A DNA stretch of 64,000 nucleotides from Sedimenticola hydrogenitrophicus (lineage in GTDB: Bacteria; Pseudomonadota; Gammaproteobacteria; Chromatiales; Chromatiaceae), in contig NZ_JAQGEI010000016.1 of assembly GCF_029017505.1 (NCBI RefSeq), positions 1 to 64,000 of the forward strand, given 5' to 3'. How positions within the stretch are numbered: the first letter of the stretch is position 1; each line of letters starts with the position of its first letter. Shown here piece after piece: positions 1-64,000 of the stretch. Position numbers and translations under genes: made by a program. The notes below the pieces were generated by a model that saw only the letters and a list, made by a program, of their open reading frames with translations, did not search any database and had not been told where the DNA came from.

Positions 1-67
1 GCACCTCCCTGTGCCGCACCCTGGCGGGCGGCCTTCGGCCGTGAAATTCGATTCTCCTGACGATTTT

Positions 68-1048
68 TCATGCGAACTCCATGGTCTGTTTGACGGCCTG
101 AACGATGCGGGCGGTATCCGGCATGTAGTGTCCCTCCAGGCGGAACATCGGCATCACGGTATCGTAGCCGGTGACCCGGCGGATGGGTGCGAACAGGGAC
201 ATCAGTCCCTCCTCGGCCAGCCGCGCGGCGATCTCGGCACTCACACTGCAGGTGCGGGCAGCCTCCTGCACGATGACGCAGCGGCCGGTGCGCCCCACCG
301 ACTCCAGGATGGTCTGCATGTCGATGGGTTTGATGGTGGCCAGGTCGATCACCTCGGCGTCGATCCCCTCGCCGGCGAGCTGCTCCGCCGCCTGCTGGGT
401 TTCGTGCAGCATGGCCCCCCAGCTGACCAGGGTGATATCGCTGCCCGGCCGCAGGACAAAACAGGTGTCCAGGGGGAACTCCTCGCCGTTGTCCTCCACC
501 GCCTGTTTCATCAGCCGGTAGATCCGTTTCGGTTCCAGGAACACCACCGGGTCGGGATTGCGTATCGCCGCCAGCAGCAGCCCGTAGGCACGGGTGGGGG
601 AGGAGGGGATCACCACCCGGAGGCCGGGGATGTGGGCGAACATCGCCTCGGTGCTCTCGGAGTGGTGCTCGGGGGCGTGGATGCCGCCGCCGTAGGGCGC
701 ACGCAACACCATCGGGCAGGTGATGCGGCCGCGGGTGCGGTTGCGCATGCGCGAGGCGTGGCTCACCATCTGGTCGATGGTGGGGTAGATAAAGCCCATG
801 AACTGGATCTCCGCCACCGGGTGCAATCCCTGGGCGGCCATGCCGACCGCCGCGCCGGCGATCATGTTCTCCGCCAGCGGGGTGTCCAGCACCCGTTCGC
901 TGCCGAACTTCTCCAGCAGCCCGACCGTGGCGCGGAATACGCCGCCGTTGATGCCGATATCCTGCCCCAGGACCACCATCTCCGGATCCCGCTCCATCTC
1001 CCGCATCAGGGCCAGATTGACCGCTTCCACCAGGGTGATGTCAGTCAT
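68..1048 (-). CDS. pdhB: 2-oxoacid (pyruvate-type) dehydrogenase E1 component, beta subunit
   Basis: 326 aa, full length for the transketolase-like E1 beta family (pyrimidine-binding plus C-terminal domains). With E1 alpha it performs the thiamine-diphosphate-dependent decarboxylation of a 2-oxo acid and reductive acylation of the E2 lipoyl group in the cytoplasm. Seen: the N-terminal EAVNLALMREM segment, the PLAENMIAGAAVGMA stretch and the APYGGGIHAPEHHSES loop typical of the family. The ATG overlaps the stop of the alpha gene by 8 bases, so the two are translationally coupled. Beyond the stop the strand shows AGGGAGGT at the window edge, so an E2 gene may follow outside. Pyruvate is more likely than branched-chain substrates, judged from the alpha partner; this is inference. 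Confidence 0.88.
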   Translation of the reverse strand: MTDITLVEAVNLALMREMERDPEMVVLGQDIGINGGVFRATVGLLEKFGSERVLDTPLAENMIAGAAVGMAAQGLHPVAEIQFMGFIYPTIDQMVSHASRMRNRTRGRITCPMVLRAPYGGGIHAPEHHSESTEAMFAHIPGLRVVIPSSPTRAYGLLLAAIRNPDPVVFLEPKRIYRLMKQAVEDNGEEFPLDTCFVLRPGSDITLVSWGAMLHETQQAAEQLAGEGIDAEVIDLATIKPIDMQTILESVGRTGRCVIVQEAARTCSVSAEIAARLAEEGLMSLFAPIRRVTGYDTVMPMFRLEGHYMPDTARIVQAVKQTMEFA

Positions 1049-2117
1049 TGTTCGACTCCTTGCCCACTAGCGACTGGCGTTGGGCGCGCAGTTCGTCGGG
1101 CAGCTCGGCATACAGGGAATCGAACATGCTGGTCGGTTTGGGCGGTTCGCTGTCGAGGTAATGGCGGACCTCCTGTTCGATCTCCTCCTTGCACTGGCGG
1201 ATGAGCTCGCTCTCCTGTGCCTCGCTCCACATGTCCCTGCCGATCATAAACCGTTTCAGGCGTGCCACGGGTTCCAGTTTCCAGTGCGCCTGCAGCTCCT
1301 CGTCGGAGCGGTAGCGGGTGGCGTCGTCGGCGGTGGTGTGGTGGCAGAGGCGGTAGCTGAGCGCCTCGATCAGGGTCGGGCCGCCACCGTTACGGGCCGT
1401 CTCGATCGCTTCGGCCACATAGTGGCGCACGGCGAGGGCATCGTTGCCGTCGATCTGCAGGCCGGGGATACCGGCCGCGATCGCCTTCTGCGCCAGGGTC
1501 TCCGATTGGGTCTGGATGGCGCGCGGTACCGAGATGGCCCACTGGTTGTTGTTGATGACGAACACCAGCGGCAGGTGCCAAATGCCCGCCAGATTGATTG
1601 CCTCGTAGAAGTCACCCTTGGAGGTGCCGCCGTCGCCCAGCAGACAGACCACCACCCGGGGCTGTTTGCGGTACTTGACCGCGAATGCCACGCCGGCGGC
1701 CTGGGTGGTGTGGGTGGAGATGGGGACGCAGATGGGGAAGTCGTCCCCCAGCTCCGGGTTGGCCATGCCGCGCTCGTCACCACCCCAGTAGAGCAGCAGG
1801 TCGCGGATACGAAAGCGGCGAAACAGCAGGGCGCCGTTCTCGCGGAAGCTGGGGATGATGATGTCTTCCGGGCGCATGGCGTGGCCGACGCCGGCGCCGA
1901 TCGCCTCCTGGCCCAGGGAGGAGGCGAAGGTGCCGATCTGGCCGGTACGTTGCAGGGCGATGGCGCGTTCATCATAGAGTCGGGTCAGCACCATGTTACG
2001 GTAGAGCGCGTGCAGGGCATCCTTATCCTCCGCCAGTGGCGGGAGATCGCCTTCCGGCTGGCCATCGGGACCCAGGAACCGGTGGGATTCCACGCTGAAT
2101 GTGATTGCCTGCTTCAA
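1041..2117 (-). CDS. pdhA: pyruvate dehydrogenase E1 component, alpha subunit
   Basis: 358 aa from a TTG start chosen because AAGGAGGT lies 4 bases upstream of it; the open frame runs further upstream to 2264, but that part has no family similarity and no ribosome site. The ThDP-binding motif is complete: GDGG at residues 161-164 through NNNQW at 189-193. The early ALQRTGQIGT and LGQEA segments and the SYRLCHHTTADD segment are typical of the PdhA type of E1 alpha (heterotetrameric E1, not the single-chain AceE). It forms an alpha2beta2 E1 with the overlapping downstream gene. No E2 or E3 gene is inside the window, so the exact substrate remains inferred. Confidence 0.88.
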   Translation of the reverse strand: MKQAITFSVESHRFLGPDGQPEGDLPPLAEDKDALHALYRNMVLTRLYDERAIALQRTGQIGTFASSLGQEAIGAGVGHAMRPEDIIIPSFRENGALLFRRFRIRDLLLYWGGDERGMANPELGDDFPICVPISTHTTQAAGVAFAVKYRKQPRVVVCLLGDGGTSKGDFYEAINLAGIWHLPLVFVINNNQWAISVPRAIQTQSETLAQKAIAAGIPGLQIDGNDALAVRHYVAEAIETARNGGGPTLIEALSYRLCHHTTADDATRYRSDEELQAHWKLEPVARLKRFMIGRDMWSEAQESELIRQCKEEIEQEVRHYLDSEPPKPTSMFDSLYAELPDELRAQRQSLVGKESNND

Positions 2118-2338
2118 ACCTGACCTCCTTTGCCGCAAGTGCCTTATTCGACTCTCGGTGGGCTTTTTGCGTATTGCGGCAGATCGTTTTGTTATGACTC
2201 CCGGTAGCCTGCACGGCAGCGCGATTGTTGTGGAGCTGTTGCGCTGCGCCGGGGCGCAGCGCAACAGTTGGTTAACATGATTTTAGTACATATCGTTCAA
2301 GGCATTGGATTCACTATTCGAGACCCGACAGTGTCATC

Positions 2339-2495
2339 ACTCAAGTTTCGGGGTTCACAAGGCGTCGTTCAGGGCGGGCTACCTCTGCCCTTTACCCATA
2401 AGTGGGTCGGACTGCATCCTACGCGCGTGTTCATCGGCATTTGTGGGTAAAGGATAGCCCGCCCGGCATTTGGAACTGAACTCCGAAACTTGAGT
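2339..2495. repeat. 157-bp imperfect inverted-repeat (MITE-like) element
   Basis: Terminal arms ACTCAAGTTTCGGGGTTC (2339-2356) and GAACTCCGAAACTTGAGT (2478-2495) pair at 17 of 18 positions. A second nested pair follows: GGGCGGGCTA (2372-2381) with TAGCCCGCCC (2455-2464), and CTTTACCCA (2390-2398) with TGGGTAAAG (2444-2452). The whole unit can fold into one long hairpin with a loop of about 45 bases. No target duplication is evident and no second copy was found in the window. It fills most of the 440-bp divergent gap between the E1 alpha gene and the cation exporter gene. No protein is encoded. Confidence 0.7.
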
Positions 2496-2501
2496 TATAA
2501 T
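2496..2501 (+). promoter_or_regulatory. candidate -10 hexamer for the GDT1-family gene
   Basis: TATAAT lies 57 bases before the start codon of the exporter gene and immediately outside the right arm of the inverted-repeat element. The best -35 candidates (TTGGAA at 2470-2475, 20-base spacing; CTGAAC at 2476-2481, 14-base spacing) are poor and both sit inside or at the element's right arm. Only the -10 match is convincing. Confidence 0.35.
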
Positions 2502-2557
2502 CTGCGGCCGTTCACCGTCCCTGGCCAAATGACCGATCTCCCGGTAGCTGACAATCC

Positions 2558-3145
2558 ATGATCCCAATCGAGTCCTTCAGCGTAACCCTCTCAACCTTTT
2601 CCTTGATCGCGCTGGCGGAGATCGGTGACAAGAGCCAGTTGGTCTGCATGACCCTGGCGGCGCGACACCGGCACTGGCCGGTGATCCTGGGGGCGACGCT
2701 GGCCTTTTTGATTCTGAATCTGCTGGCGGTGCTGTTCGGTGCCGGGGTGGCGGCCTGGGTGCCCGAGCGGGTGATGGCCGGGGTGGTGGCGCTGCTGTTC
2801 GGCGGTTTCGGTATTCATGCCCTGCGCAAGCGGGAGACGGAGGAAGCCGAAGACGTGGCGGAGCGGCCGGGGCACGGCATTTTTTTCACCACCCTGCTGC
2901 TGATCCTGGTGGCCGAGTTTGGCGACAAAACCCAGATCGCGGTGGCGGGGCTGGCCGGCAGCCTGGCGCCGCTGCCGGTGTGGATCGGCGCCAGCGCGGC
3001 GCTGGTGCTGGTGTCGGTGCTGGGGGTCTGGGCCGGACGAACCCTGCTGCAGCGGTTGCCGTTGCACTGGTTGCACCGGGCTGGTGGGGTGATTTTCCTG
3101 CTGTTTGGGCTGCTCGCCGGTTGGCGCGCGCTACTGCCGGCGTGA
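2558..3145 (+). CDS. TMEM165/GDT1 family (UPF0016) cation exporter, MneA-like
   Basis: 195 aa with six predicted membrane helices in two homologous halves. Each half carries the family signature E-x-G-D-K-S/T-Q: EIGDKSQ at residues 21-27 and EFGDKTQ at 120-126. Family members exchange Mn2+ or Ca2+ for protons; the bacterial MneA branch exports manganese from the cytoplasm. Between the halves lies a short charged cytoplasmic loop (about residues 90-105, KRETEEAEDVAE). The length matches two-repeat bacterial members. It stands alone, divergent from the E1 operon. I see no yybP-ykoY-type Mn riboswitch in the 5' region, which is occupied by the inverted-repeat element. Manganese as substrate is inferred from the family. 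Confidence 0.85.
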   Translation: MIPIESFSVTLSTFSLIALAEIGDKSQLVCMTLAARHRHWPVILGATLAFLILNLLAVLFGAGVAAWVPERVMAGVVALLFGGFGIHALRKRETEEAEDVAERPGHGIFFTTLLLILVAEFGDKTQIAVAGLAGSLAPLPVWIGASAALVLVSVLGVWAGRTLLQRLPLHWLHRAGGVIFLLFGLLAGWRALLPA

Positions 3146-3198
3146 ATTCGCCCGCGGCGGGGATCTGTCACCACTCGGGGTTAAGTCAATTCCATTAA

Positions 3199-3235
3199 GG
3201 CGGGCCATTCCCGCCGCCGGCGCCCGCGGGGCGCC
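3199..3235. terminator. two tandem GC-rich hairpins between convergent genes
   Basis: Hairpin 1: GGCGGG (3199-3204), loop CCATT, CCCGCC (3210-3215). Hairpin 2: GGCGCCC (3219-3225), loop GCG, GGGCGCC (3229-3235). They lie between the convergent exporter and RND genes. There is no T-tract on either side, so they may be transcript-end stabilisers and not classical intrinsic terminators. Confidence 0.35.
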
Positions 3236-3246
3236 CTATGGCCGGG

Positions 3247-6335
<3,089 letters not shown>

Positions 6336-6339
<4 letters not shown>

Positions 6340-7520
6340 GGACGGGTACTCGTGGCTTCCCCGGCGATGCGGATGGGGGAGCCGTCATCCAGCAGTTGCT
6401 GGCCCAGGACCACCACCTGTCCCGTGAGGGGCTCGCCCGTGACTTGCACCCGGCTGCCTTGCTGGATACCAGGCGTCACCGGTCGCCAGTTGACTGTTTT
6501 GCCATCAGCTGAGACGACAAACACACCGTTCCTGCCATCCCGGGTAATCAGTGCCTGTTCCGGTACGACAGTGGCGTCGTGGGCCTGTTCCAGGGTCACC
6601 GTGACGCGCACAAACATGCCCGGTTTGAGTCTCAGCAGGGGGTTTCTAACCCGCAGTTCCACCTGGGCCTGGCGGGTGCTTTCACGAAACACCGGGGAGA
6701 TGCGAACTACGGTACCGCTAAAGGATTCGCCCGGATAGGCGTCGGTGGTCAGGTTGGCGCTCTGACCCTGTTGCAGCAAGGCGTAATCCCGTTCGGTGAC
6801 AAAGAACACCACGGTGATCGGGTTGAGTTCCACGATGCGCAGCAGTGGGGTATTGGCGCTGACGGTTTCGCCTTCATCGACATAGCGCTCCGCTACCACC
6901 CGCTGTTCGCTGTCGCCACGCCAACTGGCGGTGACCGTGGTGTAGCCGAGCCGGATGCGGGCGCTTTCCAGCGCCGATTCTGCCCGGGTAACCTGTGCCT
7001 GTGTCACCTCCACGTGAGCCTGTTTTGCCAGCTGGTCGGCCTTGGCGGCATCCCGCTGGGATTCGGAACTGACGCCGCGCTGACGCAATTTTTCAACACG
7101 CTCCAGTTCCCGTTCGGCGATTTTCAGCAGGCTCTGCGCCTCGGCCAGGTTGGCCCGGGCCACGGCCAGTTCCGCCTCAACCTGTCTGACATCCTGCACA
7201 TATTCATCATTGTCCAGCCTGGCCACTACCTGGTCACGGGAGATGATGTCGGCCAGATCCGCATCCAGCTGTTCGATACGGCCGCTGACCTTGGGGGCCA
7301 CTACTATCTCGGCCTGTGCCTGGAGCGTGCCGGAAAAGGTGCGCTGGTGCTCAATGTCGCCCTGCTCAACGGTCGCCACCTCAACGGGTACTGGAGAGGG
7401 GGCTTTGGCTTTTGACCTTGCGTTTTCTCCGGAGACGATCAGGCGCTGGTAAATGAGCCCACCCACAGAGGCAGCGACGGCCAGTAAAATCAGTAGGAAT
7501 AACCAGGATCTTCTTTGCAT
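6336..7520 (-). CDS. RND efflux membrane fusion protein (periplasmic adaptor)
   Basis: 394 aa from the ATG at 7520, which gives a normal signal-anchor ([13 protein letters not shown]...). The frame stays open to 7616, but those extra 32 residues look non-native; no clear Shine-Dalgarno is present at either start. Domain order: N-terminal helix, lipoyl/barrel-sandwich half ([15 protein letters not shown] and [10 protein letters not shown]), an alpha-helical hairpin rich in Ala, Glu and Arg (about residues 90-160), second barrel half (TVTASWRGD), beta-barrel ([16 protein letters not shown]) and membrane-proximal domain. It bridges the RND pump to an outer-membrane channel. It is cotranscribed with the downstream pump gene with an ATGA overlap. 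No local regulator is encoded next to it. Confidence 0.9.
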
Positions 7521-7801
7521 GTTGGTCAGGCGCCGGTAGCCAGGTGATATGTAAAGGAGAGTAACTGCTGAATATGTGCCCGTATTCCCGTTAGCAGCTG
7601 ACTCCTGGGAAATCATTTAAACATGGTTGCATCAATATTCATATCGCAGTCAATGAAACCGGGATGGCGCTAATCCCTCGCTTTTTTTGAATACCTGGAT
7701 GAGGCCGCAACAGCCACATTTTTCACTGAGTGATCAGTCTCGCCCTCTAGCCACCAACGCCGATTTGAGTGAACCAGACCCGCTATCGGCGGGGTCATTG
7801 G

Positions 7802-8074
7802 TCACCCGGAAGCATGCCTCGAGCCGTCTTCGCCGCGCGCCCATTTACAGTCGTGTGAGTGAGCCCGCTTGCGGATAAAACTGACTGTCATGCCGACGCC
7901 CGCGATGAACGATGCGAAGAGTATCGCCAAGATACTCATCAGGCCGAGATACCAAAACATGATTAATGCAGAACTTTCGATCAGGCCGCCGAGAGCGGTA
8001 ATTGCAAAGGACAGAAAGCTGACGGCAAGTGAGACGACAATGATCTGCCTGAGTAACACATTCATCTGCTTCAT
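7802..8074 (-). CDS. small two-helix membrane protein, unknown
   Basis: 90 aa from the ATG at 8074, chosen because AAAGGAG lies 7 bases upstream; a longer frame to 8200 lacks a ribosome site. Two hydrophobic segments (about residues 10-28 and 35-62) are followed by a positively charged, His-containing tail (FIRKRAHSHDCKWARG), giving a likely inner-membrane hairpin with the tail in the cytoplasm. I do not recognise the family. It lies alone between the efflux pump and the XRE-cupin regulator, same strand, 167 bases from the regulator stop. The 280 bases downstream of it, up to the fusion-protein gene, hold no other gene. Confidence 0.6.
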   Translation of the reverse strand: MKQMNVLLRQIIVVSLAVSFLSFAITALGGLIESSALIMFWYLGLMSILAILFASFIAGVGMTVSFIRKRAHSHDCKWARGEDGSRHASG

Positions 8075-8241
8075 CCGTTTTCTCCTTTCACCGGGTTGTG
8101 GATTGACGGTTCCCAGTGTAAGGCGGGCAATCTGAACATAAGCTGAAAAAAGAAGAGGGTAAACAGTTGCGTACCGTCGGGCGATTGATTGCCGTGACAC
8201 TGCGCAAGGGCTTACTGCAGACTGGTCGGTGATGATGCCGG

Positions 8242-8796
8242 TTAGTTGGCGGCGGGAAACTCAATAATTGTCACGATACCCTTTGCTGCCGCATGTCCAG
8301 TGTTGTGGTAACTGTGGTTGATGTTACCCCGAAAATGGGCGCTGTCGCCTTGCGCCAGCGGTATCCGCTCTCCGGCCACTTCCAGGGTGAGTTCACCGTC
8401 GAGAATGTAGAGATACTCCTCGCTTCCCGGCGGATGAGGTTTGCCCACATAGGTGGATGCCGGTGCCAGGGTGAATGCCTGCTGGCCGTAGGCGGGATTG
8501 CCCAGGGGGGAGACGGTGGTGGCCCGGTAGTTGCCGTCGCCCGACTCGACCCGTCCCATGTTCTCGTGACGGATCACCTCCACCCGGTCGTGCTGCTTCT
8601 CCAGCAGGTCATCGATGCTGCAGTTGAGGGCCACGGCGATCTTGTAGACGGCGGCCAGGCTCGGATTGGACTCGTCCTTCTCGATAGTTGCCAGGGTGGC
8701 ACGCGGAATATTGGCGCTGTCGGCCAGCTGTTGCTGGGTGATCTTGCGCCGGGCACGTATCTCGCGGATCCGATTACCGACCAGGTTGGTGATCAT
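8242..8796 (-). CDS. XRE-family transcriptional regulator with C-terminal cupin domain
   Basis: 184 aa. An N-terminal helix-turn-helix (residues about 7-62: IREIRARRKITQQQLADSA, then NIPRATLATIEKDESNPSL) is followed by a single cupin_2 domain (about 105-180, with KPHPPGSEEYLYILDGELTL and HFRGNINHSYHNTG). Regulators of this build sense a small ligand with the cupin and usually repress or activate an adjacent gene. It is divergent from the superoxide reductase gene with 168 bp between the start codons, so control of that gene is likely but inferred. The His/Glu positions of the cupin (HPPGSEEY, and His in NHSYHN) could bind metal. Other members of the build control polyamine or amino acid genes, so the ligand is unknown. 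Confidence 0.85.
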   Translation of the reverse strand: MITNLVGNRIREIRARRKITQQQLADSANIPRATLATIEKDESNPSLAAVYKIAVALNCSIDDLLEKQHDRVEVIRHENMGRVESGDGNYRATTVSPLGNPAYGQQAFTLAPASTYVGKPHPPGSEEYLYILDGELTLEVAGERIPLAQGDSAHFRGNINHSYHNTGHAAAKGIVTIIEFPAAN

Positions 8797-8831
8797 GGCG
8801 TTTACCTCAGCGTCCGCAAGGACAGCATGAA

Positions 8832-8843
8832 AACATTAATGTT
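8832..8843. promoter_or_regulatory. perfect 12-bp palindrome, possible operator
   Basis: AACATTAATGTT is a perfect palindrome in the divergent regulator/superoxide-reductase gap, 36 bases upstream of the regulator start and 19 bases before the -35 of the divergent promoter. A role as the XRE-cupin binding site is inference; no second copy was seen. Confidence 0.3.
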
Positions 8844-8861
8844 GCCATTTTGTTTTTTTTG

Positions 8862-8890
8862 TTGACAGAAGGCAAGTCAATAGACAGAAT
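8862..8890 (+). promoter_or_regulatory. sigma70-type promoter of the superoxide reductase gene
   Basis: TTGACA (8862-8867), 17-base spacer, CAGAAT (8885-8890). The -35 is a perfect consensus and the -10 matches 4 of 6. The start codon lies 74 bases downstream, preceded by AGAGGAA as ribosome site. The surrounding DNA is distinctly AT-rich compared with the genes. Confidence 0.55.
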
Positions 8891-8964
8891 AACAACATAA
8901 ATGATGATGTAAGAGATATTTTAACCTTTAATACCCAAGCAGTAGATTCACAGAGGAATAAGCC

Positions 8965-9354
8965 ATGCCAGTAGTCAACCGCTATATCGATATCGATCAG
9001 GTAGAAAAAGAGGCCAAGAAAGACTATATCGATCGCCATTCTCCCTTCATTCACTGTGCCGCCAGCGCCAGCAAGGGCGAGCTGTTCAGTGTGACCGTGC
9101 GTATGGGCAACGAATATACCCACCCGGATGATCATGATCACTACATCCGCTCGGTGCAGCTCTACAACGGCCAGACCCTGCTGGCGGAGGCCAGTTTTCC
9201 GCCCGGTACTCTGGGCGGGGAGGGGGCCAAGGGGAACGCCGAGGTGACGTTTAATGTCGTACCCAGTGGTAGCCGGCTGAAACTGAGCGCCATGGCCTAC
9301 TGCACCAAGCACGGCCTGTGGGAGAGCAACCCGGTGGAAGTGGCTGTCGCCTGA
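8965..9354 (+). CDS. superoxide reductase (1Fe, desulfoferrodoxin C-terminal-type)
   Basis: 129 aa. It reduces superoxide to hydrogen peroxide at a mononuclear Fe(His)4Cys centre without producing O2. All five iron ligands are visible with correct spacing: H25, H53 and H59 (segment YTHPDDHDHYI), C113 and H116 (AYCTKHGLWE). There is no N-terminal desulforedoxin Fe(Cys)4 domain, so this is the single-iron neelaredoxin class. The usual Glu-Lys before the first His ligand is replaced by D23-R24, a conservative but unusual change. A peroxiredoxin gene follows 81 bases downstream on the same strand and could consume the peroxide formed; a divergent XRE-cupin regulator precedes it. The electron donor is not encoded nearby. 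Enzymes of this family are commoner in anaerobes and microaerophiles. Confidence 0.82.
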   Translation: MPVVNRYIDIDQVEKEAKKDYIDRHSPFIHCAASASKGELFSVTVRMGNEYTHPDDHDHYIRSVQLYNGQTLLAEASFPPGTLGGEGAKGNAEVTFNVVPSGSRLKLSAMAYCTKHGLWESNPVEVAVA

Positions 9355-9435
9355 TCACCGCCCTGAATCATGGGGTGTGCGCCGCGCGCCGCCCGCCTAT
9401 CCGTAATAAACCCACCGATATCCGGAGAAAGTCAA

Positions 9436-10032
9436 ATGAGTGTACTCGTTACCAAGCCCGCCCCCGATTTCACCGCCACGGCCGTGATGCCGGACAACGC
9501 CTTTGCGGAGATCACCCTCTCCAGCTACAAGGGCAAGTACGTGGTGTTGTTCTTCTATCCGTTGGACTTCACCTTCGTCTGCCCCTCCGAGCTGATCGCC
9601 TTCGATCACCGCCTGGAGGAGTTCAAGAAGCGCGGGGTTGAGGTGATCGGCGTTTCGGTGGATTCCCACTTCTCTCACCTGGCGTGGAAGAACACCGCCA
9701 TCAACAACGGCGGCATCGGCAACGTTCAGTACCCGCTGGTGGCCGATATCTCCAAGGAGATCACCACCGCCTATGATCTCTACACCGGCCCCGGCATCGC
9801 CCTGCGCGGTTCCTTCCTGATCGACCGCGAGGGTGTGGTGCAGCATCAGGTGGTCAACAACCTGCCGCTGGGACGCAATATTGACGAGATGCTGCGCATG
9901 GTGGATGCATTGCAGTTCACCGAGGAGCACGGCGAGGTCTGCCCGGCCGGCTGGCAGCAGGGCCAGGCTGGCATGAAGGGCTCCACCGAAGGGGTGGCGG
10001 AGTACCTGGCTGAACACGCCAAATCCCTGTAA
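9436..10032 (+). CDS. typical 2-Cys peroxiredoxin (AhpC/Prx1 type)
   Basis: 198 aa from the ATG at 9436, preceded by CGGAGAAAG; the open frame starts at 9370 but those 22 residues are not family-like. The peroxidatic cysteine is C49 in FYPLDFTFVCPSE, and the resolving cysteine is C169 in EVCPAGW, giving the decameric Prx1 pattern. It reduces H2O2, organic peroxides or peroxynitrite in the cytoplasm. It sits directly downstream of superoxide reductase, so a superoxide to peroxide to water relay is plausible. No AhpF-type reductase is adjacent, so a thioredoxin or glutaredoxin donor elsewhere is expected. The C-terminal YLAEHAKSL tail lacks the classic YF motif, suggesting a robust, less overoxidation-sensitive enzyme (inference). 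Confidence 0.92.
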   Translation: MSVLVTKPAPDFTATAVMPDNAFAEITLSSYKGKYVVLFFYPLDFTFVCPSELIAFDHRLEEFKKRGVEVIGVSVDSHFSHLAWKNTAINNGGIGNVQYPLVADISKEITTAYDLYTGPGIALRGSFLIDREGVVQHQVVNNLPLGRNIDEMLRMVDALQFTEEHGEVCPAGWQQGQAGMKGSTEGVAEYLAEHAKSL

Positions 10033-10070
10033 TTCTACTTTGCCGGATTCTGGCGCTGTGTGGTCAGCTC

Positions 10071-10166
10071 CCGGGTGTGAGGATTCCAAGACACGCGGTA
10101 AACCCATCCCTGGGGGCTCGACGGCGGCATCCCTGCCGCCGACGCTCTTGGAATCCTCCCACCCGG
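10071..10166. repeat. REP-like inverted repeat downstream of the peroxiredoxin gene
   Basis: Outer arms 10071-10090 and 10147-10166 (inner end GGATTCCAAG / CTTGGAATCC) pair at 19 of 20 positions. A second perfect hairpin is nested inside: CGGCGGCA, loop TCCC, TGCCGCCG (10122-10141). The hairpin may also end the upstream transcript, but no T-run follows. It opens the 386-base gap before sfsA; two more hairpins follow at 10201-10226 (AAAGTGG/CCACTTT plus T) and 10228-10260 (TCCCGGG...CCCGGGA). Confidence 0.65.
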
Positions 10167-10200
10167 ACGGCCCAACGAATCCGATCTGAGTAAATCTGAC

Positions 10201-10260
10201 AAAGTGGAAGTAACCGAAACCACTTTTTCCCGGGGGCCTCTCCAGCGAGAGATCCCGGGA
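10201..10260 (+). terminator. weak terminator-like hairpins
   Basis: AAAGTGG (10201-10207) pairs with CCACTTT (10220-10226) followed by TT. This is immediately followed by TCCCGGG (10228-10234) pairing with CCCGGGA (10254-10260), extended by CTCTC/GAGAG. The T-tract is short, so termination after the peroxiredoxin gene is only a possibility. A further short stem CGGC-TCT-GCCG with T7 lies at 10305-10322. Confidence 0.3.
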
Positions 10261-10371
10261 TTCACTCCGCCCCCCTTATCACTAGATACCTCCCCCCACG
10301 GGTGCGGCTCTGCCGTTTTTTTCCGGCTCCGGGATCGCCAAAGAATCCCGCGAACCCGCACAAGGAGACCG

Positions 10372-10422
10372 ATGATGCAACCCGCCCAGCCGCGTCCTGA
10401 CTCCCGGAAGAGAAGCCGATGA
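10372..10422 (+). CDS. short upstream ORF overlapping the sfsA start
   Basis: A 16-codon frame (MMQPAQPRPDSRKRSR) has a better Shine-Dalgarno (AAGGAG, 10362-10367) than sfsA itself. Its TGA stop overlaps the sfsA ATG in the form ATGA. The first or second ATG could be used; spacing favours the second (10375). It is rich in Pro and Arg. The arrangement would allow translational coupling, possibly pausing-dependent. Whether it is translated is unknown; it could equally be a chance frame in a leader. Confidence 0.3.
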   Translation: MMQPAQPRPDSRKRSR

Positions 10423-11168
10423 ACCTACCCGATCTGCTGGAGGGGCGGCTGCTCAGGCGCTACAAGCGCTTTCTGGCCGATGTCCGGCTTGCCGACGGGA
10501 GCGAGGTGACCGCCCACTGCCCCAACACCGGGTCGATGAAAAATTGTGCCGAGCCGGGAAGTCGCGTTTGGCTGCTTGACGTCAACTCCCCGCAACGCAA
10601 ACTGAGATACCGTTGGGAATTGGTGGAGGTGGAGCAGCGTTATCTGGCCTGCATCAATACCGGCCGGGCCAACGCCCTGGTTCGGGAGGCGATCATCGAC
10701 CGCCGGATAGAGGCCCTGCGCGGTTACGCCACGGTGCTGAGTGAACGGCCATATGGCAATGAGCGGAGCCGGATCGACCTGCTGTTGACGGAACCCGGTT
10801 TGCCTGACTGCTATATCGAGGTGAAAAACGTGACCCTGCTGGTGGAGGAGGGGCTGGGTATCTTTCCAGATGCCGTGACGGTCCGGGGTCGCAAGCATTT
10901 GCGGGAGTTGATGGGCGTGGTGCGGCAGGGGGCAAGAGGAGTGTTGTTCTTTAGTGTGGCCCACAGCGGTATCGAGCGGATTGAACCGGCCTGGGGAATC
11001 GATCCGGCCTATGCCGAGACCCTGGCCGAGGCCCTGGATGCCGGTGTCGAGGTGCTGGCCTACGGTGTCGACATCAGTCCAGGCCACCTGTGTCTGGGGC
11101 GTCCGCTGCCTTTCGGGTTGGGGGATATCAATATGAATAACCCGGGGAATAATATCGGCCGTATCTAA
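10419..11168 (+). CDS. sfsA: SfsA family DNA/RNA-associated nuclease-like protein
   Basis: 249 aa, slightly longer than the E. coli SfsA (about 234). An N-terminal OB-like domain (LLEGRLLRRYKRFLADVRL, HCPNTGSMKNC) is followed by a nuclease-like fold with the PD-(D/E)XK pattern: ERSRIDLLL then CYIEVKNVTL. SfsA was first described as a sugar-fermentation stimulator that binds DNA; its precise role is unsettled. A GAAGAGAAG stretch precedes the ATG. The last about 15 residues (DINMNNPGNNIGRI) are a low-complexity Asn-rich extension beyond the family end. It stands alone, followed by the cbb3 operon regulatory region. Confidence 0.9.
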   Translation: MNLPDLLEGRLLRRYKRFLADVRLADGSEVTAHCPNTGSMKNCAEPGSRVWLLDVNSPQRKLRYRWELVEVEQRYLACINTGRANALVREAIIDRRIEALRGYATVLSERPYGNERSRIDLLLTEPGLPDCYIEVKNVTLLVEEGLGIFPDAVTVRGRKHLRELMGVVRQGARGVLFFSVAHSGIERIEPAWGIDPAYAETLAEALDAGVEVLAYGVDISPGHLCLGRPLPFGLGDINMNNPGNNIGRI

Positions 11169-11180
11169 TATGATATTTCA

Positions 11181-11194
11181 TTGATGTAGGTCAT
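11181..11194 (+). promoter_or_regulatory. FNR/ANR-like box, distal, upstream of ccoN
   Basis: TTGATGTAGGTCAT matches the FNR/ANR consensus TTGAT-N4-ATCAA at 8 of 10 positions, with a perfect left half. A TATGTT at 11216-11221 lies 31 bases from the box centre, a distance compatible with a class II arrangement. The box lies 13 bases after the sfsA stop and about 200 bases before ccoN. cbb3 operons are known FNR/ANR targets in proteobacteria. Confidence 0.5.
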
Positions 11195-11273
11195 TTCCCG
11201 CACATGGTCTATAAATATGTTATGAAACAGTAGCTTATAGATATAAAAATACTGACAAAGCGCAGATTGGAGC

Positions 11274-11287
11274 TTGACAAATATCAC
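11274..11287 (+). promoter_or_regulatory. FNR/ANR-like box, proximal, upstream of ccoN
   Basis: TTGACAAATATCAC matches TTGAT-N4-ATCAA at 8 of 10. The same bases could act as a -35 (TTGACA, 11274-11279) with TTATAG at 11299-11304 at a long 19-base spacing, so this may be a sigma70 promoter, an FNR site, or both. It lies 109 bases before the ccoN start codon, which has AAGGGGGG as ribosome site. Confidence 0.5.
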
Positions 11288-11395
11288 TACTGGGTGTCTT
11301 ATAGCCCCAATTTTTACGAATAACCTGACAGATTGTCTGGTTTGAATATCAGTACCTGGTAATTTTTTTTAACTTTGTAAAAATAAGGGGGGTTC

Positions 11396-12835
11396 ATGGA
11401 CGCCGTAGCTGAACAGAAGTACGACCTGGGTGTTGTACGCTGGTTCACCGTCATGGCTGCAGTCTACTTGTTGGTAGGCGCTCTCGTCGGGGTGTATATC
11501 GCCTCAGAGTTGGCTTGGCCGGTGCTTAATTTCGATCTACCGTATATCACCTTCGGACGTCTCCGTCCGTTACATACCAATGCAGTTATTTTTGCCTTTG
11601 GCGGCTGCGTTTTGATGGCAACAGCCTTCTATTCGGTACAGCGTACCTGCGGTGTCCGTCTCTGGAGCAACAAGCTGGCCTGGTTCACCTTCATAGGCTG
11701 GAATCTGATCATTGTTTCTGCGGTGATCACCCTGCCGCTGGGTATCACCCAGGGTAAGGAGTACGCCGAGCTGGAGTGGCCGATCGATATCGCCATCGCC
11801 GTGGTATGGCTCTCCTATACCTTCAACTTCATCATGACGATTGCCAACCGCAAGAGTTCACACATCTATGTGTCGAACTGGTTCTTCCTCGGCATGATGG
11901 TGATGATCACCTATCTGCACGTGGTCAACAGCCTGGCCATCCCGGTCGGCATGTTCTCGTCCTACTCGATCTTCTCGGGTGTGCAGGATGCGATGATCCA
12001 GTGGTGGTGGGGACATAACGCCGTAGGGTTCTACCTGACCGCCGGCTTCCTCGGCATCATGTACTATTTCGTTCCCAAGCAGGCGGGTCGCCCCGTTTAC
12101 TCCTATCGCCTGTCGGTGATCCACTTCTGGGCCCTGATGTTCGGCTATGTCTGGCTGGGTGCACACCACCTGCAGTACACCGCCTTGCCTGACTGGACCG
12201 GCTCACTGGGTGCGGCCATCTCGCTTGCCATGATCATCCCCTCCTGGGGTGGCGCGGTGAACGGCATGATGACCCTCTCCGGCGCCTGGGACAAACTGCG
12301 TACCGATTATGTTCTCCGGTTCCTGATCATGTCCCTGGCCTTCTACGCCATGTCCACCTTTGAAGGGCCGGTGATGTCGATCAAGACCGTCAACGCGCTC
12401 TCGCATTACACGGACTGGACTGTTGGTCATGTGCATTCCGGTGCTCTGGGTTGGGTTGCCATGGTTGGTATTGGAGCCATCTACCACCTGATGGTCAACG
12501 TCTTCCATGTGCAGATGTGGTCGGCAAAACTGATCAATGCCCACTTCTGGACCGCCACCATCGGCACCGTGATCTATATCGTGGCCATGTGGGTATCCGG
12601 CATCATGCAGGGTCTGATGTGGCGCGCTTATGATGAGTACGGCACCCTGGCCTACACCTTCGCAGAGTCTGTTGAAGCGATGCACCCCTACTATGCCATG
12701 CGTGCCGTCGGCGGCATGGTCTTCCTGGCGGGTGCGGCGCTCATGGTGTTCAACATCATCATGACCGTACTACAGGCCAACGCTCAGGGCAGTGTGCAGC
12801 AGGCACGCTCCGTAACCGCTGCAGCGTCTGCATAA
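11396..12835 (+). CDS. ccoN: cbb3-type cytochrome c oxidase subunit I
   Basis: 479 aa, the catalytic subunit that reduces O2 to water at the heme b3-CuB site in the inner membrane. All expected ligands are visible: low-spin heme H60 and H347, heme b3 H345, CuB ligands H207, H257 and H258, and the cross-linked tyrosine Y251 (YVWLGAHH). The numbering coincides with that of the Pseudomonas stutzeri enzyme. Twelve membrane helices are expected. The gene opens a ccoNOQP cluster with 14 bases to ccoO, and two FNR/ANR-like boxes precede it, suggesting induction at low oxygen. High-affinity oxidases of this type suit microaerobic respiration. Confidence 0.97.
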
Positions 12836-12849
12836 GGGGAGTTTGAAAA

Positions 12850-13542
12850 ATGGCAATGCAAGAGAAAATGGAAAGAAACGTCTGGGGCCTACTGATTGTG
12901 CTCGCCCTGGCACTCAGTGTGGGTGGTATTGTTGAGATCGTGCCGCTGTTCTATCTGGACAGCACCATGGAGCACAACAAGAACCCCGAGATCGTCTGGC
13001 AGCGGCAGGCCGGTCAGGCCCTGGCCGACCACCAGCCGGGAGAGGGCATGCGTCCATACAGCGCGCTGGAGCTGGCCGGACGTAAGGTCTACATCCGTGA
13101 AGGCTGCTACCTCTGTCACTCCCAGATGGTGCGTCCCTTCCGTGATGAGAAGGAGCGTTATGGCCACTACTCGCTGGCTTCCGAGTCGATGTACGATCAC
13201 CCCTTCCAGTGGGGCTCCAAGCGTACCGGCCCGGATGTCGCCAGACTGGGTGGCAAATACTCCGATGACTGGCATCGCAAGCACCTGCGGGCACCCCGCT
13301 CCGTGGTACCCGAATCGGTGATGCCCAACTATCCGTGGCTACAGCACGCGGTGCTGGACGGCGCAACCGTGCAGTCCCATATGCGCGGCATGCAGCGAGT
13401 CGGTGTTCCCTATACCGAAGCGGATATCGAGGCGGCCCCGGACCTGTTGAGGGATAAGAACGAAGAGGATGCGGTAGTCGCCTTCCTGCAGGTGCTCGGA
13501 ACCATGGTCAAGCTGGACGAAAGCAAGGTCTATCGTGAATAG
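12850..13542 (+). CDS. ccoO: cbb3-type cytochrome c oxidase subunit II (monoheme cytochrome c)
   Basis: 230 aa. An N-terminal membrane anchor (residues about 10-33, [20 protein letters not shown]) is followed by a periplasmic cytochrome c domain with one heme c motif, CYLCH at 86-90. Methionine ligands are likely in the MPNYPWL region. It passes electrons from CcoP to CcoN. Length and order fit the family. The last codons overlap the first codons of ccoQ by 8 bases. Confidence 0.96.
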
Positions 13543-13747
13543 CCTTAAAGACTATTTTTCTATGGACTTTCAGGCGATGACCACCAACGACTGGGTGGGT
13601 ACCATCCTTACCGTGGTCATCTTCCTGCTGATGCTTGGTCTTTATGTTTATGTCTTGCGTCCAAAGAAACGGGAACACTTCGAAAAACAGAAGCATATCC
13701 CGATGGATGACGAACAGATAAATAGCGGAGATAAAAATGGCGGATAA
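13535..13747 (+). CDS. ccoQ: cbb3-type cytochrome c oxidase subunit CcoQ
   Basis: 70 aa from a GTG that overlaps the ccoO stop, with AAGG upstream; an internal ATG at 13562 (giving 61 aa) is an alternative. One membrane helix (about residues 20-42, [22 protein letters not shown]) is followed by the typical [11 protein letters not shown] motif and an acidic tail. CcoQ stabilises the assembled oxidase and is not needed for catalysis. It overlaps ccoP by 11 bases, which suggests coupled translation. Confidence 0.88.
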
Positions 13748-14579
13748 CAATCCATTTCCGGGTGAAAACAATACCGGACATATTTGGGACGATAATCTGC
13801 GGGAGCTGGATAACCCGCCTCCACGCTGGTGGATGATCGCCTTCTGGGCTTCCATTCTCTGGGTGGTCGGCTACGCGATCCTCTATCCCATGATTCCGGG
13901 GTTAACCGGGTACACCAAGGGCATTATGGGCTGGACCCAGATTGGTGAATACAGAGAGGGTCTGGATGAAGTCGAGATGGTGCGTGCCGAATTCGAGACC
14001 CAGCTGCAAGGGATGACAGCCAAGGAGATCCTCGCCAATGAGGGACTCTCCAGCTACACCATCGCCTCGGCCAAGGTGCTGTTCGGCGACAACTGCGCGG
14101 CCTGCCACGGCTCCAACGGTCAGGGTGGTCCCGGTTATCCGGTGATCGCCGATGATGACTGGCTGTATGGCGGCGCTGTGGAGACCATCGAGCAGACCAT
14201 CACCAACGGGCGGATGGGCATCATGCCCGCACACGCCAAGCTGTTGAGCGAGGCAGAGGTCGACAAGCTGGCGGCGGCGGTGATGTCCGGTAATCCGGCT
14301 GCGGAACCGCTGTACATGGAGAAGGCGTGTTTCGCCTGCCACGGACCCGACGCTAGCGGTATGCAGGCACTGGGTTCCGCCAATCTGACCGACGCCGTCT
14401 GGCGCTTTAGCGAAGCGGATCAGCTGGCCAGTGTCAAGCAGACCATCAGGCACGGTGTCAACGACACCTCCGATCCCTTGAGCCGGGAGGCGGTAATGCC
14501 CAAGTTTGGCGATCGTCTGTCGGCAGGTGAGATCAAGAAACTGGCGGTCTACGTGTACAAGCTGGGTGGTGGTCAGTAA
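13737..14579 (+). CDS. ccoP: cbb3-type cytochrome c oxidase subunit III (diheme cytochrome c)
   Basis: 280 aa. An N-terminal helix (about residues 32-55, WMIAFWASILWVVGYAILYP) anchors two periplasmic cytochrome c domains with heme motifs CAACH at 120-124 and CFACH at 198-202. The NNTGHIWDDNLRELDNPPPRWW lead is diagnostic of CcoP. It accepts electrons from soluble cytochromes and hands them to CcoO. It is the last of the four structural genes; a 42-aa membrane protein follows after 82 bases. Confidence 0.96.
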   Translation: MADNNPFPGENNTGHIWDDNLRELDNPPPRWWMIAFWASILWVVGYAILYPMIPGLTGYTKGIMGWTQIGEYREGLDEVEMVRAEFETQLQGMTAKEILANEGLSSYTIASAKVLFGDNCAACHGSNGQGGPGYPVIADDDWLYGGAVETIEQTITNGRMGIMPAHAKLLSEAEVDKLAAAVMSGNPAAEPLYMEKACFACHGPDASGMQALGSANLTDAVWRFSEADQLASVKQTIRHGVNDTSDPLSREAVMPKFGDRLSAGEIKKLAVYVYKLGGGQ

Positions 14580-14661
14580 GGGAGTGCGTTAAACCCCGCC
14601 GTATGGAGATTGGTTCTCCATACGGCGGGAACATTCAGGTAGTCTGTATCTGGGGAGGTAT

Positions 14662-14790
14662 ATGATGAATGTGGATACCGTAGTGGTTGGGTCCCTGGTT
14701 GCCGTGGTACTTTGCGTGGTAATCGTCGGGTATATTGGCTTCAAGGTGAATGCGCTGATCAATAAGGATGCGAAGAGCCACAGGAAGTAA
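14662..14790 (+). CDS. 42-aa single-helix membrane protein in the cbb3 operon, possible CcoM-like subunit
   Basis: A short frame from ATG 14662 to TAA 14790 is preceded by a strong GGGGAGGT ribosome site. The product starts MMNVDTVVVGSLVAVVLC, forms one membrane helix (about residues 5-28) and ends in a basic tail (NKDAKSHRK). It lies between ccoP and an intrinsic terminator, so it is probably the last gene of the ccoNOQP transcript. In P. stutzeri the small CcoM helix is an extra cbb3 subunit; size, topology and setting match, but sequence homology cannot be shown here. The family name is therefore inference; the gene itself is well supported. Confidence 0.65.
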   Translation: MMNVDTVVVGSLVAVVLCVVIVGYIGFKVNALINKDAKSHRK

Positions 14791-14811
14791 CCCTCTGTTT
14801 CATAAGTATAT

Positions 14812-14838
14812 AAAAAAGGGGGGTGAACCCCCTTTTTT
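14812..14838 (+). terminator. intrinsic terminator of the ccoNOQP transcript
   Basis: A6-G5 (14812-14822) pairs with C5-T6 (14828-14838) around loop GTGAA; the T6 run provides the U-tract. It is the clearest terminator in the left half of the window and separates ccoNOQP plus the small ORF from ccoGHIS. Confidence 0.9.
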
Positions 14839-14921
14839 AATGGTGATATAATACATGCCTGTTATTGACAAATCGCATTTTTCCCATCCCGCCCTTCCAG
14901 TAAACTGAAACCCGGTAAGTA

Positions 14922-15080
14922 AGGATCTGGAAAGAAATAACTGCTACGCATTGCGCCGGATTTTCGTTTGCCTTCAAGGCACGGCAAGGCGCGCATAGTT
15001 GTTCTATTTAAGTCTTGCCGTAACGCAGAAGGCGGACGAAAAGACCAGCAAGATGTGGTAGTTATTTATGGACAGATCCT
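14922..15080. repeat. hairpin MITE-like element B, copy 1 (159 bp)
   Basis: Termini are AGGATCTG (14922-14929) and CAGATCCT (15073-15080); the inverted similarity continues as AAATAACTGCTAC against GTGGTAGTTATTT. Inside, TTTTCGTTTGCCTTC pairs with GAAGGCGGACGAAAA and ACGGCAAG with CTTGCCGT, so the unit folds into one long hairpin. A second copy in opposite orientation lies at 44516-44741. No target duplication is evident. It occupies most of the gap between the terminator and ccoG. Confidence 0.75.
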
Positions 15081-15150
15081 AACGATTGATTGACGCATGG
15101 TTATGGGATATGCGTGGCAGTTCCCGCATGGTATTAGAGGAGTGATTCCG

Positions 15151-16581
15151 TTGAGCGACAATCCACAATCAAGGCATGATGCTGTAGTCGATGAATTGTA
15201 CGCGGAGGCGGTACACTGGGAAATTAATACCGGGGAAGAGACGATCCACGCCAAGCGGGTTCCCGGCAAGTGGCGGATCTGGAAGTGGATCGCCAGCCTG
15301 GTGTGGGTGCCGTTCTTTCTGGGGCCCTATCTGCGCTGGGATGACCGTCAGGCGATCCTGTTCGACATCCCCAATCGCCAGTTCCATCTGCTGGGCGTCA
15401 CCATCCTGCCGCAGGATTTCTGGATGCTCTCCCTGCTGTTGCTGTTCTTCGCCATTCTGCTGGCGGTGGTGACCGCCCTGGCGGGCCGCGTCTGGTGCGG
15501 TTTTTTCTGCTTTCAGACGGTCTGGACCGATGTCTTCACCTGGCTGGAGGAGAAGCTGGAGGGTCCACCGCAAAAACGCAAGAAACTGGATCAGGGGGCG
15601 CTCACCTTTACCAAGATCAGGATCAAGGCGGTCAAGCACGGCCTGTGGCTGGTGATATCGGCGCTGACCGGCATCTCCTTTGTGGCCTGGTTTACCGATG
15701 CCTACCAGCTGTGGGTCAATCTGTTCACCTTTAACCTCGGTGTTACCGGGGTGGTAACCATCTCGCTGTTTGTCGGCGGCACCTATGTCCTGGCCGGTTA
15801 CCTGCGGGAGCAGACCTGCTTCTGGCTCTGTCCCTATGCCCGCATCCAGGGCGTGATGGTGGATAACACAACCGCCGTTCCTACCTATGATTTCCATCGC
15901 GGTGAGCCGCGTGGGCGGGTGAAAAAGGGGGCCGGTGAGGCACAACGCACGACCGGCGACTGTGTCGACTGTAATCAGTGCGTGGCGGTCTGCCCCACCG
16001 GCGTGGATATCCGTCAGGGTCAGCAGGAGGGGTGTATCACCTGCGCCCTCTGTATCGACGCCTGCGATGCGGTGATGGAAAAACTGGACAGACCCAAGGG
16101 CCTGATCCGTTATGAGTCGCTGGATGTGTTGAACGGCAAGGAGGATCGGCCGCTGTATAAACGCCCCCGGGTATGGGTCTATAGTCTGGTGCTGTTGCTG
16201 TCGCTGACCGGTATCGGCTACGGCATGGCGACCATGGATGCGATCGAGATCAAGGTGATTCATTCCCGGCAACCACTGTATGTACTGCAGAGTGATGGCT
16301 CCATCCAGAACAAGTACACCATCAAAGTACTCAACAAGCTGACAGAGGATCTGCAGGTGACCATCACCGCTCCGGATGTTGAAGGGCTGGTGCTGGTGGG
16401 TGCGGATGAACCGGTGACGGCACGTAAGGGCATGGTGACGGCCCGAACGGTGTTCGTGCGTATCCCGCGCGAAAAAATAGCCGCCGAGTCTCAACCGTTG
16501 GTGTTTTTTGCCGAGACCACTGACAGCAACGGTGAGCGATTGAGCAGCAAACGAGAGAGTGTGTTCATTGCTCCAAAGTAG
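15151..16581 (+). CDS. ccoG: cytochrome oxidase accessory protein CcoG (FixG/RdxA), polyferredoxin
   Basis: 476 aa from a TTG chosen because AGAGGAG lies 8 bases upstream; the ATG at 15097 has no ribosome site. About five membrane helices surround two 4Fe-4S motifs, CVDCNQCVAVCPTGVD and CITCALCIDACDA, and a C-terminal periplasmic Ig-like domain follows (IKVIHSRQPLYVLQSDG onward). CcoG is a copper-handling/reducing protein needed for cbb3 assembly. Further cysteine motifs (GRVWCGFFCFQTVW and QTCFWLCPYARIQG) are as in the family. The GTVDYH-type start of the usual FixG is replaced by a short N terminus. Confidence 0.93.
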   Translation: MSDNPQSRHDAVVDELYAEAVHWEINTGEETIHAKRVPGKWRIWKWIASLVWVPFFLGPYLRWDDRQAILFDIPNRQFHLLGVTILPQDFWMLSLLLLFFAILLAVVTALAGRVWCGFFCFQTVWTDVFTWLEEKLEGPPQKRKKLDQGALTFTKIRIKAVKHGLWLVISALTGISFVAWFTDAYQLWVNLFTFNLGVTGVVTISLFVGGTYVLAGYLREQTCFWLCPYARIQGVMVDNTTAVPTYDFHRGEPRGRVKKGAGEAQRTTGDCVDCNQCVAVCPTGVDIRQGQQEGCITCALCIDACDAVMEKLDRPKGLIRYESLDVLNGKEDRPLYKRPRVWVYSLVLLLSLTGIGYGMATMDAIEIKVIHSRQPLYVLQSDGSIQNKYTIKVLNKLTEDLQVTITAPDVEGLVLVGADEPVTARKGMVTARTVFVRIPREKIAAESQPLVFFAETTDSNGERLSSKRESVFIAPK

Positions 16582-16661
16582 GAGCGATGCGGCGCGCTAA
16601 ATGTAACTGGCAAACAGTGGCCCCCCGGGTGACGTCCGGGGTACCGATGCAAGAGGTTAAA

Positions 16662-17165
16662 GTGATCGAGATGACCGAGAAACAATCTCCCTGGCGCAAT
16701 CCCTGGGTGCAGGGCTGGGTCGGTTTGCTGGTGGTATTTGTTGCCGCCAATTTGGTGATGGTCTACCTGGCCGTTACCAACAACCCGGGCCTGGTGGTGG
16801 ACGACTATTACGAGCGTGGCCAGGAGTATGAGAAGAACATGCTCAAACGACAGGCGCGAAACCCCGGCTGGCAAATGAAAGTGATTGCGCCGGAGCGTGT
16901 GGATGTGGCCCTGCCGGCGCGCTATGGGGTCAGGATTACCGGCAAGGACGGCCATCCTGTGGCGCCCGATTCGGTCACTTTCCATGCCTACCGGCCTGCC
17001 GATGCCAAACAGGACTTCTCGGTCCCCATGCAGGCGACCGACTCCGGTGTGTATGAAGCCGATATCAGTTTTCCCCGCCTGGGGGTGTGGGATATCCTTA
17101 TCAGCGCAAAGCGTGGGGACGATGAATACAATCTGTCGCACAGGGTAAGCGCAGGCGTCAATTGA
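16662..17165 (+). CDS. ccoH: CcoH/FixH family cbb3 assembly protein
   Basis: 167 aa from a GTG at 16662, 5 bases after AGAGG; the ATG at 16671 is an alternative, and the open frame from 16587 is too long upstream. One membrane helix (near residues 13-38, WVQGWVGLLVVFVAANLVMVY) is followed by the family motif NNPGLVVDDYYERGQEYE and a periplasmic beta domain. CcoH interacts with the assembling oxidase. A 6-bp hairpin (CCCCGG 16623-16628, CCGGGG 16636-16641) lies in the gap after ccoG. Its TGA overlaps the TTG start of the copper ATPase gene (TTGA). Confidence 0.88.
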   Translation: MIEMTEKQSPWRNPWVQGWVGLLVVFVAANLVMVYLAVTNNPGLVVDDYYERGQEYEKNMLKRQARNPGWQMKVIAPERVDVALPARYGVRITGKDGHPVAPDSVTFHAYRPADAKQDFSVPMQATDSGVYEADISFPRLGVWDILISAKRGDDEYNLSHRVSAGVN

Positions 17166-19633
17166 GTCTGAAACAGTGTTTTCACTGCACCCTGCCGGTT
17201 CCGGCGGATGCAGAAGTGGTGTCGCCGATCAAGGGCGAGCAACGGAGCTTCTGCTGTATCGGCTGCAAATCGGTCTGTGAGGCGATTTATTCCGCCGGCC
17301 TTGAAGGGTTTTATCAGCGCATGTATGACGGTACGGCGCTGGCACCGCCGCCCGATCTGCCCAAGGAGCTGGCCCTCTACGACCTGGATGAGGTGCAGGA
17401 GGAGTTTGTCGACAACCTGGGCGAGACCCGGGAGATCCATCTGCTGGTGGAGGGCATCCACTGCGCCGCCTGTGTCTGGTTGATCGAACACTCTCTGCTG
17501 AATCTCGCGGGTGTCAGTCAGGCACGGGTCAACCTCTCCGGGCGTCGCCTGCACGTGGTCTGGGACAACGGCCGCCTGAAACTCTCGTCCATCATCCGCC
17601 GCCTGGGACAGATCGGTTACGCCGCCGTACCTTACGATCCCGACGCCGCGGAAGATCGCCTGCGGCGTGAAAACCGGCATCTGCTCTATCGCATGGGTTT
17701 TGCCGGATTCACCATGATGAATCTGCTGTGGATCTCCATCGCGCTGTATAGCGGTGCCGACAGGGGAGAATTCCGCGGCCTGTTTCAGTGGGTCGGTTTC
17801 GCCCTGGCGACGCCGACCCTGGTCTATTCGGGCTATCCGTTCTTCAGGGGCGCCTGGTCCGGCATCCGCCACCTCCATCTGGGCATGGATGTGCCGATTG
17901 CCATCGGCGCCGGCATCACCTATCTCTACTCGGTCTACGTCATGCTGAGTGGCTCGCTCACCGGCGAGGTCTACTACGACACGGTGGTCAATTTTATTTT
18001 TGTGATCCTGGTCGGGCGTTATCTGGAGGCGATATCCAAGCGTCAGGCGGTGGCCTCGACCCAGCGCCTGCTGGATCTGCAGCCGCGGGTGGCCACGCTG
18101 CTGTCGGATGCGGGGGAAAAAGTGGTCCCCATCCGCTCGGTGAAACAGGGTGACCGGGTGTTGGTCAGACCCGGTGAGCGCATCCCGGTCGATGGGGTGG
18201 TGTTGCAGGGGCAGAGCGCGGTGGATGAGGGGATGCTGACCGGCGAGTCGGTCCCGGTAGCGAAATCACCCCGGATGCCGGTCTCGGCCGGCACCATCAA
18301 CGGACACGGTGCACTGCAGGTCGAGGTGACCGGCCTGCTGAAAGATAGCGCCCTCGGGCGCATCATCCGGCTGGTGGAGGAGGCGCAGGCGAGCAAGGCG
18401 CCGATCCAGTGTGTGGCGGATCGGATCGTGCCCTGGTTTGTCGCCATCACCATCGGCCTGGCCACGGCCACCTTCTTCTGGTGGCTGGATACCGATTTCG
18501 AGATCGCCTTGATGGCGGCGACGGCCGTGCTGATCATTACCTGCCCCTGCGCCTTTGGCCTGGCGACGCCCATGTCCATTGCGGTCGCCACCGGCCTGGG
18601 GGCACGCCACGGCATCCTGATCAGAAACGGCGATGTGCTGGAGCGGTTCTCCTCCATCGATCATTTTGTGTTCGATAAAACGGGCACGTTGACGGAAGGG
18701 GCGATGCGGGTCACCACGATCGGGACCGGGACCGCTGAATGGCATCCGGGTGAACCGGTCAATGCGGAGATACACCAGCTGCTGGGACAGCTCCTGGCGG
18801 TTGAGCAGTTCTCGGAACACCCAGTGGCGGCGGCCCTGACGGCGTGTGCCGAGTCGATCGGTTGGAAACCGCAACAGTTCAAGGTGGAGGATTTCGTCAA
18901 CCGGCCCGGTTATGGCGTCTCGGCCCTGGTCGAGGGTGCGGCGGTTGTGGTCGGCAATGCCGCCTGGCTGCGCGAGCACGGTGTCGTGCCGGAACCGGCT
19001 TTCCGGCAGTTGGCGGAGCGTCTGGACCGGGTCGGAAGCGGTTCCCTGCACTGTGCGGTAAACGGTGTGGAGCGCGCCCTGATCGGCGTGGAAGATCCGA
19101 TCAGGAAGGATGCGGCGGGATTGGTGGCCGATCTCAAGTCCGATGCCATGGAACTCACCATGCTCAGTGGCGACCGGCAGGGCACGGCCGAGGCGATTGC
19201 GGCCCGTCTGGGCGGCATGCCGGTGATTGCCGAGGTGCTGCCGGAGCAGAAGGATCAGGTGATTGACCGGCTGCAACGGAACGACCACCGGGTGGCGATG
19301 GTGGGTGACGGGGTCAACGATGCCCCGGCACTGGTGCGGGCCGATGTGGGCATAGCGCTGGGCTCGGGTACCGATGTCTCCATTGCCAGTGCCGATATTG
19401 TGCTGATGAGCAGTGAATTGGACAAGGTGCGGCTGGCCTCGTCACTGTCCCGGCGGACCTTGCGCACCATTCGCCAGAATATCGCTATCTCCATCGCGTA
19501 TAATCTGATTATGGTACCGCTGGCGATGTCAGCATTGGTGACGCCGCTGGTGGCTGCCATCTCGATGCCGATCAGCTCACTGCTGGTGATCGGGAATGCG
19601 GCACGCATTCGCACCCTGTTCAAGGGCAGGTAA
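17162..19633 (+). CDS. ccoI: CcoI/FixI copper-transporting P1B-type ATPase
   Basis: 823 aa from a TTG overlapping the ccoH stop. Order: N-terminal Cys-rich domain (CFHC at 6-9, CCIGC at 31-35), HMA domain with HCAAC at 100-104, eight helices, the CPC motif (near residue 460, ITCPCAFGLATP), phosphorylation site DKTGTLTEG (near 505) and GDGVNDAP hinge (near 714). The N-terminal CCxGC domain marks the FixI/CcoI branch that supplies copper to the periplasmic side for cbb3 maturation, distinct from CopA detoxification pumps. It lies between ccoH and ccoS, as in other cbb3 clusters. All catalytic motifs are intact. Confidence 0.95.
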   Translation: MSLKQCFHCTLPVPADAEVVSPIKGEQRSFCCIGCKSVCEAIYSAGLEGFYQRMYDGTALAPPPDLPKELALYDLDEVQEEFVDNLGETREIHLLVEGIHCAACVWLIEHSLLNLAGVSQARVNLSGRRLHVVWDNGRLKLSSIIRRLGQIGYAAVPYDPDAAEDRLRRENRHLLYRMGFAGFTMMNLLWISIALYSGADRGEFRGLFQWVGFALATPTLVYSGYPFFRGAWSGIRHLHLGMDVPIAIGAGITYLYSVYVMLSGSLTGEVYYDTVVNFIFVILVGRYLEAISKRQAVASTQRLLDLQPRVATLLSDAGEKVVPIRSVKQGDRVLVRPGERIPVDGVVLQGQSAVDEGMLTGESVPVAKSPRMPVSAGTINGHGALQVEVTGLLKDSALGRIIRLVEEAQASKAPIQCVADRIVPWFVAITIGLATATFFWWLDTDFEIALMAATAVLIITCPCAFGLATPMSIAVATGLGARHGILIRNGDVLERFSSIDHFVFDKTGTLTEGAMRVTTIGTGTAEWHPGEPVNAEIHQLLGQLLAVEQFSEHPVAAALTACAESIGWKPQQFKVEDFVNRPGYGVSALVEGAAVVVGNAAWLREHGVVPEPAFRQLAERLDRVGSGSLHCAVNGVERALIGVEDPIRKDAAGLVADLKSDAMELTMLSGDRQGTAEAIAARLGGMPVIAEVLPEQKDQVIDRLQRNDHRVAMVGDGVNDAPALVRADVGIALGSGTDVSIASADIVLMSSELDKVRLASSLSRRTLRTIRQNIAISIAYNLIMVPLAMSALVTPLVAAISMPISSLLVIGNAARIRTLFKGR

Positions 19634-19678
19634 TAATCCTGGGATAATGGCCGACTATAGCGCAACTGGAGAAGCTGG

Positions 19679-19918
19679 ATGGATGTGATCTACGGTTTGA
19701 TTCCCGGCATGCTGATCCTCGGCCTGGTGGGGGTGGCGATCTTCTTCTGGGCTGCAAAAAGTGGGCAGTTCGAGGACCTGGAAGGAGAGGCCAATCGCAT
19801 CCTGATGGATGAGGACCTGACTGAAACCCGGACGGAAATCAAGAGCTCCCCGGCGGAGGATGAGGAAGCGACGGACGGCACTCCGCACAAAACGGATAAA
19901 CCAGCGGATAGCGCCTGA
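19679..19918 (+). CDS. ccoS: cbb3-type cytochrome oxidase assembly protein CcoS
   Basis: 79 aa: one N-terminal helix (residues about 4-25), then the CcoS hallmark FFWAAKSGQFEDLEGEANRIL. The acidic tail after it (residues 45-79, rich in Glu, Asp, Thr and Lys) is longer than in many relatives. CcoS is needed for cofactor insertion in cbb3. The gene follows ccoI by 45 bases and closes the canonical ccoGHIS group. Confidence 0.93.
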   Translation: MDVIYGLIPGMLILGLVGVAIFFWAAKSGQFEDLEGEANRILMDEDLTETRTEIKSSPAEDEEATDGTPHKTDKPADSA

Positions 19919-19954
19919 TGTTGATACTTTTCATGCCGTACAGCGGACTCGCCC

Positions 19955-20275
19955 ATGAACCTGAATGATCCGTTCGGACGCGTGCAACAGAAGCAGCAGC
20001 GCAGTTATGACTCCCTGCGACGCTCGCTGCTGGAGGCGGGGGTGAATACCCGTGCCGCTGCCGAGTCCGTGCTGCGCGACCTGATACGGCGCGCCGTGGT
20101 GGTAACGCTGGTGGTGACGCTGATAACCGCGGCGGTGCTGCTGGTGCTGCCGCAGATGGGCGCGGCGGCGCTGATGCTGGCGTTTGTCATCCTCTTCTGG
20201 CTGCTGGCGACGACCATCAATGGCTACAGCCTGGTGAGGCGTTTCATCCGTGAGGAGTTATCCGGCCCGACATGA
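19955..20275 (+). CDS. small two-helix membrane protein downstream of ccoS, unknown
   Basis: 106 aa with a charged, amphipathic N-terminal half (about residues 1-43) and two helices (about 45-64 and 66-88), then a basic-acidic end (RRFIREELSG). The gene follows ccoS by 36 bases on the same strand and is likely the last gene of that transcript. I do not recognise the family. It could be an accessory factor for cbb3, but only position suggests that. Directly after its stop begins the target duplication of a MITE-like element. Confidence 0.65.
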   Translation: MNLNDPFGRVQQKQQRSYDSLRRSLLEAGVNTRAAAESVLRDLIRRAVVVTLVVTLITAAVLLVLPQMGAAALMLAFVILFWLLATTINGYSLVRRFIREELSGPT

Positions 20276-20286
20276 TATTGCACGGT

Positions 20287-20493
20287 GTAACTACTCACCC
20301 GGTCTGTAAGTGATTGGCCTGCCTTGCCGGCCTCACACGATGGCGTGTCTCCTCGAATCCGGCCCCATTTTCAGCGCCTGCCCAAACTCGCTTCGCTCAA
20401 ACAAGGGCAGGCTTGAATCTGAAAAAGGGGCCGGATTCGAGGCGCCATCAAGATCGGCCAACAAGGCAGGCCAATCACCCCGTGAGTAGTTAA
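20287..20493. repeat. MITE-like palindromic element A, copy 1 (207 bp) with 8-bp target duplication
   Basis: The element begins GTAACTACTCAC and ends GTGAGTAGTTAA, and is flanked by TGCACGGT on both sides (20279-20286 and 20494-20501). Nested palindromes fill it: GATTGGCCTGCCTTG with CAAGGCAGGCCAATC, CCTCGAATCCGGCCCC with GGGGCCGGATTCGAGG, and GCCTGCCC with GGGCAGGC around a small loop. No coding capacity is evident. Other copies are at 28636 and 41726. Confidence 0.88.
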
Positions 20494-20500
20494 TGCACGG

Positions 20501-21286
20501 TTACAGTTGGCCGGACTCCGACCCAGTGGCGCCTGATTCATTTTGTAGCGGCTTCAGCACCCGGTCGAAATCTGCCGGATTGACATACTGAAACACCTCT
20601 TTCCCTTCGGGATTGACGGCAATGTCGAGACCCTTCGCCGGATAGAGCCAGTGTATTACCGGCGCGTCCGGTTCCGCTATCTTGTTATCCGGTTCACCAA
20701 AACGAGCGCTGATCAGCGCCTCATCCAGATCGGCGCCGGGTATATAGGTAATGACGGCGATCTTCTCCCGGGTCAGTGCCTCCATGTCGCTGCTGGAGAG
20801 TTCCACCTTTTTGGTGCCACTGCCCATGTTGCTGATCCGTTCGCCCTGTGCGAACATCCGCGCCGCCGTAGGCTCCGGGAGATCCAGAGTGAGCACGACA
20901 TCGGCCTTGAGGCCGCTGAGATAGATGCGCTGGAAATATACCTCGACCATATAACGGCTGTCCGGGGTCAGGAAGAGATTGGCCTTGCCCTGGGACTGGA
21001 AGCTTTCGCGGGCCTGCTCCAGGTCGCTTCTGCCCAGTTCGATACCGAATACACTGAGCGTGCCCTGATCATCCAGCCGCAGATTCCACGGCAGTTTGGG
21101 ATCCTCGTCGACGGTGCGACCACCCGGTAGCAGGATCGCTGCGGCCAAGGCGATCAGGGTCACTGCCAATATGCCAAGAATGATTTTGCGTTCCACCTGT
21201 TGCACCTGCTTATGGACGGCTGTCATTGACTCAACAACAGGCTGAATATCCGTGGGGCGTTGTGAATTGTCATGTCGACCAACCAC
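20501..21286 (-). CDS. membrane-anchored envelope protein of unknown function
   Basis: 261 aa (or 241 aa from an internal ATG at 21226; neither start has a good ribosome site). One N-terminal helix (about residues 35-53, ILGILAVTLIALAAAILLP) anchors a soluble domain of about 200 residues, probably periplasmic. Recognisable stretches are LSVFGIELGRSDLEQARESF and WLYPAKGLDIAVNPEGKEVFQYV; the latter looks like a SmpA/BamE-like or lipoprotein-type beta segment, but I cannot assign a family. It is convergent with the cbb3 accessory genes and divergent from a 52-aa ORF. Its stop codon touches the target duplication of MITE copy 1. Confidence 0.7.
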   Translation of the reverse strand: MVGRHDNSQRPTDIQPVVESMTAVHKQVQQVERKIILGILAVTLIALAAAILLPGGRTVDEDPKLPWNLRLDDQGTLSVFGIELGRSDLEQARESFQSQGKANLFLTPDSRYMVEVYFQRIYLSGLKADVVLTLDLPEPTAARMFAQGERISNMGSGTKKVELSSSDMEALTREKIAVITYIPGADLDEALISARFGEPDNKIAEPDAPVIHWLYPAKGLDIAVNPEGKEVFQYVNPADFDRVLKPLQNESGATGSESGQL

Positions 21287-21339
21287 ATCGGGCTGTTATT
21301 CTAACCGACAATGGTTGCGGATAATATGGGGTTGCGGTT

Positions 21340-21498
21340 ATGGGTAATACGCTCTGGTTTATCAGCCTGCTGAGGGATCATCCCTGGGCTGGTTTTCTGA
21401 TCGGTCTGGGCTTTGTCACGGTCATGTTCGGGTCGAAGAACCTGATCGTCTACCTCTACTCCCGCTCCCAGGAGAAACAGCACAACAAGCCGAAATGA
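21340..21498 (+). CDS. 52-aa single-helix membrane protein, unknown
   Basis: A short frame (MGNTLWFISLLRDHPWAGF...) has one helix (about residues 17-38, WAGFLIGLGFVTVMFGSKNLIVYLY partly) and a hydrophilic basic tail (SRSQEKQHNKPK). A GGGG stretch upstream of the ATG could be a weak ribosome site. The pattern of short cytoplasmic start, one helix and charged end is typical of real small membrane proteins. It lies 17 bases from the convergent livF stop. Function unknown. Confidence 0.5.
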   Translation: MGNTLWFISLLRDHPWAGFLIGLGFVTVMFGSKNLIVYLYSRSQEKQHNKPK

Positions 21499-21515
21499 GG
21501 CTGAGCCTGATTGGC

Positions 21516-22376
21516 CTAGCCCCCCAGGAACAGCCGTTCCACCTCGGGGTTTTTCAACAACTCGTCGCCGCGGCCGGCCAGCGCCACCTGACCGGAGACC
21601 AGCACGTATCCGATGTCGGCAAACTCCAGACCCTTGGTGGCGTTCTGCTCCACCAGTATGATGGTTTTGCCATCCTGATGCTGCAGGTCGTCGAGAATCC
21701 CGAATACCATGTCGATATAGCGGGGTTCGAGTCCGATGGACGGCTCGTCCACCAGCAGCGCTTCGGGTTGCATGATCAAGGCGCGCGAGATCTCCAGCAG
21801 CCGCCGCTCGCCGCCGGACAGTACCCCGGCCCGTTGCTGTCGCCGCTCCGCCAGGCGGGGATATTTATCCAGTACCCGTTCGGTGGCCTCACGCACCGCC
21901 TGGCGGTCGTTCAACAGGTAGCCTCCCATGTTCAGATTTTCCTCCACCGTCATGTCGGGGAACACCGAGTTGTCCTGCAGGATATAGGCGATGCGGGCGT
22001 GGCGCAGTTTATCCTTTGGGCTGAGATGGGTGATCTCGGTGTCGCCCATGCAAATGCATCCGCCGCGGATGTTGGTGAAGCCGTAGATTGAATGCAGCAC
22101 GGTGGACTTGCCCGCGCCATTGGGGCCGATGAGGCAGAGCGATTGCCCCGGACCCACGTACAGGTCAATCTGGTGCAGGATCTCCATACGACCGTAGCCG
22201 GCGGTCAGGGACTCGATACTCAGGCGGGGAGCCCCCCCGGCCAGCGTCTTCAACTCCTCGCGTTTGGGCCCCCGGGCGGCGATGAGCGCTGCTTCACGTG
22301 CCACGTCATCCACCGACAGTGCGGTTTCCACCTCACCCAGTGCCTGCCGCGAATTGCCGCTGCCCTGCCTGCTCAT
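21516..22376 (-). CDS. livF: branched-chain amino acid-type ABC transporter ATP-binding protein
   Basis: 286 aa from the ATG at 22376, which overlaps the livG stop as ATGA; the frame is open further upstream but is not coding there. Walker A GPNGAGKST, signature LSGGERRLLEIS, Walker B LLVDEPSIGLEP and a C-terminal ILVEQNATKGLEFA H-loop region are all present. Compared with LivF of about 237 aa, it has an extra N-terminal stretch of about 50 residues (QALGEVETALSVDDVAREAA and so on), acidic and helical, of unknown use. With LivG it powers uptake by LivHM. It is the last gene of livKHMGF. Confidence 0.9.
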   Translation of the reverse strand: MSRQGSGNSRQALGEVETALSVDDVAREAALIAARGPKREELKTLAGGAPRLSIESLTAGYGRMEILHQIDLYVGPGQSLCLIGPNGAGKSTVLHSIYGFTNIRGGCICMGDTEITHLSPKDKLRHARIAYILQDNSVFPDMTVEENLNMGGYLLNDRQAVREATERVLDKYPRLAERRQQRAGVLSGGERRLLEISRALIMQPEALLVDEPSIGLEPRYIDMVFGILDDLQHQDGKTIILVEQNATKGLEFADIGYVLVSGQVALAGRGDELLKNPEVERLFLGG

Positions 22377-23116
22377 TGGACCCCCAGATAGGCATCGATG
22401 ACCCGTTGGTCGGTACGTATCTGCTCCGGGGTTCCGGAGGCCAGCAGCCGGCCGCGGGACAGGCAATGTAGCTCCTGTGCCAGATTCATGATCACGCTCA
22501 TATTGTGTTCGATCACCAGCAGGGTGATGCCGAGCCGTTCGTTGACCCGCTGCAGCCGCTCGATGATGCCATTGATCAGGGTTGGATTGATGCCCGCTGT
22601 GGGCTCGTCAAGCAGCAACAGTTTGGGTTCGTTCATTAATGCCATGGCGAACTCGAGCAGCTTCTGCTGGCCGAAGGAGAGATCCCCCGCCAGCAGGTGA
22701 CGCTTGCTGTAGAGACCGACAAATTCGAGCAGTGACTCCGCCTTCTCCCGATCCTCGCGCGGAAAGTGAGTCAACATGCTCCAGAGCCCCTGATGTGCGT
22801 GGGGTGTGCTGATGAGCATGTTGTGCACGCAATCCATGCGGCCGTAGATACGGGTCTGCTGGAAGGTGCGCAGCAACCCGAGACGGGCGATCTGCGGCAC
22901 CCGCAGCCGGGTGATCTCCCGGTCTTCAAAGCGGATCGATCCGGCATCGATGGGGTAGTAACCAACGATGGCGTTGAACAGCGTGGTCTTGCCCGAGCCG
23001 TTGGGCCCGATCAGCCCGATAATGCCGCCTTCGGGGACGCTCAGGCTGATCGCCTCATTGGCCACGATACCGCCGAAGCGTTTGCTGACCCCCTGTACCT
23101 CAAGCAGGGTGGTCAT
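22373..23116 (-). CDS. livG: branched-chain amino acid-type ABC transporter ATP-binding protein
   Basis: 247 aa starting MTTLLEVQGVSKRFGG; overlaps both neighbours by ATGA. Walker A GPNGSGKTT, signature LSFGQQKLLEFA, Walker B LLLLDEPTAGINP and the H-loop VIEHNMSV are intact. The C-terminal BCA_ABC_TP_C-like end (ASGTPEQIRTDQRVIDAYLG) is characteristic of LivG. It hydrolyses ATP on the cytoplasmic side of the importer. Confidence 0.92.
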   Translation of the reverse strand: MTTLLEVQGVSKRFGGIVANEAISLSVPEGGIIGLIGPNGSGKTTLFNAIVGYYPIDAGSIRFEDREITRLRVPQIARLGLLRTFQQTRIYGRMDCVHNMLISTPHAHQGLWSMLTHFPREDREKAESLLEFVGLYSKRHLLAGDLSFGQQKLLEFAMALMNEPKLLLLDEPTAGINPTLINGIIERLQRVNERLGITLLVIEHNMSVIMNLAQELHCLSRGRLLASGTPEQIRTDQRVIDAYLGVQ

Positions 23117-24108
23117 CGGGTCTCCTCGCCACCCTGGCGGTCGGTATCCACACACTGGCCGAACCGCTCGGGCCAGGCTTCACGCACCCAACCCAGGATC
23201 CCCTGGGGGAAGAACACCACGATCAACACGATGAGGGCGCCCAGGGCCACCCGCTGCCAGCCGAACAGGAAATTCCAGAACAGCTCCTGGGTCAGATGAA
23301 ACACGGCCGCGCCCAGCACCGGGCCCCAGATGGTACCCTTGCCCCCCAGGATGGCCATGAGGATCATCCAGACGCCGAAGGTGGCGCCGGAGAAGGCCAC
23401 GTCGCGTGGGTCGATAAAGCCGATCAGGTTGCCCACGGCGCCGCCGGTCAGGGCGAGAAAAAAGGCTGCCACGCACCAGGCTACCGTCTTGTAGCGGGTG
23501 GTGTGCAGTCCCATCGCCTCCGCCTTGTCCTCGTCGTCGCGGATGGCGTTGATGGCGATCCCGAAGCGGCTCTGGTACAAGCGACGCAAGGTAAAGAAGC
23601 CCGTGCCGGTAATGGTCAGCGACAGGAAATAGTAAAACAGGTCGCGCTCGCCGATCCCGCCCGGATATTGCGGAGTGACCATGCCCGAGCCGGCCCCGAG
23701 ATACTCCCAACCACCGGCAATCTCGCCGGCCGCCACCCCAAGCCCCAGGGTGCAGATGGCGAAGTAGTGACCGCGCATGCCCAGCACCCCCGCACCCAGC
23801 AGCGCCGAGACCGCGGTGCTGAGCAGGGCCGCACACAGCAGGCCCAGTGCGAGGGCGGTGAAATAGTCCAGCCCGGAATCGCGTTGAACGACGGCGCAGG
23901 CGTAAGCACCGATGCCGAAGAACAAAACGTTGCCAAAAGAGTTGTAACCCATTTGCCCGCCCAGCAGGTCCCAGGTTAGGGCAAACACCACCATCACCCA
24001 GAGGAAGGTGAACTGGGTGATGAAATTGGGCAGCAACCAGGGGATGAGCAGGGCCGCCACACCGATTCCGGTTATCAACAGGTATTCGTAGACCGGTGCG
24101 CGCTTCAT
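23113..24108 (-). CDS. livM: branched-chain amino acid-type ABC transporter permease
   Basis: 331 aa starting MKRAPVYEYLLITG; overlaps livH and livG by ATGA. Hydrophobic throughout, with about 9-10 helices. The LivM signatures are MGYNSFGNVLFFGIGAYACAV and the EAA-like loop AINAIRDDEDKAEAMGLHTTRYKT, followed by a second LivM-typical block (LTGGAVGNLIGFIDP). It forms the translocation channel with LivH. Confidence 0.92.
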   Translation of the reverse strand: MKRAPVYEYLLITGIGVAALLIPWLLPNFITQFTFLWVMVVFALTWDLLGGQMGYNSFGNVLFFGIGAYACAVVQRDSGLDYFTALALGLLCAALLSTAVSALLGAGVLGMRGHYFAICTLGLGVAAGEIAGGWEYLGAGSGMVTPQYPGGIGERDLFYYFLSLTITGTGFFTLRRLYQSRFGIAINAIRDDEDKAEAMGLHTTRYKTVAWCVAAFFLALTGGAVGNLIGFIDPRDVAFSGATFGVWMILMAILGGKGTIWGPVLGAAVFHLTQELFWNFLFGWQRVALGALIVLIVVFFPQGILGWVREAWPERFGQCVDTDRQGGEETR

Positions 24109-25004
24109 TTCAGGTACTGCCGCTTGCGGCCCAACAGGAGGTTGCGGGCCAGCAGAATGACGACCAGCAGCGTGAACACGAAGGCGGCCTGGTACTCCAC
24201 CCCCAACACAAACCCGGCAAAGTTTTCCGCGGCGCCGAGCCCCAGGCCGGCAGCGATAACCCCCAGCAGATTCCCCAGCCCGGCCACCACCACGATCATG
24301 AAGGAGCGAATGGTATAGACCAGGCCGAAATAGGGATGGATGATCCAGGTCATCGCCACCAGGGCGCCGGCGGCTCCACAGATGGCGGCATTCAGGGCGA
24401 AGGTGGTGGCATAGACCCGGTCGGTGTCGATGCCCATGATGCGCGCCGCGCGGGCGTTCTGCGCGGTCGCCCGGATGGCCTGTCCCAGACGTGACTTTTT
24501 CAGAAACAGCCACAACGCACCGCCGGTCAGCACCGCGATCAGTGCCGCGGCCAGCTTGATGTGGGCGATGGTAACCATGCCGTTGAACAGGAAACTGGTC
24601 CCCAGTTCGCCCTCCGCCGTGCGCACGTCGGCACCGAAGATCTGGTTAGCCAGTTGCTGCAGCAGGATGCTGATGCCGAAGGTGGCCAGCAGCGAGATGA
24701 ACAGGTCGCGGTCGACAATGCGAAAGATCACCAGCCGATAGATCAGCCAGCCGAGAAGATACAGCAACAAGGCCACCAGTGGCACGCCCAGCATGGGATG
24801 GATACCGGCCTCGGCCAACAGCACCGTGACAAAGCCACCCAGCATGACGTACTCGCCCTGGGATACGTTGATGATATTCATCACCCCCCAGACCAGGGCC
24901 ATGCCATAGGCCGCGAGGGCAAAAATGGCACCCGCCAACAGACCATCCAGCAGAAGTTGCACCAGCAGGATGGGTGCGTCGAGCAGAATGGTGATGTTGT
25001 CCAT
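24105..25004 (-). CDS. livH: branched-chain amino acid-type ABC transporter permease
   Basis: 299 aa with about 8 helices. The family features are LLLDGLLAGAIFALAAYGMALVWGVMNIINVSQGEYVMLGG near the N terminus and the coupling loop IRATAQNARAARIMGIDTDRVYA. It starts 64 bases after the stop of the binding-protein gene; a strong hairpin sits in that gap. Confidence 0.92.
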   Translation of the reverse strand: MDNITILLDAPILLVQLLLDGLLAGAIFALAAYGMALVWGVMNIINVSQGEYVMLGGFVTVLLAEAGIHPMLGVPLVALLLYLLGWLIYRLVIFRIVDRDLFISLLATFGISILLQQLANQIFGADVRTAEGELGTSFLFNGMVTIAHIKLAAALIAVLTGGALWLFLKKSRLGQAIRATAQNARAARIMGIDTDRVYATTFALNAAICGAAGALVAMTWIIHPYFGLVYTIRSFMIVVVAGLGNLLGVIAAGLGLGAAENFAGFVLGVEYQAAFVFTLLVVILLARNLLLGRKRQYLK

Positions 25005-25023
25005 GGCAGGCTCCCGATGATAT

Positions 25024-25047
25024 CCGGGGCATCGACCGATGCCCCGG
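25024..25047 (-). promoter_or_regulatory. hairpin between binding-protein and permease genes
   Basis: CCGGGGCATCG (25024-25034) pairs perfectly with CGATGCCCCGG (25037-25047). There is no U-tract. Such structures after the binding-protein gene usually protect the upstream mRNA and lower downstream expression, so that the binding protein exceeds the membrane subunits; that role is inferred. Confidence 0.55.
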
Positions 25048-25068
25048 AGTTGTTAATCGGCCCCCGCC

Positions 25069-26310
25069 TCAGGGTTGCCACTGTGACCAGGGCGGTGTCG
25101 GGTGGCGCAGCTCGGACGAGGCCCACTTGGTGGGCGCCACCACCTTGTATTCGCCATCCTGTACCTGATACAACACCATCGGCTTGGCAATGTTCTTGCC
25201 GCTATTGTCAAAGTCGATGTGGCCGTAGAAGGTCTCACGGTCGGTGGCGGCGAGGGCGTCGCGCACCTTCTCCTTGTCGATCGAGCCGGCACGCTGAAAG
25301 GCATCCACAAAGGTTAGTACCGTGGCGGTGCTCTCGGCGGCCTGGTAGGGCGGTGCGTAGTTATAGGTGGCCTCAAACAGCTGGGCGTACTCCTCGGCGG
25401 TGCCGAACCATTCGTCTTTGTAACTAAGGGTTCGGTCCCACTGGGAGGCACACAACGCGTACTCGGCGGTCTTGCCGAATTTGTCGATCACCTGGGCCGA
25501 GTCGCAGTGGGTCAGGGCTAGCATCGGCACATCGATTTTCATCTCAGACACCTGGCGAATGGCCAATGCCGCCCCCTTGGCATGCCCCGAGACCACCAGC
25601 AGGTCGGGTTTGAGGGCCCGCACCTTGGTCAGCGAGGTCGACATGTCGTTGATCTCCGGGGGGAGCTTGTCGTCGATCACCATCTTCATGCCGTGGTGTT
25701 TGGCATCGTCCAGCACCCCGGCACGGACATCCTGCGAGAAGGGGTCGTTTTCAAACACGCCGGCGATGCGCACACTGGACGGTTCCTTGCCCATGGCGGA
25801 CGCACGTTCCGCGGCCAGATCGACTGCCGATTGAAGGTATTGCTCGGAGGTGGAGAGGACCGCGAACAGATAGCGGTAGCCCTGGGTGAACAGGGCGCGC
25901 GAGGCGCCGTTGCCCTCCACCATGGGGACTTGGTACTTCTCGGTGACCGGTGCGATCGCCTTGGTGAGTCCGGAGCTGTAGGGCCCCAGGATGAAATTCA
26001 CCTTGTCCTGGTTGACCAGCCGCTCGATCAGCTGGGTACCGCGCGCCGGGGTGGACTCATCATCGTAATAGATGATCTTCAATTCATAGGTGTTGTCGCC
26101 CACCTTGATACCGCCGGTCTCGTTGATCCGTGCCACGGCCAGATCGTAGCCGTTCTTGGTGTGCATGCCGTTGGTGGAGTACTTGCCGGTAAAGGAGACG
26201 GCGGCACCCAGGGTGATCATCTCCGCGGCATATACGCTGGTAGTTGCCAGGGCAGACCATGCCAGGGTGAATGCGCATAGCGTCGGCAGGATTTTAGTCA
26301 TCCTGAACAT
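25069..26310 (-). CDS. ABC transporter periplasmic substrate-binding protein (amino acid/Liv type)
   Basis: 413 aa from the ATG at 26310, preceded by AAAGGAGG 8 bases upstream. A signal peptide (about residues 1-29, cleavage likely after SVYA) is followed by a type I periplasmic binding fold: AEMITLGAAVSFTGKYSTNGMH at the start of the mature part, then LIERLVNQDKVNFILGPYSSG, typical of Peripla_BP_6 proteins. The ligand is probably an amino acid or a related polar compound; the sequence does not settle it (LivK, amide and urea-type relatives all share these features). It is the first gene of livKHMGF. The 303 bases upstream show no recognisable promoter. Confidence 0.88.
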   Translation of the reverse strand: MFRMTKILPTLCAFTLAWSALATTSVYAAEMITLGAAVSFTGKYSTNGMHTKNGYDLAVARINETGGIKVGDNTYELKIIYYDDESTPARGTQLIERLVNQDKVNFILGPYSSGLTKAIAPVTEKYQVPMVEGNGASRALFTQGYRYLFAVLSTSEQYLQSAVDLAAERASAMGKEPSSVRIAGVFENDPFSQDVRAGVLDDAKHHGMKMVIDDKLPPEINDMSTSLTKVRALKPDLLVVSGHAKGAALAIRQVSEMKIDVPMLALTHCDSAQVIDKFGKTAEYALCASQWDRTLSYKDEWFGTAEEYAQLFEATYNYAPPYQAAESTATVLTFVDAFQRAGSIDKEKVRDALAATDRETFYGHIDFDNSGKNIAKPMVLYQVQDGEYKVVAPTKWASSELRHPTPPWSQWQP

Positions 26311-26613
26311 CGTGGGGTCCTCCTTTGTTGAGGAAGGCTGGGGTTGGCCGGTATACGTGGGACAGCGTTTTGGAAAGCTTGCTGGAGCGTCCGTCCCGAA
26401 TCAGGAGATGAAACATCGGCCGACATCCAGCCGGTTGGGTGATTATTCTCATAGTAGAACAGCCGGCTAGGAACGCAAGCGCGTCCCGGCGGCCAGCCAA
26501 TCGTTCATCGCGTCAACTGGCAAGCGGCGGACCGGCCCGGCCTGTCCGGATCACCCGGATGCATTCCGCCCCGGCAAGTGATACTTTATGTCGCCATTAT
26601 CGGGGGAGCGGAC
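26311..26613. other. intergenic stretch between the Liv operon and a membrane protein gene
   Basis: About 300 bases between divergent genes. Promoters for both should lie here, but I see no good -35/-10 pair, repeat or hairpin. The only clear element is the GGGGGAG ribosome site of the rightward gene at its far end. Confidence 0.4.
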
Positions 26614-27126
26614 ATGAAGTTTGATATCAGTGAGCAGGAGAGCAGTCGGGCCAAGGTGCCTCATGAGATTTTTCTCACCAATCTGGTGGGCAACCATATC
26701 CTCTGGTTCATCGCCTCCCTCGGGCTGGTACGTTCTTACTGGCAGCCGCTCGCCCTGGTGCCCCTGGTCTCCATTCTGCTGCTCGGCTATACCCTGTGGC
26801 GGGCGAAACGGGCCAAAACCATCGATTCCTGGTATGTGATGTGCCACTGGCAGCTCTGTGCCGCACGTAGCCGGGTCTTTATCTTGACCTTGAGCGTGTT
26901 CGGTTTCATCGCCTTCCTCGGCTGGGTGGGATTTACCTATTTCGGGATGAAACAGGTGGCGGTGATGGCGATGATCGGCGGGACCGGGGTGCTGCCGGTG
27001 ATGGTCATCGTGCTGGTGCTGATCCTGATGGAGTCGGACGCCCTGCATCAGGCGGCGCAGCACAAGCTGCCGGCGCGGATGATCGAGCGATATCCGAATC
27101 CGGATATCGAGGTGCTGGAAGAGTAG
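26614..27126 (+). CDS. membrane protein of unknown function
   Basis: 170 aa from the ATG at 26614, preceded by GGGGGAG; the GTG at 26578 has no ribosome site. Four hydrophobic segments are visible (about residues 28-44, 46-62, 95-118 and 121-140), and the soluble segment between the second and third carries WRAKRAKTIDSWYVMCHWQLCAARSR. The C terminus is charged (RYPNPDIEVLEE). I do not recognise the family. It is alone, divergent from the Liv operon and convergent with the DsbD_2-type gene. Confidence 0.65.
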   Translation: MKFDISEQESSRAKVPHEIFLTNLVGNHILWFIASLGLVRSYWQPLALVPLVSILLLGYTLWRAKRAKTIDSWYVMCHWQLCAARSRVFILTLSVFGFIAFLGWVGFTYFGMKQVAVMAMIGGTGVLPVMVIVLVLILMESDALHQAAQHKLPARMIERYPNPDIEVLEE

Positions 27127-27239
27127 GAGCGGCATGGCCGCGAAATCGTGCTCACCGGTACACGGGTTGGCGTGATGGACAAACCCCCGCATCTGGACGG
27201 AATCACGTTGGGGTCTGCAAGCTCACCCCAACCTACGAA

Positions 27240-27932
27240 CTATGACATCAGCCGCGTCGCGCTCCACAGGGTATAGACGCCGAACAACATCACCGTCACG
27301 CCTGCCACCTTGCGTGCCGTTTGCGAGCGGGCCAGGCGGGCGGCGGCACCGGCCAACAACCCGATGGCCAGCAGATTGGGCAGGGTGCCGAGGGCGAAGG
27401 CAAGCATCAGCGCGGCGCCCTGCAGCGCACCGCCCGACGCGACCGCATTGATCAGCATGGTGTAGACCAGCCCGCACGGCAACCAGCCCCAGAGCATGCC
27501 GATTGCCAGCGCCTGGGCCGGTGACTGCACCGGCATCAGCTTGCGGCCGAGCGGTTCGATGCGCCGCCACAACAGACCACCCACCCGTTCCACCCGGTTT
27601 AACACCATCCACCAGCCGGCCAGATAGAGCCCCAGCAGGACCATGAACAGTCCCGCCAGCAGCAGCAGTGCCTGCTGTGCAACCTGGATCGGCATCAGCT
27701 CCGCCAGCAGCAGGCCGAGTCCCCCCATGACGGCACCGGCCACCGCGTAGCTGATCAGGCGGCCCAGGTTGTAGGAGAGCTGGAACGGCAACTGCGCGGC
27801 GACGGAGCCGCGACTGGCTTCGGGCAGGCCGAAGGTGAGGGCGCCGACAATGCCGCCGCACATGCCGATGCAGTGGACACCGCCAAGCAGGCCGACGATA
27901 AAGGCGCTGAAATAGGGGAGGAGTAATTCCAT
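27240..27932 (-). CDS. DsbD_2/TauE-SafE-like membrane protein linked to cytochrome oxidase maturation
   Basis: 230 aa with six helices. The N-terminal GGVHCIGMCGG motif (C21, C25) and a second-half LPCGLVYTML motif are diagnostic of the DsbD_2 (CcdA-like) family, often called the sulfite exporter TauE/SafE family in annotation. Members near oxidase genes are thought to act in copper or thiol handling for cytochrome assembly. It follows the Sco1 gene by 31 bases on the same strand and is probably the last gene of a ctaA-sco1 transcript. The substrate is inferred from the setting. Confidence 0.85.
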   Translation of the reverse strand: MELLLPYFSAFIVGLLGGVHCIGMCGGIVGALTFGLPEASRGSVAAQLPFQLSYNLGRLISYAVAGAVMGGLGLLLAELMPIQVAQQALLLLAGLFMVLLGLYLAGWWMVLNRVERVGGLLWRRIEPLGRKLMPVQSPAQALAIGMLWGWLPCGLVYTMLINAVASGGALQGAALMLAFALGTLPNLLAIGLLAGAAARLARSQTARKVAGVTVMLFGVYTLWSATRLMS

Positions 27933-27963
27933 GTTCGGCGCAAAGGATACCAGAACGGACCCG

Positions 27964-28623
27964 TCAATGCGTGGTGATTCTGATCAGGTCCCGGGCCATG
28001 GCCTCGACCTCGTGGGGGGCACTGAACAGGGCCTGGAACTCTCCCTGGGGATTGGTCAGGATGATGGCGGTGGAGTGGTCCATGAGATAACCCATGGCAC
28101 TGTTTTCCGTATCCACGCGGGCATGCAGTACGCCCAGTTGCCGGGTTAGTTTATCCAGTTCCCGCCGCTCGCCGGTGACGCCGAGAAATGCCGGGTCGAA
28201 ATAGGTCACGTAATCGGCCAGCACCTTTTGGGTATCACGTTCCGGATCAATAGTGACAAAGGCGGTTTTGATCGGCATGTCGGGCGACGCCTGTCTCAGG
28301 TGGTCGGCCAGCCGGGCCAGCAGGGCGAGGGTGGTGGGACAGACGTCGGGACAACGGGTGTAGCCGAACGAGAACAGGTGCCAGGCCCCTTTGATCGACT
28401 CCTGGGAGAACTCGCCACCGCCATGGGTGGTCAGGCGGAAGGGGGCGAGCGGCCGGGGGTCCGGAATCAGCGTACCGCTGGTCAGCTGTGGCACTGCCGC
28501 TCTGTCCATTGGTTGCTCCGCCTGTCTGAGGAGCAGACCGGCGCTCAGTCCGACGGCCATCAAAATGAGGGCGAGCGGGATCAGCCAGGGTCTTTTCGGT
28601 TTATTGCCGTTGGTCGGTTGCAT
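27964..28623 (-). CDS. SCO1/SenC family copper chaperone for cytochrome oxidase
   Basis: 219 aa from the ATG at 28623, 7 bases after AGGA; the frame beyond runs into a repeat element. One N-terminal helix (about residues 12-32) anchors a periplasmic thioredoxin-fold domain with the copper site CPDVC (C91, C95) and H183 (YLMDHSTAI). It delivers copper to the CuA centre or reduces its thiols. MITE-like copy 2 ends 13 bases upstream of the start codon, and the ribosome site lies inside the target duplication. Confidence 0.93.
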   Translation of the reverse strand: MQPTNGNKPKRPWLIPLALILMAVGLSAGLLLRQAEQPMDRAAVPQLTSGTLIPDPRPLAPFRLTTHGGGEFSQESIKGAWHLFSFGYTRCPDVCPTTLALLARLADHLRQASPDMPIKTAFVTIDPERDTQKVLADYVTYFDPAFLGVTGERRELDKLTRQLGVLHARVDTENSAMGYLMDHSTAIILTNPQGEFQALFSAPHEVEAMARDLIRITTH

Positions 28624-28635
28624 GGTTGTTCCTAT

Positions 28636-28842
28636 GTAACTATTCACGGGGTGATTGGCCTGCCTTGCCGGCCTCACACGATGGCTTGTTTCCTCGAATC
28701 CGGCCCCATTTTCAGCGCCTGCCCAAACTCGCTTCGCTCAGACAAGGGCAGGCTTGAATCTGAAAACGGGGCCGGATTCGAGGCGCCATCAAGATCGGCC
28801 AACAAGGCAGACCAATCACTTGCAGATCGGCTGAGTAGTTAT
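28636..28842. repeat. MITE-like palindromic element A, copy 2 (207 bp)
   Basis: Nearly identical to copy 1 over its full length and in the same orientation. The termini are GTAACTATTCAC and CTGAGTAGTTAT. The flanks GTTCCTAT (28628-28635) and ATTCCTGT (28843-28850) match at 6 of 8, an aged 8-bp target duplication in the same register as the other copies. It separates ctaA from sco1 within an apparent operon; the terminal base pairs differ slightly from copy 1 (ATTC for ACTC), consistent with decay. Confidence 0.85.
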
Positions 28843-28851
28843 ATTCCTGTA

Positions 28852-29880
28852 TCACTCAATCCTATAGGCGCGTTTCAGCTGCCAGTTCAGGGTCAGCAGG
28901 GCCAGCAGCAGCAGGGCGGCGACGCCGTTATGGGCCACCGCCACCGGCAGTGGCAGATGGCCCAGTACATTGGCGATGCCCAGCCCCAGTTGCAACATCA
29001 ATAATAGGCCGATGGCCCAGGCCAGTCGCTGGGTGATGGCTGCCCGCCCGGTTCGGTAGAGCAGTACCGCCAGCGGCAGCAGATAGAGGGCGGTGATCAG
29101 CGCACCCAGGCGGTGGACCAGGTGAATGGCGGTGCGTGCCTCGGCGCCGAGGATGCCGTATTCGTAATTGATGCCGGTGCCGTGCCACAGGGTGAACGCC
29201 TGGGTGAAATCCATGCCCGGCCACCAGAGGCCGGAGTGGCAGGTGGGGAACTCGCTGCAGCCGATGGCCGCGTAGTTGGTGCTGGTCCAGCCACCCAGGG
29301 TGATCTGCAGCAGCAGAATCACCAGGCCGATCCTGGAGAACAGCAGCAGCCGGCCGGGGCGGTGGATGACATAGCTGTTCATCGCAGGGCCGTACAGGCG
29401 CAGGGTCAGGATCCAGAGCAGCGCGGCGGTGATAAAACCGCCCAGCAGATGGGAGGTGACGATGGCCGGCTTAACCAGTAGAGTGACAGTCCACATGCCG
29501 AGGGCGGCCTGCAGGGTGACCAGCAACACCAGCAGCCAGGGCAGCAGCCGGGGGTATCCGGTCGGCTTTCCACGGCCCAGGGAGAGCAGGGCCAGGAACA
29601 GAATCGCCAGTCCCAGGGCGCCGGCCAGATAGCGATGGGCCATCTCCTTCCACGCCTTGTGCACCTCGACCGGCCGGCCGGGATAGGCGCTGTTGGCGGA
29701 GCTGATCTGTGGTTCGCTGGTGGGCGCAATCAGGTTACCATAGCAGCCCGGCCAGTCGGGGCAGCCAAGCCCCGCATCGGAGAGCCGGACATAGGCCCCC
29801 AGCACGATCACCAGTAGCGCCAGCAGGGTGACGGCGAGGGCATAGCGGGCGTGTGTCAGTGACGGGTCGTGCATGGCCAT
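28852..29880 (-). CDS. ctaA: heme A synthase (CtaA/Cox15)
   Basis: 342 aa with eight helices in two four-helix halves. The diagnostic start RLSDAGLGCPDWPGCYG, the KAWKEMAHRYLAG heme-binding His, TSHLLGG and the second-half HLVHRLGALI and VAHNG histidines are visible. It oxidises the heme O methyl group to formyl, making heme A for the aa3 oxidase; CyoE encoded nearby supplies heme O. An ATG two codons in (29874) is an alternative start. Convergent-divergent setting: the oxidase-I-like gene lies divergent, 63 bases away. Confidence 0.94.
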   Translation of the reverse strand: MAMHDPSLTHARYALAVTLLALLVIVLGAYVRLSDAGLGCPDWPGCYGNLIAPTSEPQISSANSAYPGRPVEVHKAWKEMAHRYLAGALGLAILFLALLSLGRGKPTGYPRLLPWLLVLLVTLQAALGMWTVTLLVKPAIVTSHLLGGFITAALLWILTLRLYGPAMNSYVIHRPGRLLLFSRIGLVILLLQITLGGWTSTNYAAIGCSEFPTCHSGLWWPGMDFTQAFTLWHGTGINYEYGILGAEARTAIHLVHRLGALITALYLLPLAVLLYRTGRAAITQRLAWAIGLLLMLQLGLGIANVLGHLPLPVAVAHNGVAALLLLALLTLNWQLKRAYRIE

Positions 29881-29943
29881 TTTGGTGAATCAGCGCCTTT
29901 TCCGGGATAGGTTGTTTATATAGATCAAAGAGGTGGGAGACAA

Positions 29944-31326
29944 GTGCTTGAACCCTTGAGTCAGACACAACAGTGGGAAGCGCGGCGCTGGCTGCAGCTG
30001 GGGGTGCTGGCGCTGGCCATCGCCGGTCTGTTCGCCCTCCTGCTGGTGCTCTCCCGCGCCCCCGGCATGGAGCGCTTCTTTCCCTGGATCGATTTCTTCC
30101 ATACCGCGCTGGTGGTGCATGTGGATCAGTCGGTATTGATCTGGTCGCTGGCCCTGGCCGGGGTGATCTGGTCCCTGGCCGGGGTCCGGGAGCCTCGGCC
30201 GGGCATTACCCGGGTCGCCCTCGGTCTCACCCTGGCCGGTACGCTCGCCATCGCCGTTGCGGCCTTCAGCGGCGAGGGGGCGCCGCTGATGAACAACTAT
30301 GTACCGGTACTGCAACGGCCGCTGTTCTTCATCGGCCTGGGCCTGGTGGGCGTCGGTGTGGTGCTGCGTCTGGGGCTGCTGCTGTTGACGATCCGCCCGG
30401 CGGATCTCACCGCCGATCAGAGCGGCCTGGTGAACGTGGTTGCCCTCACCGTGGCGGTGGCCTGCGCCATGGCGGCGGCGGTGCTGCTCTACACCTGGCT
30501 GCACATGCCTGCCGGGCTGGACGGCGTCGCCTATTACGAGTACCTGTTCTGGGGGGCGGGGCATGTGCTGCAGTTCGCCTATACCCAGATGCTGCTGCTG
30601 GCCTGGCTGCTGTTGCTCAGTGCCGGCGGCGTGCGCCTCGCGGTGTCGCCGCGGCTGATCAACGGCCTGCTGCTGCTGGGGCTGCTGCCGGTGCTCTGGA
30701 CCTTTGTCATCTATCTGAATCATGCGCCGGTCTCCGCCGGCATGCGCATCGCCTTTACCCGTCTGATGCAGTATGGCGGCGGCATACCGGCTATCCCGGT
30801 CGGCCTGCTGGTGCTTTATGCGCTGTTTAAAAACCGTCGGGTGGCGAGCGCAGCGGAGCGCCCGTTGCGCCTGGCGCTCTGGTTCTCGCTGCTGCTGTTT
30901 GCCGCCGGCGGCGTGCTGGCGATGCTGATCCGTGGCGTCAATACGGTGATACCGGCCCATTATCACGGCTCCATCGTGGGTGTGACCCTGGCCCTGATGG
31001 GCTTTGCCTATCTGCTGCTCCCGGCGCTGGGTTATGCCCGGGTGGAGGGGCGGCTGGCCACGGCGCAGCCGATCGTCTACGGGGTGGGGCAGATACTGCA
31101 TATCGCCGGTCTGGCATTTTCCGGGTTTCTCGGCATCCAGCGCAAGACCGCCGGTGCCGCCCAGGGGCTGGAGAGCATCCAGGCCAAGTTGGCCATGGGC
31201 GTCATGGGCATCGGTGGCCTGCTGGCGGTGATCGGCGGCATCCTGTTCGTCTGGATCATGCTGCGGGCCTTCTGGCGGGGGCCGGTCGCGCACACGGCCG
31301 ACCGGGCAGGCCTCGAGCCGCTGTGA
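29944..31326 (+). CDS. heme-copper oxidase subunit I-like protein (degenerate paralogue)
   Basis: 460 aa from GTG (GGGAG upstream), with about 12 helices. It resembles the COX1/CcoN fold: VVHVDQSVLIW (helix 2 heme His), FWGAGHVLQFAYTQ (helix 6 CuB-type His), and HYHGSIVGVTLALMGFAYLLLP (helix 10 H-x-H). The helix 7 His-His pair is not intact: the corresponding segment reads YLNHAPVSAG, with a single His. So it may bind b-type hemes without a normal CuB site. It lies between ctaA and cyoE, opposite in strand to both. A structural or assembly role in oxidase biogenesis, or an unusual quinol or NO-related activity, is possible; the function is not known to me. Confidence 0.72.
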   Translation: MLEPLSQTQQWEARRWLQLGVLALAIAGLFALLLVLSRAPGMERFFPWIDFFHTALVVHVDQSVLIWSLALAGVIWSLAGVREPRPGITRVALGLTLAGTLAIAVAAFSGEGAPLMNNYVPVLQRPLFFIGLGLVGVGVVLRLGLLLLTIRPADLTADQSGLVNVVALTVAVACAMAAAVLLYTWLHMPAGLDGVAYYEYLFWGAGHVLQFAYTQMLLLAWLLLLSAGGVRLAVSPRLINGLLLLGLLPVLWTFVIYLNHAPVSAGMRIAFTRLMQYGGGIPAIPVGLLVLYALFKNRRVASAAERPLRLALWFSLLLFAAGGVLAMLIRGVNTVIPAHYHGSIVGVTLALMGFAYLLLPALGYARVEGRLATAQPIVYGVGQILHIAGLAFSGFLGIQRKTAGAAQGLESIQAKLAMGVMGIGGLLAVIGGILFVWIMLRAFWRGPVAHTADRAGLEPL

Positions 31327-31330
31327 TTTG

Positions 31331-32248
31331 CTAACCGAGTTCCGGCATCAGCAGGACCAGGTAGTGGTCCGCCAGCAGCAGTGTGAACAGCAGGCTCAGG
31401 TAGACAATGGAGTAGCCGAAGGTCTTCATGGCATGCCGGTTGTCGTCACTGCGCCAGAGCACGCAGGCGTGGTAGACGAATCCCACCCCCAGCAAGAAGG
31501 CGCCGACCAGGTAGAGATAGCCGCTCATGTGGATCACGAATGGCATCAGGGAAACCGCCAGCAGCATCAGGCTGTAGAGCAGGATCTGCTGCTTGGTGAA
31601 GGCCACGCCGTGGGTCACCGGCAGCATCGGGATGCTGGCGCGGGCATACTCCTTGCGGCGGTGGATGGCCAATGGCCAGAAGTGCGGTGGCGTCCAGATG
31701 AACACGATCAACAACAACAGGAACGCCTCCAGCGGTACGTTGTTGGTGATGGCGCACCAGCCGAGCAGCGGCGGGGCGGCGCCGGCCAGTCCGCCCCAGA
31801 CGATGTTCTGCGGTGTGGTGCGTTTCAGATAGAGGGTGTAGATGAAGGCGTAGCCGATCAGTGCGAGGAAGGTGAGGCCGGCGGTCAGCAGATTCACCTG
31901 GGTTACCAGCAGCAGCATCGAGACCACACCCAGCAGCAGCGCGAAACTGGCGGCGTGCGGGGTGTCCATGTGCCCGCTGGGGATGGGGCGTCGGCTGGTC
32001 CGCTCCATCAGGGCGTCGATACGCTGGTCGAGGATGTGATTGATCACCGCGCCGCAGGCGGCGGCCAGGGAGATGCCCGCCAGACCGAACAGCAGCGGCT
32101 GCAGCGGTATCGCCCCGGGGGTCGACAGCAGCATCCCCACCAGGGCGGTAAAGGCGATCAGCAGGACGACCTTGGGTTTGGTCATCTCATAATAACGACG
32201 CCAGGTGATGGCGCCCTGATTCAGGATTGTGAGTTCACCCGTGGCCAT
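31331..32248 (-). CDS. cyoE: protoheme IX farnesyltransferase (heme O synthase)
   Basis: 305 aa, UbiA prenyltransferase superfamily with about nine helices. The prenyl-diphosphate/Mg binding motif NHILDQRIDALMERTSRRP is intact, and the second Asp-containing region (FIWTPPHFWPLAI followed by Y-ARAS-PM-P) is as in CtaB/CyoE. It converts protoheme to heme O in the inner membrane, the precursor used by CtaA. It overlaps the second Sco-like gene by 14 bases and ends 5 bases from the convergent oxidase-I-like gene. Confidence 0.95.
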   Translation of the reverse strand: MATGELTILNQGAITWRRYYEMTKPKVVLLIAFTALVGMLLSTPGAIPLQPLLFGLAGISLAAACGAVINHILDQRIDALMERTSRRPIPSGHMDTPHAASFALLLGVVSMLLLVTQVNLLTAGLTFLALIGYAFIYTLYLKRTTPQNIVWGGLAGAAPPLLGWCAITNNVPLEAFLLLLIVFIWTPPHFWPLAIHRRKEYARASIPMLPVTHGVAFTKQQILLYSLMLLAVSLMPFVIHMSGYLYLVGAFLLGVGFVYHACVLWRSDDNRHAMKTFGYSIVYLSLLFTLLLADHYLVLLMPELG

Positions 32249-32864
32249 TGTTTACTCCTGTGGTCCAGTTGCGTGATGCCTTGAGCAGCGTCTCAAGATC
32301 TTTAAGGATGTCCTTCTTCGGGCTGCTCGCGCTGTAGCCCATCATCAACATGCCGTGCGGATCCGCCAGGTAGATGGCGTTATCGTGATCGGTTCCGCTC
32401 ACCGCAAAAAGGCGGTCGAATTGCGCCTGTTGATCCGCGGGCAGGAACAGGATCTGCACCCCTTCGGCAAGCCCGTTCGCTTGGCCCATCGACCCGCTGG
32501 CCGCGGGCGATTCCTGGATCAGTAGCCGTTCGACCCGGAGCCGCTCCGCGCCGAGCCCGCGCCTGATCTGCTGCAGCGCCTGCAGTTGTTGTTGACAGTC
32601 GTTGTCACAGGTGCCGCTGTTGCGGGATATCAGTATCCATTGGCCCGACAGCGTATCCCAGTCGAAAAGCTGTTGCCGGTCATCCTCCAGTCTCAGCGAC
32701 TGCAGCGGCCGGGGTGGCGATACCAGGGTGCCGTGGTTTTTCTGTTTCTCCGGCAGCCACTGTGGATTCATGATGTAGATCCAGCCGGCCGCGGGCGGCA
32801 GGCCGAACAGCAGGACCAGCAGCACGAGTGGTAGATAGGACCGGCCGGTGGTGACGGATGGCAT
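32235..32864 (-). CDS. divergent Sco-like membrane-anchored thioredoxin-fold protein
   Basis: 209 aa from the ATG at 32864, with GAGGAG upstream; its start overlaps the SURF1 stop (TGATG). One helix (about residues 9-32) anchors a periplasmic domain. Although often annotated as hypothetical in oxidase clusters, it retains Sco-type ligands: CDNDC (C86, C90, a CX3C) and D-H-D-N-A-I with H160, aligned to the MDHSTAI of the Sco1 protein encoded at 27964. Lead motifs RPLQSLRLED and LSGQWILIS also align with Sco. So a second copper or thiol factor for oxidase assembly is likely; this is inference from motif order. Confidence 0.75.
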   Translation of the reverse strand: MPSVTTGRSYLPLVLLVLLFGLPPAAGWIYIMNPQWLPEKQKNHGTLVSPPRPLQSLRLEDDRQQLFDWDTLSGQWILISRNSGTCDNDCQQQLQALQQIRRGLGAERLRVERLLIQESPAASGSMGQANGLAEGVQILFLPADQQAQFDRLFAVSGTDHDNAIYLADPHGMLMMGYSASSPKKDILKDLETLLKASRNWTTGVNNGHG

Positions 32865-33598
32865 CAGCAGTTCTCCTCCACGGTTACCAGAGAGGATAGC
32901 CGCGTCAGCGAAAGTCTCAACCAGAGTGCCAGTGAGAGCAGGCCGAAGGCGAACCACTGGATTGCATAACCGAGGTGCATCCCCTCGCCGGGCCGGGCTG
33001 TGGTCCAGGCACGCACGAAGCCGTGCGGGGAGTCGGGAGACTGCAGCATAATAAATGGAAAAATATCCAGCCCGGTCCAGGCCCGATAGTTTTCCAGGGT
33101 CAGAAAGGGCCAGAGGGTGGAGGCGTGCGGATCGAAGGCAAGCTCGATCGCCGGGGCCGAGGGTATGTTGGTTTCACCGGTCAGGGTGATGGCCCCGGTT
33201 GGCGTTTCGAGCTCGGGTGGGCGGTTGTTCACCGCCGCCACCCAGCCCCGGTTGACCAGCAGATGCCGGTCACTGCCGAGCAGGCGCAACGGCGTGATGA
33301 CATGAAATCCCGGTTTGCCGAGATGCTTGCGATTGGTGATCAGCAGCTGTCCGGCCGGGACAAAGTGGCCGCTGACCGAGAGCGTGCGGAACTCCAGCGC
33401 TTCAGCGGTCGCCTGTTCGTTGGGGATGGCCAGGGGTGGAAGTTTGCGCCGGGTTTCCATGGTGTCGGCGGTGGTGCGTTTCTGTTGGGCGCGATCCAGT
33501 TGCCAGAAACCGAGTCCAACGAACAGCGGCAGCAGCACCAACAGTAACAGCAGTGTGGGAATCGGATGTGGCTGAAATCGCAATGTTGGTATCTGCAT
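32864..33598 (-). CDS. SURF1 family cytochrome oxidase assembly protein
   Basis: 244 aa with an N-terminal helix (about residues 14-33) and a C-terminal helix (about 210-230). SURF1 hallmarks: GFWQLDRAQQK, LLVNRGWVA and the C-terminal HLGYAIQWFAFGLL. It assists heme A insertion in the aa3 oxidase. It starts the leftward surf1-sco-like-cyoE transcript. A tandem 15-bp repeat lies about 100 bases upstream in the divergent promoter region. Confidence 0.92.
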   Translation of the reverse strand: MQIPTLRFQPHPIPTLLLLLVLLPLFVGLGFWQLDRAQQKRTTADTMETRRKLPPLAIPNEQATAEALEFRTLSVSGHFVPAGQLLITNRKHLGKPGFHVITPLRLLGSDRHLLVNRGWVAAVNNRPPELETPTGAITLTGETNIPSAPAIELAFDPHASTLWPFLTLENYRAWTGLDIFPFIMLQSPDSPHGFVRAWTTARPGEGMHLGYAIQWFAFGLLSLALWLRLSLTRLSSLVTVEENC

Positions 33599-33696
33599 GG
33601 CGGTCTATAGTATGGGGATGGGTGTAGCGTGGCTGTCCCGTGCCCCGGTTGTAATTCGGCAATCGGAGAGATCCAGGGGATCTATCCGATAGCCTC

Positions 33697-33741
33697 TTTT
33701 AAAATAGTGGCTTTTGAAATAGTGGCCTTTAAAATAGTGGC
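33697..33741. repeat. three tandem 15-bp direct repeats
   Basis: Units TTTTAAAATAGTGGC (33697-33711), TTTTGAAATAGTGGC (33712-33726) and CTTTAAAATAGTGGC (33727-33741) are adjacent without spacers. They lie in the 279-bp divergent region between surf1 and the DUF2909 gene and are strikingly AT-rich for this genome. Array of protein-binding sites or slippage product: undecided. Confidence 0.85.
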
Positions 33742-33877
33742 ACAAATTGGTGAAATTGCTCCTGTTTTAAAGGTCCGCGCCGGCTGATCAGCCGACGGCG
33801 GCAAACCCCTGTGTGGATATTGACCCGAAGCTAATGCTTGCCCGGTTGATGATTCCCACGGGAGAAGAGAGGACGTC

Positions 33878-34093
33878 ATGGATATTATTTTCAAGTTGCC
33901 GATCATTCTGGTTCTCGTCTTTATACTGTTTTCACTCTTCCAGGGTATGTATTACCTGGCCAAGGATGATGGAAAAAACGACAAGACCCGGGTAGTAAAG
34001 GCGCTGACCGTTCGTATCGTCCTCTCGTTTGTGCTCTTCTCCCTGCTCCTGCTCGGCTATTTCACCGGCATGTTGCAACCGCACGGGGTATAG
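33878..34093 (+). CDS. DUF2909 family twin-transmembrane protein
   Basis: 71 aa with two helices (about residues 5-26 and 45-63) joined by a charged loop (AKDDGKNDKTRVVKALTVR). This fits the DUF2909 'twin transmembrane' family, which occurs beside aa3 oxidase genes in gammaproteobacteria. AGAGGA precedes the ATG. It is the only rightward gene within the ctaCDGE-surf1 region. Role unknown; an assembly accessory is suggested by conserved setting. Confidence 0.82.
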   Translation: MDIIFKLPIILVLVFILFSLFQGMYYLAKDDGKNDKTRVVKALTVRIVLSFVLFSLLLLGYFTGMLQPHGV

Positions 34094-34150
34094 GTGCCCG
34101 CGGATAGGGTCTTACGTCGTCCACGGGGCGCCCTATGACCGGTATTCGGG

Positions 34151-34231
34151 GTAGGATGCCGGTGAGCTTGCGAACCGCATCATTTGCTGGCCGCTGGACC
34201 GATGCGGTTCGTTTTACTCACCGCATCCTAC
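34151..34231. repeat. REP-like inverted repeat (GTAGGATG.. family)
   Basis: GTAGGATGCCGGTGAG with a following CGAACCGCATC pairs with GATGCGGTTCG and CTCACCGCATCCTAC at the right end, with a central loop. It lies between the DUF2909 gene and ctaE, which are convergent. This family of 'GTAGGATGCGGTGAG..' palindromes is common in gammaproteobacterial intergenic DNA. It may help end transcription. Confidence 0.7.
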
Positions 34232-34349
34232 GGGTTGTAGTTTTGCGGGTGAAGAAGCCGGCAGGCGTATGCCATCCTCCGGTCCGCAAACCGTACATTC
34301 TTGTACCACTCCTCACCCTACAAAAATGCTTTATCAAATTGATGTAGTA

Positions 34350-35222
34350 CTAGAACCAGTAGACAAAGATAAACAGACCCAGCCAGACCACGTCCACGAA
34401 ATGCCAGTACCAGGCCACCGCCTCGAAGGCGAAGTGGTTGTGGGCACTGAAGTGTCCCTTCATGCTGCGCCCGAGGATGGCCATCAGCATGATCGCGCCC
34501 ATGGTGACGTGAAATCCGTGGAAACCGGTCAGCATATAGAAGGTGGAACCATAGACGCCCGACTGCAAGGTCAGGTTCAACGCCTCATAGGCGTGAAAAT
34601 ACTCATACGCCTGAAAGACCACAAACAGCAGACCGAGGGCGATAGTGGCCATCAGGCCGCGTACCAGGGTCTTCTGGTTGTCCTGCTTCAGCCCCCAGTG
34701 CGCCCAGGTGATGGTGGCGCCGCTGGAGAGCAGCAGCAGGGTGTTCAGGGCCGGGATGCCCCAGGCGCCCATGGGGGTAAATGCGCCCCCCAGCGCCCCC
34801 GGCCCGTGACTCGGCCAGGCCGGATTAAACTGGCTATAGAGGATCTCCCGGGTGGCACCCAGATAGCCGTCGCCGCCGAGCCAGGGCAGGGCGACGTTGC
34901 GGATATAGAACAGGGCGCCGAAGAAGGCGAGGAAGAAGAACACCTCGGAGGCGATGAACCAGAACATGCCCATGCGGAAGGAGCGGTCCACCTGCCGGTT
35001 GTAGCGATCGGCCAGATTCTCGGCAATCACGTCACGAAACCAGCCGAACAGCAGGTAGGCAAACAGCAGCAGGCCGCCGATGACGAGATATCTCCCCACC
35101 GCCACCCCGTTCATGGTCAGTGCCGCGCCGATCAGCGTGGTCAGTAGCGAGACCATGCCGACGATGGGCCAGGGGCTGGGTTCAGGGATGAAGTAGGCTG
35201 TCTGTTGCTCTGTCGATGACAT
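34350..35222 (-). CDS. ctaE: aa3-type cytochrome c oxidase subunit III
   Basis: 290 aa from the ATG at 35222 (AGGA 8 bases upstream); an in-frame TTG at 35255 overlapping ctaG is an alternative. Seven helices; motifs FRMGMFWFIASEVFFFLAFFG (with the conserved Glu), TGFHGFHVTMG and the ending AVAWYWHFVDVVWLGLFI are characteristic. Subunit III supports proton uptake into the D channel and stabilises the enzyme. It lies downstream of ctaG, as in other ctaCDGE operons. The region downstream (34094-34349) carries a REP-like palindrome and no gene. Confidence 0.95.
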   Translation of the reverse strand: MSSTEQQTAYFIPEPSPWPIVGMVSLLTTLIGAALTMNGVAVGRYLVIGGLLLFAYLLFGWFRDVIAENLADRYNRQVDRSFRMGMFWFIASEVFFFLAFFGALFYIRNVALPWLGGDGYLGATREILYSQFNPAWPSHGPGALGGAFTPMGAWGIPALNTLLLLSSGATITWAHWGLKQDNQKTLVRGLMATIALGLLFVVFQAYEYFHAYEALNLTLQSGVYGSTFYMLTGFHGFHVTMGAIMLMAILGRSMKGHFSAHNHFAFEAVAWYWHFVDVVWLGLFIFVYWF

Positions 35223-35251
35223 GGTCTCGATCCTGATGTGGTGATAGGGGG

Positions 35252-35863
35252 TCAACCCTTCTCATGCCTGGCTGATTCAGGCGCTGATTCGGGCGCTAAT
35301 TCAGGTGCTAATTCAGGTGCTGGGGTTTCCGGTTTCATGAGGCTGTAGGAGAGTGTCAGGGAGCGGATCTCCGGCGGCAGATCCGGGGAGATCATGAAAC
35401 GCAACGGCATCTCGACCGACGCGCCGCCCGCCAGGGTCTGCCGGTTGAAGCAGAAGCACTCCAGCTTGTTCAGGAACGCGGTGGCCTGCCAGGGCGCCAC
35501 ACTGGGGATGGCCTGACCGGTAACCGATGCGCTGCTGCGGTTGCGGGCGGCAAAGTTGACTTGATAGAGCTTGCCGGGATGCACCTGCAGGTGGCGCTCC
35601 AGCGGCTGAAAATCCCAGGGCAGGTTGGGGTGCACCGAGGTGTCGAACTTGATGGTGATCAGGCGCGAATCCTCACGGATTGACAGCGGCTCGGCCACCG
35701 CCTCACCGGCACTGCGCAGGCTGACGGACTGGATGCCGGTCACCTGGCAGAGCAGATCATAGAGCGGCATCAGGGCAAAACCGAAGCCGAACATGCCAAG
35801 CACCAGCAGCGACAGCAGCCAGACGGTGCGTCGTTTGTTGCGTGCCTGGGCCGCGGGGTTCAT
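35252..35863 (-). CDS. ctaG: cytochrome c oxidase assembly protein CtaG/Cox11
   Basis: 203 aa: an N-terminal helix (about residues 13-35), then the Cox11 periplasmic domain with the copper motif ECFCF and the PLYDLLCQVTG segment. It inserts CuB into subunit I. Its C-terminal tail (about residues 180-200) consists of Ala-Pro-Glu repeats encoded by four tandem 12-bp units at 35274-35321. The start overlaps the upstream 46-aa gene by 4 bases (ATGA). Confidence 0.94.
   Translation of the reverse strand: MNPAAQARNKRRTVWLLSLLVLGMFGFGFALMPLYDLLCQVTGIQSVSLRSAGEAVAEPLSIREDSRLITIKFDTSVHPNLPWDFQPLERHLQVHPGKLYQVNFAARNRSSASVTGQAIPSVAPWQATAFLNKLECFCFNRQTLAGGASVEMPLRFMISPDLPPEIRSLTLSYSLMKPETPAPELAPELAPESAPESARHEKG
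35274..35321 (-). repeat. four tandem 12-bp units inside the ctaG 3' end
   Basis: On the plus strand the units are GATTCAGGCGCT, GATTCGGGCGCT, AATTCAGGTGCT and AATTCAGGTGCT. Each encodes Ala-Pro-Glu-Leu or Ala-Pro-Glu-Ser in CtaG, and their number can change without a frameshift. Confidence 0.9.
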
Positions 35864-36000
35864 TTCGCCACCTCTCCCAATACCTGGAAGATGTTCTGCC
35901 AGAACGGAAACGAGGTGATCAGCACCAGCAGGGCGAAGCCACCCAGGATCAGTGCCAGGCGTATATTTTTCCGTCGCAGTTGCGGGTCGTGCGGGTTCAT
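35860..36000 (-). CDS. 46-aa cytochrome oxidase small assembly protein
   Basis: 46 aa from the ATG at 36000, which overlaps the ctaD stop as ATGA; its own stop overlaps the ctaG start in the same way. A basic start (MNPHDPQLRRKN) leads into one helix (about residues 14-33) and a short end. Size, topology and position between ctaD and ctaG fit the small assembly proteins found there in other proteobacteria. The tight coupling on both sides is strong support that it is translated. Confidence 0.8.
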   Translation of the reverse strand: MNPHDPQLRRKNIRLALILGGFALLVLITSFPFWQNIFQVLGEVAK

Positions 36001-37607
36001 GCGGACTGCTCCTGGCGGATCAGCGGCGGCGTCTCCCAGGTGTGGAAGGGCGGCGGTGAGGCCACCTCCCACTCCAGGCCCCGCGCGCCTTCCCAGACCC
36101 GGCTGGTGGCCGGCTCGCCGCCGCGGATGGTCTTGATGACGATGTAGAGCAGCAGTAGATGACTGAAACCGAAGATCATCGCGCCGATACTGGAGATGAC
36201 GTTGAATTCGGTGAACATGACGTTGTAGTCGATGATCCGCCGCGGCATGCCGGCCAGGCCGAGGAAATGCTGGGGGAAGAAGGTGAGATTGAAGCCGGTG
36301 ACGTTGATCCAGAAAAAGAGCTTGCCCAGCCGTTCGTCATACATGTGGCCGGTCCACTTGGGCAGCCAGTAGAACACCCCGGCAAACAGCCCGAACACGG
36401 CGCCCGGCATCAGCACATAATGGAAATGGGCCACCACGAACATGCTGTCGTGGTACTGCATGTCCGCCGGCACCACCGCCAGCATCACGCCGCTAAGTCC
36501 GCCGAAGGTAAACATCAGGATAATGGCCACCGCGAACAGCATCGGTGTCTCGAAGGTCATGGCACCGCGCCACATGGTGGCGATGAAGTTGAAGATCATC
36601 AGCCCGACCGGGATGGAGATGATGATGGTGCCGATCATGAAATAACTGACCGCGCCCAGCGACATGCCGATGGTGTACTGGTGATGGGCCCACACCACCA
36701 TACCGATGGTGCCCACCGCGATCATGGCGCCGACCATCGACTTGTAGCCGAACAGGGGTTTGCGGGCGAACGTGGGTATCACGTGGGAGAGCACGCCGAT
36801 GGAGGGTAGCAGCAGCACGTAGACCTCGGGATGGCCGAAGAACCAGAACAGGTGCTGGAACAGCACCGGATCGCCGCCGCCGGCGGCATCGAAGAAACTG
36901 GTGCCGAAGTGGCGGTCGAACAGCAGCATGGTGACGCCGCCGGCCAGCACCGGGACCACCAGGATCAGCAGGAAGGCGGTGACCAGCCAGGTCCAGCAGA
37001 AGATCGGCATTTTCATCAGGGTCATGCCAGGTGCGCGCATGTTGAGCAGGGTGACGATGATGTTGATCGACGCCAGCACCGAGGAGATGCCCAGCAGGTG
37101 GATGGCGAAGATCAGGAAGTCCATGGACATGCCGACCTGGACGGACAGCGGGGGATAGAGGGTCCAGCCGGTATTGATCTGGCTGCCGCCACCGGGGAAG
37201 AAGGGGACCACGAACGAGAGGATCAGCATGGTGCCGGCCGCCGGCAGGATCCAGAAGCTGAGATTGTTCATCCGCGGCAGCGCCATGTCCGGGGCGCCGA
37301 TCATCAGCGGGATCATCCAGTTGGCCAGGCCGGCGGCGGCCGGCATCACCGCGCCGAAGATCATCAGCAGGGCGTGGTTGGTCACCAGGTTGTTATACAG
37401 GTCGGGATCCAGCAACTGGATGCCGGGTTGAAACAGTTCGGCGCGGATCAGCATGGCGCTGGCGCCGCCCATGAATAGCATCGCCAGGGCGAACAGCAGG
37501 TAGAGGGTGCCGATATCCTTGTGATTGGTGCTGAACAGCCAGCGCCGCCATCCCGTCGGGTTGGCGTGATGGTGGGGGGCGTCATGCAGGGTGCTGGTAT
37601 GGCTCAT
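35997..37607 (-). CDS. ctaD: aa3-type cytochrome c oxidase subunit I
   Basis: 536 aa with twelve helices. Low-spin heme His in VTNHALLMIFG; CuB/heme a3 site: GHPEVY (E of the D channel, cross-linked H-Y pair), WAHHQYTIGM (His pair) and VVAHFHYVLMPGA (H-x-H). GAPDMALPRMNN carries the D-channel entry Asp. So this is a type A heme-copper oxidase that pumps protons. It lies in ctaC-ctaD-46aa-ctaG-ctaE order. The C-terminal extension past helix 12 (about residues 500-536) is Pro/Glu-rich and likely cytoplasmic. Confidence 0.97.
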   Translation of the reverse strand: MSHTSTLHDAPHHHANPTGWRRWLFSTNHKDIGTLYLLFALAMLFMGGASAMLIRAELFQPGIQLLDPDLYNNLVTNHALLMIFGAVMPAAAGLANWMIPLMIGAPDMALPRMNNLSFWILPAAGTMLILSFVVPFFPGGGSQINTGWTLYPPLSVQVGMSMDFLIFAIHLLGISSVLASINIIVTLLNMRAPGMTLMKMPIFCWTWLVTAFLLILVVPVLAGGVTMLLFDRHFGTSFFDAAGGGDPVLFQHLFWFFGHPEVYVLLLPSIGVLSHVIPTFARKPLFGYKSMVGAMIAVGTIGMVVWAHHQYTIGMSLGAVSYFMIGTIIISIPVGLMIFNFIATMWRGAMTFETPMLFAVAIILMFTFGGLSGVMLAVVPADMQYHDSMFVVAHFHYVLMPGAVFGLFAGVFYWLPKWTGHMYDERLGKLFFWINVTGFNLTFFPQHFLGLAGMPRRIIDYNVMFTEFNVISSIGAMIFGFSHLLLLYIVIKTIRGGEPATSRVWEGARGLEWEVASPPPFHTWETPPLIRQEQSA

Positions 37608-37621
37608 GTTCCTCTACTCCT

Positions 37622-38758
37622 TCAGCGTGCCAGGGCGACGTCGGTGGGCTGTACCGTATCCCCGGTCCGGTTGTCCCAGGCGTTACGCTCGTAGGTGATG
37701 ATGGCGGCGATCTCCAGATCGTTCAGCGCACCCCAGGCCTGCATCGCGGTCCCCGGCTTGCCGTTGATCACCATGTTGAAGTGCGCCTCGATCGGGCCGT
37801 TGACGATGGCGGATCCGTTCAGGGGCGGGAAGGCCGGCGGCAGACCCTGGCCGGCCAGCTGATGACAGGCGGCGCATTTGGTTTCATACAGCGCCTTGCC
37901 CTTGGCCATCAGCTCCTCCCGGCTCCAGGTTTTGGTCGCGGCCGCCTCGGCCGCGGCGGCCACCTTGATCTCCTGCTGCTCCGCTACCCACGTCTGGAAT
38001 TTTTCCGGTGAAACCGATTCCACCACCAACGGCATGCGCGAGTGCCAGGTGCCGCACAGTTCCGCGCACTGACCGCGGAATACCCCCTCGCGATTGAGTT
38101 CTGACCAGGTCTCGGTGACATACCCGGGGATGGCGTCCTTCTTGAAGGCCAGTTCCGGCACCCAGAAGGCGTGCAATACGTCGGCCGAGGTATGCAGGAA
38201 ACGGATCTTGGTGTTGGTCGGCAGCACCAGGCGGTTATCCACCTCCCGGAGGTAGAGATCGCCGGCCTGCTCCCGGGGGGTGTAGCGGCTCTCCACCTTG
38301 ATGCCGTAATCGAGATAATCGAACTCCCACCACCACTGATGACCGGTCACCTTCACGTCCATCAGCTTTTCATCCTTCGGCACGTCCCAGACCTTTTTCA
38401 ATACCGCGTCGGCATTGCTGGCGATGGTCAGATCCACCCCCAGCACCAGTGCCGGTACGATGACCCAGGACCAGTTGCCGAACCAGGTGTTGTGGAAGTG
38501 CTGATCCGCCGGATAGCCGCGGCTTTTTCGATGGAAGTAGAGCGAGTAGATGACAATGGAGAAGACCACCAGCAGCAGGAAGGTGGCGATCTGCATGGTC
38601 AGCATGTGGATGTCGTAGATCTCCTGGGCGACATCCGCGGCGGGGGGTGGAAAGTTTATGCCGTACTCTGCCTGGGTCGAATGAAAAACGCTCAGCCCAG
38701 CGACCAACCCGGCGATTGGCGGAATGAGTCCGCCAACAGTGGTGAATCTCCTGCACAT
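37622..38758 (-). CDS. ctaC: aa3-type cytochrome c oxidase subunit II with C-terminal cytochrome c domain
   Basis: 378 aa from the ATG at 38758 (GGGGAAGAG upstream); a GTG at 38782 is possible. A signal peptide (about residues 1-30), two helices (about 52-75 and 97-115), then the CuA domain with H196, C231, E233, C235, H239 and M242 (CAELCGTWHSRM). After an Ala-rich linker (about 265-275) a cytochrome c domain follows, CAACH at 295-299. Hence the oxidase is a caa3/aa3 enzyme taking electrons from cytochrome c via a fused heme. It is the first gene of the leftward operon. Confidence 0.96.
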   Translation of the reverse strand: MCRRFTTVGGLIPPIAGLVAGLSVFHSTQAEYGINFPPPAADVAQEIYDIHMLTMQIATFLLLVVFSIVIYSLYFHRKSRGYPADQHFHNTWFGNWSWVIVPALVLGVDLTIASNADAVLKKVWDVPKDEKLMDVKVTGHQWWWEFDYLDYGIKVESRYTPREQAGDLYLREVDNRLVLPTNTKIRFLHTSADVLHAFWVPELAFKKDAIPGYVTETWSELNREGVFRGQCAELCGTWHSRMPLVVESVSPEKFQTWVAEQQEIKVAAAAEAAATKTWSREELMAKGKALYETKCAACHQLAGQGLPPAFPPLNGSAIVNGPIEAHFNMVINGKPGTAMQAWGALNDLEIAAIITYERNAWDNRTGDTVQPTDVALAR

Positions 38759-39386
38759 AACTACTCTTCCCCTCTTGATCACACGTGAATGACTACGGGT
38801 CAGATATTAAGCTGCATATCCTGATTGTTCGTTCGTCCCCGGGTCCGTAATTGTTGGTTTAACTGTTACGCCAGTGCCCCTTGAGGCAGGTGGTATGCCC
38901 CGGTTTCAGTGGGTGCTGAATAGTTACAGTTGTATCCGAGATACGGGATATCAGGTCACTGTTCATGCCTGAACTTAATTTTTATGCACCCAGTATCCGG
39001 TCTGCGTACGGTATTGGCAACCCCACGGGAATCAGGGAAAGCGGTCCGGTTGTCCCTCTTGGCGCTGTTCGCGGCAATCCGCGTTGCCAGGCTGCTATCC
39101 GGTAATTACCCTGTCCCGAGTAGTTTAAAAATCAGTATGGCTCATTCGTTGCAAAAGGCAACATGCCCCCGCTGGCGGAACAACAGGCGCATGCCGGAGC
39201 TGATCCGCTAATACCACTCAGTTTCTGGGCTTGAAGATTGGCGGGGCGCTGATTATAAGTTGAGGGACGGCGATACTCATCTTACCGGCGCATGGACAGT
39301 GACCACGTCTTCCGGGACGCGATCCGGCCGACAATGCCTCCGTTCGACCCCGGTCGATGCGGTTGCGCAAACAGCAGGAGGTTGAA
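38759..39386. other. 628-bp intergenic region between ctaC and the DUF2189 gene
   Basis: Promoters for both divergent genes should lie here. Open frames in it (for example 38930-39211) lack ribosome sites and family-like sequence. I see no strong -35/-10 pair, palindrome or RNA element; the segment near 38880-39060 is simply non-coding to my eye. This is the longest unexplained gap in the window. Confidence 0.5.
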
Positions 39387-40196
39387 ATGACGCACCATCA
39401 GCATACCGCGCTCGACCATATGGATCTGCCCATCAGTCTACCGCGGATCAATAGTATAACCCTGGACCATCCCTGGCGGTGGCTAGCCGCGGGATGGCAT
39501 GACCTCAAGGCGGCGCCCGGCATCAGCCTCTCCTACGGCGCCGTTTTCGTACTGTCGAGTTTTCTGCTGACGGGGATGCTGATCTCCCTTGACATGGCCT
39601 TTTTCATACCGGCGCTGGTGGCCGGTTTCTTCCTGGTTTCACCACTGCTGGCCATCGGGCTGTATGACATCAGCCGCTCACACGCCCGCGGCAAGACGCC
39701 GACATTTCGCGGGAGTCTGATCTCCTGGCGGCGGGCGCCGTTCAATCTTCTCGCCATGGGACTGGTGTTGATGCTGGCCTACGTTATCTGGATGATGCTC
39801 GCCAACATGGTGTTTGCGATATTCTTTTCGGGTATAACGCCTGATTTTGCATCCGCGCTCAATGTGTTGTTCCTGTCCGGAGCCAGTCCGGCGTTCATGG
39901 CCGCGGGCATACTCAGCGGCGGGGTGATCGCCTTTGCCGTGTTCTGCATCAGCGTCATCTCGGTGCCCATGATCCTGGACCGGGATGCCGATGTGATGAG
40001 TGCGGTGATCAGCAGTGTCCGTTGTGTGCTGAACAATCCAAAACCGCTGCTGCTCTGGGCCGTCCTGATCGTCATGTTCGTGGGACTGGGCCTGGTAACG
40101 ATGTTTATCGGACTGGTGCTGTTCATGCCGCTGGTCGGTCACGCCAGCTGGCACGCCTACCACGACCTGGTGCGATCGGAAACCGAATCGAACTGA
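39387..40196 (+). CDS. DUF2189 family integral membrane protein
   Basis: 269 aa from the ATG at 39387, which has AGGAGG 5 bases upstream. The N-terminal soluble part (to about residue 45, WRWLAAGWHDLKAAPGISLSYG) leads into five to six helices. The stretch VSPLLAIGLYDISR is typical of DUF2189 proteins, frequently found beside cytochrome c oxidase genes. A link to oxidase assembly or membrane domain organisation is suggested only by context. It is divergent from ctaC. Confidence 0.82.
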   Translation: MTHHQHTALDHMDLPISLPRINSITLDHPWRWLAAGWHDLKAAPGISLSYGAVFVLSSFLLTGMLISLDMAFFIPALVAGFFLVSPLLAIGLYDISRSHARGKTPTFRGSLISWRRAPFNLLAMGLVLMLAYVIWMMLANMVFAIFFSGITPDFASALNVLFLSGASPAFMAAGILSGGVIAFAVFCISVISVPMILDRDADVMSAVISSVRCVLNNPKPLLLWAVLIVMFVGLGLVTMFIGLVLFMPLVGHASWHAYHDLVRSETESN

Positions 40197-40477
40197 TGCC
40201 TGTCATGCCGGGGCCGCCTGGTGTGCCCCGACCTCCCCGCTCCGCCCGCGAGCCGGCCAACCACTGAGTCAGCATGGAAAAACGGAACCGTCCGGCTGTG
40301 GCCCGGCGCGCGGTCCGATATGGTCTGAAGTAGTGGGATATCCTATACTACGCTGCTTTGCCACTGCCGGATGTCGGCCGAATCGTTCCGGCGGCGTGAC
40401 CCGTCACCGCTTCGGATCGCTGTTCCGGTAGTGGAGTATATTTTTCAGGCGTTAAGACGGCAGACCAAGGTGTCCCA

Positions 40478-41704
40478 ATGATCAAGATTAATGAAAACTA
40501 TCAGAAGCTGCAGGCTTCCTATCTTTTCTCGAATATCGCCAAGCGCGTTAACGCCTTTCAGCAAGCCAATCCGGACAAACCGCTGATCAAGTTGGGTATC
40601 GGCGACGTCACCCGGGCGCTGCCGGATGCCTGTGTCAAGGCCTTCCATCTGGCGGTGGACGAGATGGCCCAGGATGTGACCTTCCGTGGTTACGGTCCGG
40701 AGCAGGGGTACGATTTTCTGCGTGAGGCGATCGCCAGGCACGATTTTCAGGCACGCGGCGCGCGGGTCGAGGCCGATGAGGTGTTTGTCAGCGACGGCGC
40801 CAAGTGCGACAGCGGCAATTTCCAGGAGATCTTCTCCACCGATATCATCGTGGCCATCCCGGATCCGGTCTACCCTGTCTATGTGGATACCAACGTGATG
40901 GCCGGACGCAGCGGTGCCTGGAACGCCGAACAGGGGCGCTATGAAGGGCTGGTCTACCTGGACGGCAACCGCGACAACGGCTTTATCCCGGATCTGCCGG
41001 ACCGGCCGGTTGACCTGATCTATCTCTGCTTTCCCAACAACCCGGCCGGCTCCACCGCGACCCGGGAACAGCTGAAGCTGTGGGTGGATTATGCCCGGGC
41101 GAACAAATCGCTGATCCTGTTTGATGCCGCCTACGAGGCGTTTGTACAGGACGAGAATCTGCCCCGTTCCATTTACGAGGTGGAGGGTGCCCGCGAGGTG
41201 GCGATCGAGTTTCGCAGCTTCTCCAAGACCGCCGGTTTCACCGGTACCCGCTGCGCCTTCACGGTGGTCCCGAAGGAGTGTATGGCCTACACCGAGGTGG
41301 GTGAGCCGGTCTCGGTGCATGCCCTGTGGAACCGCCGTCACACCACCAAGTTCAATAGTGTCTCCTATCCGGTGCAGCGCGCCGCCGAGGCGGTCTACAG
41401 TGCCGAGGGGCAGGCCCAGGTGAAGGAGCTGGTCGGCTACTATCTGAGCAACGCGAAGTATATCCGCGAAAAGATGGAGGCGCTCGGCTACGACTGTATT
41501 GGCGGGGTCAACTCCCCCTACATCTGGATCGACAGCAAATGCGACTCCTGGGAATTTTTCGATCGCCTGCTGAACGAGGCGGCGGTAGTCTGTACCCCGG
41601 GTGCGGGATTCGGCAAGTGTGGCGAAGGCTATATCCGTATCAGCGCGTTCAACAGCTTTGACAAGGTGGTCGAGGCGATGGAACGTATCGGCCGAATACT
41701 CTGA
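40478..41704 (+). CDS. dapL: LL-diaminopimelate aminotransferase
   Basis: 408 aa, class I/II aminotransferase of the DapL family. It converts tetrahydrodipicolinate directly to LL-diaminopimelate in one step, with glutamate as amino donor, and so bypasses DapD-DapC-DapE. PLP lysine K250 lies in [41 protein letters not shown] and [10 protein letters not shown] are as in plant, chlamydial and cyanobacterial DapL. lysA lies downstream on the same strand, giving the route to lysine and peptidoglycan precursor. AAGGTG precedes the ATG. A gap of 202 bases to lysA contains MITE-like copy 3. Confidence 0.93.
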
Positions 41705-41725
41705 TCCGGCATTCAATGTTTATTA

Positions 41726-41833
41726 GTAACTACTCACCCGGTTTGGAGTTGATTGGCCTGCCTTGTTGGCCTCACACGATGGCTGGACCAAGATCGGCCA
41801 ACAAGGCAGACCAATCACCCCGTGAGTAGTTAC
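41726..41833. repeat. MITE-like palindromic element A, copy 3 (108 bp, internal deletion)
   Basis: Termini GTAACTACTCAC and GTGAGTAGTTAC are perfect inverted repeats. The flanking 8-bp target duplication GTTTATTA (41718-41725 and 41834-41841) is perfect. Compared with the 207-bp copies the centre (the CCTCGAATCC..GGATTCGAGG hairpin, about 100 bp) is missing, leaving GATTGGCCTGCCTTG against CAAGGCAGACCAATC. It lies between dapL and lysA. Perfect TSD and TIR suggest it is the youngest insertion. Confidence 0.9.
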
Positions 41834-41906
41834 GTTTATTATTCAATCCTGGCCCCGTCCGGCCTGACCGGCGGGGCCGACAGCAGCGAGTCTTCGGAAA
41901 CCGACC

Positions 41907-43169
41907 ATGCCCATTTCCAGCGATTTTGAACAACGTCTCTATCCGCACCTCAACGACATTGCGGAACACTTCGGCACCCCGTTCCATCTCTATGACGAAC
42001 AGGGAATCCGCGACACCGGCGAGACGCTGAACCGGCTTTTTTCCGGGATCGAGGGATTCAAGGAGTATTACGCCGTCAAGGCACTACCCAATCCGCGCAT
42101 CCTCGAAATCATGCGCTCCCTCGGCTTCGGTTTTGACTGCAGCTCGACCGCCGAGCTGCAGCTCAGCCGGGCCACCGGGGCGCGCGGAGAGGAGATCATG
42201 TTCACCTCCAACAATACCAGTCAGACCGATTTCCAGGCCGCGGCGGCGGACGGCGGCTGCGTGTTGAACCTGGATGACATCAGCCTGGTGGACAAGGTGC
42301 CGGAGATGCCGGAACTGATCTGTTTCCGCTACAACCCGGGTGCGCGGCGTACCGGCAACAGCATTATCGGCACCCCGGTGGAGGCCAAGTACGGGGTCTC
42401 CCATGAACAGTTGCTGGACGCCTACCGCAAGGCGCAGGCCCGTGGGGCGAAGCGCTTCGGACTGCACACCATGCTGGCCTCCAACGAGTTGAATTACAGC
42501 TATATGGTGGAGACCGCGCGGATGCTGCTGGAGACCGTGGAGTGGCTCTCCGCGGAGCTGGGGATTCAGTTTGAATTCGTCAATATCGGCGGCGGACTGG
42601 GCATTCCCTATCGCCCCGAGGACCGGCCGCTGGACATCGAGTCCATGGCGAAAGAGATCACCGCGCTGTTTGAAGCATTCAAACAGCGCCACGGCTACGC
42701 CCTGCGCATGTATGTGGAGAGCGGTCGTTATATCACCGGTCCCCACGGCGTGCTGGTGACGCGGGCGATCAACCGCAAGGAGATCTACCGCACCTATGTC
42801 GGTGTCGATGCCTGCATGTCGGCACTGATGCGCCCCGGCATGTACGGCGCCTATCACCATATCACCGTTCCCGGCCGTTGCGGCGGGGATGAGGTGGTGG
42901 ATGTGGCCGGCTCCCTGTGCGAGAACAACGACAAGTTCGCCATTCAGCGCACTCTGCCGCGGATCAGCGACGGGGATCTCCTCTGCATCCATGATACCGG
43001 CGCCCACGGCCACGCCATGGGATTCAACTACAACGGCAAGCCGCGACCCAAGGAGCTGCTGCTGCGTAGCGACGGGACGGTCGAACTGATCCGCCGGGAG
43101 GAGACCCTGGAGGACCTGTTCGCCACGCTTCAATTTGAACCGGACAATTTTGCACCGGCTTCCTCATAA
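41907..43169 (+). CDS. lysA: diaminopimelate decarboxylase
   Basis: 420 aa, fold III PLP enzyme that decarboxylates meso-diaminopimelate to lysine. PLP lysine K58 lies in YAVKALPNPRI; NIGGGLGIPY (phosphate loop), ESGRYITGPHG and DACMSALMRPGMYGAYH are visible. The last motif carries the Cys of the second active-site half. Its pairing with dapL gives the terminal part of the lysine pathway; diaminopimelate epimerase is not in the window. Confidence 0.95.
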   Translation: MPISSDFEQRLYPHLNDIAEHFGTPFHLYDEQGIRDTGETLNRLFSGIEGFKEYYAVKALPNPRILEIMRSLGFGFDCSSTAELQLSRATGARGEEIMFTSNNTSQTDFQAAAADGGCVLNLDDISLVDKVPEMPELICFRYNPGARRTGNSIIGTPVEAKYGVSHEQLLDAYRKAQARGAKRFGLHTMLASNELNYSYMVETARMLLETVEWLSAELGIQFEFVNIGGGLGIPYRPEDRPLDIESMAKEITALFEAFKQRHGYALRMYVESGRYITGPHGVLVTRAINRKEIYRTYVGVDACMSALMRPGMYGAYHHITVPGRCGGDEVVDVAGSLCENNDKFAIQRTLPRISDGDLLCIHDTGAHGHAMGFNYNGKPRPKELLLRSDGTVELIRREETLEDLFATLQFEPDNFAPASS

Positions 43170-43238
43170 CTGTCCCGGTGTTTGAGGATTTTTGCCGCGA
43201 ATGAACGCGAATCATATTTGAATTGATCGAGAGGGGTT

Positions 43239-43516
43239 GTAGGGTGGATAAGCCCGAAGGGCGCATCCACCAGCAGCTGTTGCCCGGTGGATATGCTTCG
43301 CATATCCACCCTACGGCTTCATCCAGGGTAATTCACTGTCTCGAAGCCATCGTAGGGTGGGTTAGCGGCGCAAAAGCTCGATACTTCCAGGCCATGACAA
43401 CATCCGAGCGCCGCGTAACCCACCGGGTTCCCGATCGGCAAACGGTGGGTTACGGCGCGCGCATGATGCAATGCAAACGGCGATCTCCCGCGCAAGGCGC
43501 GCCTAACCCACCCTAC
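43239..43516. repeat. cluster of REP-like palindromes (GTAGGGTGG.. family)
   Basis: Two units lie in the 351-bp gap between convergent lysA and uppP. Unit 1 (43239-43314) runs from GTAGGGTGGATAAGC to GCATATCCACCCTAC. Unit 2 (43352-43516) runs from GTAGGGTGGGTTAGCGGCGC to GCGCCTAACCCACCCTAC, with an internal CGTAACCCACCG/CGGTGGGTTACG hairpin. Such units are common between convergent genes in gammaproteobacteria and may act as bidirectional transcript ends. Confidence 0.8.
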
Positions 43517-43520
43517 ACTT

Positions 43521-44321
43521 TCAGAGCGCAATCCAGATCAGCACACCGCCCAGCAGCAGCCGGTAGATGACGAACGGCAGCATGCCGATGCGGCCGATCA
43601 GGCGCAGGAAAAGTTGGATACAGAGGTAGGCGGAGACAAAGGAGAGCAGGGCGCCGGATAGCATCGCCTGCCAGTCGACCGGAGCCGGGTGGGTCGCCAG
43701 CTCGAGTGTCACCAGACTACCGGACATCAGGATGGTCGGGATCGACAGCAGAAAGGAGAAGCGCGCCGCCGCCTCCCGGGTCAGTCCCAGCATCATGCCG
43801 GCGGTCATGGTGATGCCCGATCGGGAGGTGCCGGGTATCAACGCCAGCACCTGAAACAGGCCGATGGTCAGGGCGTCACGCCAGCCGGCCGAGTATTCAT
43901 CCCGCGACTGGACGCCTTTATGGTCATACCAGAGCAGCAGCAGGGCAAACAGGATGGTGGTGGCCGCGATCACCCAGATCGAGCGCAGATCGTGTTCCAC
44001 CAATGAGATAAACAGCTCCCCGGCAATCATGATCGGCAGGGTCGCCAGGATCAGCAGCCAGACCATGCGCGAGTTCGCCGTCCGGGGTCCGCCGCGGCGC
44101 AGGGAACGGAAAAAATCACCCGCCATATTCAGCAGTTCCCGGCGGAAGAAGGTGGTTACCGCCAGCAGCGATCCCAGATGCACCGCCACGTCGAAGGCCA
44201 GTCCCTGATCCTGATAACCGAGCAGCATCGGTGTGAGGATAAGATGGGCCGAACTGGAGATGGGCAGGAACTCGGTCAGTCCCTGGACGATGGCGAGTAT
44301 GAAGATCTGCAGGCTATCCAT
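43521..44321 (-). CDS. uppP: undecaprenyl-diphosphatase UppP (BacA family)
   Basis: 266 aa with about eight helices. Catalytic motifs EFLPISSSAH (residues 17-26) and PGTSRSGIT are intact. It dephosphorylates undecaprenyl diphosphate at the periplasmic face for recycling to cell-wall and polysaccharide synthesis, complementing UppS at 54 kb. Convergent with lysA; divergent from manC with hairpin element B between them. Confidence 0.95.
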   Translation of the reverse strand: MDSLQIFILAIVQGLTEFLPISSSAHLILTPMLLGYQDQGLAFDVAVHLGSLLAVTTFFRRELLNMAGDFFRSLRRGGPRTANSRMVWLLILATLPIMIAGELFISLVEHDLRSIWVIAATTILFALLLLWYDHKGVQSRDEYSAGWRDALTIGLFQVLALIPGTSRSGITMTAGMMLGLTREAAARFSFLLSIPTILMSGSLVTLELATHPAPVDWQAMLSGALLSFVSAYLCIQLFLRLIGRIGMLPFVIYRLLLGGVLIWIAL

Positions 44322-44515
44322 GGCAGTCGGTGATTATTGGCGGATGGATCGGAATGGGTTTGCTCTCCAGCGGTATCTCGGCCCGACCGCTGCATGGCGC
44401 GCTCGTTGATATAGCGAAGCCCGACATACTCCTGGGTTGGCGGGTCATCATACCGTTTTGCCGGGATGAATTCATGTGACAATTCAATCATTGCGGCATT
44501 GCCCGGATCCGGGTA
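44322..44515. other. gap upstream of uppP with a short unsupported open frame
   Basis: The minus strand holds an open frame of 71 codons (44276-44491) that begins here and overlaps the uppP 5' end in another frame. The part 44322-44491 encodes a hydrophilic peptide (IELSHEFIPAKRYDDPPTQE) with no ribosome site and no recognisable family. It could be a gene remnant. No promoter is obvious. Confidence 0.3.
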
Positions 44516-44741
44516 AGGACCTGTCCATAAATAACTACTACATCTAGCTGGTCTTTTCGTCCGCCTTTGGCGTTACGGCAAGAGTTACATAGAACGACTA
44601 TGCGCGCCTTGCCGTGCGACGTGAACGGATTAACTAATGCCGCGGGGGCAGGGATGCCCGGGAGCGGCCTTGAAGGCAAACGCTCTTGAAGTTAAAAGAA
44701 AGCCCGGCGCAATATGCAGCAGTTATTTCCATCCAGGCCCT
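44516..44741. repeat. hairpin MITE-like element B, copy 2 (226 bp, with insert), opposite orientation
   Basis: The reverse complement of this segment matches 14922-15080: AGGGCCTG start, AAATAACTGCTGC, GCGCCGG, TTTGCCTTCAAGGC, ACGGCAAGGCGCGCATAG, CTTGCCGTAACGC, GGCGGACGAAAAGACCAGC, GTAGTTATTTATGGACAGG end. It has two extra blocks, one of about 15 bases near 44679-44699 and one of about 51 bases (44616-44666). The latter includes its own palindrome (GGGGGCAGGGATGCCC region), as if a REP-like unit had inserted. It precedes manC. Confidence 0.75.
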
Positions 44742-44795
44742 GAAGCGGGGCAAAATGCTATAGACTTAGGGAAACATCGATCCAGGGGAGTTTAA

Positions 44796-46214
44796 ATGAT
44801 ACCGGTGATTCTTTCAGGTGGTTCGGGTACGCGACTGTGGCCGCTGTCACGCAGTCAGTATCCCAAGCAGTTCCTGCCGTTGGTGACGGACAACACCATG
44901 CTGCAGGAGACCCTTATCCGGCTGGAGGGTCTGGAGGGGGTCTCCGCCCCCATCGTGGTGTGTAACGAGGATCACCGTTTCATGGTGGCGGAGCAGTTGC
45001 GTGAGATGGGCGTAGAGGCGCAGGCCATCCTGCTGGAGCCGGTGGGGCGCAATACCGCGCCGGCGGTCGCCCTGGCGGCGCTGGAGGCCGTGGCCTCCGG
45101 GACGCCGGATGAGTTGTTGCTGGTGCTGGCCGCCGATCACGTCATTGTGGATATCCCCGCCTTTCATGACACCGTGACCACGGCCGCTCGGGCGGCCGCG
45201 GCCGACCGGCTGGTGACCTTCGGCGTGGTCCCCACCGGACCGGAGACCGGTTACGGCTATATCCGGCGGGGAGCGGCAGGCGACTGGGACGGCAGTTTCG
45301 CCGTCGAGCGCTTTGTCGAGAAACCCGACCTGGCAACCGCCAGCGCCTATCTCGATGCCGGTGACTACTACTGGAACAGCGGCATGTTCGTGTTCAAGGC
45401 GTCGCAATATCTGCAGGCGCTGAAACGGCATCATCCGCAGATGCTTGCCGCCTGTAACAAGGCCTATGAAGGCAGCAGACGGTCACCCGATTTTGTGCGC
45501 CTGGACAGGGAGGCGTTTGCCGCCTGCCCGGCCGATTCCATTGATTATGCAGTCATGGAGAAGACCGATCGCGCGGTGATGGTGCCCCTGGATGCCGGCT
45601 GGAATGACGTGGGCTCCTGGTCAGCGTTGTGGGAGGTGGCGAGCAAGGATGGTGAGGGCAATTCACTGAAAGGGGATGTGCTGAGTGTCGATACCCACAA
45701 CTCCTTTATCCAGTCCGAGAATAAACTGGTAGCCGTGGTCGGGCTGGACGACATGGTGGTGGTGGAGACGGATGATGCGGTGATGGTGTCACCCAAGGCG
45801 CGGGTGCAGGAGGTGAAACAGATTGTCGATCTGCTGCGGGTCGCCGGACGCAGTGAGAGCGAGCTGCATCGCAAGGTGTATCGTCCCTGGGGCTATTACG
45901 ATTCCATCGATATGGGGGAGCGGCACCAGGCGAAACGGATCGTGGTCAATCCGGGTGCCAAACTGTCGCTGCAGATGCATCATCATCGCGCCGAGCACTG
46001 GATCGTGGTCAAGGGCACCGCCAGCGTCACCCGGGGAGACGAGGTGATGCTGCTGACCGAGAACCAGTCCACCTACATTCCCATCGGCACCACCCACAGC
46101 CTGGAGAACCGGGGGGTCATACCGCTGGAGATGGTGGAGGTGCAGACCGGCAGCTATCTGGGCGAGGATGACATCGTCCGCTTCGAGGACCTGTACGGGC
46201 GGATGGAATCCTGA
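44796..46214 (+). CDS. manC: mannose-1-phosphate guanylyltransferase / mannose-6-phosphate isomerase
   Basis: 472 aa, bifunctional type II PMI-GMP. The N-terminal nucleotidyltransferase has GGSGTRLWPLSRSQYPKQF at residues 7-25 and RFVEKPD. The C-terminal cupin PMI domain has LQMHHHRAEHWIVVKGTA. It makes GDP-mannose for LPS, capsule or exopolysaccharide. No polysaccharide gene cluster is adjacent, so it is an isolated housekeeping copy. The ribosome site is GGGGAG before the ATG. The last residues (LYGR) match the family end. Confidence 0.95.
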   Translation: MIPVILSGGSGTRLWPLSRSQYPKQFLPLVTDNTMLQETLIRLEGLEGVSAPIVVCNEDHRFMVAEQLREMGVEAQAILLEPVGRNTAPAVALAALEAVASGTPDELLLVLAADHVIVDIPAFHDTVTTAARAAAADRLVTFGVVPTGPETGYGYIRRGAAGDWDGSFAVERFVEKPDLATASAYLDAGDYYWNSGMFVFKASQYLQALKRHHPQMLAACNKAYEGSRRSPDFVRLDREAFAACPADSIDYAVMEKTDRAVMVPLDAGWNDVGSWSALWEVASKDGEGNSLKGDVLSVDTHNSFIQSENKLVAVVGLDDMVVVETDDAVMVSPKARVQEVKQIVDLLRVAGRSESELHRKVYRPWGYYDSIDMGERHQAKRIVVNPGAKLSLQMHHHRAEHWIVVKGTASVTRGDEVMLLTENQSTYIPIGTTHSLENRGVIPLEMVEVQTGSYLGEDDIVRFEDLYGRMES

Positions 46215-46442
46215 ATCGGCTCCCGGTGAATCCCGGCGATAATTCCCCGGCTAAGCCGGGGGGGACTCGTCTGGTTTGACCTTTCCGTGAATCGCACGTC
46301 TCTGGATGACGGATGGCAAATGAACCCAATAGTTGCATTAATCATGACCCAATGATTTGTTTCACCCCGTTATCTGCCGGATGAAATAGATAGGTTGCAT
46401 GATTTCCTGGAATGCACCGCTGGTGGAGTCCAGCATTGCACT

Positions 46443-46600
46443 CTGTAGGAGGCCCGCCCCCGGGCCGATTTCGCGGCGAGGCGCCGCTCCTACAGGTCGA
46501 TTATTACAATGATCGGGTGAACTCTCGCCAAGACGCCAAGCACGCCAAGAAAAACAAATTTCCGCCTTTAAACTTTGCGCTCTTGGCGTCTTGGCGAGAG
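46443..46600. repeat. two palindromic units between manC and glnD
   Basis: Unit 1 (46443-46495): CTGTAGGAG to CTCCTACAG arms around a GC-rich centre. Unit 2 (46522-46600): perfect 19-bp arms CTCTCGCCAAGACGCCAAG (46522-46540) and their reverse complement (46582-46600). The rest of the 548-bp gap (46215-46762) holds no gene; both flanking genes end here (convergent), so these may serve as transcript ends. Confidence 0.8.
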
Positions 46601-46762
46601 TAATGAACTTTTACCTATTCGGAGCCGGGAAGGCGCCGTGGATATGAAAAGTTGTTCAGCCACCTTGGGCGGCTCAGGCTGTTGTGGCGCCTTTGAGTCG
46701 CCCGCCCAATAAGCCCCCGGCCTCACCGGCATCCTACACTCGGGGCGGTCTGCCGCGAGTCG

Positions 46763-49402
46763 TCAGCTCAGCCGCTCCTGTATCTCCTTCTCCAGCGCCT
46801 CGAACTGCTCCCGGCTGGCGAGCGGCTTGTTCTTTCTGTCGGTGATGAAGAAGGTGTCTTCCGCCTCGGCGCCGATGGTGGCGATCTTGGCATTGATCAG
46901 CTTCAGGTGGCATTTGGCAAAGGCGTAGCCAACCTGGGAGAGCAGACCGGGGCGATCATCGGTCAACAGCTTCATGATGGTGCGCTGGTTGCCATAGTCC
47001 TGGACGAAGTCGATGCGCGTCGGCGTGGAGAAGTGCTTGAGCCGCCGGGGGATGCGCCGGGAGACCACCAGGTTGGCCGACTCCGGGGCGATGAGGGTCT
47101 CTCGCAGCAGGTCGCAGATCTCTTCCCGTCTAGCGATCTCCTCCACCGGGCTGCCGTCCTGTTCCAGTACCAGGAAACTGTTCAGCGTGAGGCCGGTATG
47201 GGCAGTCTCGATGCGCGCGCTGACGATGTTCAGGCCCAGCTGGTCCAGCAGGCTGGTGGTGATGGCGAACAGGTCGTCCCGATCCACGGCATAGAGGAAG
47301 ATTTCGGTACCGCCACGGGTACTGGATTTGCGCAGCAGTACCAGGGGCAGTTGCGCGGGGGTGCTGGCGAGAATCATCCGGGTCTGCCAGGCGATCTCCT
47401 CCCAGGTGTGGTAGAGGAAGTAATCGATACTGAGGGTCGCCCAATGGGCGATCGCGGTGTCCGGGTCGATGCCTTCCGATTTCAGCAAATGCAGCGCCCC
47501 GGCCTGCTTGTTCTGCACGATCTCATCCCGCTCCTGGGGATTCTGCAGGCCGCGCAGCAGCGCCTGCTTGGTGGCGATGTAGAGCTCCCTGAGCAGGGAG
47601 TTTTTCCAGCTGTTCCACTTTTTCGGGTCGGTGGCCCGGATATCCGCCATGGTGAGCAGGTAGAGATAGTCCAGGTGCACCGGGTTTTTCACCATCTGGG
47701 CAAAGTCCCGGATCACGTCCGGATCGCTGGTGTCCTTGCGCTGGGCGGTGATGGACATCAGCAGGTGCTTCTCCACCAGCCAGGAGACCAGGCGGCTGTC
47801 ATAGTCGCTCAGGCCGTGCAGCTTGCAGAAGTCCCAGGCATCCCGGGCGCCCAGTTCCGAGTGGTCGCCGCCGCGGCCCTTGGCGATGTCGTGGAAGATG
47901 GCGGCGATGTAGACCAGCTCCGGTTTCGGCAGTTTCTGCATGATATCGCTGCAGAGCGGGAATTCGCCCCGGTACTGGGGAACCGTCAGGCGCCGCAGGT
48001 TACGCACCACGAACAGGATGTGCTTGTCCACGGTGAACACATGGAACAGGTCGTACTGCATGCGCCCGACGATATTGGCAAAGGCGGGAATATAGCGTGC
48101 CAGGATGCCATAGCGGTTCATGCGCCGCAGTTCATGGGTGATGCCGACGGGCTGGCGAAGGATCTCCATGAACAGGCTGCGCGCGCGGATGTCGGCGCGG
48201 AAGTCGTCATTGATCAGGTGCCGGTGGCTGCGGATCAGCCGGATGGTGCTCGCCCGGACGCCGTTCAGTTCCGGGTGCTGCTCCATGACCAGAAACAGCT
48301 CCAGCAGCGCCAGCGGATACTGGGTGAAAATGTCCTTATGCACCACCTCCAGAAAGCCGCTGCGGGACTGGAAGCGGCGATTGATCGGCTTGGGTTCATC
48401 CAGGTGGCATTTCAGCAGGATCACCTCCTGGAACAGCTGCAGCAGCATCTCGTTCATCCGCCGCAGGCGCAGCGCGGTACGATAATACTGCTGCATGAAT
48501 TTCTCGACTCCCAGCTCCTGCTTGTCATCCGTGTAGCCGAACTGGCTGGCCAGGGTGCGCTGGTAGTCGAACAGGATGCGGTCCTCGCGGCGGCCGGTCA
48601 GCAGATGGAGGGCGAAGCGGATGCGCCAGAGATAGTCCTGGCAATCCATCAGGTCCAGGTACTCCTCCTCCGTCAGGAAGCCATGCACCACCAGGTCGTG
48701 AATGGTCTTGGCGCCATAGTGGCGCTTGACCACCCAGCCCACCATCTGGATATCGCGCAGGCCACCGGGGCTCTCCTTGATATTGGGCTCCAGGTTGCTG
48801 ATGGTCTCCTCGTAGCGCAGGTAGCGCTGTTTCTGCTCCTCCCATTTGGCGGTGAAAAACCGCTCACTTGGCCAGATGCGGTCCGGGCCGGTGGAGGCCT
48901 GCATCTGCTGGAACAGCGACTCCTGACCGACCAGCAACCGTGCCTCCATGATATTGGTGGCAACGGTGATATCCTGTTTGGCCTCGCTGATGCACTCGGC
49001 AACGGTGCGCACGCTGTGACCCACCTCGAGCCCGATATCCCAGAAGAAGGTGAGCAACTCGGCGAGCTTCTCGCCATGGCGGTCGGGATCCTGCTCATCC
49101 ACCAGGATCATCAGGTCGATATCCGAGCCGGGGTGCAGCTCCATCCGCCCGTAGCCGCCCACCGCGATCATGGCCGCGTCCGCGTCGGCGGGCACTTTCA
49201 GTTTCCAGGCCTGGATCAGCAGGTTGTCGATCATCTGGGCGCGCAGCGGCACCAGGGCGGTGATCGGGTCCCCCTGTTCAAAGCGGGCCTTGAGTACCTG
49301 GTAGATCTGCTTGATGGCGTCGCGAAAGATGGGCAACGGGTTGGCGGCACCGTCCAGCCGCCCGGCAAACTGCTCTGGGTCGAATCGGGTCTCTGGGGTC
49401 AT
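46763..49402 (-). CDS. glnD: bifunctional PII uridylyltransferase/uridylyl-removing enzyme
   Basis: 879 aa, standard length. Order: nucleotidyltransferase (GGYGRMELHPGSDIDLMI, catalytic Asp pair), GlnE/GlnD central region, HD hydrolase domain (FHDIAKGRGGDHSELGA) and two C-terminal ACT domains that sense glutamine (about residues 690-770 and 800-879). It uridylylates PII when glutamine is low and removes UMP when it is high. It follows map by 14 bases and is probably cotranscribed. Confidence 0.97.
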   Translation of the reverse strand: MTPETRFDPEQFAGRLDGAANPLPIFRDAIKQIYQVLKARFEQGDPITALVPLRAQMIDNLLIQAWKLKVPADADAAMIAVGGYGRMELHPGSDIDLMILVDEQDPDRHGEKLAELLTFFWDIGLEVGHSVRTVAECISEAKQDITVATNIMEARLLVGQESLFQQMQASTGPDRIWPSERFFTAKWEEQKQRYLRYEETISNLEPNIKESPGGLRDIQMVGWVVKRHYGAKTIHDLVVHGFLTEEEYLDLMDCQDYLWRIRFALHLLTGRREDRILFDYQRTLASQFGYTDDKQELGVEKFMQQYYRTALRLRRMNEMLLQLFQEVILLKCHLDEPKPINRRFQSRSGFLEVVHKDIFTQYPLALLELFLVMEQHPELNGVRASTIRLIRSHRHLINDDFRADIRARSLFMEILRQPVGITHELRRMNRYGILARYIPAFANIVGRMQYDLFHVFTVDKHILFVVRNLRRLTVPQYRGEFPLCSDIMQKLPKPELVYIAAIFHDIAKGRGGDHSELGARDAWDFCKLHGLSDYDSRLVSWLVEKHLLMSITAQRKDTSDPDVIRDFAQMVKNPVHLDYLYLLTMADIRATDPKKWNSWKNSLLRELYIATKQALLRGLQNPQERDEIVQNKQAGALHLLKSEGIDPDTAIAHWATLSIDYFLYHTWEEIAWQTRMILASTPAQLPLVLLRKSSTRGGTEIFLYAVDRDDLFAITTSLLDQLGLNIVSARIETAHTGLTLNSFLVLEQDGSPVEEIARREEICDLLRETLIAPESANLVVSRRIPRRLKHFSTPTRIDFVQDYGNQRTIMKLLTDDRPGLLSQVGYAFAKCHLKLINAKIATIGAEAEDTFFITDRKNKPLASREQFEALEKEIQERLS

Positions 49403-49416
49403 GGGCGGGTACCGGG

Positions 49417-50205
49417 TCAGGCGATGGACTGGGCAGGCTGTTCCCGCTCCTCGTCTCTCAGGGTGAGCACCTCATATCCCGACTCGGTGACCAGAATGGT
49501 ATGCTCCCACTGGGCGGAGAGGCTGCGGTCCTTGGTCACCACGGTCCAGCCGTCCGGGAGCATTTTCACCTGCCTTTTGCCGGCATTGATCATGGGTTCA
49601 ATGGTGAAGCACATGCCGGGCACCAGTTTGATCCCGGTCCCCGGGGCCCCGTAGTGCAGGACCTGGGGGTCTTCGTGGAAGCCGCGGCCGATGCCGTGGC
49701 CACAATACTCATGCACCACCGAATAGTTATGGGATTCGGCATATTGCTGGATGATATGGCCGATGTCTCCCAGGTGAGCCCCCGGCTTCACCTGGTTGAT
49801 GCCGAGCCAGAGCGCCTCGTAGGTCACCTTGGTCAGGCGTCTGGCCAGGACCGAGGACTCGCCGACAAAGAACATCTTGCTGGTGTCGCCATGAAACCCG
49901 TCCTTGATGGTGGTGATGTCGATATTGATGATATCGCCGCTCTTGAGCCTCTTGTTCCCGGGAATGCCGTGGCAAACCTGGTGATTGACCGAGGTGCAGA
50001 TGGACTTGGGGAAACCGCGGTAGTTGAGGGGGGCGGGAATGGCATTCTGCACATCAACGATATAGTCATGGCAGCGCCGGTCCAGCTCATCCGTAGTGAC
50101 TCCCGGTTGCACGTAGGGAGCGATCATCTCCAGCACTTCAGCGGCCAGCCGGCCGGATACCCGCATCTTCTCGATCTCTTCCGGGGTTTTGATGATTACA
50201 CTCAT
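49417..50205 (-). CDS. map: methionine aminopeptidase type I
   Basis: 262 aa. The five metal ligands are recognisable: IDITTIKDGFHGDTS (two Asp), GHGIGRGFHEDP (His), FTIEPM (Glu) and AQWEHTILV (Glu). The substrate-pocket CHGIPGNKRLKSGD segment is typical. It removes the initiator Met from nascent proteins. Divergent from rpsB, as in other gammaproteobacteria; the 379-base gap between them carries the rpsB promoter and leader. Confidence 0.96.
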   Translation of the reverse strand: MSVIIKTPEEIEKMRVSGRLAAEVLEMIAPYVQPGVTTDELDRRCHDYIVDVQNAIPAPLNYRGFPKSICTSVNHQVCHGIPGNKRLKSGDIINIDITTIKDGFHGDTSKMFFVGESSVLARRLTKVTYEALWLGINQVKPGAHLGDIGHIIQQYAESHNYSVVHEYCGHGIGRGFHEDPQVLHYGAPGTGIKLVPGMCFTIEPMINAGKRQVKMLPDGWTVVTKDRSLSAQWEHTILVTESGYEVLTLRDEEREQPAQSIA

Positions 50206-50387
50206 GTAGATACTTATCCTGTGGTGTCGTGGTTGCCCTGCCGTCCGGCCGGTTATCGGGCCTTACGCTATAGCTAGCTATTGTAAAGGTTAATTTCGCC
50301 TTATTCACCTCTACTGGTGCTGGGGTAGAAATACCCCGTTCTGGCAACAACGGCGGGGCGTGGAGTCCCCCGGGGCGGCGATGCCGA

Positions 50388-50416
50388 TTGTCGCATGCCG
50401 GCTTCTGTGGTATAAA
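50388..50416 (+). promoter_or_regulatory. sigma70 promoter of rpsB
   Basis: TTGTCG (50388-50393), 17-base spacer, TATAAA (50411-50416). The expected start of transcription is near 50423, giving a leader of about 160 bases. The downstream GCGCCCC is a GC-rich discriminator-like stretch of the kind found in stringently controlled promoters. Confidence 0.6.
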
Positions 50417-50422
50417 ACGCGC

Positions 50423-50584
50423 CCCTGAATCGTGAGAACGCCAATTGGCGAACGGCCAGGGTCGGTGGGATCGGTTCCACCGAACAAATACACACACGTA
50501 CCGACACAGCTGTCGGGGTGCCCGGGAAACCGGGTCGCCAGTTGGGGTATGTGGAGGACTAACCCGTACAATTCGGAGCAATAC
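50423..50584 (+). promoter_or_regulatory. structured rpsB 5' leader, possible S2 autoregulatory site
   Basis: Three hairpins lie in the leader: CGGTGG (50463-50468) with CCACCG (50476-50481); CCGACA-CAGC-TGTCGG (50501-50516); and CCCGG-GAAA-CCGGG with a GNRA loop (50521-50534). rpsB-tsf expression is known to be repressed by S2 binding to the leader in gammaproteobacteria; equivalence of this leader is inferred. The ribosome site GGAG lies 6 bases before the ATG. Confidence 0.45.
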
Positions 50585-51346
50585 ATGAGCAACATCTCGA
50601 TGCGTCAGATGCTTGAGGCTGGCGTGCACTTTGGTCATCAGACCCGCTACTGGAACCCCAAAATGGGGGCCTACATCTTCGGTCACCGCAACAAGATCCA
50701 TATTCTGAATCTTGACAAGACCCTCCCACTGTACAAGGAAGCCATGAATTTCATGGGCTCCCTGGCTGCAAACGGCGGTAAAATCCTGTTTGTCGGCACC
50801 AAGCGCGCCGCCAGTGAAACCATCAAGGAAGAGGCGGCCCGCTGTGGCATGCCCTACGTGAACCACCGCTGGCTGGGTGGCATGCTGACCAACTTCAAGA
50901 CCATCAAACAGCGCATCAAGCGTCTGAAGGATCTCGAGGCGATGTTTGAAGATGGCACTATTGACCGCTTCAACAAGAAGGAGGCCCTTGGCCTGCGCCG
51001 TGAGCTGGAGAAGCTGGACCGCAGCCTGGGTGGTATCAAGGAGATGACCGGCCTGCCGGACGTGCTGTTTGTCATCGATACCGGGCACGAGGATATCGCC
51101 GTGGCCGAGGCGCGCAAGCTGGGCATTCCCGTGGTGGGCGTGGTGGACACCAATAACAACCCCGATGACATCGACTACGTGATCCCCGGAAACGACGACG
51201 CTATCCGCGCTATCCAGCTCTATGTGCAGGGTGCGGCGGCGGCCGTCCTGGAGGGGCGTGCCAGCGCGGCCCATCTCGGTGGCAAAGAGGGCAGTGTCGA
51301 CGAGTTTGTCGAAGTGCCGGAAGAGAAAGCCAAGGCAGCGGAGTAA
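50585..51346 (+). CDS. rpsB: 30S ribosomal protein S2
   Basis: 253 aa from the ATG at 50585; the open frame begins at 50432, but that part is the leader. S2 hallmarks: [35 protein letters not shown] and [12 protein letters not shown]. It binds 16S rRNA on the small subunit and anchors S1. tsf follows after 256 bases. Confidence 0.98.
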
Positions 51347-51602
51347 TCCTTGCCGGCGTATTCCAGCGGGGAATCGGGCGGGTGCCGGTGTTAGCGGTAC
51401 CCGTTCGTCGTCCGGCGGACGAGCCGGGCGCGGATTGGAACATTGAACGGATAGCGGCTACGTTGATCGGATGACCGTAACGGCCGCCCATTCGGGCAAG
51501 CTGTAACAGGCGCGGCGCAGCTCGCGCCAGCCACTGACGGCCCGGACCCCAAAACCGCTATCTTCTTACACTAGCTTTAAAATAAGCGAGGAATTACGAA
51601 TC

Positions 51603-52490
51603 ATGGCGATTACAGCCTCTCTGGTAAAGGAACTGCGTGAGCGTACCGGTTCCGGCATGATGGAATGCAAAAAGGCGTTGGTCGAGGCCGATGGCGATAT
51701 CGACGCAGCGATAGAAAACATGCGTAAATCAGGACAGGCAAAGGCTGCCAAGAAGGCGGGGCGTACCGCCGCTGACGGCCTGATAGTCATCCAGATGACC
51801 GATGACAACAAAAAGGGTGTCATGGTTGAAGTCAACTGTGAAACCGATTTTGTTGCCAAGGATGAGAATTTCACCTCTTTTGCCAATGCCGTGGCGCAAC
51901 GCGCCCTGGCCTCGGATGTGGCCAGTGTCGAAGAGCTGCTGAATGCCCCGCTGCACGACGGCGAAGAGACCACCGTGAATACTGCGCGTGAGGCGCTCGT
52001 GGTGAAGATCGGCGAGAACATGAATGTGCGTCGCTTTGAGCGCTTCGAGTCCGCCAACGGCCGTCTGTCCAGCTACAGCCACGGCGCGCGTATCGGCGTG
52101 GTGGTGGATATCGAAGGCGCTGACGACGAGCTGGCGAAGGACATCGCCATGCATGTGGCCGCCAGCAACCCGACCTGCGTCTCCGAGGAGCAGGTGTCTG
52201 CCGAGCTGGTGGAAAAGGAGCGCGAGATCTTCAAGGCGCAGGCGCTGGAGAGTGGCAAGCCGGAGAATATCGTGGACAAGATCGTCGATGGCCGGGTACG
52301 CAAGTATCTGTCCGAGATCACCCTCCTGGGACAGGCGTTCGTGAAAGACCCCGACACCACGGTGGAGAAACTGCTTGCCGGTGCCGGCGCCAAGGTCAAC
52401 AGCTTCAAACGCTTTGAAGTGGGCGAAGGAATCGAAAAGAAACAGGAAAACTTCGCCGATGAGGTGATGGCGCAGGTTCGCGGTGAATAA
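51603..52490 (+). CDS. tsf: translation elongation factor Ts
   Basis: 295 aa. It starts [26 protein letters not shown], the signature of the UBA-like N domain, followed by the [10 protein letters not shown] motif that displaces Mg2+ from EF-Tu. It recycles EF-Tu from GDP to GTP. Gap from rpsB is 256 bases, without a clear terminator; GAGGA precedes the ATG. A strong terminator follows the stop. Confidence 0.98.
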
Positions 52491-52496
52491 CTAACC

Positions 52497-52530
52497 AAAA
52501 ACAGTCCCGGTCTCCCGGGACTGTTTTTTT
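52497..52530 (+). terminator. intrinsic terminator after tsf
   Basis: ACAGTCCCGG (52501-52510) pairs with CCGGGACTGT (52515-52524) around TCTC, with five A upstream and seven T in the 3' tract to 52530. It ends the rpsB-tsf transcript. Confidence 0.93.
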
Positions 52531-52552
52531 GTCCAGGGATGGACTTGTGCCG

Positions 52553-52690
52553 CGGAGGCCATGAGGAGTGGTACAGGGATGTACCGATTACGGAGCCGAG
52601 GATGCCATGGCCGTAGTGGCAACCCCCGTGGTTGCCCGGACAAAGGGCAGGCACAGGGGCCTGTCCCTACGGGCCGCGGAGACCACGGAT
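52553..52690. repeat. REP-like palindromic region between tsf and pyrH
   Basis: Contains GGTACA-GGGA-TGTACC (52570-52585) and GGCAACC-CCCGT-GGTTGCC (52618-52636), both perfect hairpins, framed by two GCCGCGGAG stretches (near 52550 and 52674) in direct orientation. No gene is seen in the 318-bp gap; the pyrH promoter must lie to its right, unrecognised. Confidence 0.6.
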
Positions 52691-52808
52691 AGCCGGGTGT
52701 GGATTTGTCCAGATCCTCGACGTGGGATGCGCTGTCACTTATCCACCCTACCTTGGGCCTTCACCGGGTTGATGGCTCGTTGTGTATGTTAAAGATTAGA
52801 GAATTTGT

Positions 52809-53534
52809 ATGGCTGAATTGATCTGCCGGCGCATCCTGCTCAAGTTGAGTGGCGAGGCGCTGATGGGCACGGGCAGCTTCGGGATCGATCCCGAGGTGAT
52901 CGCCCGGGTGGCCGAGGATATCCAGGGGCTGGTCGATGCCGGCATCCAGGTGGGGCTGGTGATCGGCGGCGGAAATATCTTTCGCGGCGAGGGCCTGGCC
53001 AAGGCCGGCATGGACCGGGTTTCCGGTGATCACATGGGCATGCTGGCGACGGTCATGAACGCCCTGGCCATGCAGAACTCACTGTTGAAGCTGGGTGTGC
53101 CAGCCCGTACCATGTCCGCCATCGGTATGGAGCAGGTGTGCGAAACCTATGTACGCAGGAAGGCGGTGGAGTACCTGGATAAAGGCGAGGTGGTGCTGTT
53201 CGCCGCCGGCACGGGGAATCCGTTCTTTACCACCGACTCGGCGGCCAGTCTGCGGGCAATCGAGATAGATGCCGATCTGCTGATCAAGGCGACCAAGGTC
53301 GATGGGGTCTATTCGGCCGATCCGGTGAAGGATCCCGATGCCGAGTTTTATCCCCGAATCAGCTATGATAGGGCGTTGTCCGAGGGTTTGCAGGTGATGG
53401 ACGCGACGGCGATCGTATTGTGTCGCGACAACGGCATGCCGCTGCGGATAATGAATATCAACACCCCGGGTGCCCTGTTGCGCCTGGTGAAAGGTGAGGA
53501 AATCGGTTCCCTTGTGGAGAGTGGAAATGATTGA
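52809..53534 (+). CDS. pyrH: uridylate (UMP) kinase
   Basis: 241 aa, amino-acid-kinase fold: [11 protein letters not shown] (phosphate loop), [12 protein letters not shown], and [13 protein letters not shown]. It phosphorylates UMP to UDP in the pyrimidine pathway and is GTP-activated in this family. The stop overlaps the frr start by 8 bases, so the two are coupled. Confidence 0.97.
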
Positions 53535-54084
53535 TGACATAAAAAAAGACGCGACTACGCGCATGGGCAAGAGTGTGGATGCGCTGGACCATGAACTGGC
53601 AAAGGTACGGACCGGCCGGGCCCATCCCAGTTTGCTGGACCATCTGACGGTCTCCTACTACGGTTCGGACGTTCCGCTCAGCCAGGTGGCCAATGTCACG
53701 GTGGATGATGCCCGTACCCTGGCCATCACCCCCTGGGAAAAGAACATGGTGCAGACCATCGAGAAGGCGATCATGAATTCCGATCTCGGTCTGAATCCCA
53801 ATTCCGCCGGCACCGTCATCCGCGTGCCGCTGCCGCCACTGACCGAGGAGCGCCGCAAGGATCTGATCCGGGTGGTGCGCAACGAGGCGGAGCAGGCCCG
53901 CGTGGCGGTGCGCAATATCCGCCGGGATGCCAACAGCGAACTGAAGAACCTGGTCAAGGAGAAGCTGATTTCCGAAGATGACGAGCGACGCGGCCAGGAG
54001 ATCATTCAGAAACTGACGGATCAGCACATCAAGGAGATCGATGAGCATCTGGCGGTCAAGGAGAAGGACCTGATGTCGATCTGA
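53527..54084 (+). CDS. frr: ribosome recycling factor
   Basis: 185 aa, exact family length, from the ATG at 53527 (GGAGAGTGG upstream). Begins [17 protein letters not shown]; the central [11 protein letters not shown] and C-terminal [11 protein letters not shown] segments are diagnostic. It splits the post-termination ribosome together with EF-G. Confidence 0.98.
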
Positions 54085-54122
54085 TCCGGGACAGCGGGTA
54101 GCCAGGTCCAGGAGCGATATAC

Positions 54123-54198
54123 AGGGGTCGGAGTCGGTTGGCGTCGCTATCTCAGGAGTCCAGTGCTGAGGTGCGACGCGAATTCGATTCCGACCCCT
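54123..54198. repeat. inverted repeat between frr and uppS
   Basis: AGGGGTCGGA (54123-54132) pairs with TCCGACCCCT (54189-54198); a nested GCGTCGC pairs with GCGACGC (54141-54147, 54173-54179) and CTCA with TGAG. It lies inside the frr-uppS operon gap of 131 bases, so it is read as an RNA hairpin. Confidence 0.7.
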
Positions 54199-54215
54199 CA
54201 AGCTAATTCGACACA

Positions 54216-55010
54216 ATGCAGCAGCGGACAGAGGATTCGGGTTTAATGGAGGGTGATGGAGTGGCCCGGATACCACGGCATGTCGCCATAGTTATGGATG
54301 GTAACGGGCGTTGGGCGCAGCAGCGGAATCTCCCGCGTCATGCCGGGCACAAGGCGGGCGTGAAGTCGGTCCGTACCAGTGTGGAGGAGTCGGTCAGGCA
54401 CGGCATCGAGGTGCTGACCCTGTTTGCCTTCAGCAGTGAAAACTGGAAGCGGCCGGCGGGCGAGGTCTCGCTGTTGATGGATCTGTTCATGGTGGCCTTG
54501 CAGCGCGAAGTGAAGCGTCTGAAGCGCAATAACGTCCGGTTGCGGATTATCGGCGATCGCAGTGCATTTTCCGACAAGCTCCAGCAGCGCATCGCCGCCG
54601 CCGAGGCCGAGACCGCCGACAACGACGGACTGGTGCTGCAGATTGCCGCCAACTACGGTGGCCGCTGGGATATCGTCCAGGCGGTGAGGCGTCTCGCTAC
54701 CCGGGTGGCGTCCGGCGAACTGACGGCGGAGCGGATCAGCGAAGCGGCCATCTCATCCGAGCTCTCGTTTTCCGACCTGCCCGACCCGGACCTGTTTATC
54801 CGTACCGGTGGCGAGCAACGGATCAGTAACTTTATGCTTTGGCAGTCCGCTTATACCGAACTCTATTTCACCGATGCCTACTGGCCCGATTTTGACGCGC
54901 GGGCCTACACCGCCGCCCTGGACTTTTTCGCCGCACGCCAGCGTCGCTTCGGTACGCTTGGGGAACAGCTGCCGACGACGAATCCCAACCCCTCGGATCC
55001 GACGGACTGA
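54216..55010 (+). CDS. uppS: di-trans,poly-cis-undecaprenyl-diphosphate synthase
   Basis: 264 aa from the first ATG. Alternatives are the ATG at 54246 (AGAGGA upstream) and the GTG at 54261 (GGAGG upstream); the start is not settled, and the extra 10-15 residues are not conserved. Catalytic [14 protein letters not shown] with the essential Asp, then [20 protein letters not shown]. It makes C55-PP, the lipid carrier precursor; UppP acts on its recycled product. cdsA follows by 2 bases. Confidence 0.96.
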
Positions 55011-55012
55011 CC

Positions 55013-55834
55013 ATGCTGCTACAGCGAATCCTGACCGCCCTGGTACTGCTGCCGCTGGTGATCGCCGGGGTGCTTTATCTGCCGACCAGCGGATTCGCCC
55101 TGGTGTTGGCCGGGGTGATTCTGCTGGGAGCCGACGAATGGACCCGGCTGGCCGAACTGACCCGGCGCCCGCAGCGCATCCTTTATCTGCTGACCATGGG
55201 GCTGGCCATGGCCGCGCTCGGTGCGATCCTGCCATACCCGCTGCCGAGTCTGGCGCTGTTCGCCGCGGCCAGTCTCGGCTGGCTGGTGATCTCCGTGTAT
55301 ATCATCCGCTACCGGCCGGATCGGGTGGTTGAGCCGGGCCGGGCCGGCAAGCTGCTGCTCGGTTATTTTGTCCTGCTGCCCACCTGGGCGGCCCTGGTCT
55401 ATCTGCATGGCGACGGTGCGCAGGGGCCGGCCCTGGTGCTGTACGCCCTGTCGCTCTCCTGGGTGGCCGATACCGGCGCCTACTTCGCCGGCCGGCAGTG
55501 GGGAAGGGTCAAGCTGTCACCCCATATCAGTCCGAAAAAGACCCGTGAGGGGGTCTATGGTGCCTTGCTGGCGGTCGGTTTGTGGAGTGGGGTGCTGATC
55601 TGGCTGCGCCCGGAGACGGGCACCCTGTGGCAGGTCGTGATCCTCTGCCTGCTGGTCTGTCTGGTGTCGGTGGTCGGTGACCTGTTCGAGAGCCTGCTGA
55701 AGCGGCAGGCCGGGATCAAGGACAGCGGAAACCTGTTGCCCGGCCATGGGGGTATACTGGACAGGATTGACAGTCTGACGGCGGTAGCCCCGGTGTTCAC
55801 CCTGGGACTGCTGTTACTGGGAGGTGGCGGGTGA
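55013..55834 (+). CDS. cdsA: phosphatidate cytidylyltransferase
   Basis: 273 aa with about eight helices. The CTP-transfer signature near the C terminus ([16 protein letters not shown] and [15 protein letters not shown]) is intact. It makes CDP-diacylglycerol for phospholipid synthesis. The stop overlaps the GTG start of dxr (GTGA). Confidence 0.96.
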
Positions 55835-57009
55835 TTGGCGTGACGGTACTGGGTGCGACCGGCTCTATCGGTATCAGTACGCTGGATGTGGTGGCGCGGC
55901 ACCCGGACAAATATCGCATCGTGGCGCTGACCGCCAATCGGGACGTGGAGGGGCTCTATCGTCAGTGCCGGCAGCATGCGCCCGAGTACGCCGTCATGGC
56001 GGATGGCGATGCGGCATGCCGTCTGGAGCGTCGGCTCAAGGATGCGGGCTTGTCGATAGACGTATTGACCGGTGTGGAGGGCCTGGAGCATGTGGCCTCC
56101 ATGGCGGGCGTGGACTATGTCATGGCGGCGATCGTCGGCGCCGCCGGTCTGCTGCCTACACTGGCGGCGGCCCGGGCCGGCAAGCGGGTGCTGCTGGCCA
56201 ACAAGGAGGCGCTGGTGGTCTCTGGCGCGCTGTTCATGCAGGCCGTGGAGCAGGGTGGGGCGGAGATCCTGCCGATCGACAGCGAGCATAATGCGGTGTT
56301 TCAGTGCATGCCGGCCGATTTCCGCCGCGGGCTGGAACGGGTGGGGGTGTCGCGCATCCTGTTGACCGCCTCCGGGGGGCCGTTCCGCACGCTCTCGCTG
56401 GATCAGCTGCGGGATGTGACCCCGGACCAGGCCTGCGCCCATCCCAACTGGGAAATGGGACGCAAGATCTCGGTGGATTCCGCCACCATGATGAACAAGG
56501 GACTGGAGGTGATCGAGGCCTGCTGGCTGTTCCATACCACGCCGGATCGGATCAAGGTGGTGCTGCATCCGCAAAGCGTCATCCACTCCATGGTCGCCTA
56601 TGCCGACGGCTCGGTGCTCGCGCAACTGGGCAATCCCGATATGCGTACCCCGATTGCCCACGCCCTGGCGTGGCCCGAGCGCATCGAGTCCGGGGTGGCC
56701 CCCCTGGACCTGTTCGAGGTGGCCCGGCTGGACTTCGAGCCGCCCAGCCTGGAGCGGTTTGCCTGCCTGCGGCTCGCCTACGAGGCAATCGAGGCCGGCG
56801 GCACCTCTCCGGCCATCCTCAATGCTGCCAATGAGATCGCGGTGGCGGCGTTCCTGCGCGGAAAACTGGGGTTTACCGATATCCCGTGGGTGATCGGTTC
56901 GGTGCTCGAAACCCTGCCGGGACGGCATGACGCCGATCTGGAGACCCTGCTTGCGGTGGATGGCGAGGCCCGCCGCCGGGCGGAACAATTGATCCGCGAG
57001 CGGGTCTGA
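55831..57009 (+). CDS. dxr: 1-deoxy-D-xylulose 5-phosphate reductoisomerase
   Basis: 392 aa from GTG. NADPH-binding start [18 protein letters not shown], the substrate/metal motif [10 protein letters not shown] and the [21 protein letters not shown] segment are intact. It is the committed step of the MEP isoprenoid pathway, feeding UppS with precursor. rseP follows by 10 bases. Confidence 0.97.
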
Positions 57010-57019
57010 TTTAATCGCC

Positions 57020-58432
57020 ATGACTTCATTTTTGTTTACCCTCTTATCATTCCTGGTTGCCCTCGGCATTCTGATCGCGGTTCACGAGTTTGGCCACTTC
57101 TGGGTGGCGAGGAAACTGGGCGTCAAGGTGTTGCGGTTTTCCATCGGTTTCGGCAAGCCGCTGCTGACCTTCCGGGGGCGGCCGTCGGCGCCTGAGGAGG
57201 CCTCCGGGGGTCGCCTCTCCGAGGCGGACCTGGGCACCGAGTATGTGGTCGCGGCCATCCCCTTGGGTGGCTATGTGAAGATGCTCGATGAGCGGGAGGG
57301 GGAGGTTCCCGAACGCTACCTGCCGCAGGCCTTCAACCGGCAGTCGGTGGCGGTTCGCTCGGCCATCGTCGCGGCCGGACCGCTGTTCAATTTTGCCTTT
57401 GCACTGCTGGCCTTCTGGTTTATCGGTGTCTACGGGGATACCGGGTCACGGCCCTGGATCGGCGAGGTGGCGGAGTCGACCATTGCTGCCGAGGCGGGGT
57501 TTGCCGCCGATGACGAGATACTCGCCGTGGGCGATACCCTGACGCCGACCTGGGAGTCGGCTGTCTACACGTTGTTGACCAATGCCACCTCGGGTGATGA
57601 CGTGGGCGTCACGGTGCGTGATGCCGCCGGCCTCGAGCGGCTGCGCATACTGCCGGGTGATCGTCTACTGGTCCTGGCGGAGGATGGCCGGTTGCTGGAG
57701 CGTCTCGGTCTTGCGCCAAAACGGCCGGTGATCGAACCGGTGATCGGGCAGGTGGTAGCGGGAGAGACCGCCGAATCGGCGGGTCTCAAAGCGGGTGACC
57801 GGGTGCTCTCGATCGATGGCCGCGAGGTGGGGTCATGGTCCGAACTGGTCGAATATATCCAGCGCCACCCGGCGACCCTGGTGGAGATGTGGATCTCGCG
57901 CGACGGTGCCGAGCGACCGATCAAGCTGATTGTCGGGCAGACCAACCAGGGCGAGCAGACGGTCGGGCGCATCGGCGCGGGGCCGCATATACCGGAGGGC
58001 CTGTTCGACGATTACCGGGTGGAGGTGCGCTACGGCCCGCTGGAGGCGGTGACCATGGCGGCAGTCAAGACCGGGGATATGTCGCTGTTCATGCTAAAAA
58101 TGCTGGGCCGGATGGTGATCGGGGAGATCTCCGTCAAAAATCTCAGTGGGCCCATCTCGATAGCCCAGACCGCGGGTCGGACCGCGAGCTTCGGGCTGAC
58201 CCAGTTCCTCAAGTTCCTGGCGCTGGTCAGTATCAGCCTGGGGGTACTTAATCTGTTGCCGGTTCCCATTCTGGACGGTGGCCACCTGTTCTACTTCCTG
58301 GTAGAGGCGATCAAGGGGAGCCCGGTCTCCGAGGCGGCCCAGGCCTTCGGGCAGCGGATCGGACTGGTGATTCTGCTGGGCCTGATGACCCTGGCGTTCT
58401 ACGTGGATATCGCACGTCTGTTCAATTCGTAA
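57020..58432 (+). CDS. rseP: site-2 intramembrane zinc metalloprotease RseP
   Basis: 470 aa. Zinc site HEFGH (H22, E23, H26) in helix 1 and the second LDGGHLFYF motif near residue 419. Two PDZ domains lie between helices 2 and 3 (about residues 120-300). It cleaves the anti-sigma factor RseA and clears signal peptides. An extra Ser/Glu-rich segment (RPSAPEEASGGRLSEADLG, about residues 55-73) interrupts the usual beta-hairpin before the TEYV motif. bamA follows after 275 bases. Confidence 0.95.
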   Translation: MTSFLFTLLSFLVALGILIAVHEFGHFWVARKLGVKVLRFSIGFGKPLLTFRGRPSAPEEASGGRLSEADLGTEYVVAAIPLGGYVKMLDEREGEVPERYLPQAFNRQSVAVRSAIVAAGPLFNFAFALLAFWFIGVYGDTGSRPWIGEVAESTIAAEAGFAADDEILAVGDTLTPTWESAVYTLLTNATSGDDVGVTVRDAAGLERLRILPGDRLLVLAEDGRLLERLGLAPKRPVIEPVIGQVVAGETAESAGLKAGDRVLSIDGREVGSWSELVEYIQRHPATLVEMWISRDGAERPIKLIVGQTNQGEQTVGRIGAGPHIPEGLFDDYRVEVRYGPLEAVTMAAVKTGDMSLFMLKMLGRMVIGEISVKNLSGPISIAQTAGRTASFGLTQFLKFLALVSISLGVLNLLPVPILDGGHLFYFLVEAIKGSPVSEAAQAFGQRIGLVILLGLMTLAFYVDIARLFNS

Positions 58433-58707
58433 TTAATTCCCCATGCCCCTTGGGTAGGTTCGAAAGTTTATTTATACTAGTGCACTTTTGGGGTCAGCGG
58501 GTGCTTGGGGAGGATGGGCTGATGTCGAAAAAGCTATGAATATCATAGTGATAGCATGATCACGTTCGGTTTGAAAAGCGATCGAATTTTACGGCCGCCA
58601 TCTACCCTTTTTCATGTTGGGAGCGAAAACGGTGATCCCGGTTTCGCCAGGGTGAGGGGCTCGATTGTCATGGATAGACTTAAAAAACAAAACCTTATAA
58701 AGATAAT

Positions 58708-61002
58708 ATGAACCCGGTTATTAAATTGCGACTGTTACTGACCCTCATCATCCTGCTCCTGCCTCAGTTGGCATTCAGCGATACCTTCGTCGTCAAGGAT
58801 ATCCGGGTCGAAGGGCTGCAGCGTATCTCGCCCGGAACGGTGTTCAATTACCTGCCGGTGAAGATCGGACAGCAGATCGAGTCGGATGCCACCGGGGATA
58901 TTATCCGCGCGCTCTACAAGACCGGTTTTTTCAAGGATGTGAAGCTGGAGCGGCAAGGGGATGTGCTGATCGTCTTTGTCACCGAGCGACCGGCGATCGC
59001 CAAGATTGAAATTCAGGGGAACAAGACACTTGAAACCGATCCGCTGTTGCTGGCACTGAAGGATATCGGACTCGCGGAGGGTCGGGTATTCAACCGCTCG
59101 GTGCTGGACAAGATCGAGCAGGAACTGCAGCGGCAGTATTTCAACCTGGGCAAGTACGCCGTCAAACTCTCCTCGACCGTGACCCCCCTGGAACGTAACC
59201 GGGTAGCGATCAATATCGAAATCTCGGAAGGGGGGGCGGCCCGGATCAAGAAGATCAATATCATCGGCAACCGCGCCTTTGACGAGGAGGAGCTGCTGGA
59301 TGAGTTCTCCCTCAATACCACCGGCTTTCTCTCCTCCTTCACCAAGGATGATCAGTACTCCCGGCAGAAACTCTCCGGCGATCTGGAAAAGCTGCGCTCG
59401 TTCTATCTGGATCGGGGGCATATCAATTTCGCTATCACGTCGACCCAGGTCTCCATTACCCCGGACAAACGGGATATCTATGTCACGATCAATATCGACG
59501 AGGGTGAGGTATACACCATTAACGATATTCTGCTGACCGGTGATCTGGTGCTGCCCAAGGAAGCATTCTTTCCGATGATTCATCTGGTGCGCGGCGAGGT
59601 ATTTTCCCGGAAAGAGGTGATCGGCAGTTCCGAACGCATCAATACCCTGCTGGGCAACAACGGCTATGCCTTCGCCAACGTCAACAGCATCCCGGATATC
59701 GACGAAGAGAAGAAGCAGGTGGCCATCACCTACTTTGTGGATCCCGGCAAGCGGGTCTATGTGCGGCGGGTCAACATGAAGGGCAACAGTTCTACCCGCG
59801 ACGAGGTGCTGCGCCGGGAGCTGCGCCAGCTGGAGTCGGCCTGGTATTCCGCCGAGCAGGTGACCCGTTCCCGGGAGCGGCTGCAGCGCCTGGGGTTCTT
59901 CGATGAGGTGAATGTGGAGACCCCCGCCGTACCGGGATCGACCGATCAGGTGGATCTGAATATCGCGGTGGTCGAAAAACCGATGGGCAACCTGATGGCG
60001 GGCCTCGGCTTCTCCCAGTCCGATGGTCTCATCTTCAGCACCAGCCTGAGCCAGAAGAACTTCCTCGGCACCGGCAAGCAGGTCTCGCTGGCATTTGATA
60101 ACAGTGATTCCAGCACCCATTACCGGCTGGGCTATGTCAATCCCTACTATACGGTCGACGGCATCAGCCGCGGCTTCAACCTGAGTTATCAGAAGACCGA
60201 TTTCGACGAGGTGGACACGGCGAAATACCTGACCGACACCGGAACCGCCGGGGTGGTGTTCGGGGTGCCGATCACCGAGACCGACCGGGTCAATTTCACC
60301 GCCGACCTGTTGCACACCACGTTCAAGCCGGCGGCCTCTCCCTCTAAAGAGGTGAGTGATTTCAAAACCGAAAATGGCGATACCTTCCTCGACTTCAAGG
60401 TCGGCACCAGCTGGACCCGGGATTCCCGCGACTCCTCGCTGCTGCCCACCCAGGGGGCGACGCAGAGCCTGAGCGCCTTGGCCACCCTGCCCGGCAGCGA
60501 CCTGGAATACTACAAGATCGCCTACAAGCACAAGCGTTATTTCCCGCTGAACAACGCCTTCACCCTGGCGCTGAATGGCGATCTCGCCTATGGTGATGTC
60601 TATGGCGACACCTCGCGCCTGCCGCTGTGGGAGAACTTCTTCGCTGGCGGCATCAGGACGGTCCGGGGGTACAAGGATCACAGCCTGGGACCGCGTGACA
60701 ACCTGGAAGATCCGATTGGCGGTAACGTGAAAATCGTCGGCAACGCCGAGCTGTTCTTTCCGGCCCCCTTCAAGCTGATGGAGAAGTCGATTCGCCTGGG
60801 CCTGTTCCTGGACACGGGCTATGTTTTTTCCACCCACGGCGGGGCGGATTTCGACCTGGGTGAACTGCGTTACTCCACCGGGGCCTCGGCCATGTGGCTC
60901 TCCCCCATGGGCGCGCTGGGTGTGAGCCTGGGTGTTCCGCTCAATGACAAACCGGGTGATGAAACGGAGATATTCCAGTTCACCTTCGGTACCGCATTCT
61001 AA
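58708..61002 (+). CDS. bamA: outer membrane protein assembly factor BamA
   Basis: 764 aa. Signal peptide (residues 1-24, cleavage near LAFS-D), five POTRA domains (about 25-420) and a C-terminal beta-barrel ending in F (TFGTAF). The VRGY motif of loop 6 is present (GGIRTVRGYKDHSLG). It folds and inserts outer-membrane proteins. An upstream sigmaE-type promoter is not convincing in the 275-bp gap, which shows no other feature. skp follows by 16 bases. Confidence 0.97.
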   Translation: MNPVIKLRLLLTLIILLLPQLAFSDTFVVKDIRVEGLQRISPGTVFNYLPVKIGQQIESDATGDIIRALYKTGFFKDVKLERQGDVLIVFVTERPAIAKIEIQGNKTLETDPLLLALKDIGLAEGRVFNRSVLDKIEQELQRQYFNLGKYAVKLSSTVTPLERNRVAINIEISEGGAARIKKINIIGNRAFDEEELLDEFSLNTTGFLSSFTKDDQYSRQKLSGDLEKLRSFYLDRGHINFAITSTQVSITPDKRDIYVTINIDEGEVYTINDILLTGDLVLPKEAFFPMIHLVRGEVFSRKEVIGSSERINTLLGNNGYAFANVNSIPDIDEEKKQVAITYFVDPGKRVYVRRVNMKGNSSTRDEVLRRELRQLESAWYSAEQVTRSRERLQRLGFFDEVNVETPAVPGSTDQVDLNIAVVEKPMGNLMAGLGFSQSDGLIFSTSLSQKNFLGTGKQVSLAFDNSDSSTHYRLGYVNPYYTVDGISRGFNLSYQKTDFDEVDTAKYLTDTGTAGVVFGVPITETDRVNFTADLLHTTFKPAASPSKEVSDFKTENGDTFLDFKVGTSWTRDSRDSSLLPTQGATQSLSALATLPGSDLEYYKIAYKHKRYFPLNNAFTLALNGDLAYGDVYGDTSRLPLWENFFAGGIRTVRGYKDHSLGPRDNLEDPIGGNVKIVGNAELFFPAPFKLMEKSIRLGLFLDTGYVFSTHGGADFDLGELRYSTGASAMWLSPMGALGVSLGVPLNDKPGDETEIFQFTFGTAF

Positions 61003-61018
61003 GTATCAGGAGATTAAA

Positions 61019-61537
61019 TTGAAGAAGTCAGCCTTAAGCATCCTTGCGATATTTCTGTTCAGTTTGATTTCGGCAGCGGCGGCGGCCGAATTCAAGGTCG
61101 GCGTCGTTGACCTGAACAAGGTGATGGAGCAGTCACCCCAGGCCGAGGAGATCAGCAATGCCCTGAAAAAAGAGTTCCAGGCCCGCGATCAGGACCTGAT
61201 TGCCAAGGCCAAACAGCTGAAGCAGCTGGAAGACAAAATGGCCCGCGATGCCGCGGTGATGAGCACGGAAGAGGCCAAGCGGCTCGAGAATGACATCCGC
61301 GCCCGGCGTCGTCAGTTGACCACCAACCGCACGGAGTTTCGTGAAGATGCGAATCTGCGTCGCAATGAGGCAGTCAACCGGCTGTTGCGTAAAGTGGGTG
61401 AAGTGGTCAGCCAGATCGGTGAAGAGGAGCAGGTGGATGTGATCCTGACCGATGGGGTGGCCTATTTCAACAAGCGGGTTGATCTCACGGCGAAAGTCCT
61501 GCAGCGCCTTGAAGAGCTGGCTAAAACCTCCAAGTAG
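61019..61537 (+). CDS. skp: OmpH/Skp family periplasmic chaperone
   Basis: 172 aa from a TTG with CAGGAG 7 bases upstream; the longer frame to 60932 overlaps bamA and is not coding there. Signal peptide (about residues 1-23), then the GVVDLNKVMEQSPQAEEIS start of the family and a long coiled-coil hairpin (about 50-130). It keeps outer-membrane proteins unfolded for BamA. Confidence 0.93.
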   Translation: MKKSALSILAIFLFSLISAAAAAEFKVGVVDLNKVMEQSPQAEEISNALKKEFQARDQDLIAKAKQLKQLEDKMARDAAVMSTEEAKRLENDIRARRRQLTTNRTEFREDANLRRNEAVNRLLRKVGEVVSQIGEEEQVDVILTDGVAYFNKRVDLTAKVLQRLEELAKTSK

Positions 61538-61546
61538 GACGGGCCG

Positions 61547-62605
61547 GTGAGCGGAGTGGTGTATCGCCTGGCGGATCTGGCCACCCGTGCAGGGGCCGAA
61601 TTGCTCGGCGATGGTGAGGTCGCCATCAGTCATGCCGACACCATACAGGACGCCGCGCGGGGTGCGATCTGTTTTCTTGCCAACAGCAAATATCGCCAAT
61701 ACCTGCAGACCACCGGTGCCTCCGCGGTCATTCTGCGCCGCGAGGATGCCGCCGACTCCCCGGTGGCGGGGCTGATCTCGGACAACCCCTACCTGACATA
61801 CGCCCGGGTCGCCTCACTGCTTTATCCGCCGGCGGAGGTGACCGGTGGGGTGCATGCTTCCGCCGTTATCGCCGACAGCGCGAAAATCGATCCGGGCGCC
61901 TGGGTGGGACCCTGCGCGGTGATTGGGGCAAACGTGGAGATTCAGGCGGGTGTCTGGATTGGCCCGGGTTGCGTGATCGATGCGGACAGTCGCCTGGGCG
62001 AGCACAGCCGCCTGGTGGCCAACGTGACCATATGTGCAGGCACGGTTATCGGCAGACGGGTGCTGATACATCCCGGCGCGGTGATCGGCAGCGATGGCTT
62101 CGGCAATGCCAACGATCAGGGTACCTGGGTCAAGGTGCCGCAGATCGGCATTGTCAGGATTGGCGATGATGTGGAGATCGGCGCCAATACCACCATCGAT
62201 CGGGGTGCCCTGCGGGATACCCTGATCGCCGATGGCGTGAGACTGGACAACCAGATTCAGATTGCACATAACGTGCGTATCGGAGAGCATACGGCGATTG
62301 CCGGATGTGCCGGCATTGCCGGTTCCACCACGATTGGTAAATATTGCACCCTGGGTGGCGGGGTCGGCCTGTCCGGGCATCTTGAGATCGGGGACAACGT
62401 GCATTTCTCCGGTCAGAGCCTGGTTACCCGCTCATTCAAGGAACCCGGCTACTACAGCGGGAACCTGCCCGCGGTTGCTAACGGCGAATGGCGCAAAACC
62501 ATCGCCCGGATCAGGCGCCTGGAAAGCGTCATTCAGCGGTTGAATGCGCTGGAAAAACAAGTATTTACCGATAAAACTGAAAACCATGGGGACGATCGGG
62601 ACTAG
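61547..62605 (+). CDS. lpxD: UDP-3-O-(3-hydroxymyristoyl)glucosamine N-acyltransferase
   Basis: 352 aa from GTG 9 bases after the skp stop. An N-terminal LpxD domain (uridine binding) and a left-handed hexapeptide beta-helix (about residues 100-300) ending in a C-terminal helix. The catalytic His lies in NQIQIAHNVRIGEHTAIAG. It adds the N-linked acyl chain in lipid A synthesis, in cytoplasm. Confidence 0.97.
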   Translation: MSGVVYRLADLATRAGAELLGDGEVAISHADTIQDAARGAICFLANSKYRQYLQTTGASAVILRREDAADSPVAGLISDNPYLTYARVASLLYPPAEVTGGVHASAVIADSAKIDPGAWVGPCAVIGANVEIQAGVWIGPGCVIDADSRLGEHSRLVANVTICAGTVIGRRVLIHPGAVIGSDGFGNANDQGTWVKVPQIGIVRIGDDVEIGANTTIDRGALRDTLIADGVRLDNQIQIAHNVRIGEHTAIAGCAGIAGSTTIGKYCTLGGGVGLSGHLEIGDNVHFSGQSLVTRSFKEPGYYSGNLPAVANGEWRKTIARIRRLESVIQRLNALEKQVFTDKTENHGDDRD

Positions 62606-62719
62606 GCGTCTGTCTGGCTTGGCCGAGAGACGCTTGGAGCGGTCGTCACGAACTTGATCCGATAACGGTTTTATATCTTGATCGCTGGATGTTCCGTTGC
62701 GGCGGCTGGGGAGTGTAAT

Positions 62720-63169
62720 TTGAGTACGATGGATATCAACAAGGTGCTGACGCTGTTGCCGCACCGCTACCCGTTCCTGCTTATTGACCGGGTACTCGAT
62801 TTCGAGAAGCATACCCGGCTCCTGGCGTTGAAGAACGTCACCTATAACGAGCCCTTTTTCAATGGCCATTTCCCCATCAGGCCGGTGATGCCCGGGGTAC
62901 TGATTGTGGAGGCGATGGCGCAGGCGACCGGCCTGCTGGCAATGGAATCCAACCCGGAGACGGTGAGCGATACCACGGTTTACCTGTTCGTCGGGATCGA
63001 CAAGGCGCGCTTCAGGCGGCCCGTGGAGCCCGGCGATCAGCTGATGATCGAGGTGCGCCAGAACTCGATCAAGCGGGGAATTGGCGTATTCTCCTGTACC
63101 GCCAAGGTGGATGGTAAGGTCGCCGCTAGCGCGGAAATCATGTGTACAGCCCGGGATTTCGCTCCTTGA
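62720..63169 (+). CDS. fabZ: 3-hydroxyacyl-ACP dehydratase FabZ
   Basis: 149 aa from a TTG with GGGGAG 7 bases upstream; an ATG three codons on (62729) is possible. Hot-dog fold with catalytic H50 (FFNGHFP) and E64 ([10 protein letters not shown]). It dehydrates 3-hydroxyacyl-ACP, competing with the lipid A enzymes for hydroxyacyl-ACP. The TGA overlaps the TTG of lpxA. Confidence 0.96.
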
Positions 63170-63936
63170 TCGATTCAAAAGCCGCCATCGACCCCGGGGC
63201 CGAGCTGGATGTAGGGGTCTCGGTTGGACCCTTCAGCGTGATAGGTCCCGGCGTTCGCATTGGCAAGGGTACCCGGATCGGGCCGCATGCTGTGATCAAG
63301 GGACCGGCCACCATCGGCGAGGAGAACCGGATCTTCCAGTTTGCCTCGGTCGGTGAGGATCCGCAGGATAAGAAGTACGCCGGTGAGGAGACCCGGCTGG
63401 AGATTGGCGACCGCAATGTGATTCGCGAATTCACCACCATTAATCGCGGCACCGCCCAGGATGCCGTGGCGACCCGGATCGGAAACGATAATCTGCTCAT
63501 GGCGTATACCCATGTGGCCCATGATTGCCAGCTGGGGGATCACATCATCATGGCCAATGCCGCCTCCCTCGGCGGACATGTGATCATCGGCGACTGGGCC
63601 ATCCTGGGCGGCTTCAGCATGGCGCATCAGTTTTCCCATATCGGGGCACACAGCTTCTGTGCCATGGGATCGGTGATCAACAAGGATATCCCGCCCTATG
63701 TCATGGTGAGCGGGCACCCTGCCAGGCCCTATGGTATCAACTCGGAAGGATTGCGGCGGCGCGATTTCACCAACCCCACAATTCAACATATCAAGCGCGC
63801 TTTCAAGATCATCTACAAGCAGCAGCACACGGTCGACGAGGCGCTGCAGGTCTTGCGTCTGCTGGAGCAGGAGTGCCCGGAAATCGGTCTCTTCATCGCC
63901 TTTCTGGAGCAGAGCGAGCGCGGCATTGTCCGCTGA
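63166..63936 (+). CDS. lpxA: UDP-N-acetylglucosamine O-acyltransferase
   Basis: 256 aa from a TTG ([10 protein letters not shown]) overlapping the fabZ stop as TTGA; the ATG at 63142 lies inside fabZ. Hexapeptide beta-helix (about residues 1-185) and C-terminal helical domain. The catalytic base is H119 in [10 protein letters not shown]. First step of lipid A synthesis. Confidence 0.96.
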
Positions 63937-63955
63937 GCTCGGGTGGTCCAGAGAT

Positions 63956-64000
63956 ATGACAGGATCCGGTTCAAGCCTTGTGGCCGGAGGCAATCGTAGG
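63956..64000 (+). CDS. start of a gene cut by the window edge, probably lpxB
   Basis: An open frame starts at ATG 63956, 19 bases after lpxA (weak GGTGG upstream). Only 15 codons are visible (MTGSGSSLVAGGNRR), with no recognisable motif. lpxB follows lpxA in this conserved order, so lpxB is the expected identity; the sequence itself does not prove it. Confidence 0.35.
   Translation, partial: MTGSGSSLVAGGNRR

Follow-up and report, generated by a model that had tools for sequence, protein, structure and literature searches.

The palindromic segments that recur in the window (the whole stretch of 64,000 nucleotides of Sedimenticola hydrogenitrophicus DNA that was analysed) are copies of one dispersed family, and we put at about 0.82 the probability that it is a type II MITE mobilised by a transposase of the ISBst12 group of the IS66 family, with later inversion and deletion of the copies in place. 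Insertion with an 8-bp target duplication can be read directly in the DNA, and inversions and deletions can be read at orthologous sites in a sister species. How would such an element move and change? In the mechanism that we propose, a single-gene IS66 transposase, from an insertion sequence not found intact here, would recognise the inverted ends of about 12 bp and insert the element with its 8-bp duplication; it is the matching ends that point to this enzyme. After landing, the near-perfect palindrome would be unstable: exchange between its hairpin arms would invert the core where it lies, and in at least one case the entire element, and deletion between short direct repeats would remove parts.

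Copies in the window

An earlier note on this DNA had placed three copies in the window, and when the sequence was re-read its coordinates, termini and flanking 8-mers were correct for all three, with perfect 8-mers at copies 1 and 3 and agreement at 6 of 8 positions at copy 2. Two kinds of end are distinguished: end A, in which the 12-mer is followed by CCGGTCTGTAA, and end B, in which it is followed by GGG. The features are as follows.

20279..20286, no strand: left target duplication of copy 1, TGCACGGT, a perfect match to the right one
20287..20493, + strand: MITE copy 1, 207 bp, end A left and end B right
20287..20309, + strand: end A of copy 1, the 12-bp terminus and then CCGGTCTGTAA
20310..20326, + strand: left arm base of copy 1, GTGATTGGCCTGCCTTG, the point at which core orientation switches relative to the ends
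20462..20478, - strand: right arm base of copy 1, complementary to the left arm base
20479..20493, - strand: end B of copy 1
20494..20501, no strand: right target duplication of copy 1, TGCACGGT
28628..28635, no strand: left target duplication of copy 2, GTTCCTAT
28636..28842, + strand: MITE copy 2, 207 bp, the core of copy 1 with end B left and end A right
28843..28850, no strand: right target duplication of copy 2, ATTCCTGT, 6/8 here and 7/8 in the sister species
41718..41725, no strand: left target duplication of copy 3, GTTTATTA, single in the sister species
41726..41833, + strand: MITE copy 3, 108-bp form, missing from the sister species
41834..41841, no strand: right target duplication of copy 3, GTTTATTA

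The proposal that copies 1 and 2 share a nearly identical 207-bp palindrome holds for the inner 169 bp, which are 97% identical on the same strand (28651-28819, query 24-192), but not for the ends: the outer 23-bp and 15-bp ends are swapped, so that the core lies in opposite orientation relative to the ends. Both sizes of element are predicted to fold strongly as DNA, copy 1 at -74.3 kcal/mol against a mean of -29.1 and copy 3 at -34.1 against -12.6 (200 shuffles each). With up to 2 mismatches the 12-bp terminus occurs 9 times in the window, where 1.34 are expected and none of 100 shuffles reaches 9. An Rfam search of window positions 19500-42500 gave no match.

A dispersed family with 8-bp target duplications

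The suggestion of a high genomic copy number is borne out. With at most one mismatch the 12-bp terminus is found at 106 + 102 places in this genome, against 6 + 10 for the reversed control, and pairing of the ends yields at least 94 elements, which range from 26 to 397 bp; 35 have a length of 206-207 bp and 19 a length of 107-108 bp. The elements paired in the sister species number at least 79. These totals are lower bounds, the elements having been selected by their ends. In one search the best 40 of 141 first-look candidates were scored and in another the best 40 of 128; the listing covers 100 of the 208 terminus matches, fewer than all 166 matches of a second search, and 100 of 129 in a third.

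When the flanks of the paired elements are listed, as the earlier note had proposed, the 8-mers agree perfectly in 28 of 94 and with at most one mismatch in 57 of 94. Flank identity is 0.77 at 8 bp against 0.23-0.32 at 4-7 and 9-13 bp, and in the sister species 0.84 against 0.24-0.34 at other spacings. The pairing used flank agreement for choosing between alternative end pairs, and flanks played no role in finding the elements whose two 12-bp ends are both exact. In this genome 35 elements are of that kind; their flanks are perfect in 13 and mismatched at no more than one position in 23, and identity reaches 0.79 at 8 bp but only 0.23-0.35 at 6, 7, 9 and 10 bp. The 35 corresponding elements of the sister species give 0.84 at 8 bp.

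The family is concentrated in two genomes. The exact 12-mer occurs 121 times in this genome, 174 times in the sister species (G001) and 0-2 times in each of 36 others; another genome of the genus holds one 207-bp copy with a perfect duplication, GTTTTCCT. When the best 2 candidates were scored in each of 369 genomes of the class, 11 had a match, namely this genome and 10 others, and the matches in those 10 were stretches of 21-68 bp only, in the loop region in 8 and the right arm in 2. Plasmids searched with the 207-bp element yielded no hit.

Comparison with the sister species, the empty-site check, gave a divided answer. The copy 3 site is clean and empty there, with one GTTTATTA; insertion after the species split and exact removal in the sister would both account for this, insertion being simpler. 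Copies 1 and 2 occupy the same sites in both species and are older insertions. At copy 1 the sister's element is longer, 259 bp against 207 bp here, the added 52 bp forming a second palindrome at the tip of the loop. This palindrome (GTCC...GCGGC type) also lies there in five further elements (L074, L111, L113, L115, L120).

Might these be REP-like hairpins that no DDE transposase has moved, with flanking 8-mers that match by chance? The strong palindromes would suit that account, as would flanks that are GC-poorer than DNA farther out (0.47 vs 0.58), as for intergenic repeats. It is contradicted by the 8-bp peak, by the empty site of copy 3 and by fixed ends that enclose very different interiors (L075, L096), and we consider it extremely improbable; the claim of transposition as opposed to REP decay thus stands. 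The elements have what defines a MITE: they are short, present in many copies, bounded by inverted terminal repeats and a target duplication, have an empty site, and carry no transposase of their own. Even the longest, at 397 bp, could not hold a transposase gene of the IS66 family, which needs about 450-500 codons.

Several other features of the family deserve mention. The same 12-bp ends enclose very different interiors in L075 and L123 (236 bp), in L089 and L096 (217-285 bp) and in L069, L083 and L118, which makes at least two further interior families, some with good 8-bp duplications. Five elements (L012, L071, L122, L090, L101) share the target [GA][TC]CCAGGG after a T run, apparently within another palindromic repeat, which looks like an insertion hot spot. 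Contigs of both assemblies break 70-96 bp inside elements (the end of C55 here; the ends of C45 and C62 and the start of C58 in the sister), so the palindromes probably fragment both assemblies.

Ends and the candidate transposase

The earlier note saw no transposase gene nearby and proposed mobilisation in trans, and the wider search supports it: a transposase with the MITE's ends was found neither in this genome nor in the sister, though a copy may be missing from the draft, and the intact IS66 elements of this genome lie on other contigs and have different ends (GTAAGCG). An insertion sequence with termini of this kind and an 8-bp duplication, which the note had suggested looking for, does exist in the ISBst12 group of the IS66 family, but in other bacteria. 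The GTAACTACTCAC ends of the MITE resemble GTAACTATTCAGC and GTAACTACTCAG, and agree with ISBst12-type ends over about 11 bp. ISDge4 of Deinococcus geothermalis, assigned by its authors to the single-gene ISBst12 group, is similar in its GTAACTGCTCAGCA/GTGACTACTCAGCA ends and 8-base target duplication but carries a 449-residue transposase gene, whereas the elements here, at 26-397 bp, have only the ends in common with it (PMC12898284, from the excerpt available).

Ends of the GTAACTATTCAGC type were found around plasmid IS66 genes. Among six regions examined, both ends are present in L383, L388 and L384, with perfect 8-bp duplications in the first two and without one in the third, while L385 and L386 have one end and L387 has none; the gene is partial in L383, and L388 has an open frame of 483 codons whose product shows 43.6% identity to an annotated IS66 transposase across 454 residues. 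In another gammaproteobacterium (G031) a high-copy repeat has the ends GTAACTACTCAG, at 77 + 56 places with at most one mismatch, and occurs as a 152-bp MITE with the perfect duplication TCGAATTC and as pieces of a longer element at contig ends. One such piece runs out in an open frame, the final 36 residues of which match plasmid IS66 transposases, with 58% identity over 33 residues to an annotated one. The repeat looks like a high-copy ISBst12-type insertion sequence with its own 152-bp MITE. A profile search for PF03050 in that genome, whose ends had suggested the link to IS66, gave no match, which counts against the link; collapse of the repeat in the assembly is an unproven explanation. 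Another gammaproteobacterium, G026, has a repeat with closely related ends, GTAACTACTCGC.

Could C44 and C61, the IS66 elements of the classical three-gene type in this genome, move the MITE? They too begin with GTAA and make 8-bp duplications: C44 has GTAAGCG ends with the perfect duplication TTACAAAT, and one GTAAGCG end is seen at C61. Moreover, PF03050 matches occur in only 2 of 9 genomes of the genus, the two that are rich in the elements, a distribution that also favours the ISBst12 reading. But classical ends share only GTAA with the MITE, against about 11 bp for ISBst12-type ends, and the C44 and C61 transposases have no blastp match at 1e-3 to a Pseudanabaena ISBst12-type transposase. 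We think it unlikely that they are the source. The IS66 matches in this genome and G001 are classical or remnants, the sister having one remnant with two stops.

Other searches for a partner gave candidates that were set aside. Among 46 viral contigs holding GTAACTACTCACCC, two pairings of ends were seen, both with 2 of 8 flank bases wrong, and were taken as chance. A 31-base end gave 8 weak matches among plasmids (E 7), and among the unpaired ends fetched from this genome none had a mate that would make a longer element. The end type and the 8-bp duplication are those of the ISBst12 group. Since no single-gene transposase with the same ends was found in the genome, however, the element would be classed as a MITE with ISBst12-type ends and not as an ISBst12-group insertion sequence. 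Judged from the ends, it looks like an ISBst12-type derivative that may have outlived its partner here, or whose partner may be missing from the assembly.

Inversion and deletion at shared sites

Both arrangements of ends and core seen in copies 1 and 2 recur in other elements. Where both ends and an arm could be typed, arm c adjoins end B in 47 elements and end A in 21 in this genome, and end B in 40 and end A in 17 in the sister; the inner loop is reversed relative to the arms in 1 of 44 typed copies in each species. On a tree of 58 cores the end/core state changes 18 times, against a mean of 18.0 when shuffled, and 308 of 500 shuffles are as low, so that the state shows no clustering on it. 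That tree covers 58 of 73 long oriented copies (15 with cores outside 120-140 bp were omitted), mixes both species so that orthologs are counted twice, and is poorly resolved, with 6 of 55 inner branches well supported.

At orthologous sites, flanks identified 33 pairs, and 29 were kept after both ends were required in the sister. In 19 of these the core lies the same way round in both species, in 5 it does not, and 5 are undecidable; thus 5 of 24 pairs with typable cores differ, 4 of those 5 with weaknesses. E45 is the strongest case. There the whole element is inverted, and the variant CAGTCACCCC, present in only those 2 of 173 elements, stands in opposite orientation to the flanks. Whole-element orientation also differs at E73, which may be an independent event. 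At E7 and E27 core orientation differs and the ends are unchanged; lengths differ too, and the E7 call rests on one arm. E67 was not counted as a flip, the site being rearranged and the flanking 8-mers differing between the species.

Might gene conversion or recombination between copies instead explain such differences in orientation and interior? The genome offers about a hundred similar partners, and the 14 differences at E73 exceed the 1-7 seen in seven unflipped pairs of equal length, though they fall short of the median of 25 for paralogues. L019, with end A on both sides and flanks that do not match, suggests that copies do recombine with one another. Against this account, E45 has kept its otherwise unseen variant despite the reversal. 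We regard it as possible but lean towards inversion within the copy. Of the ways to such inversion, template switching between the hairpin arms is the likeliest; at replication it would be the simplest route, and it would account both for the flips at the terminal repeats and for those at the arm base, which is 17 bp long. In the published account such switching inverts the spacer between inverted repeats and homogenises the arms (PMC8604942, in the part consulted). It may not be separable from recombination between copies in every case.

Lengths differ by at least 20 bp in 16 orthologous pairs. A 4-bp repeat stands at the junction in four pairs, with 0-4 mismatches. E23 and E47 go from 207 to 67 bp at GGCC, E66 goes from 207 to 35 bp at GTGA, and at E40 51 bp are present or absent at CGGC, possibly by insertion. 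E1 has a 5-bp junction repeat alongside 25 mismatches, and in the remaining pairs the junction repeats are 0-2 bp or the mismatches are too many to read. The 35-bp form might be thought mobile itself, but this was rejected for E66, where the other species has a 207-bp copy at the same site, of which the 35-bp form is the deleted version. Very short 'transposons' with intact target duplications can thus be deletion remnants. A 36-bp form with a perfect 8-bp duplication lies at 21072-21107 of contig C2 in the sister; the window has no element there, and its counterpart sequence is not a clean empty site. In-place flipping and shrinking, and the shared sites of copies 1 and 2, go beyond what the earlier note had described.

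A bolder idea is that the hundred or so elements are heritable DNA switches, with hairpin cores or bodies inverting at the arm bases often enough to reach mixed orientation. If it were true, many intergenic regions would be re-set by one dispersed invertible family, but we hold it to be rather improbable.

Relation to known elements

MITEs are common, and inversion of Correia elements in Neisseria was reportedly described by Elbeyioglu in 2017. Size variation with conserved ends and inversion of a bacterial MITE are thus already known. The literature search, which was limited in subscription journals, turned up no report of a MITE of the IS66 family, nor of any MITE in Sedimenticola. Within the literature searched, the assignment of a MITE to ISBst12-type ends looks new, as does the evidence from two species for palindromes that change in place. 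With dozens of marked hairpins at shared sites, the two species preserve a natural history of flipping, shrinkage and loss of long palindromes in a bacterial chromosome.

Several systems invite comparison. QMITE1/2 of Coxiella and Chunjie of Geobacter likewise have conserved ends and target repeats, variable interiors and sizes, and tens of copies, but in the present family a comparison of orthologs between two species reveals interiors that change while the site stays the same (PMC10969869, as far as the excerpt goes). The same excerpt cites the inversion of Correia elements, so that these, compared by description, are also bacterial MITEs able to invert in place; in the present family the core inverts independently of the ends as well (PMC10969869). 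Template switching in yeast shares spacer inversion, homogenisation of the arms, reversibility and arms of more than 9 bp, but the inverted spacers there involve substitutions of 2-5 bp, whereas the present inversions take in some 170 bp or the element from end to end (PMC8604942, again in the part consulted).

Apart from the family, positions 14636-15082 of the window hold a separate inverted duplication, both halves of which match one stretch of contig C2 of the sister species, in opposite orientations.
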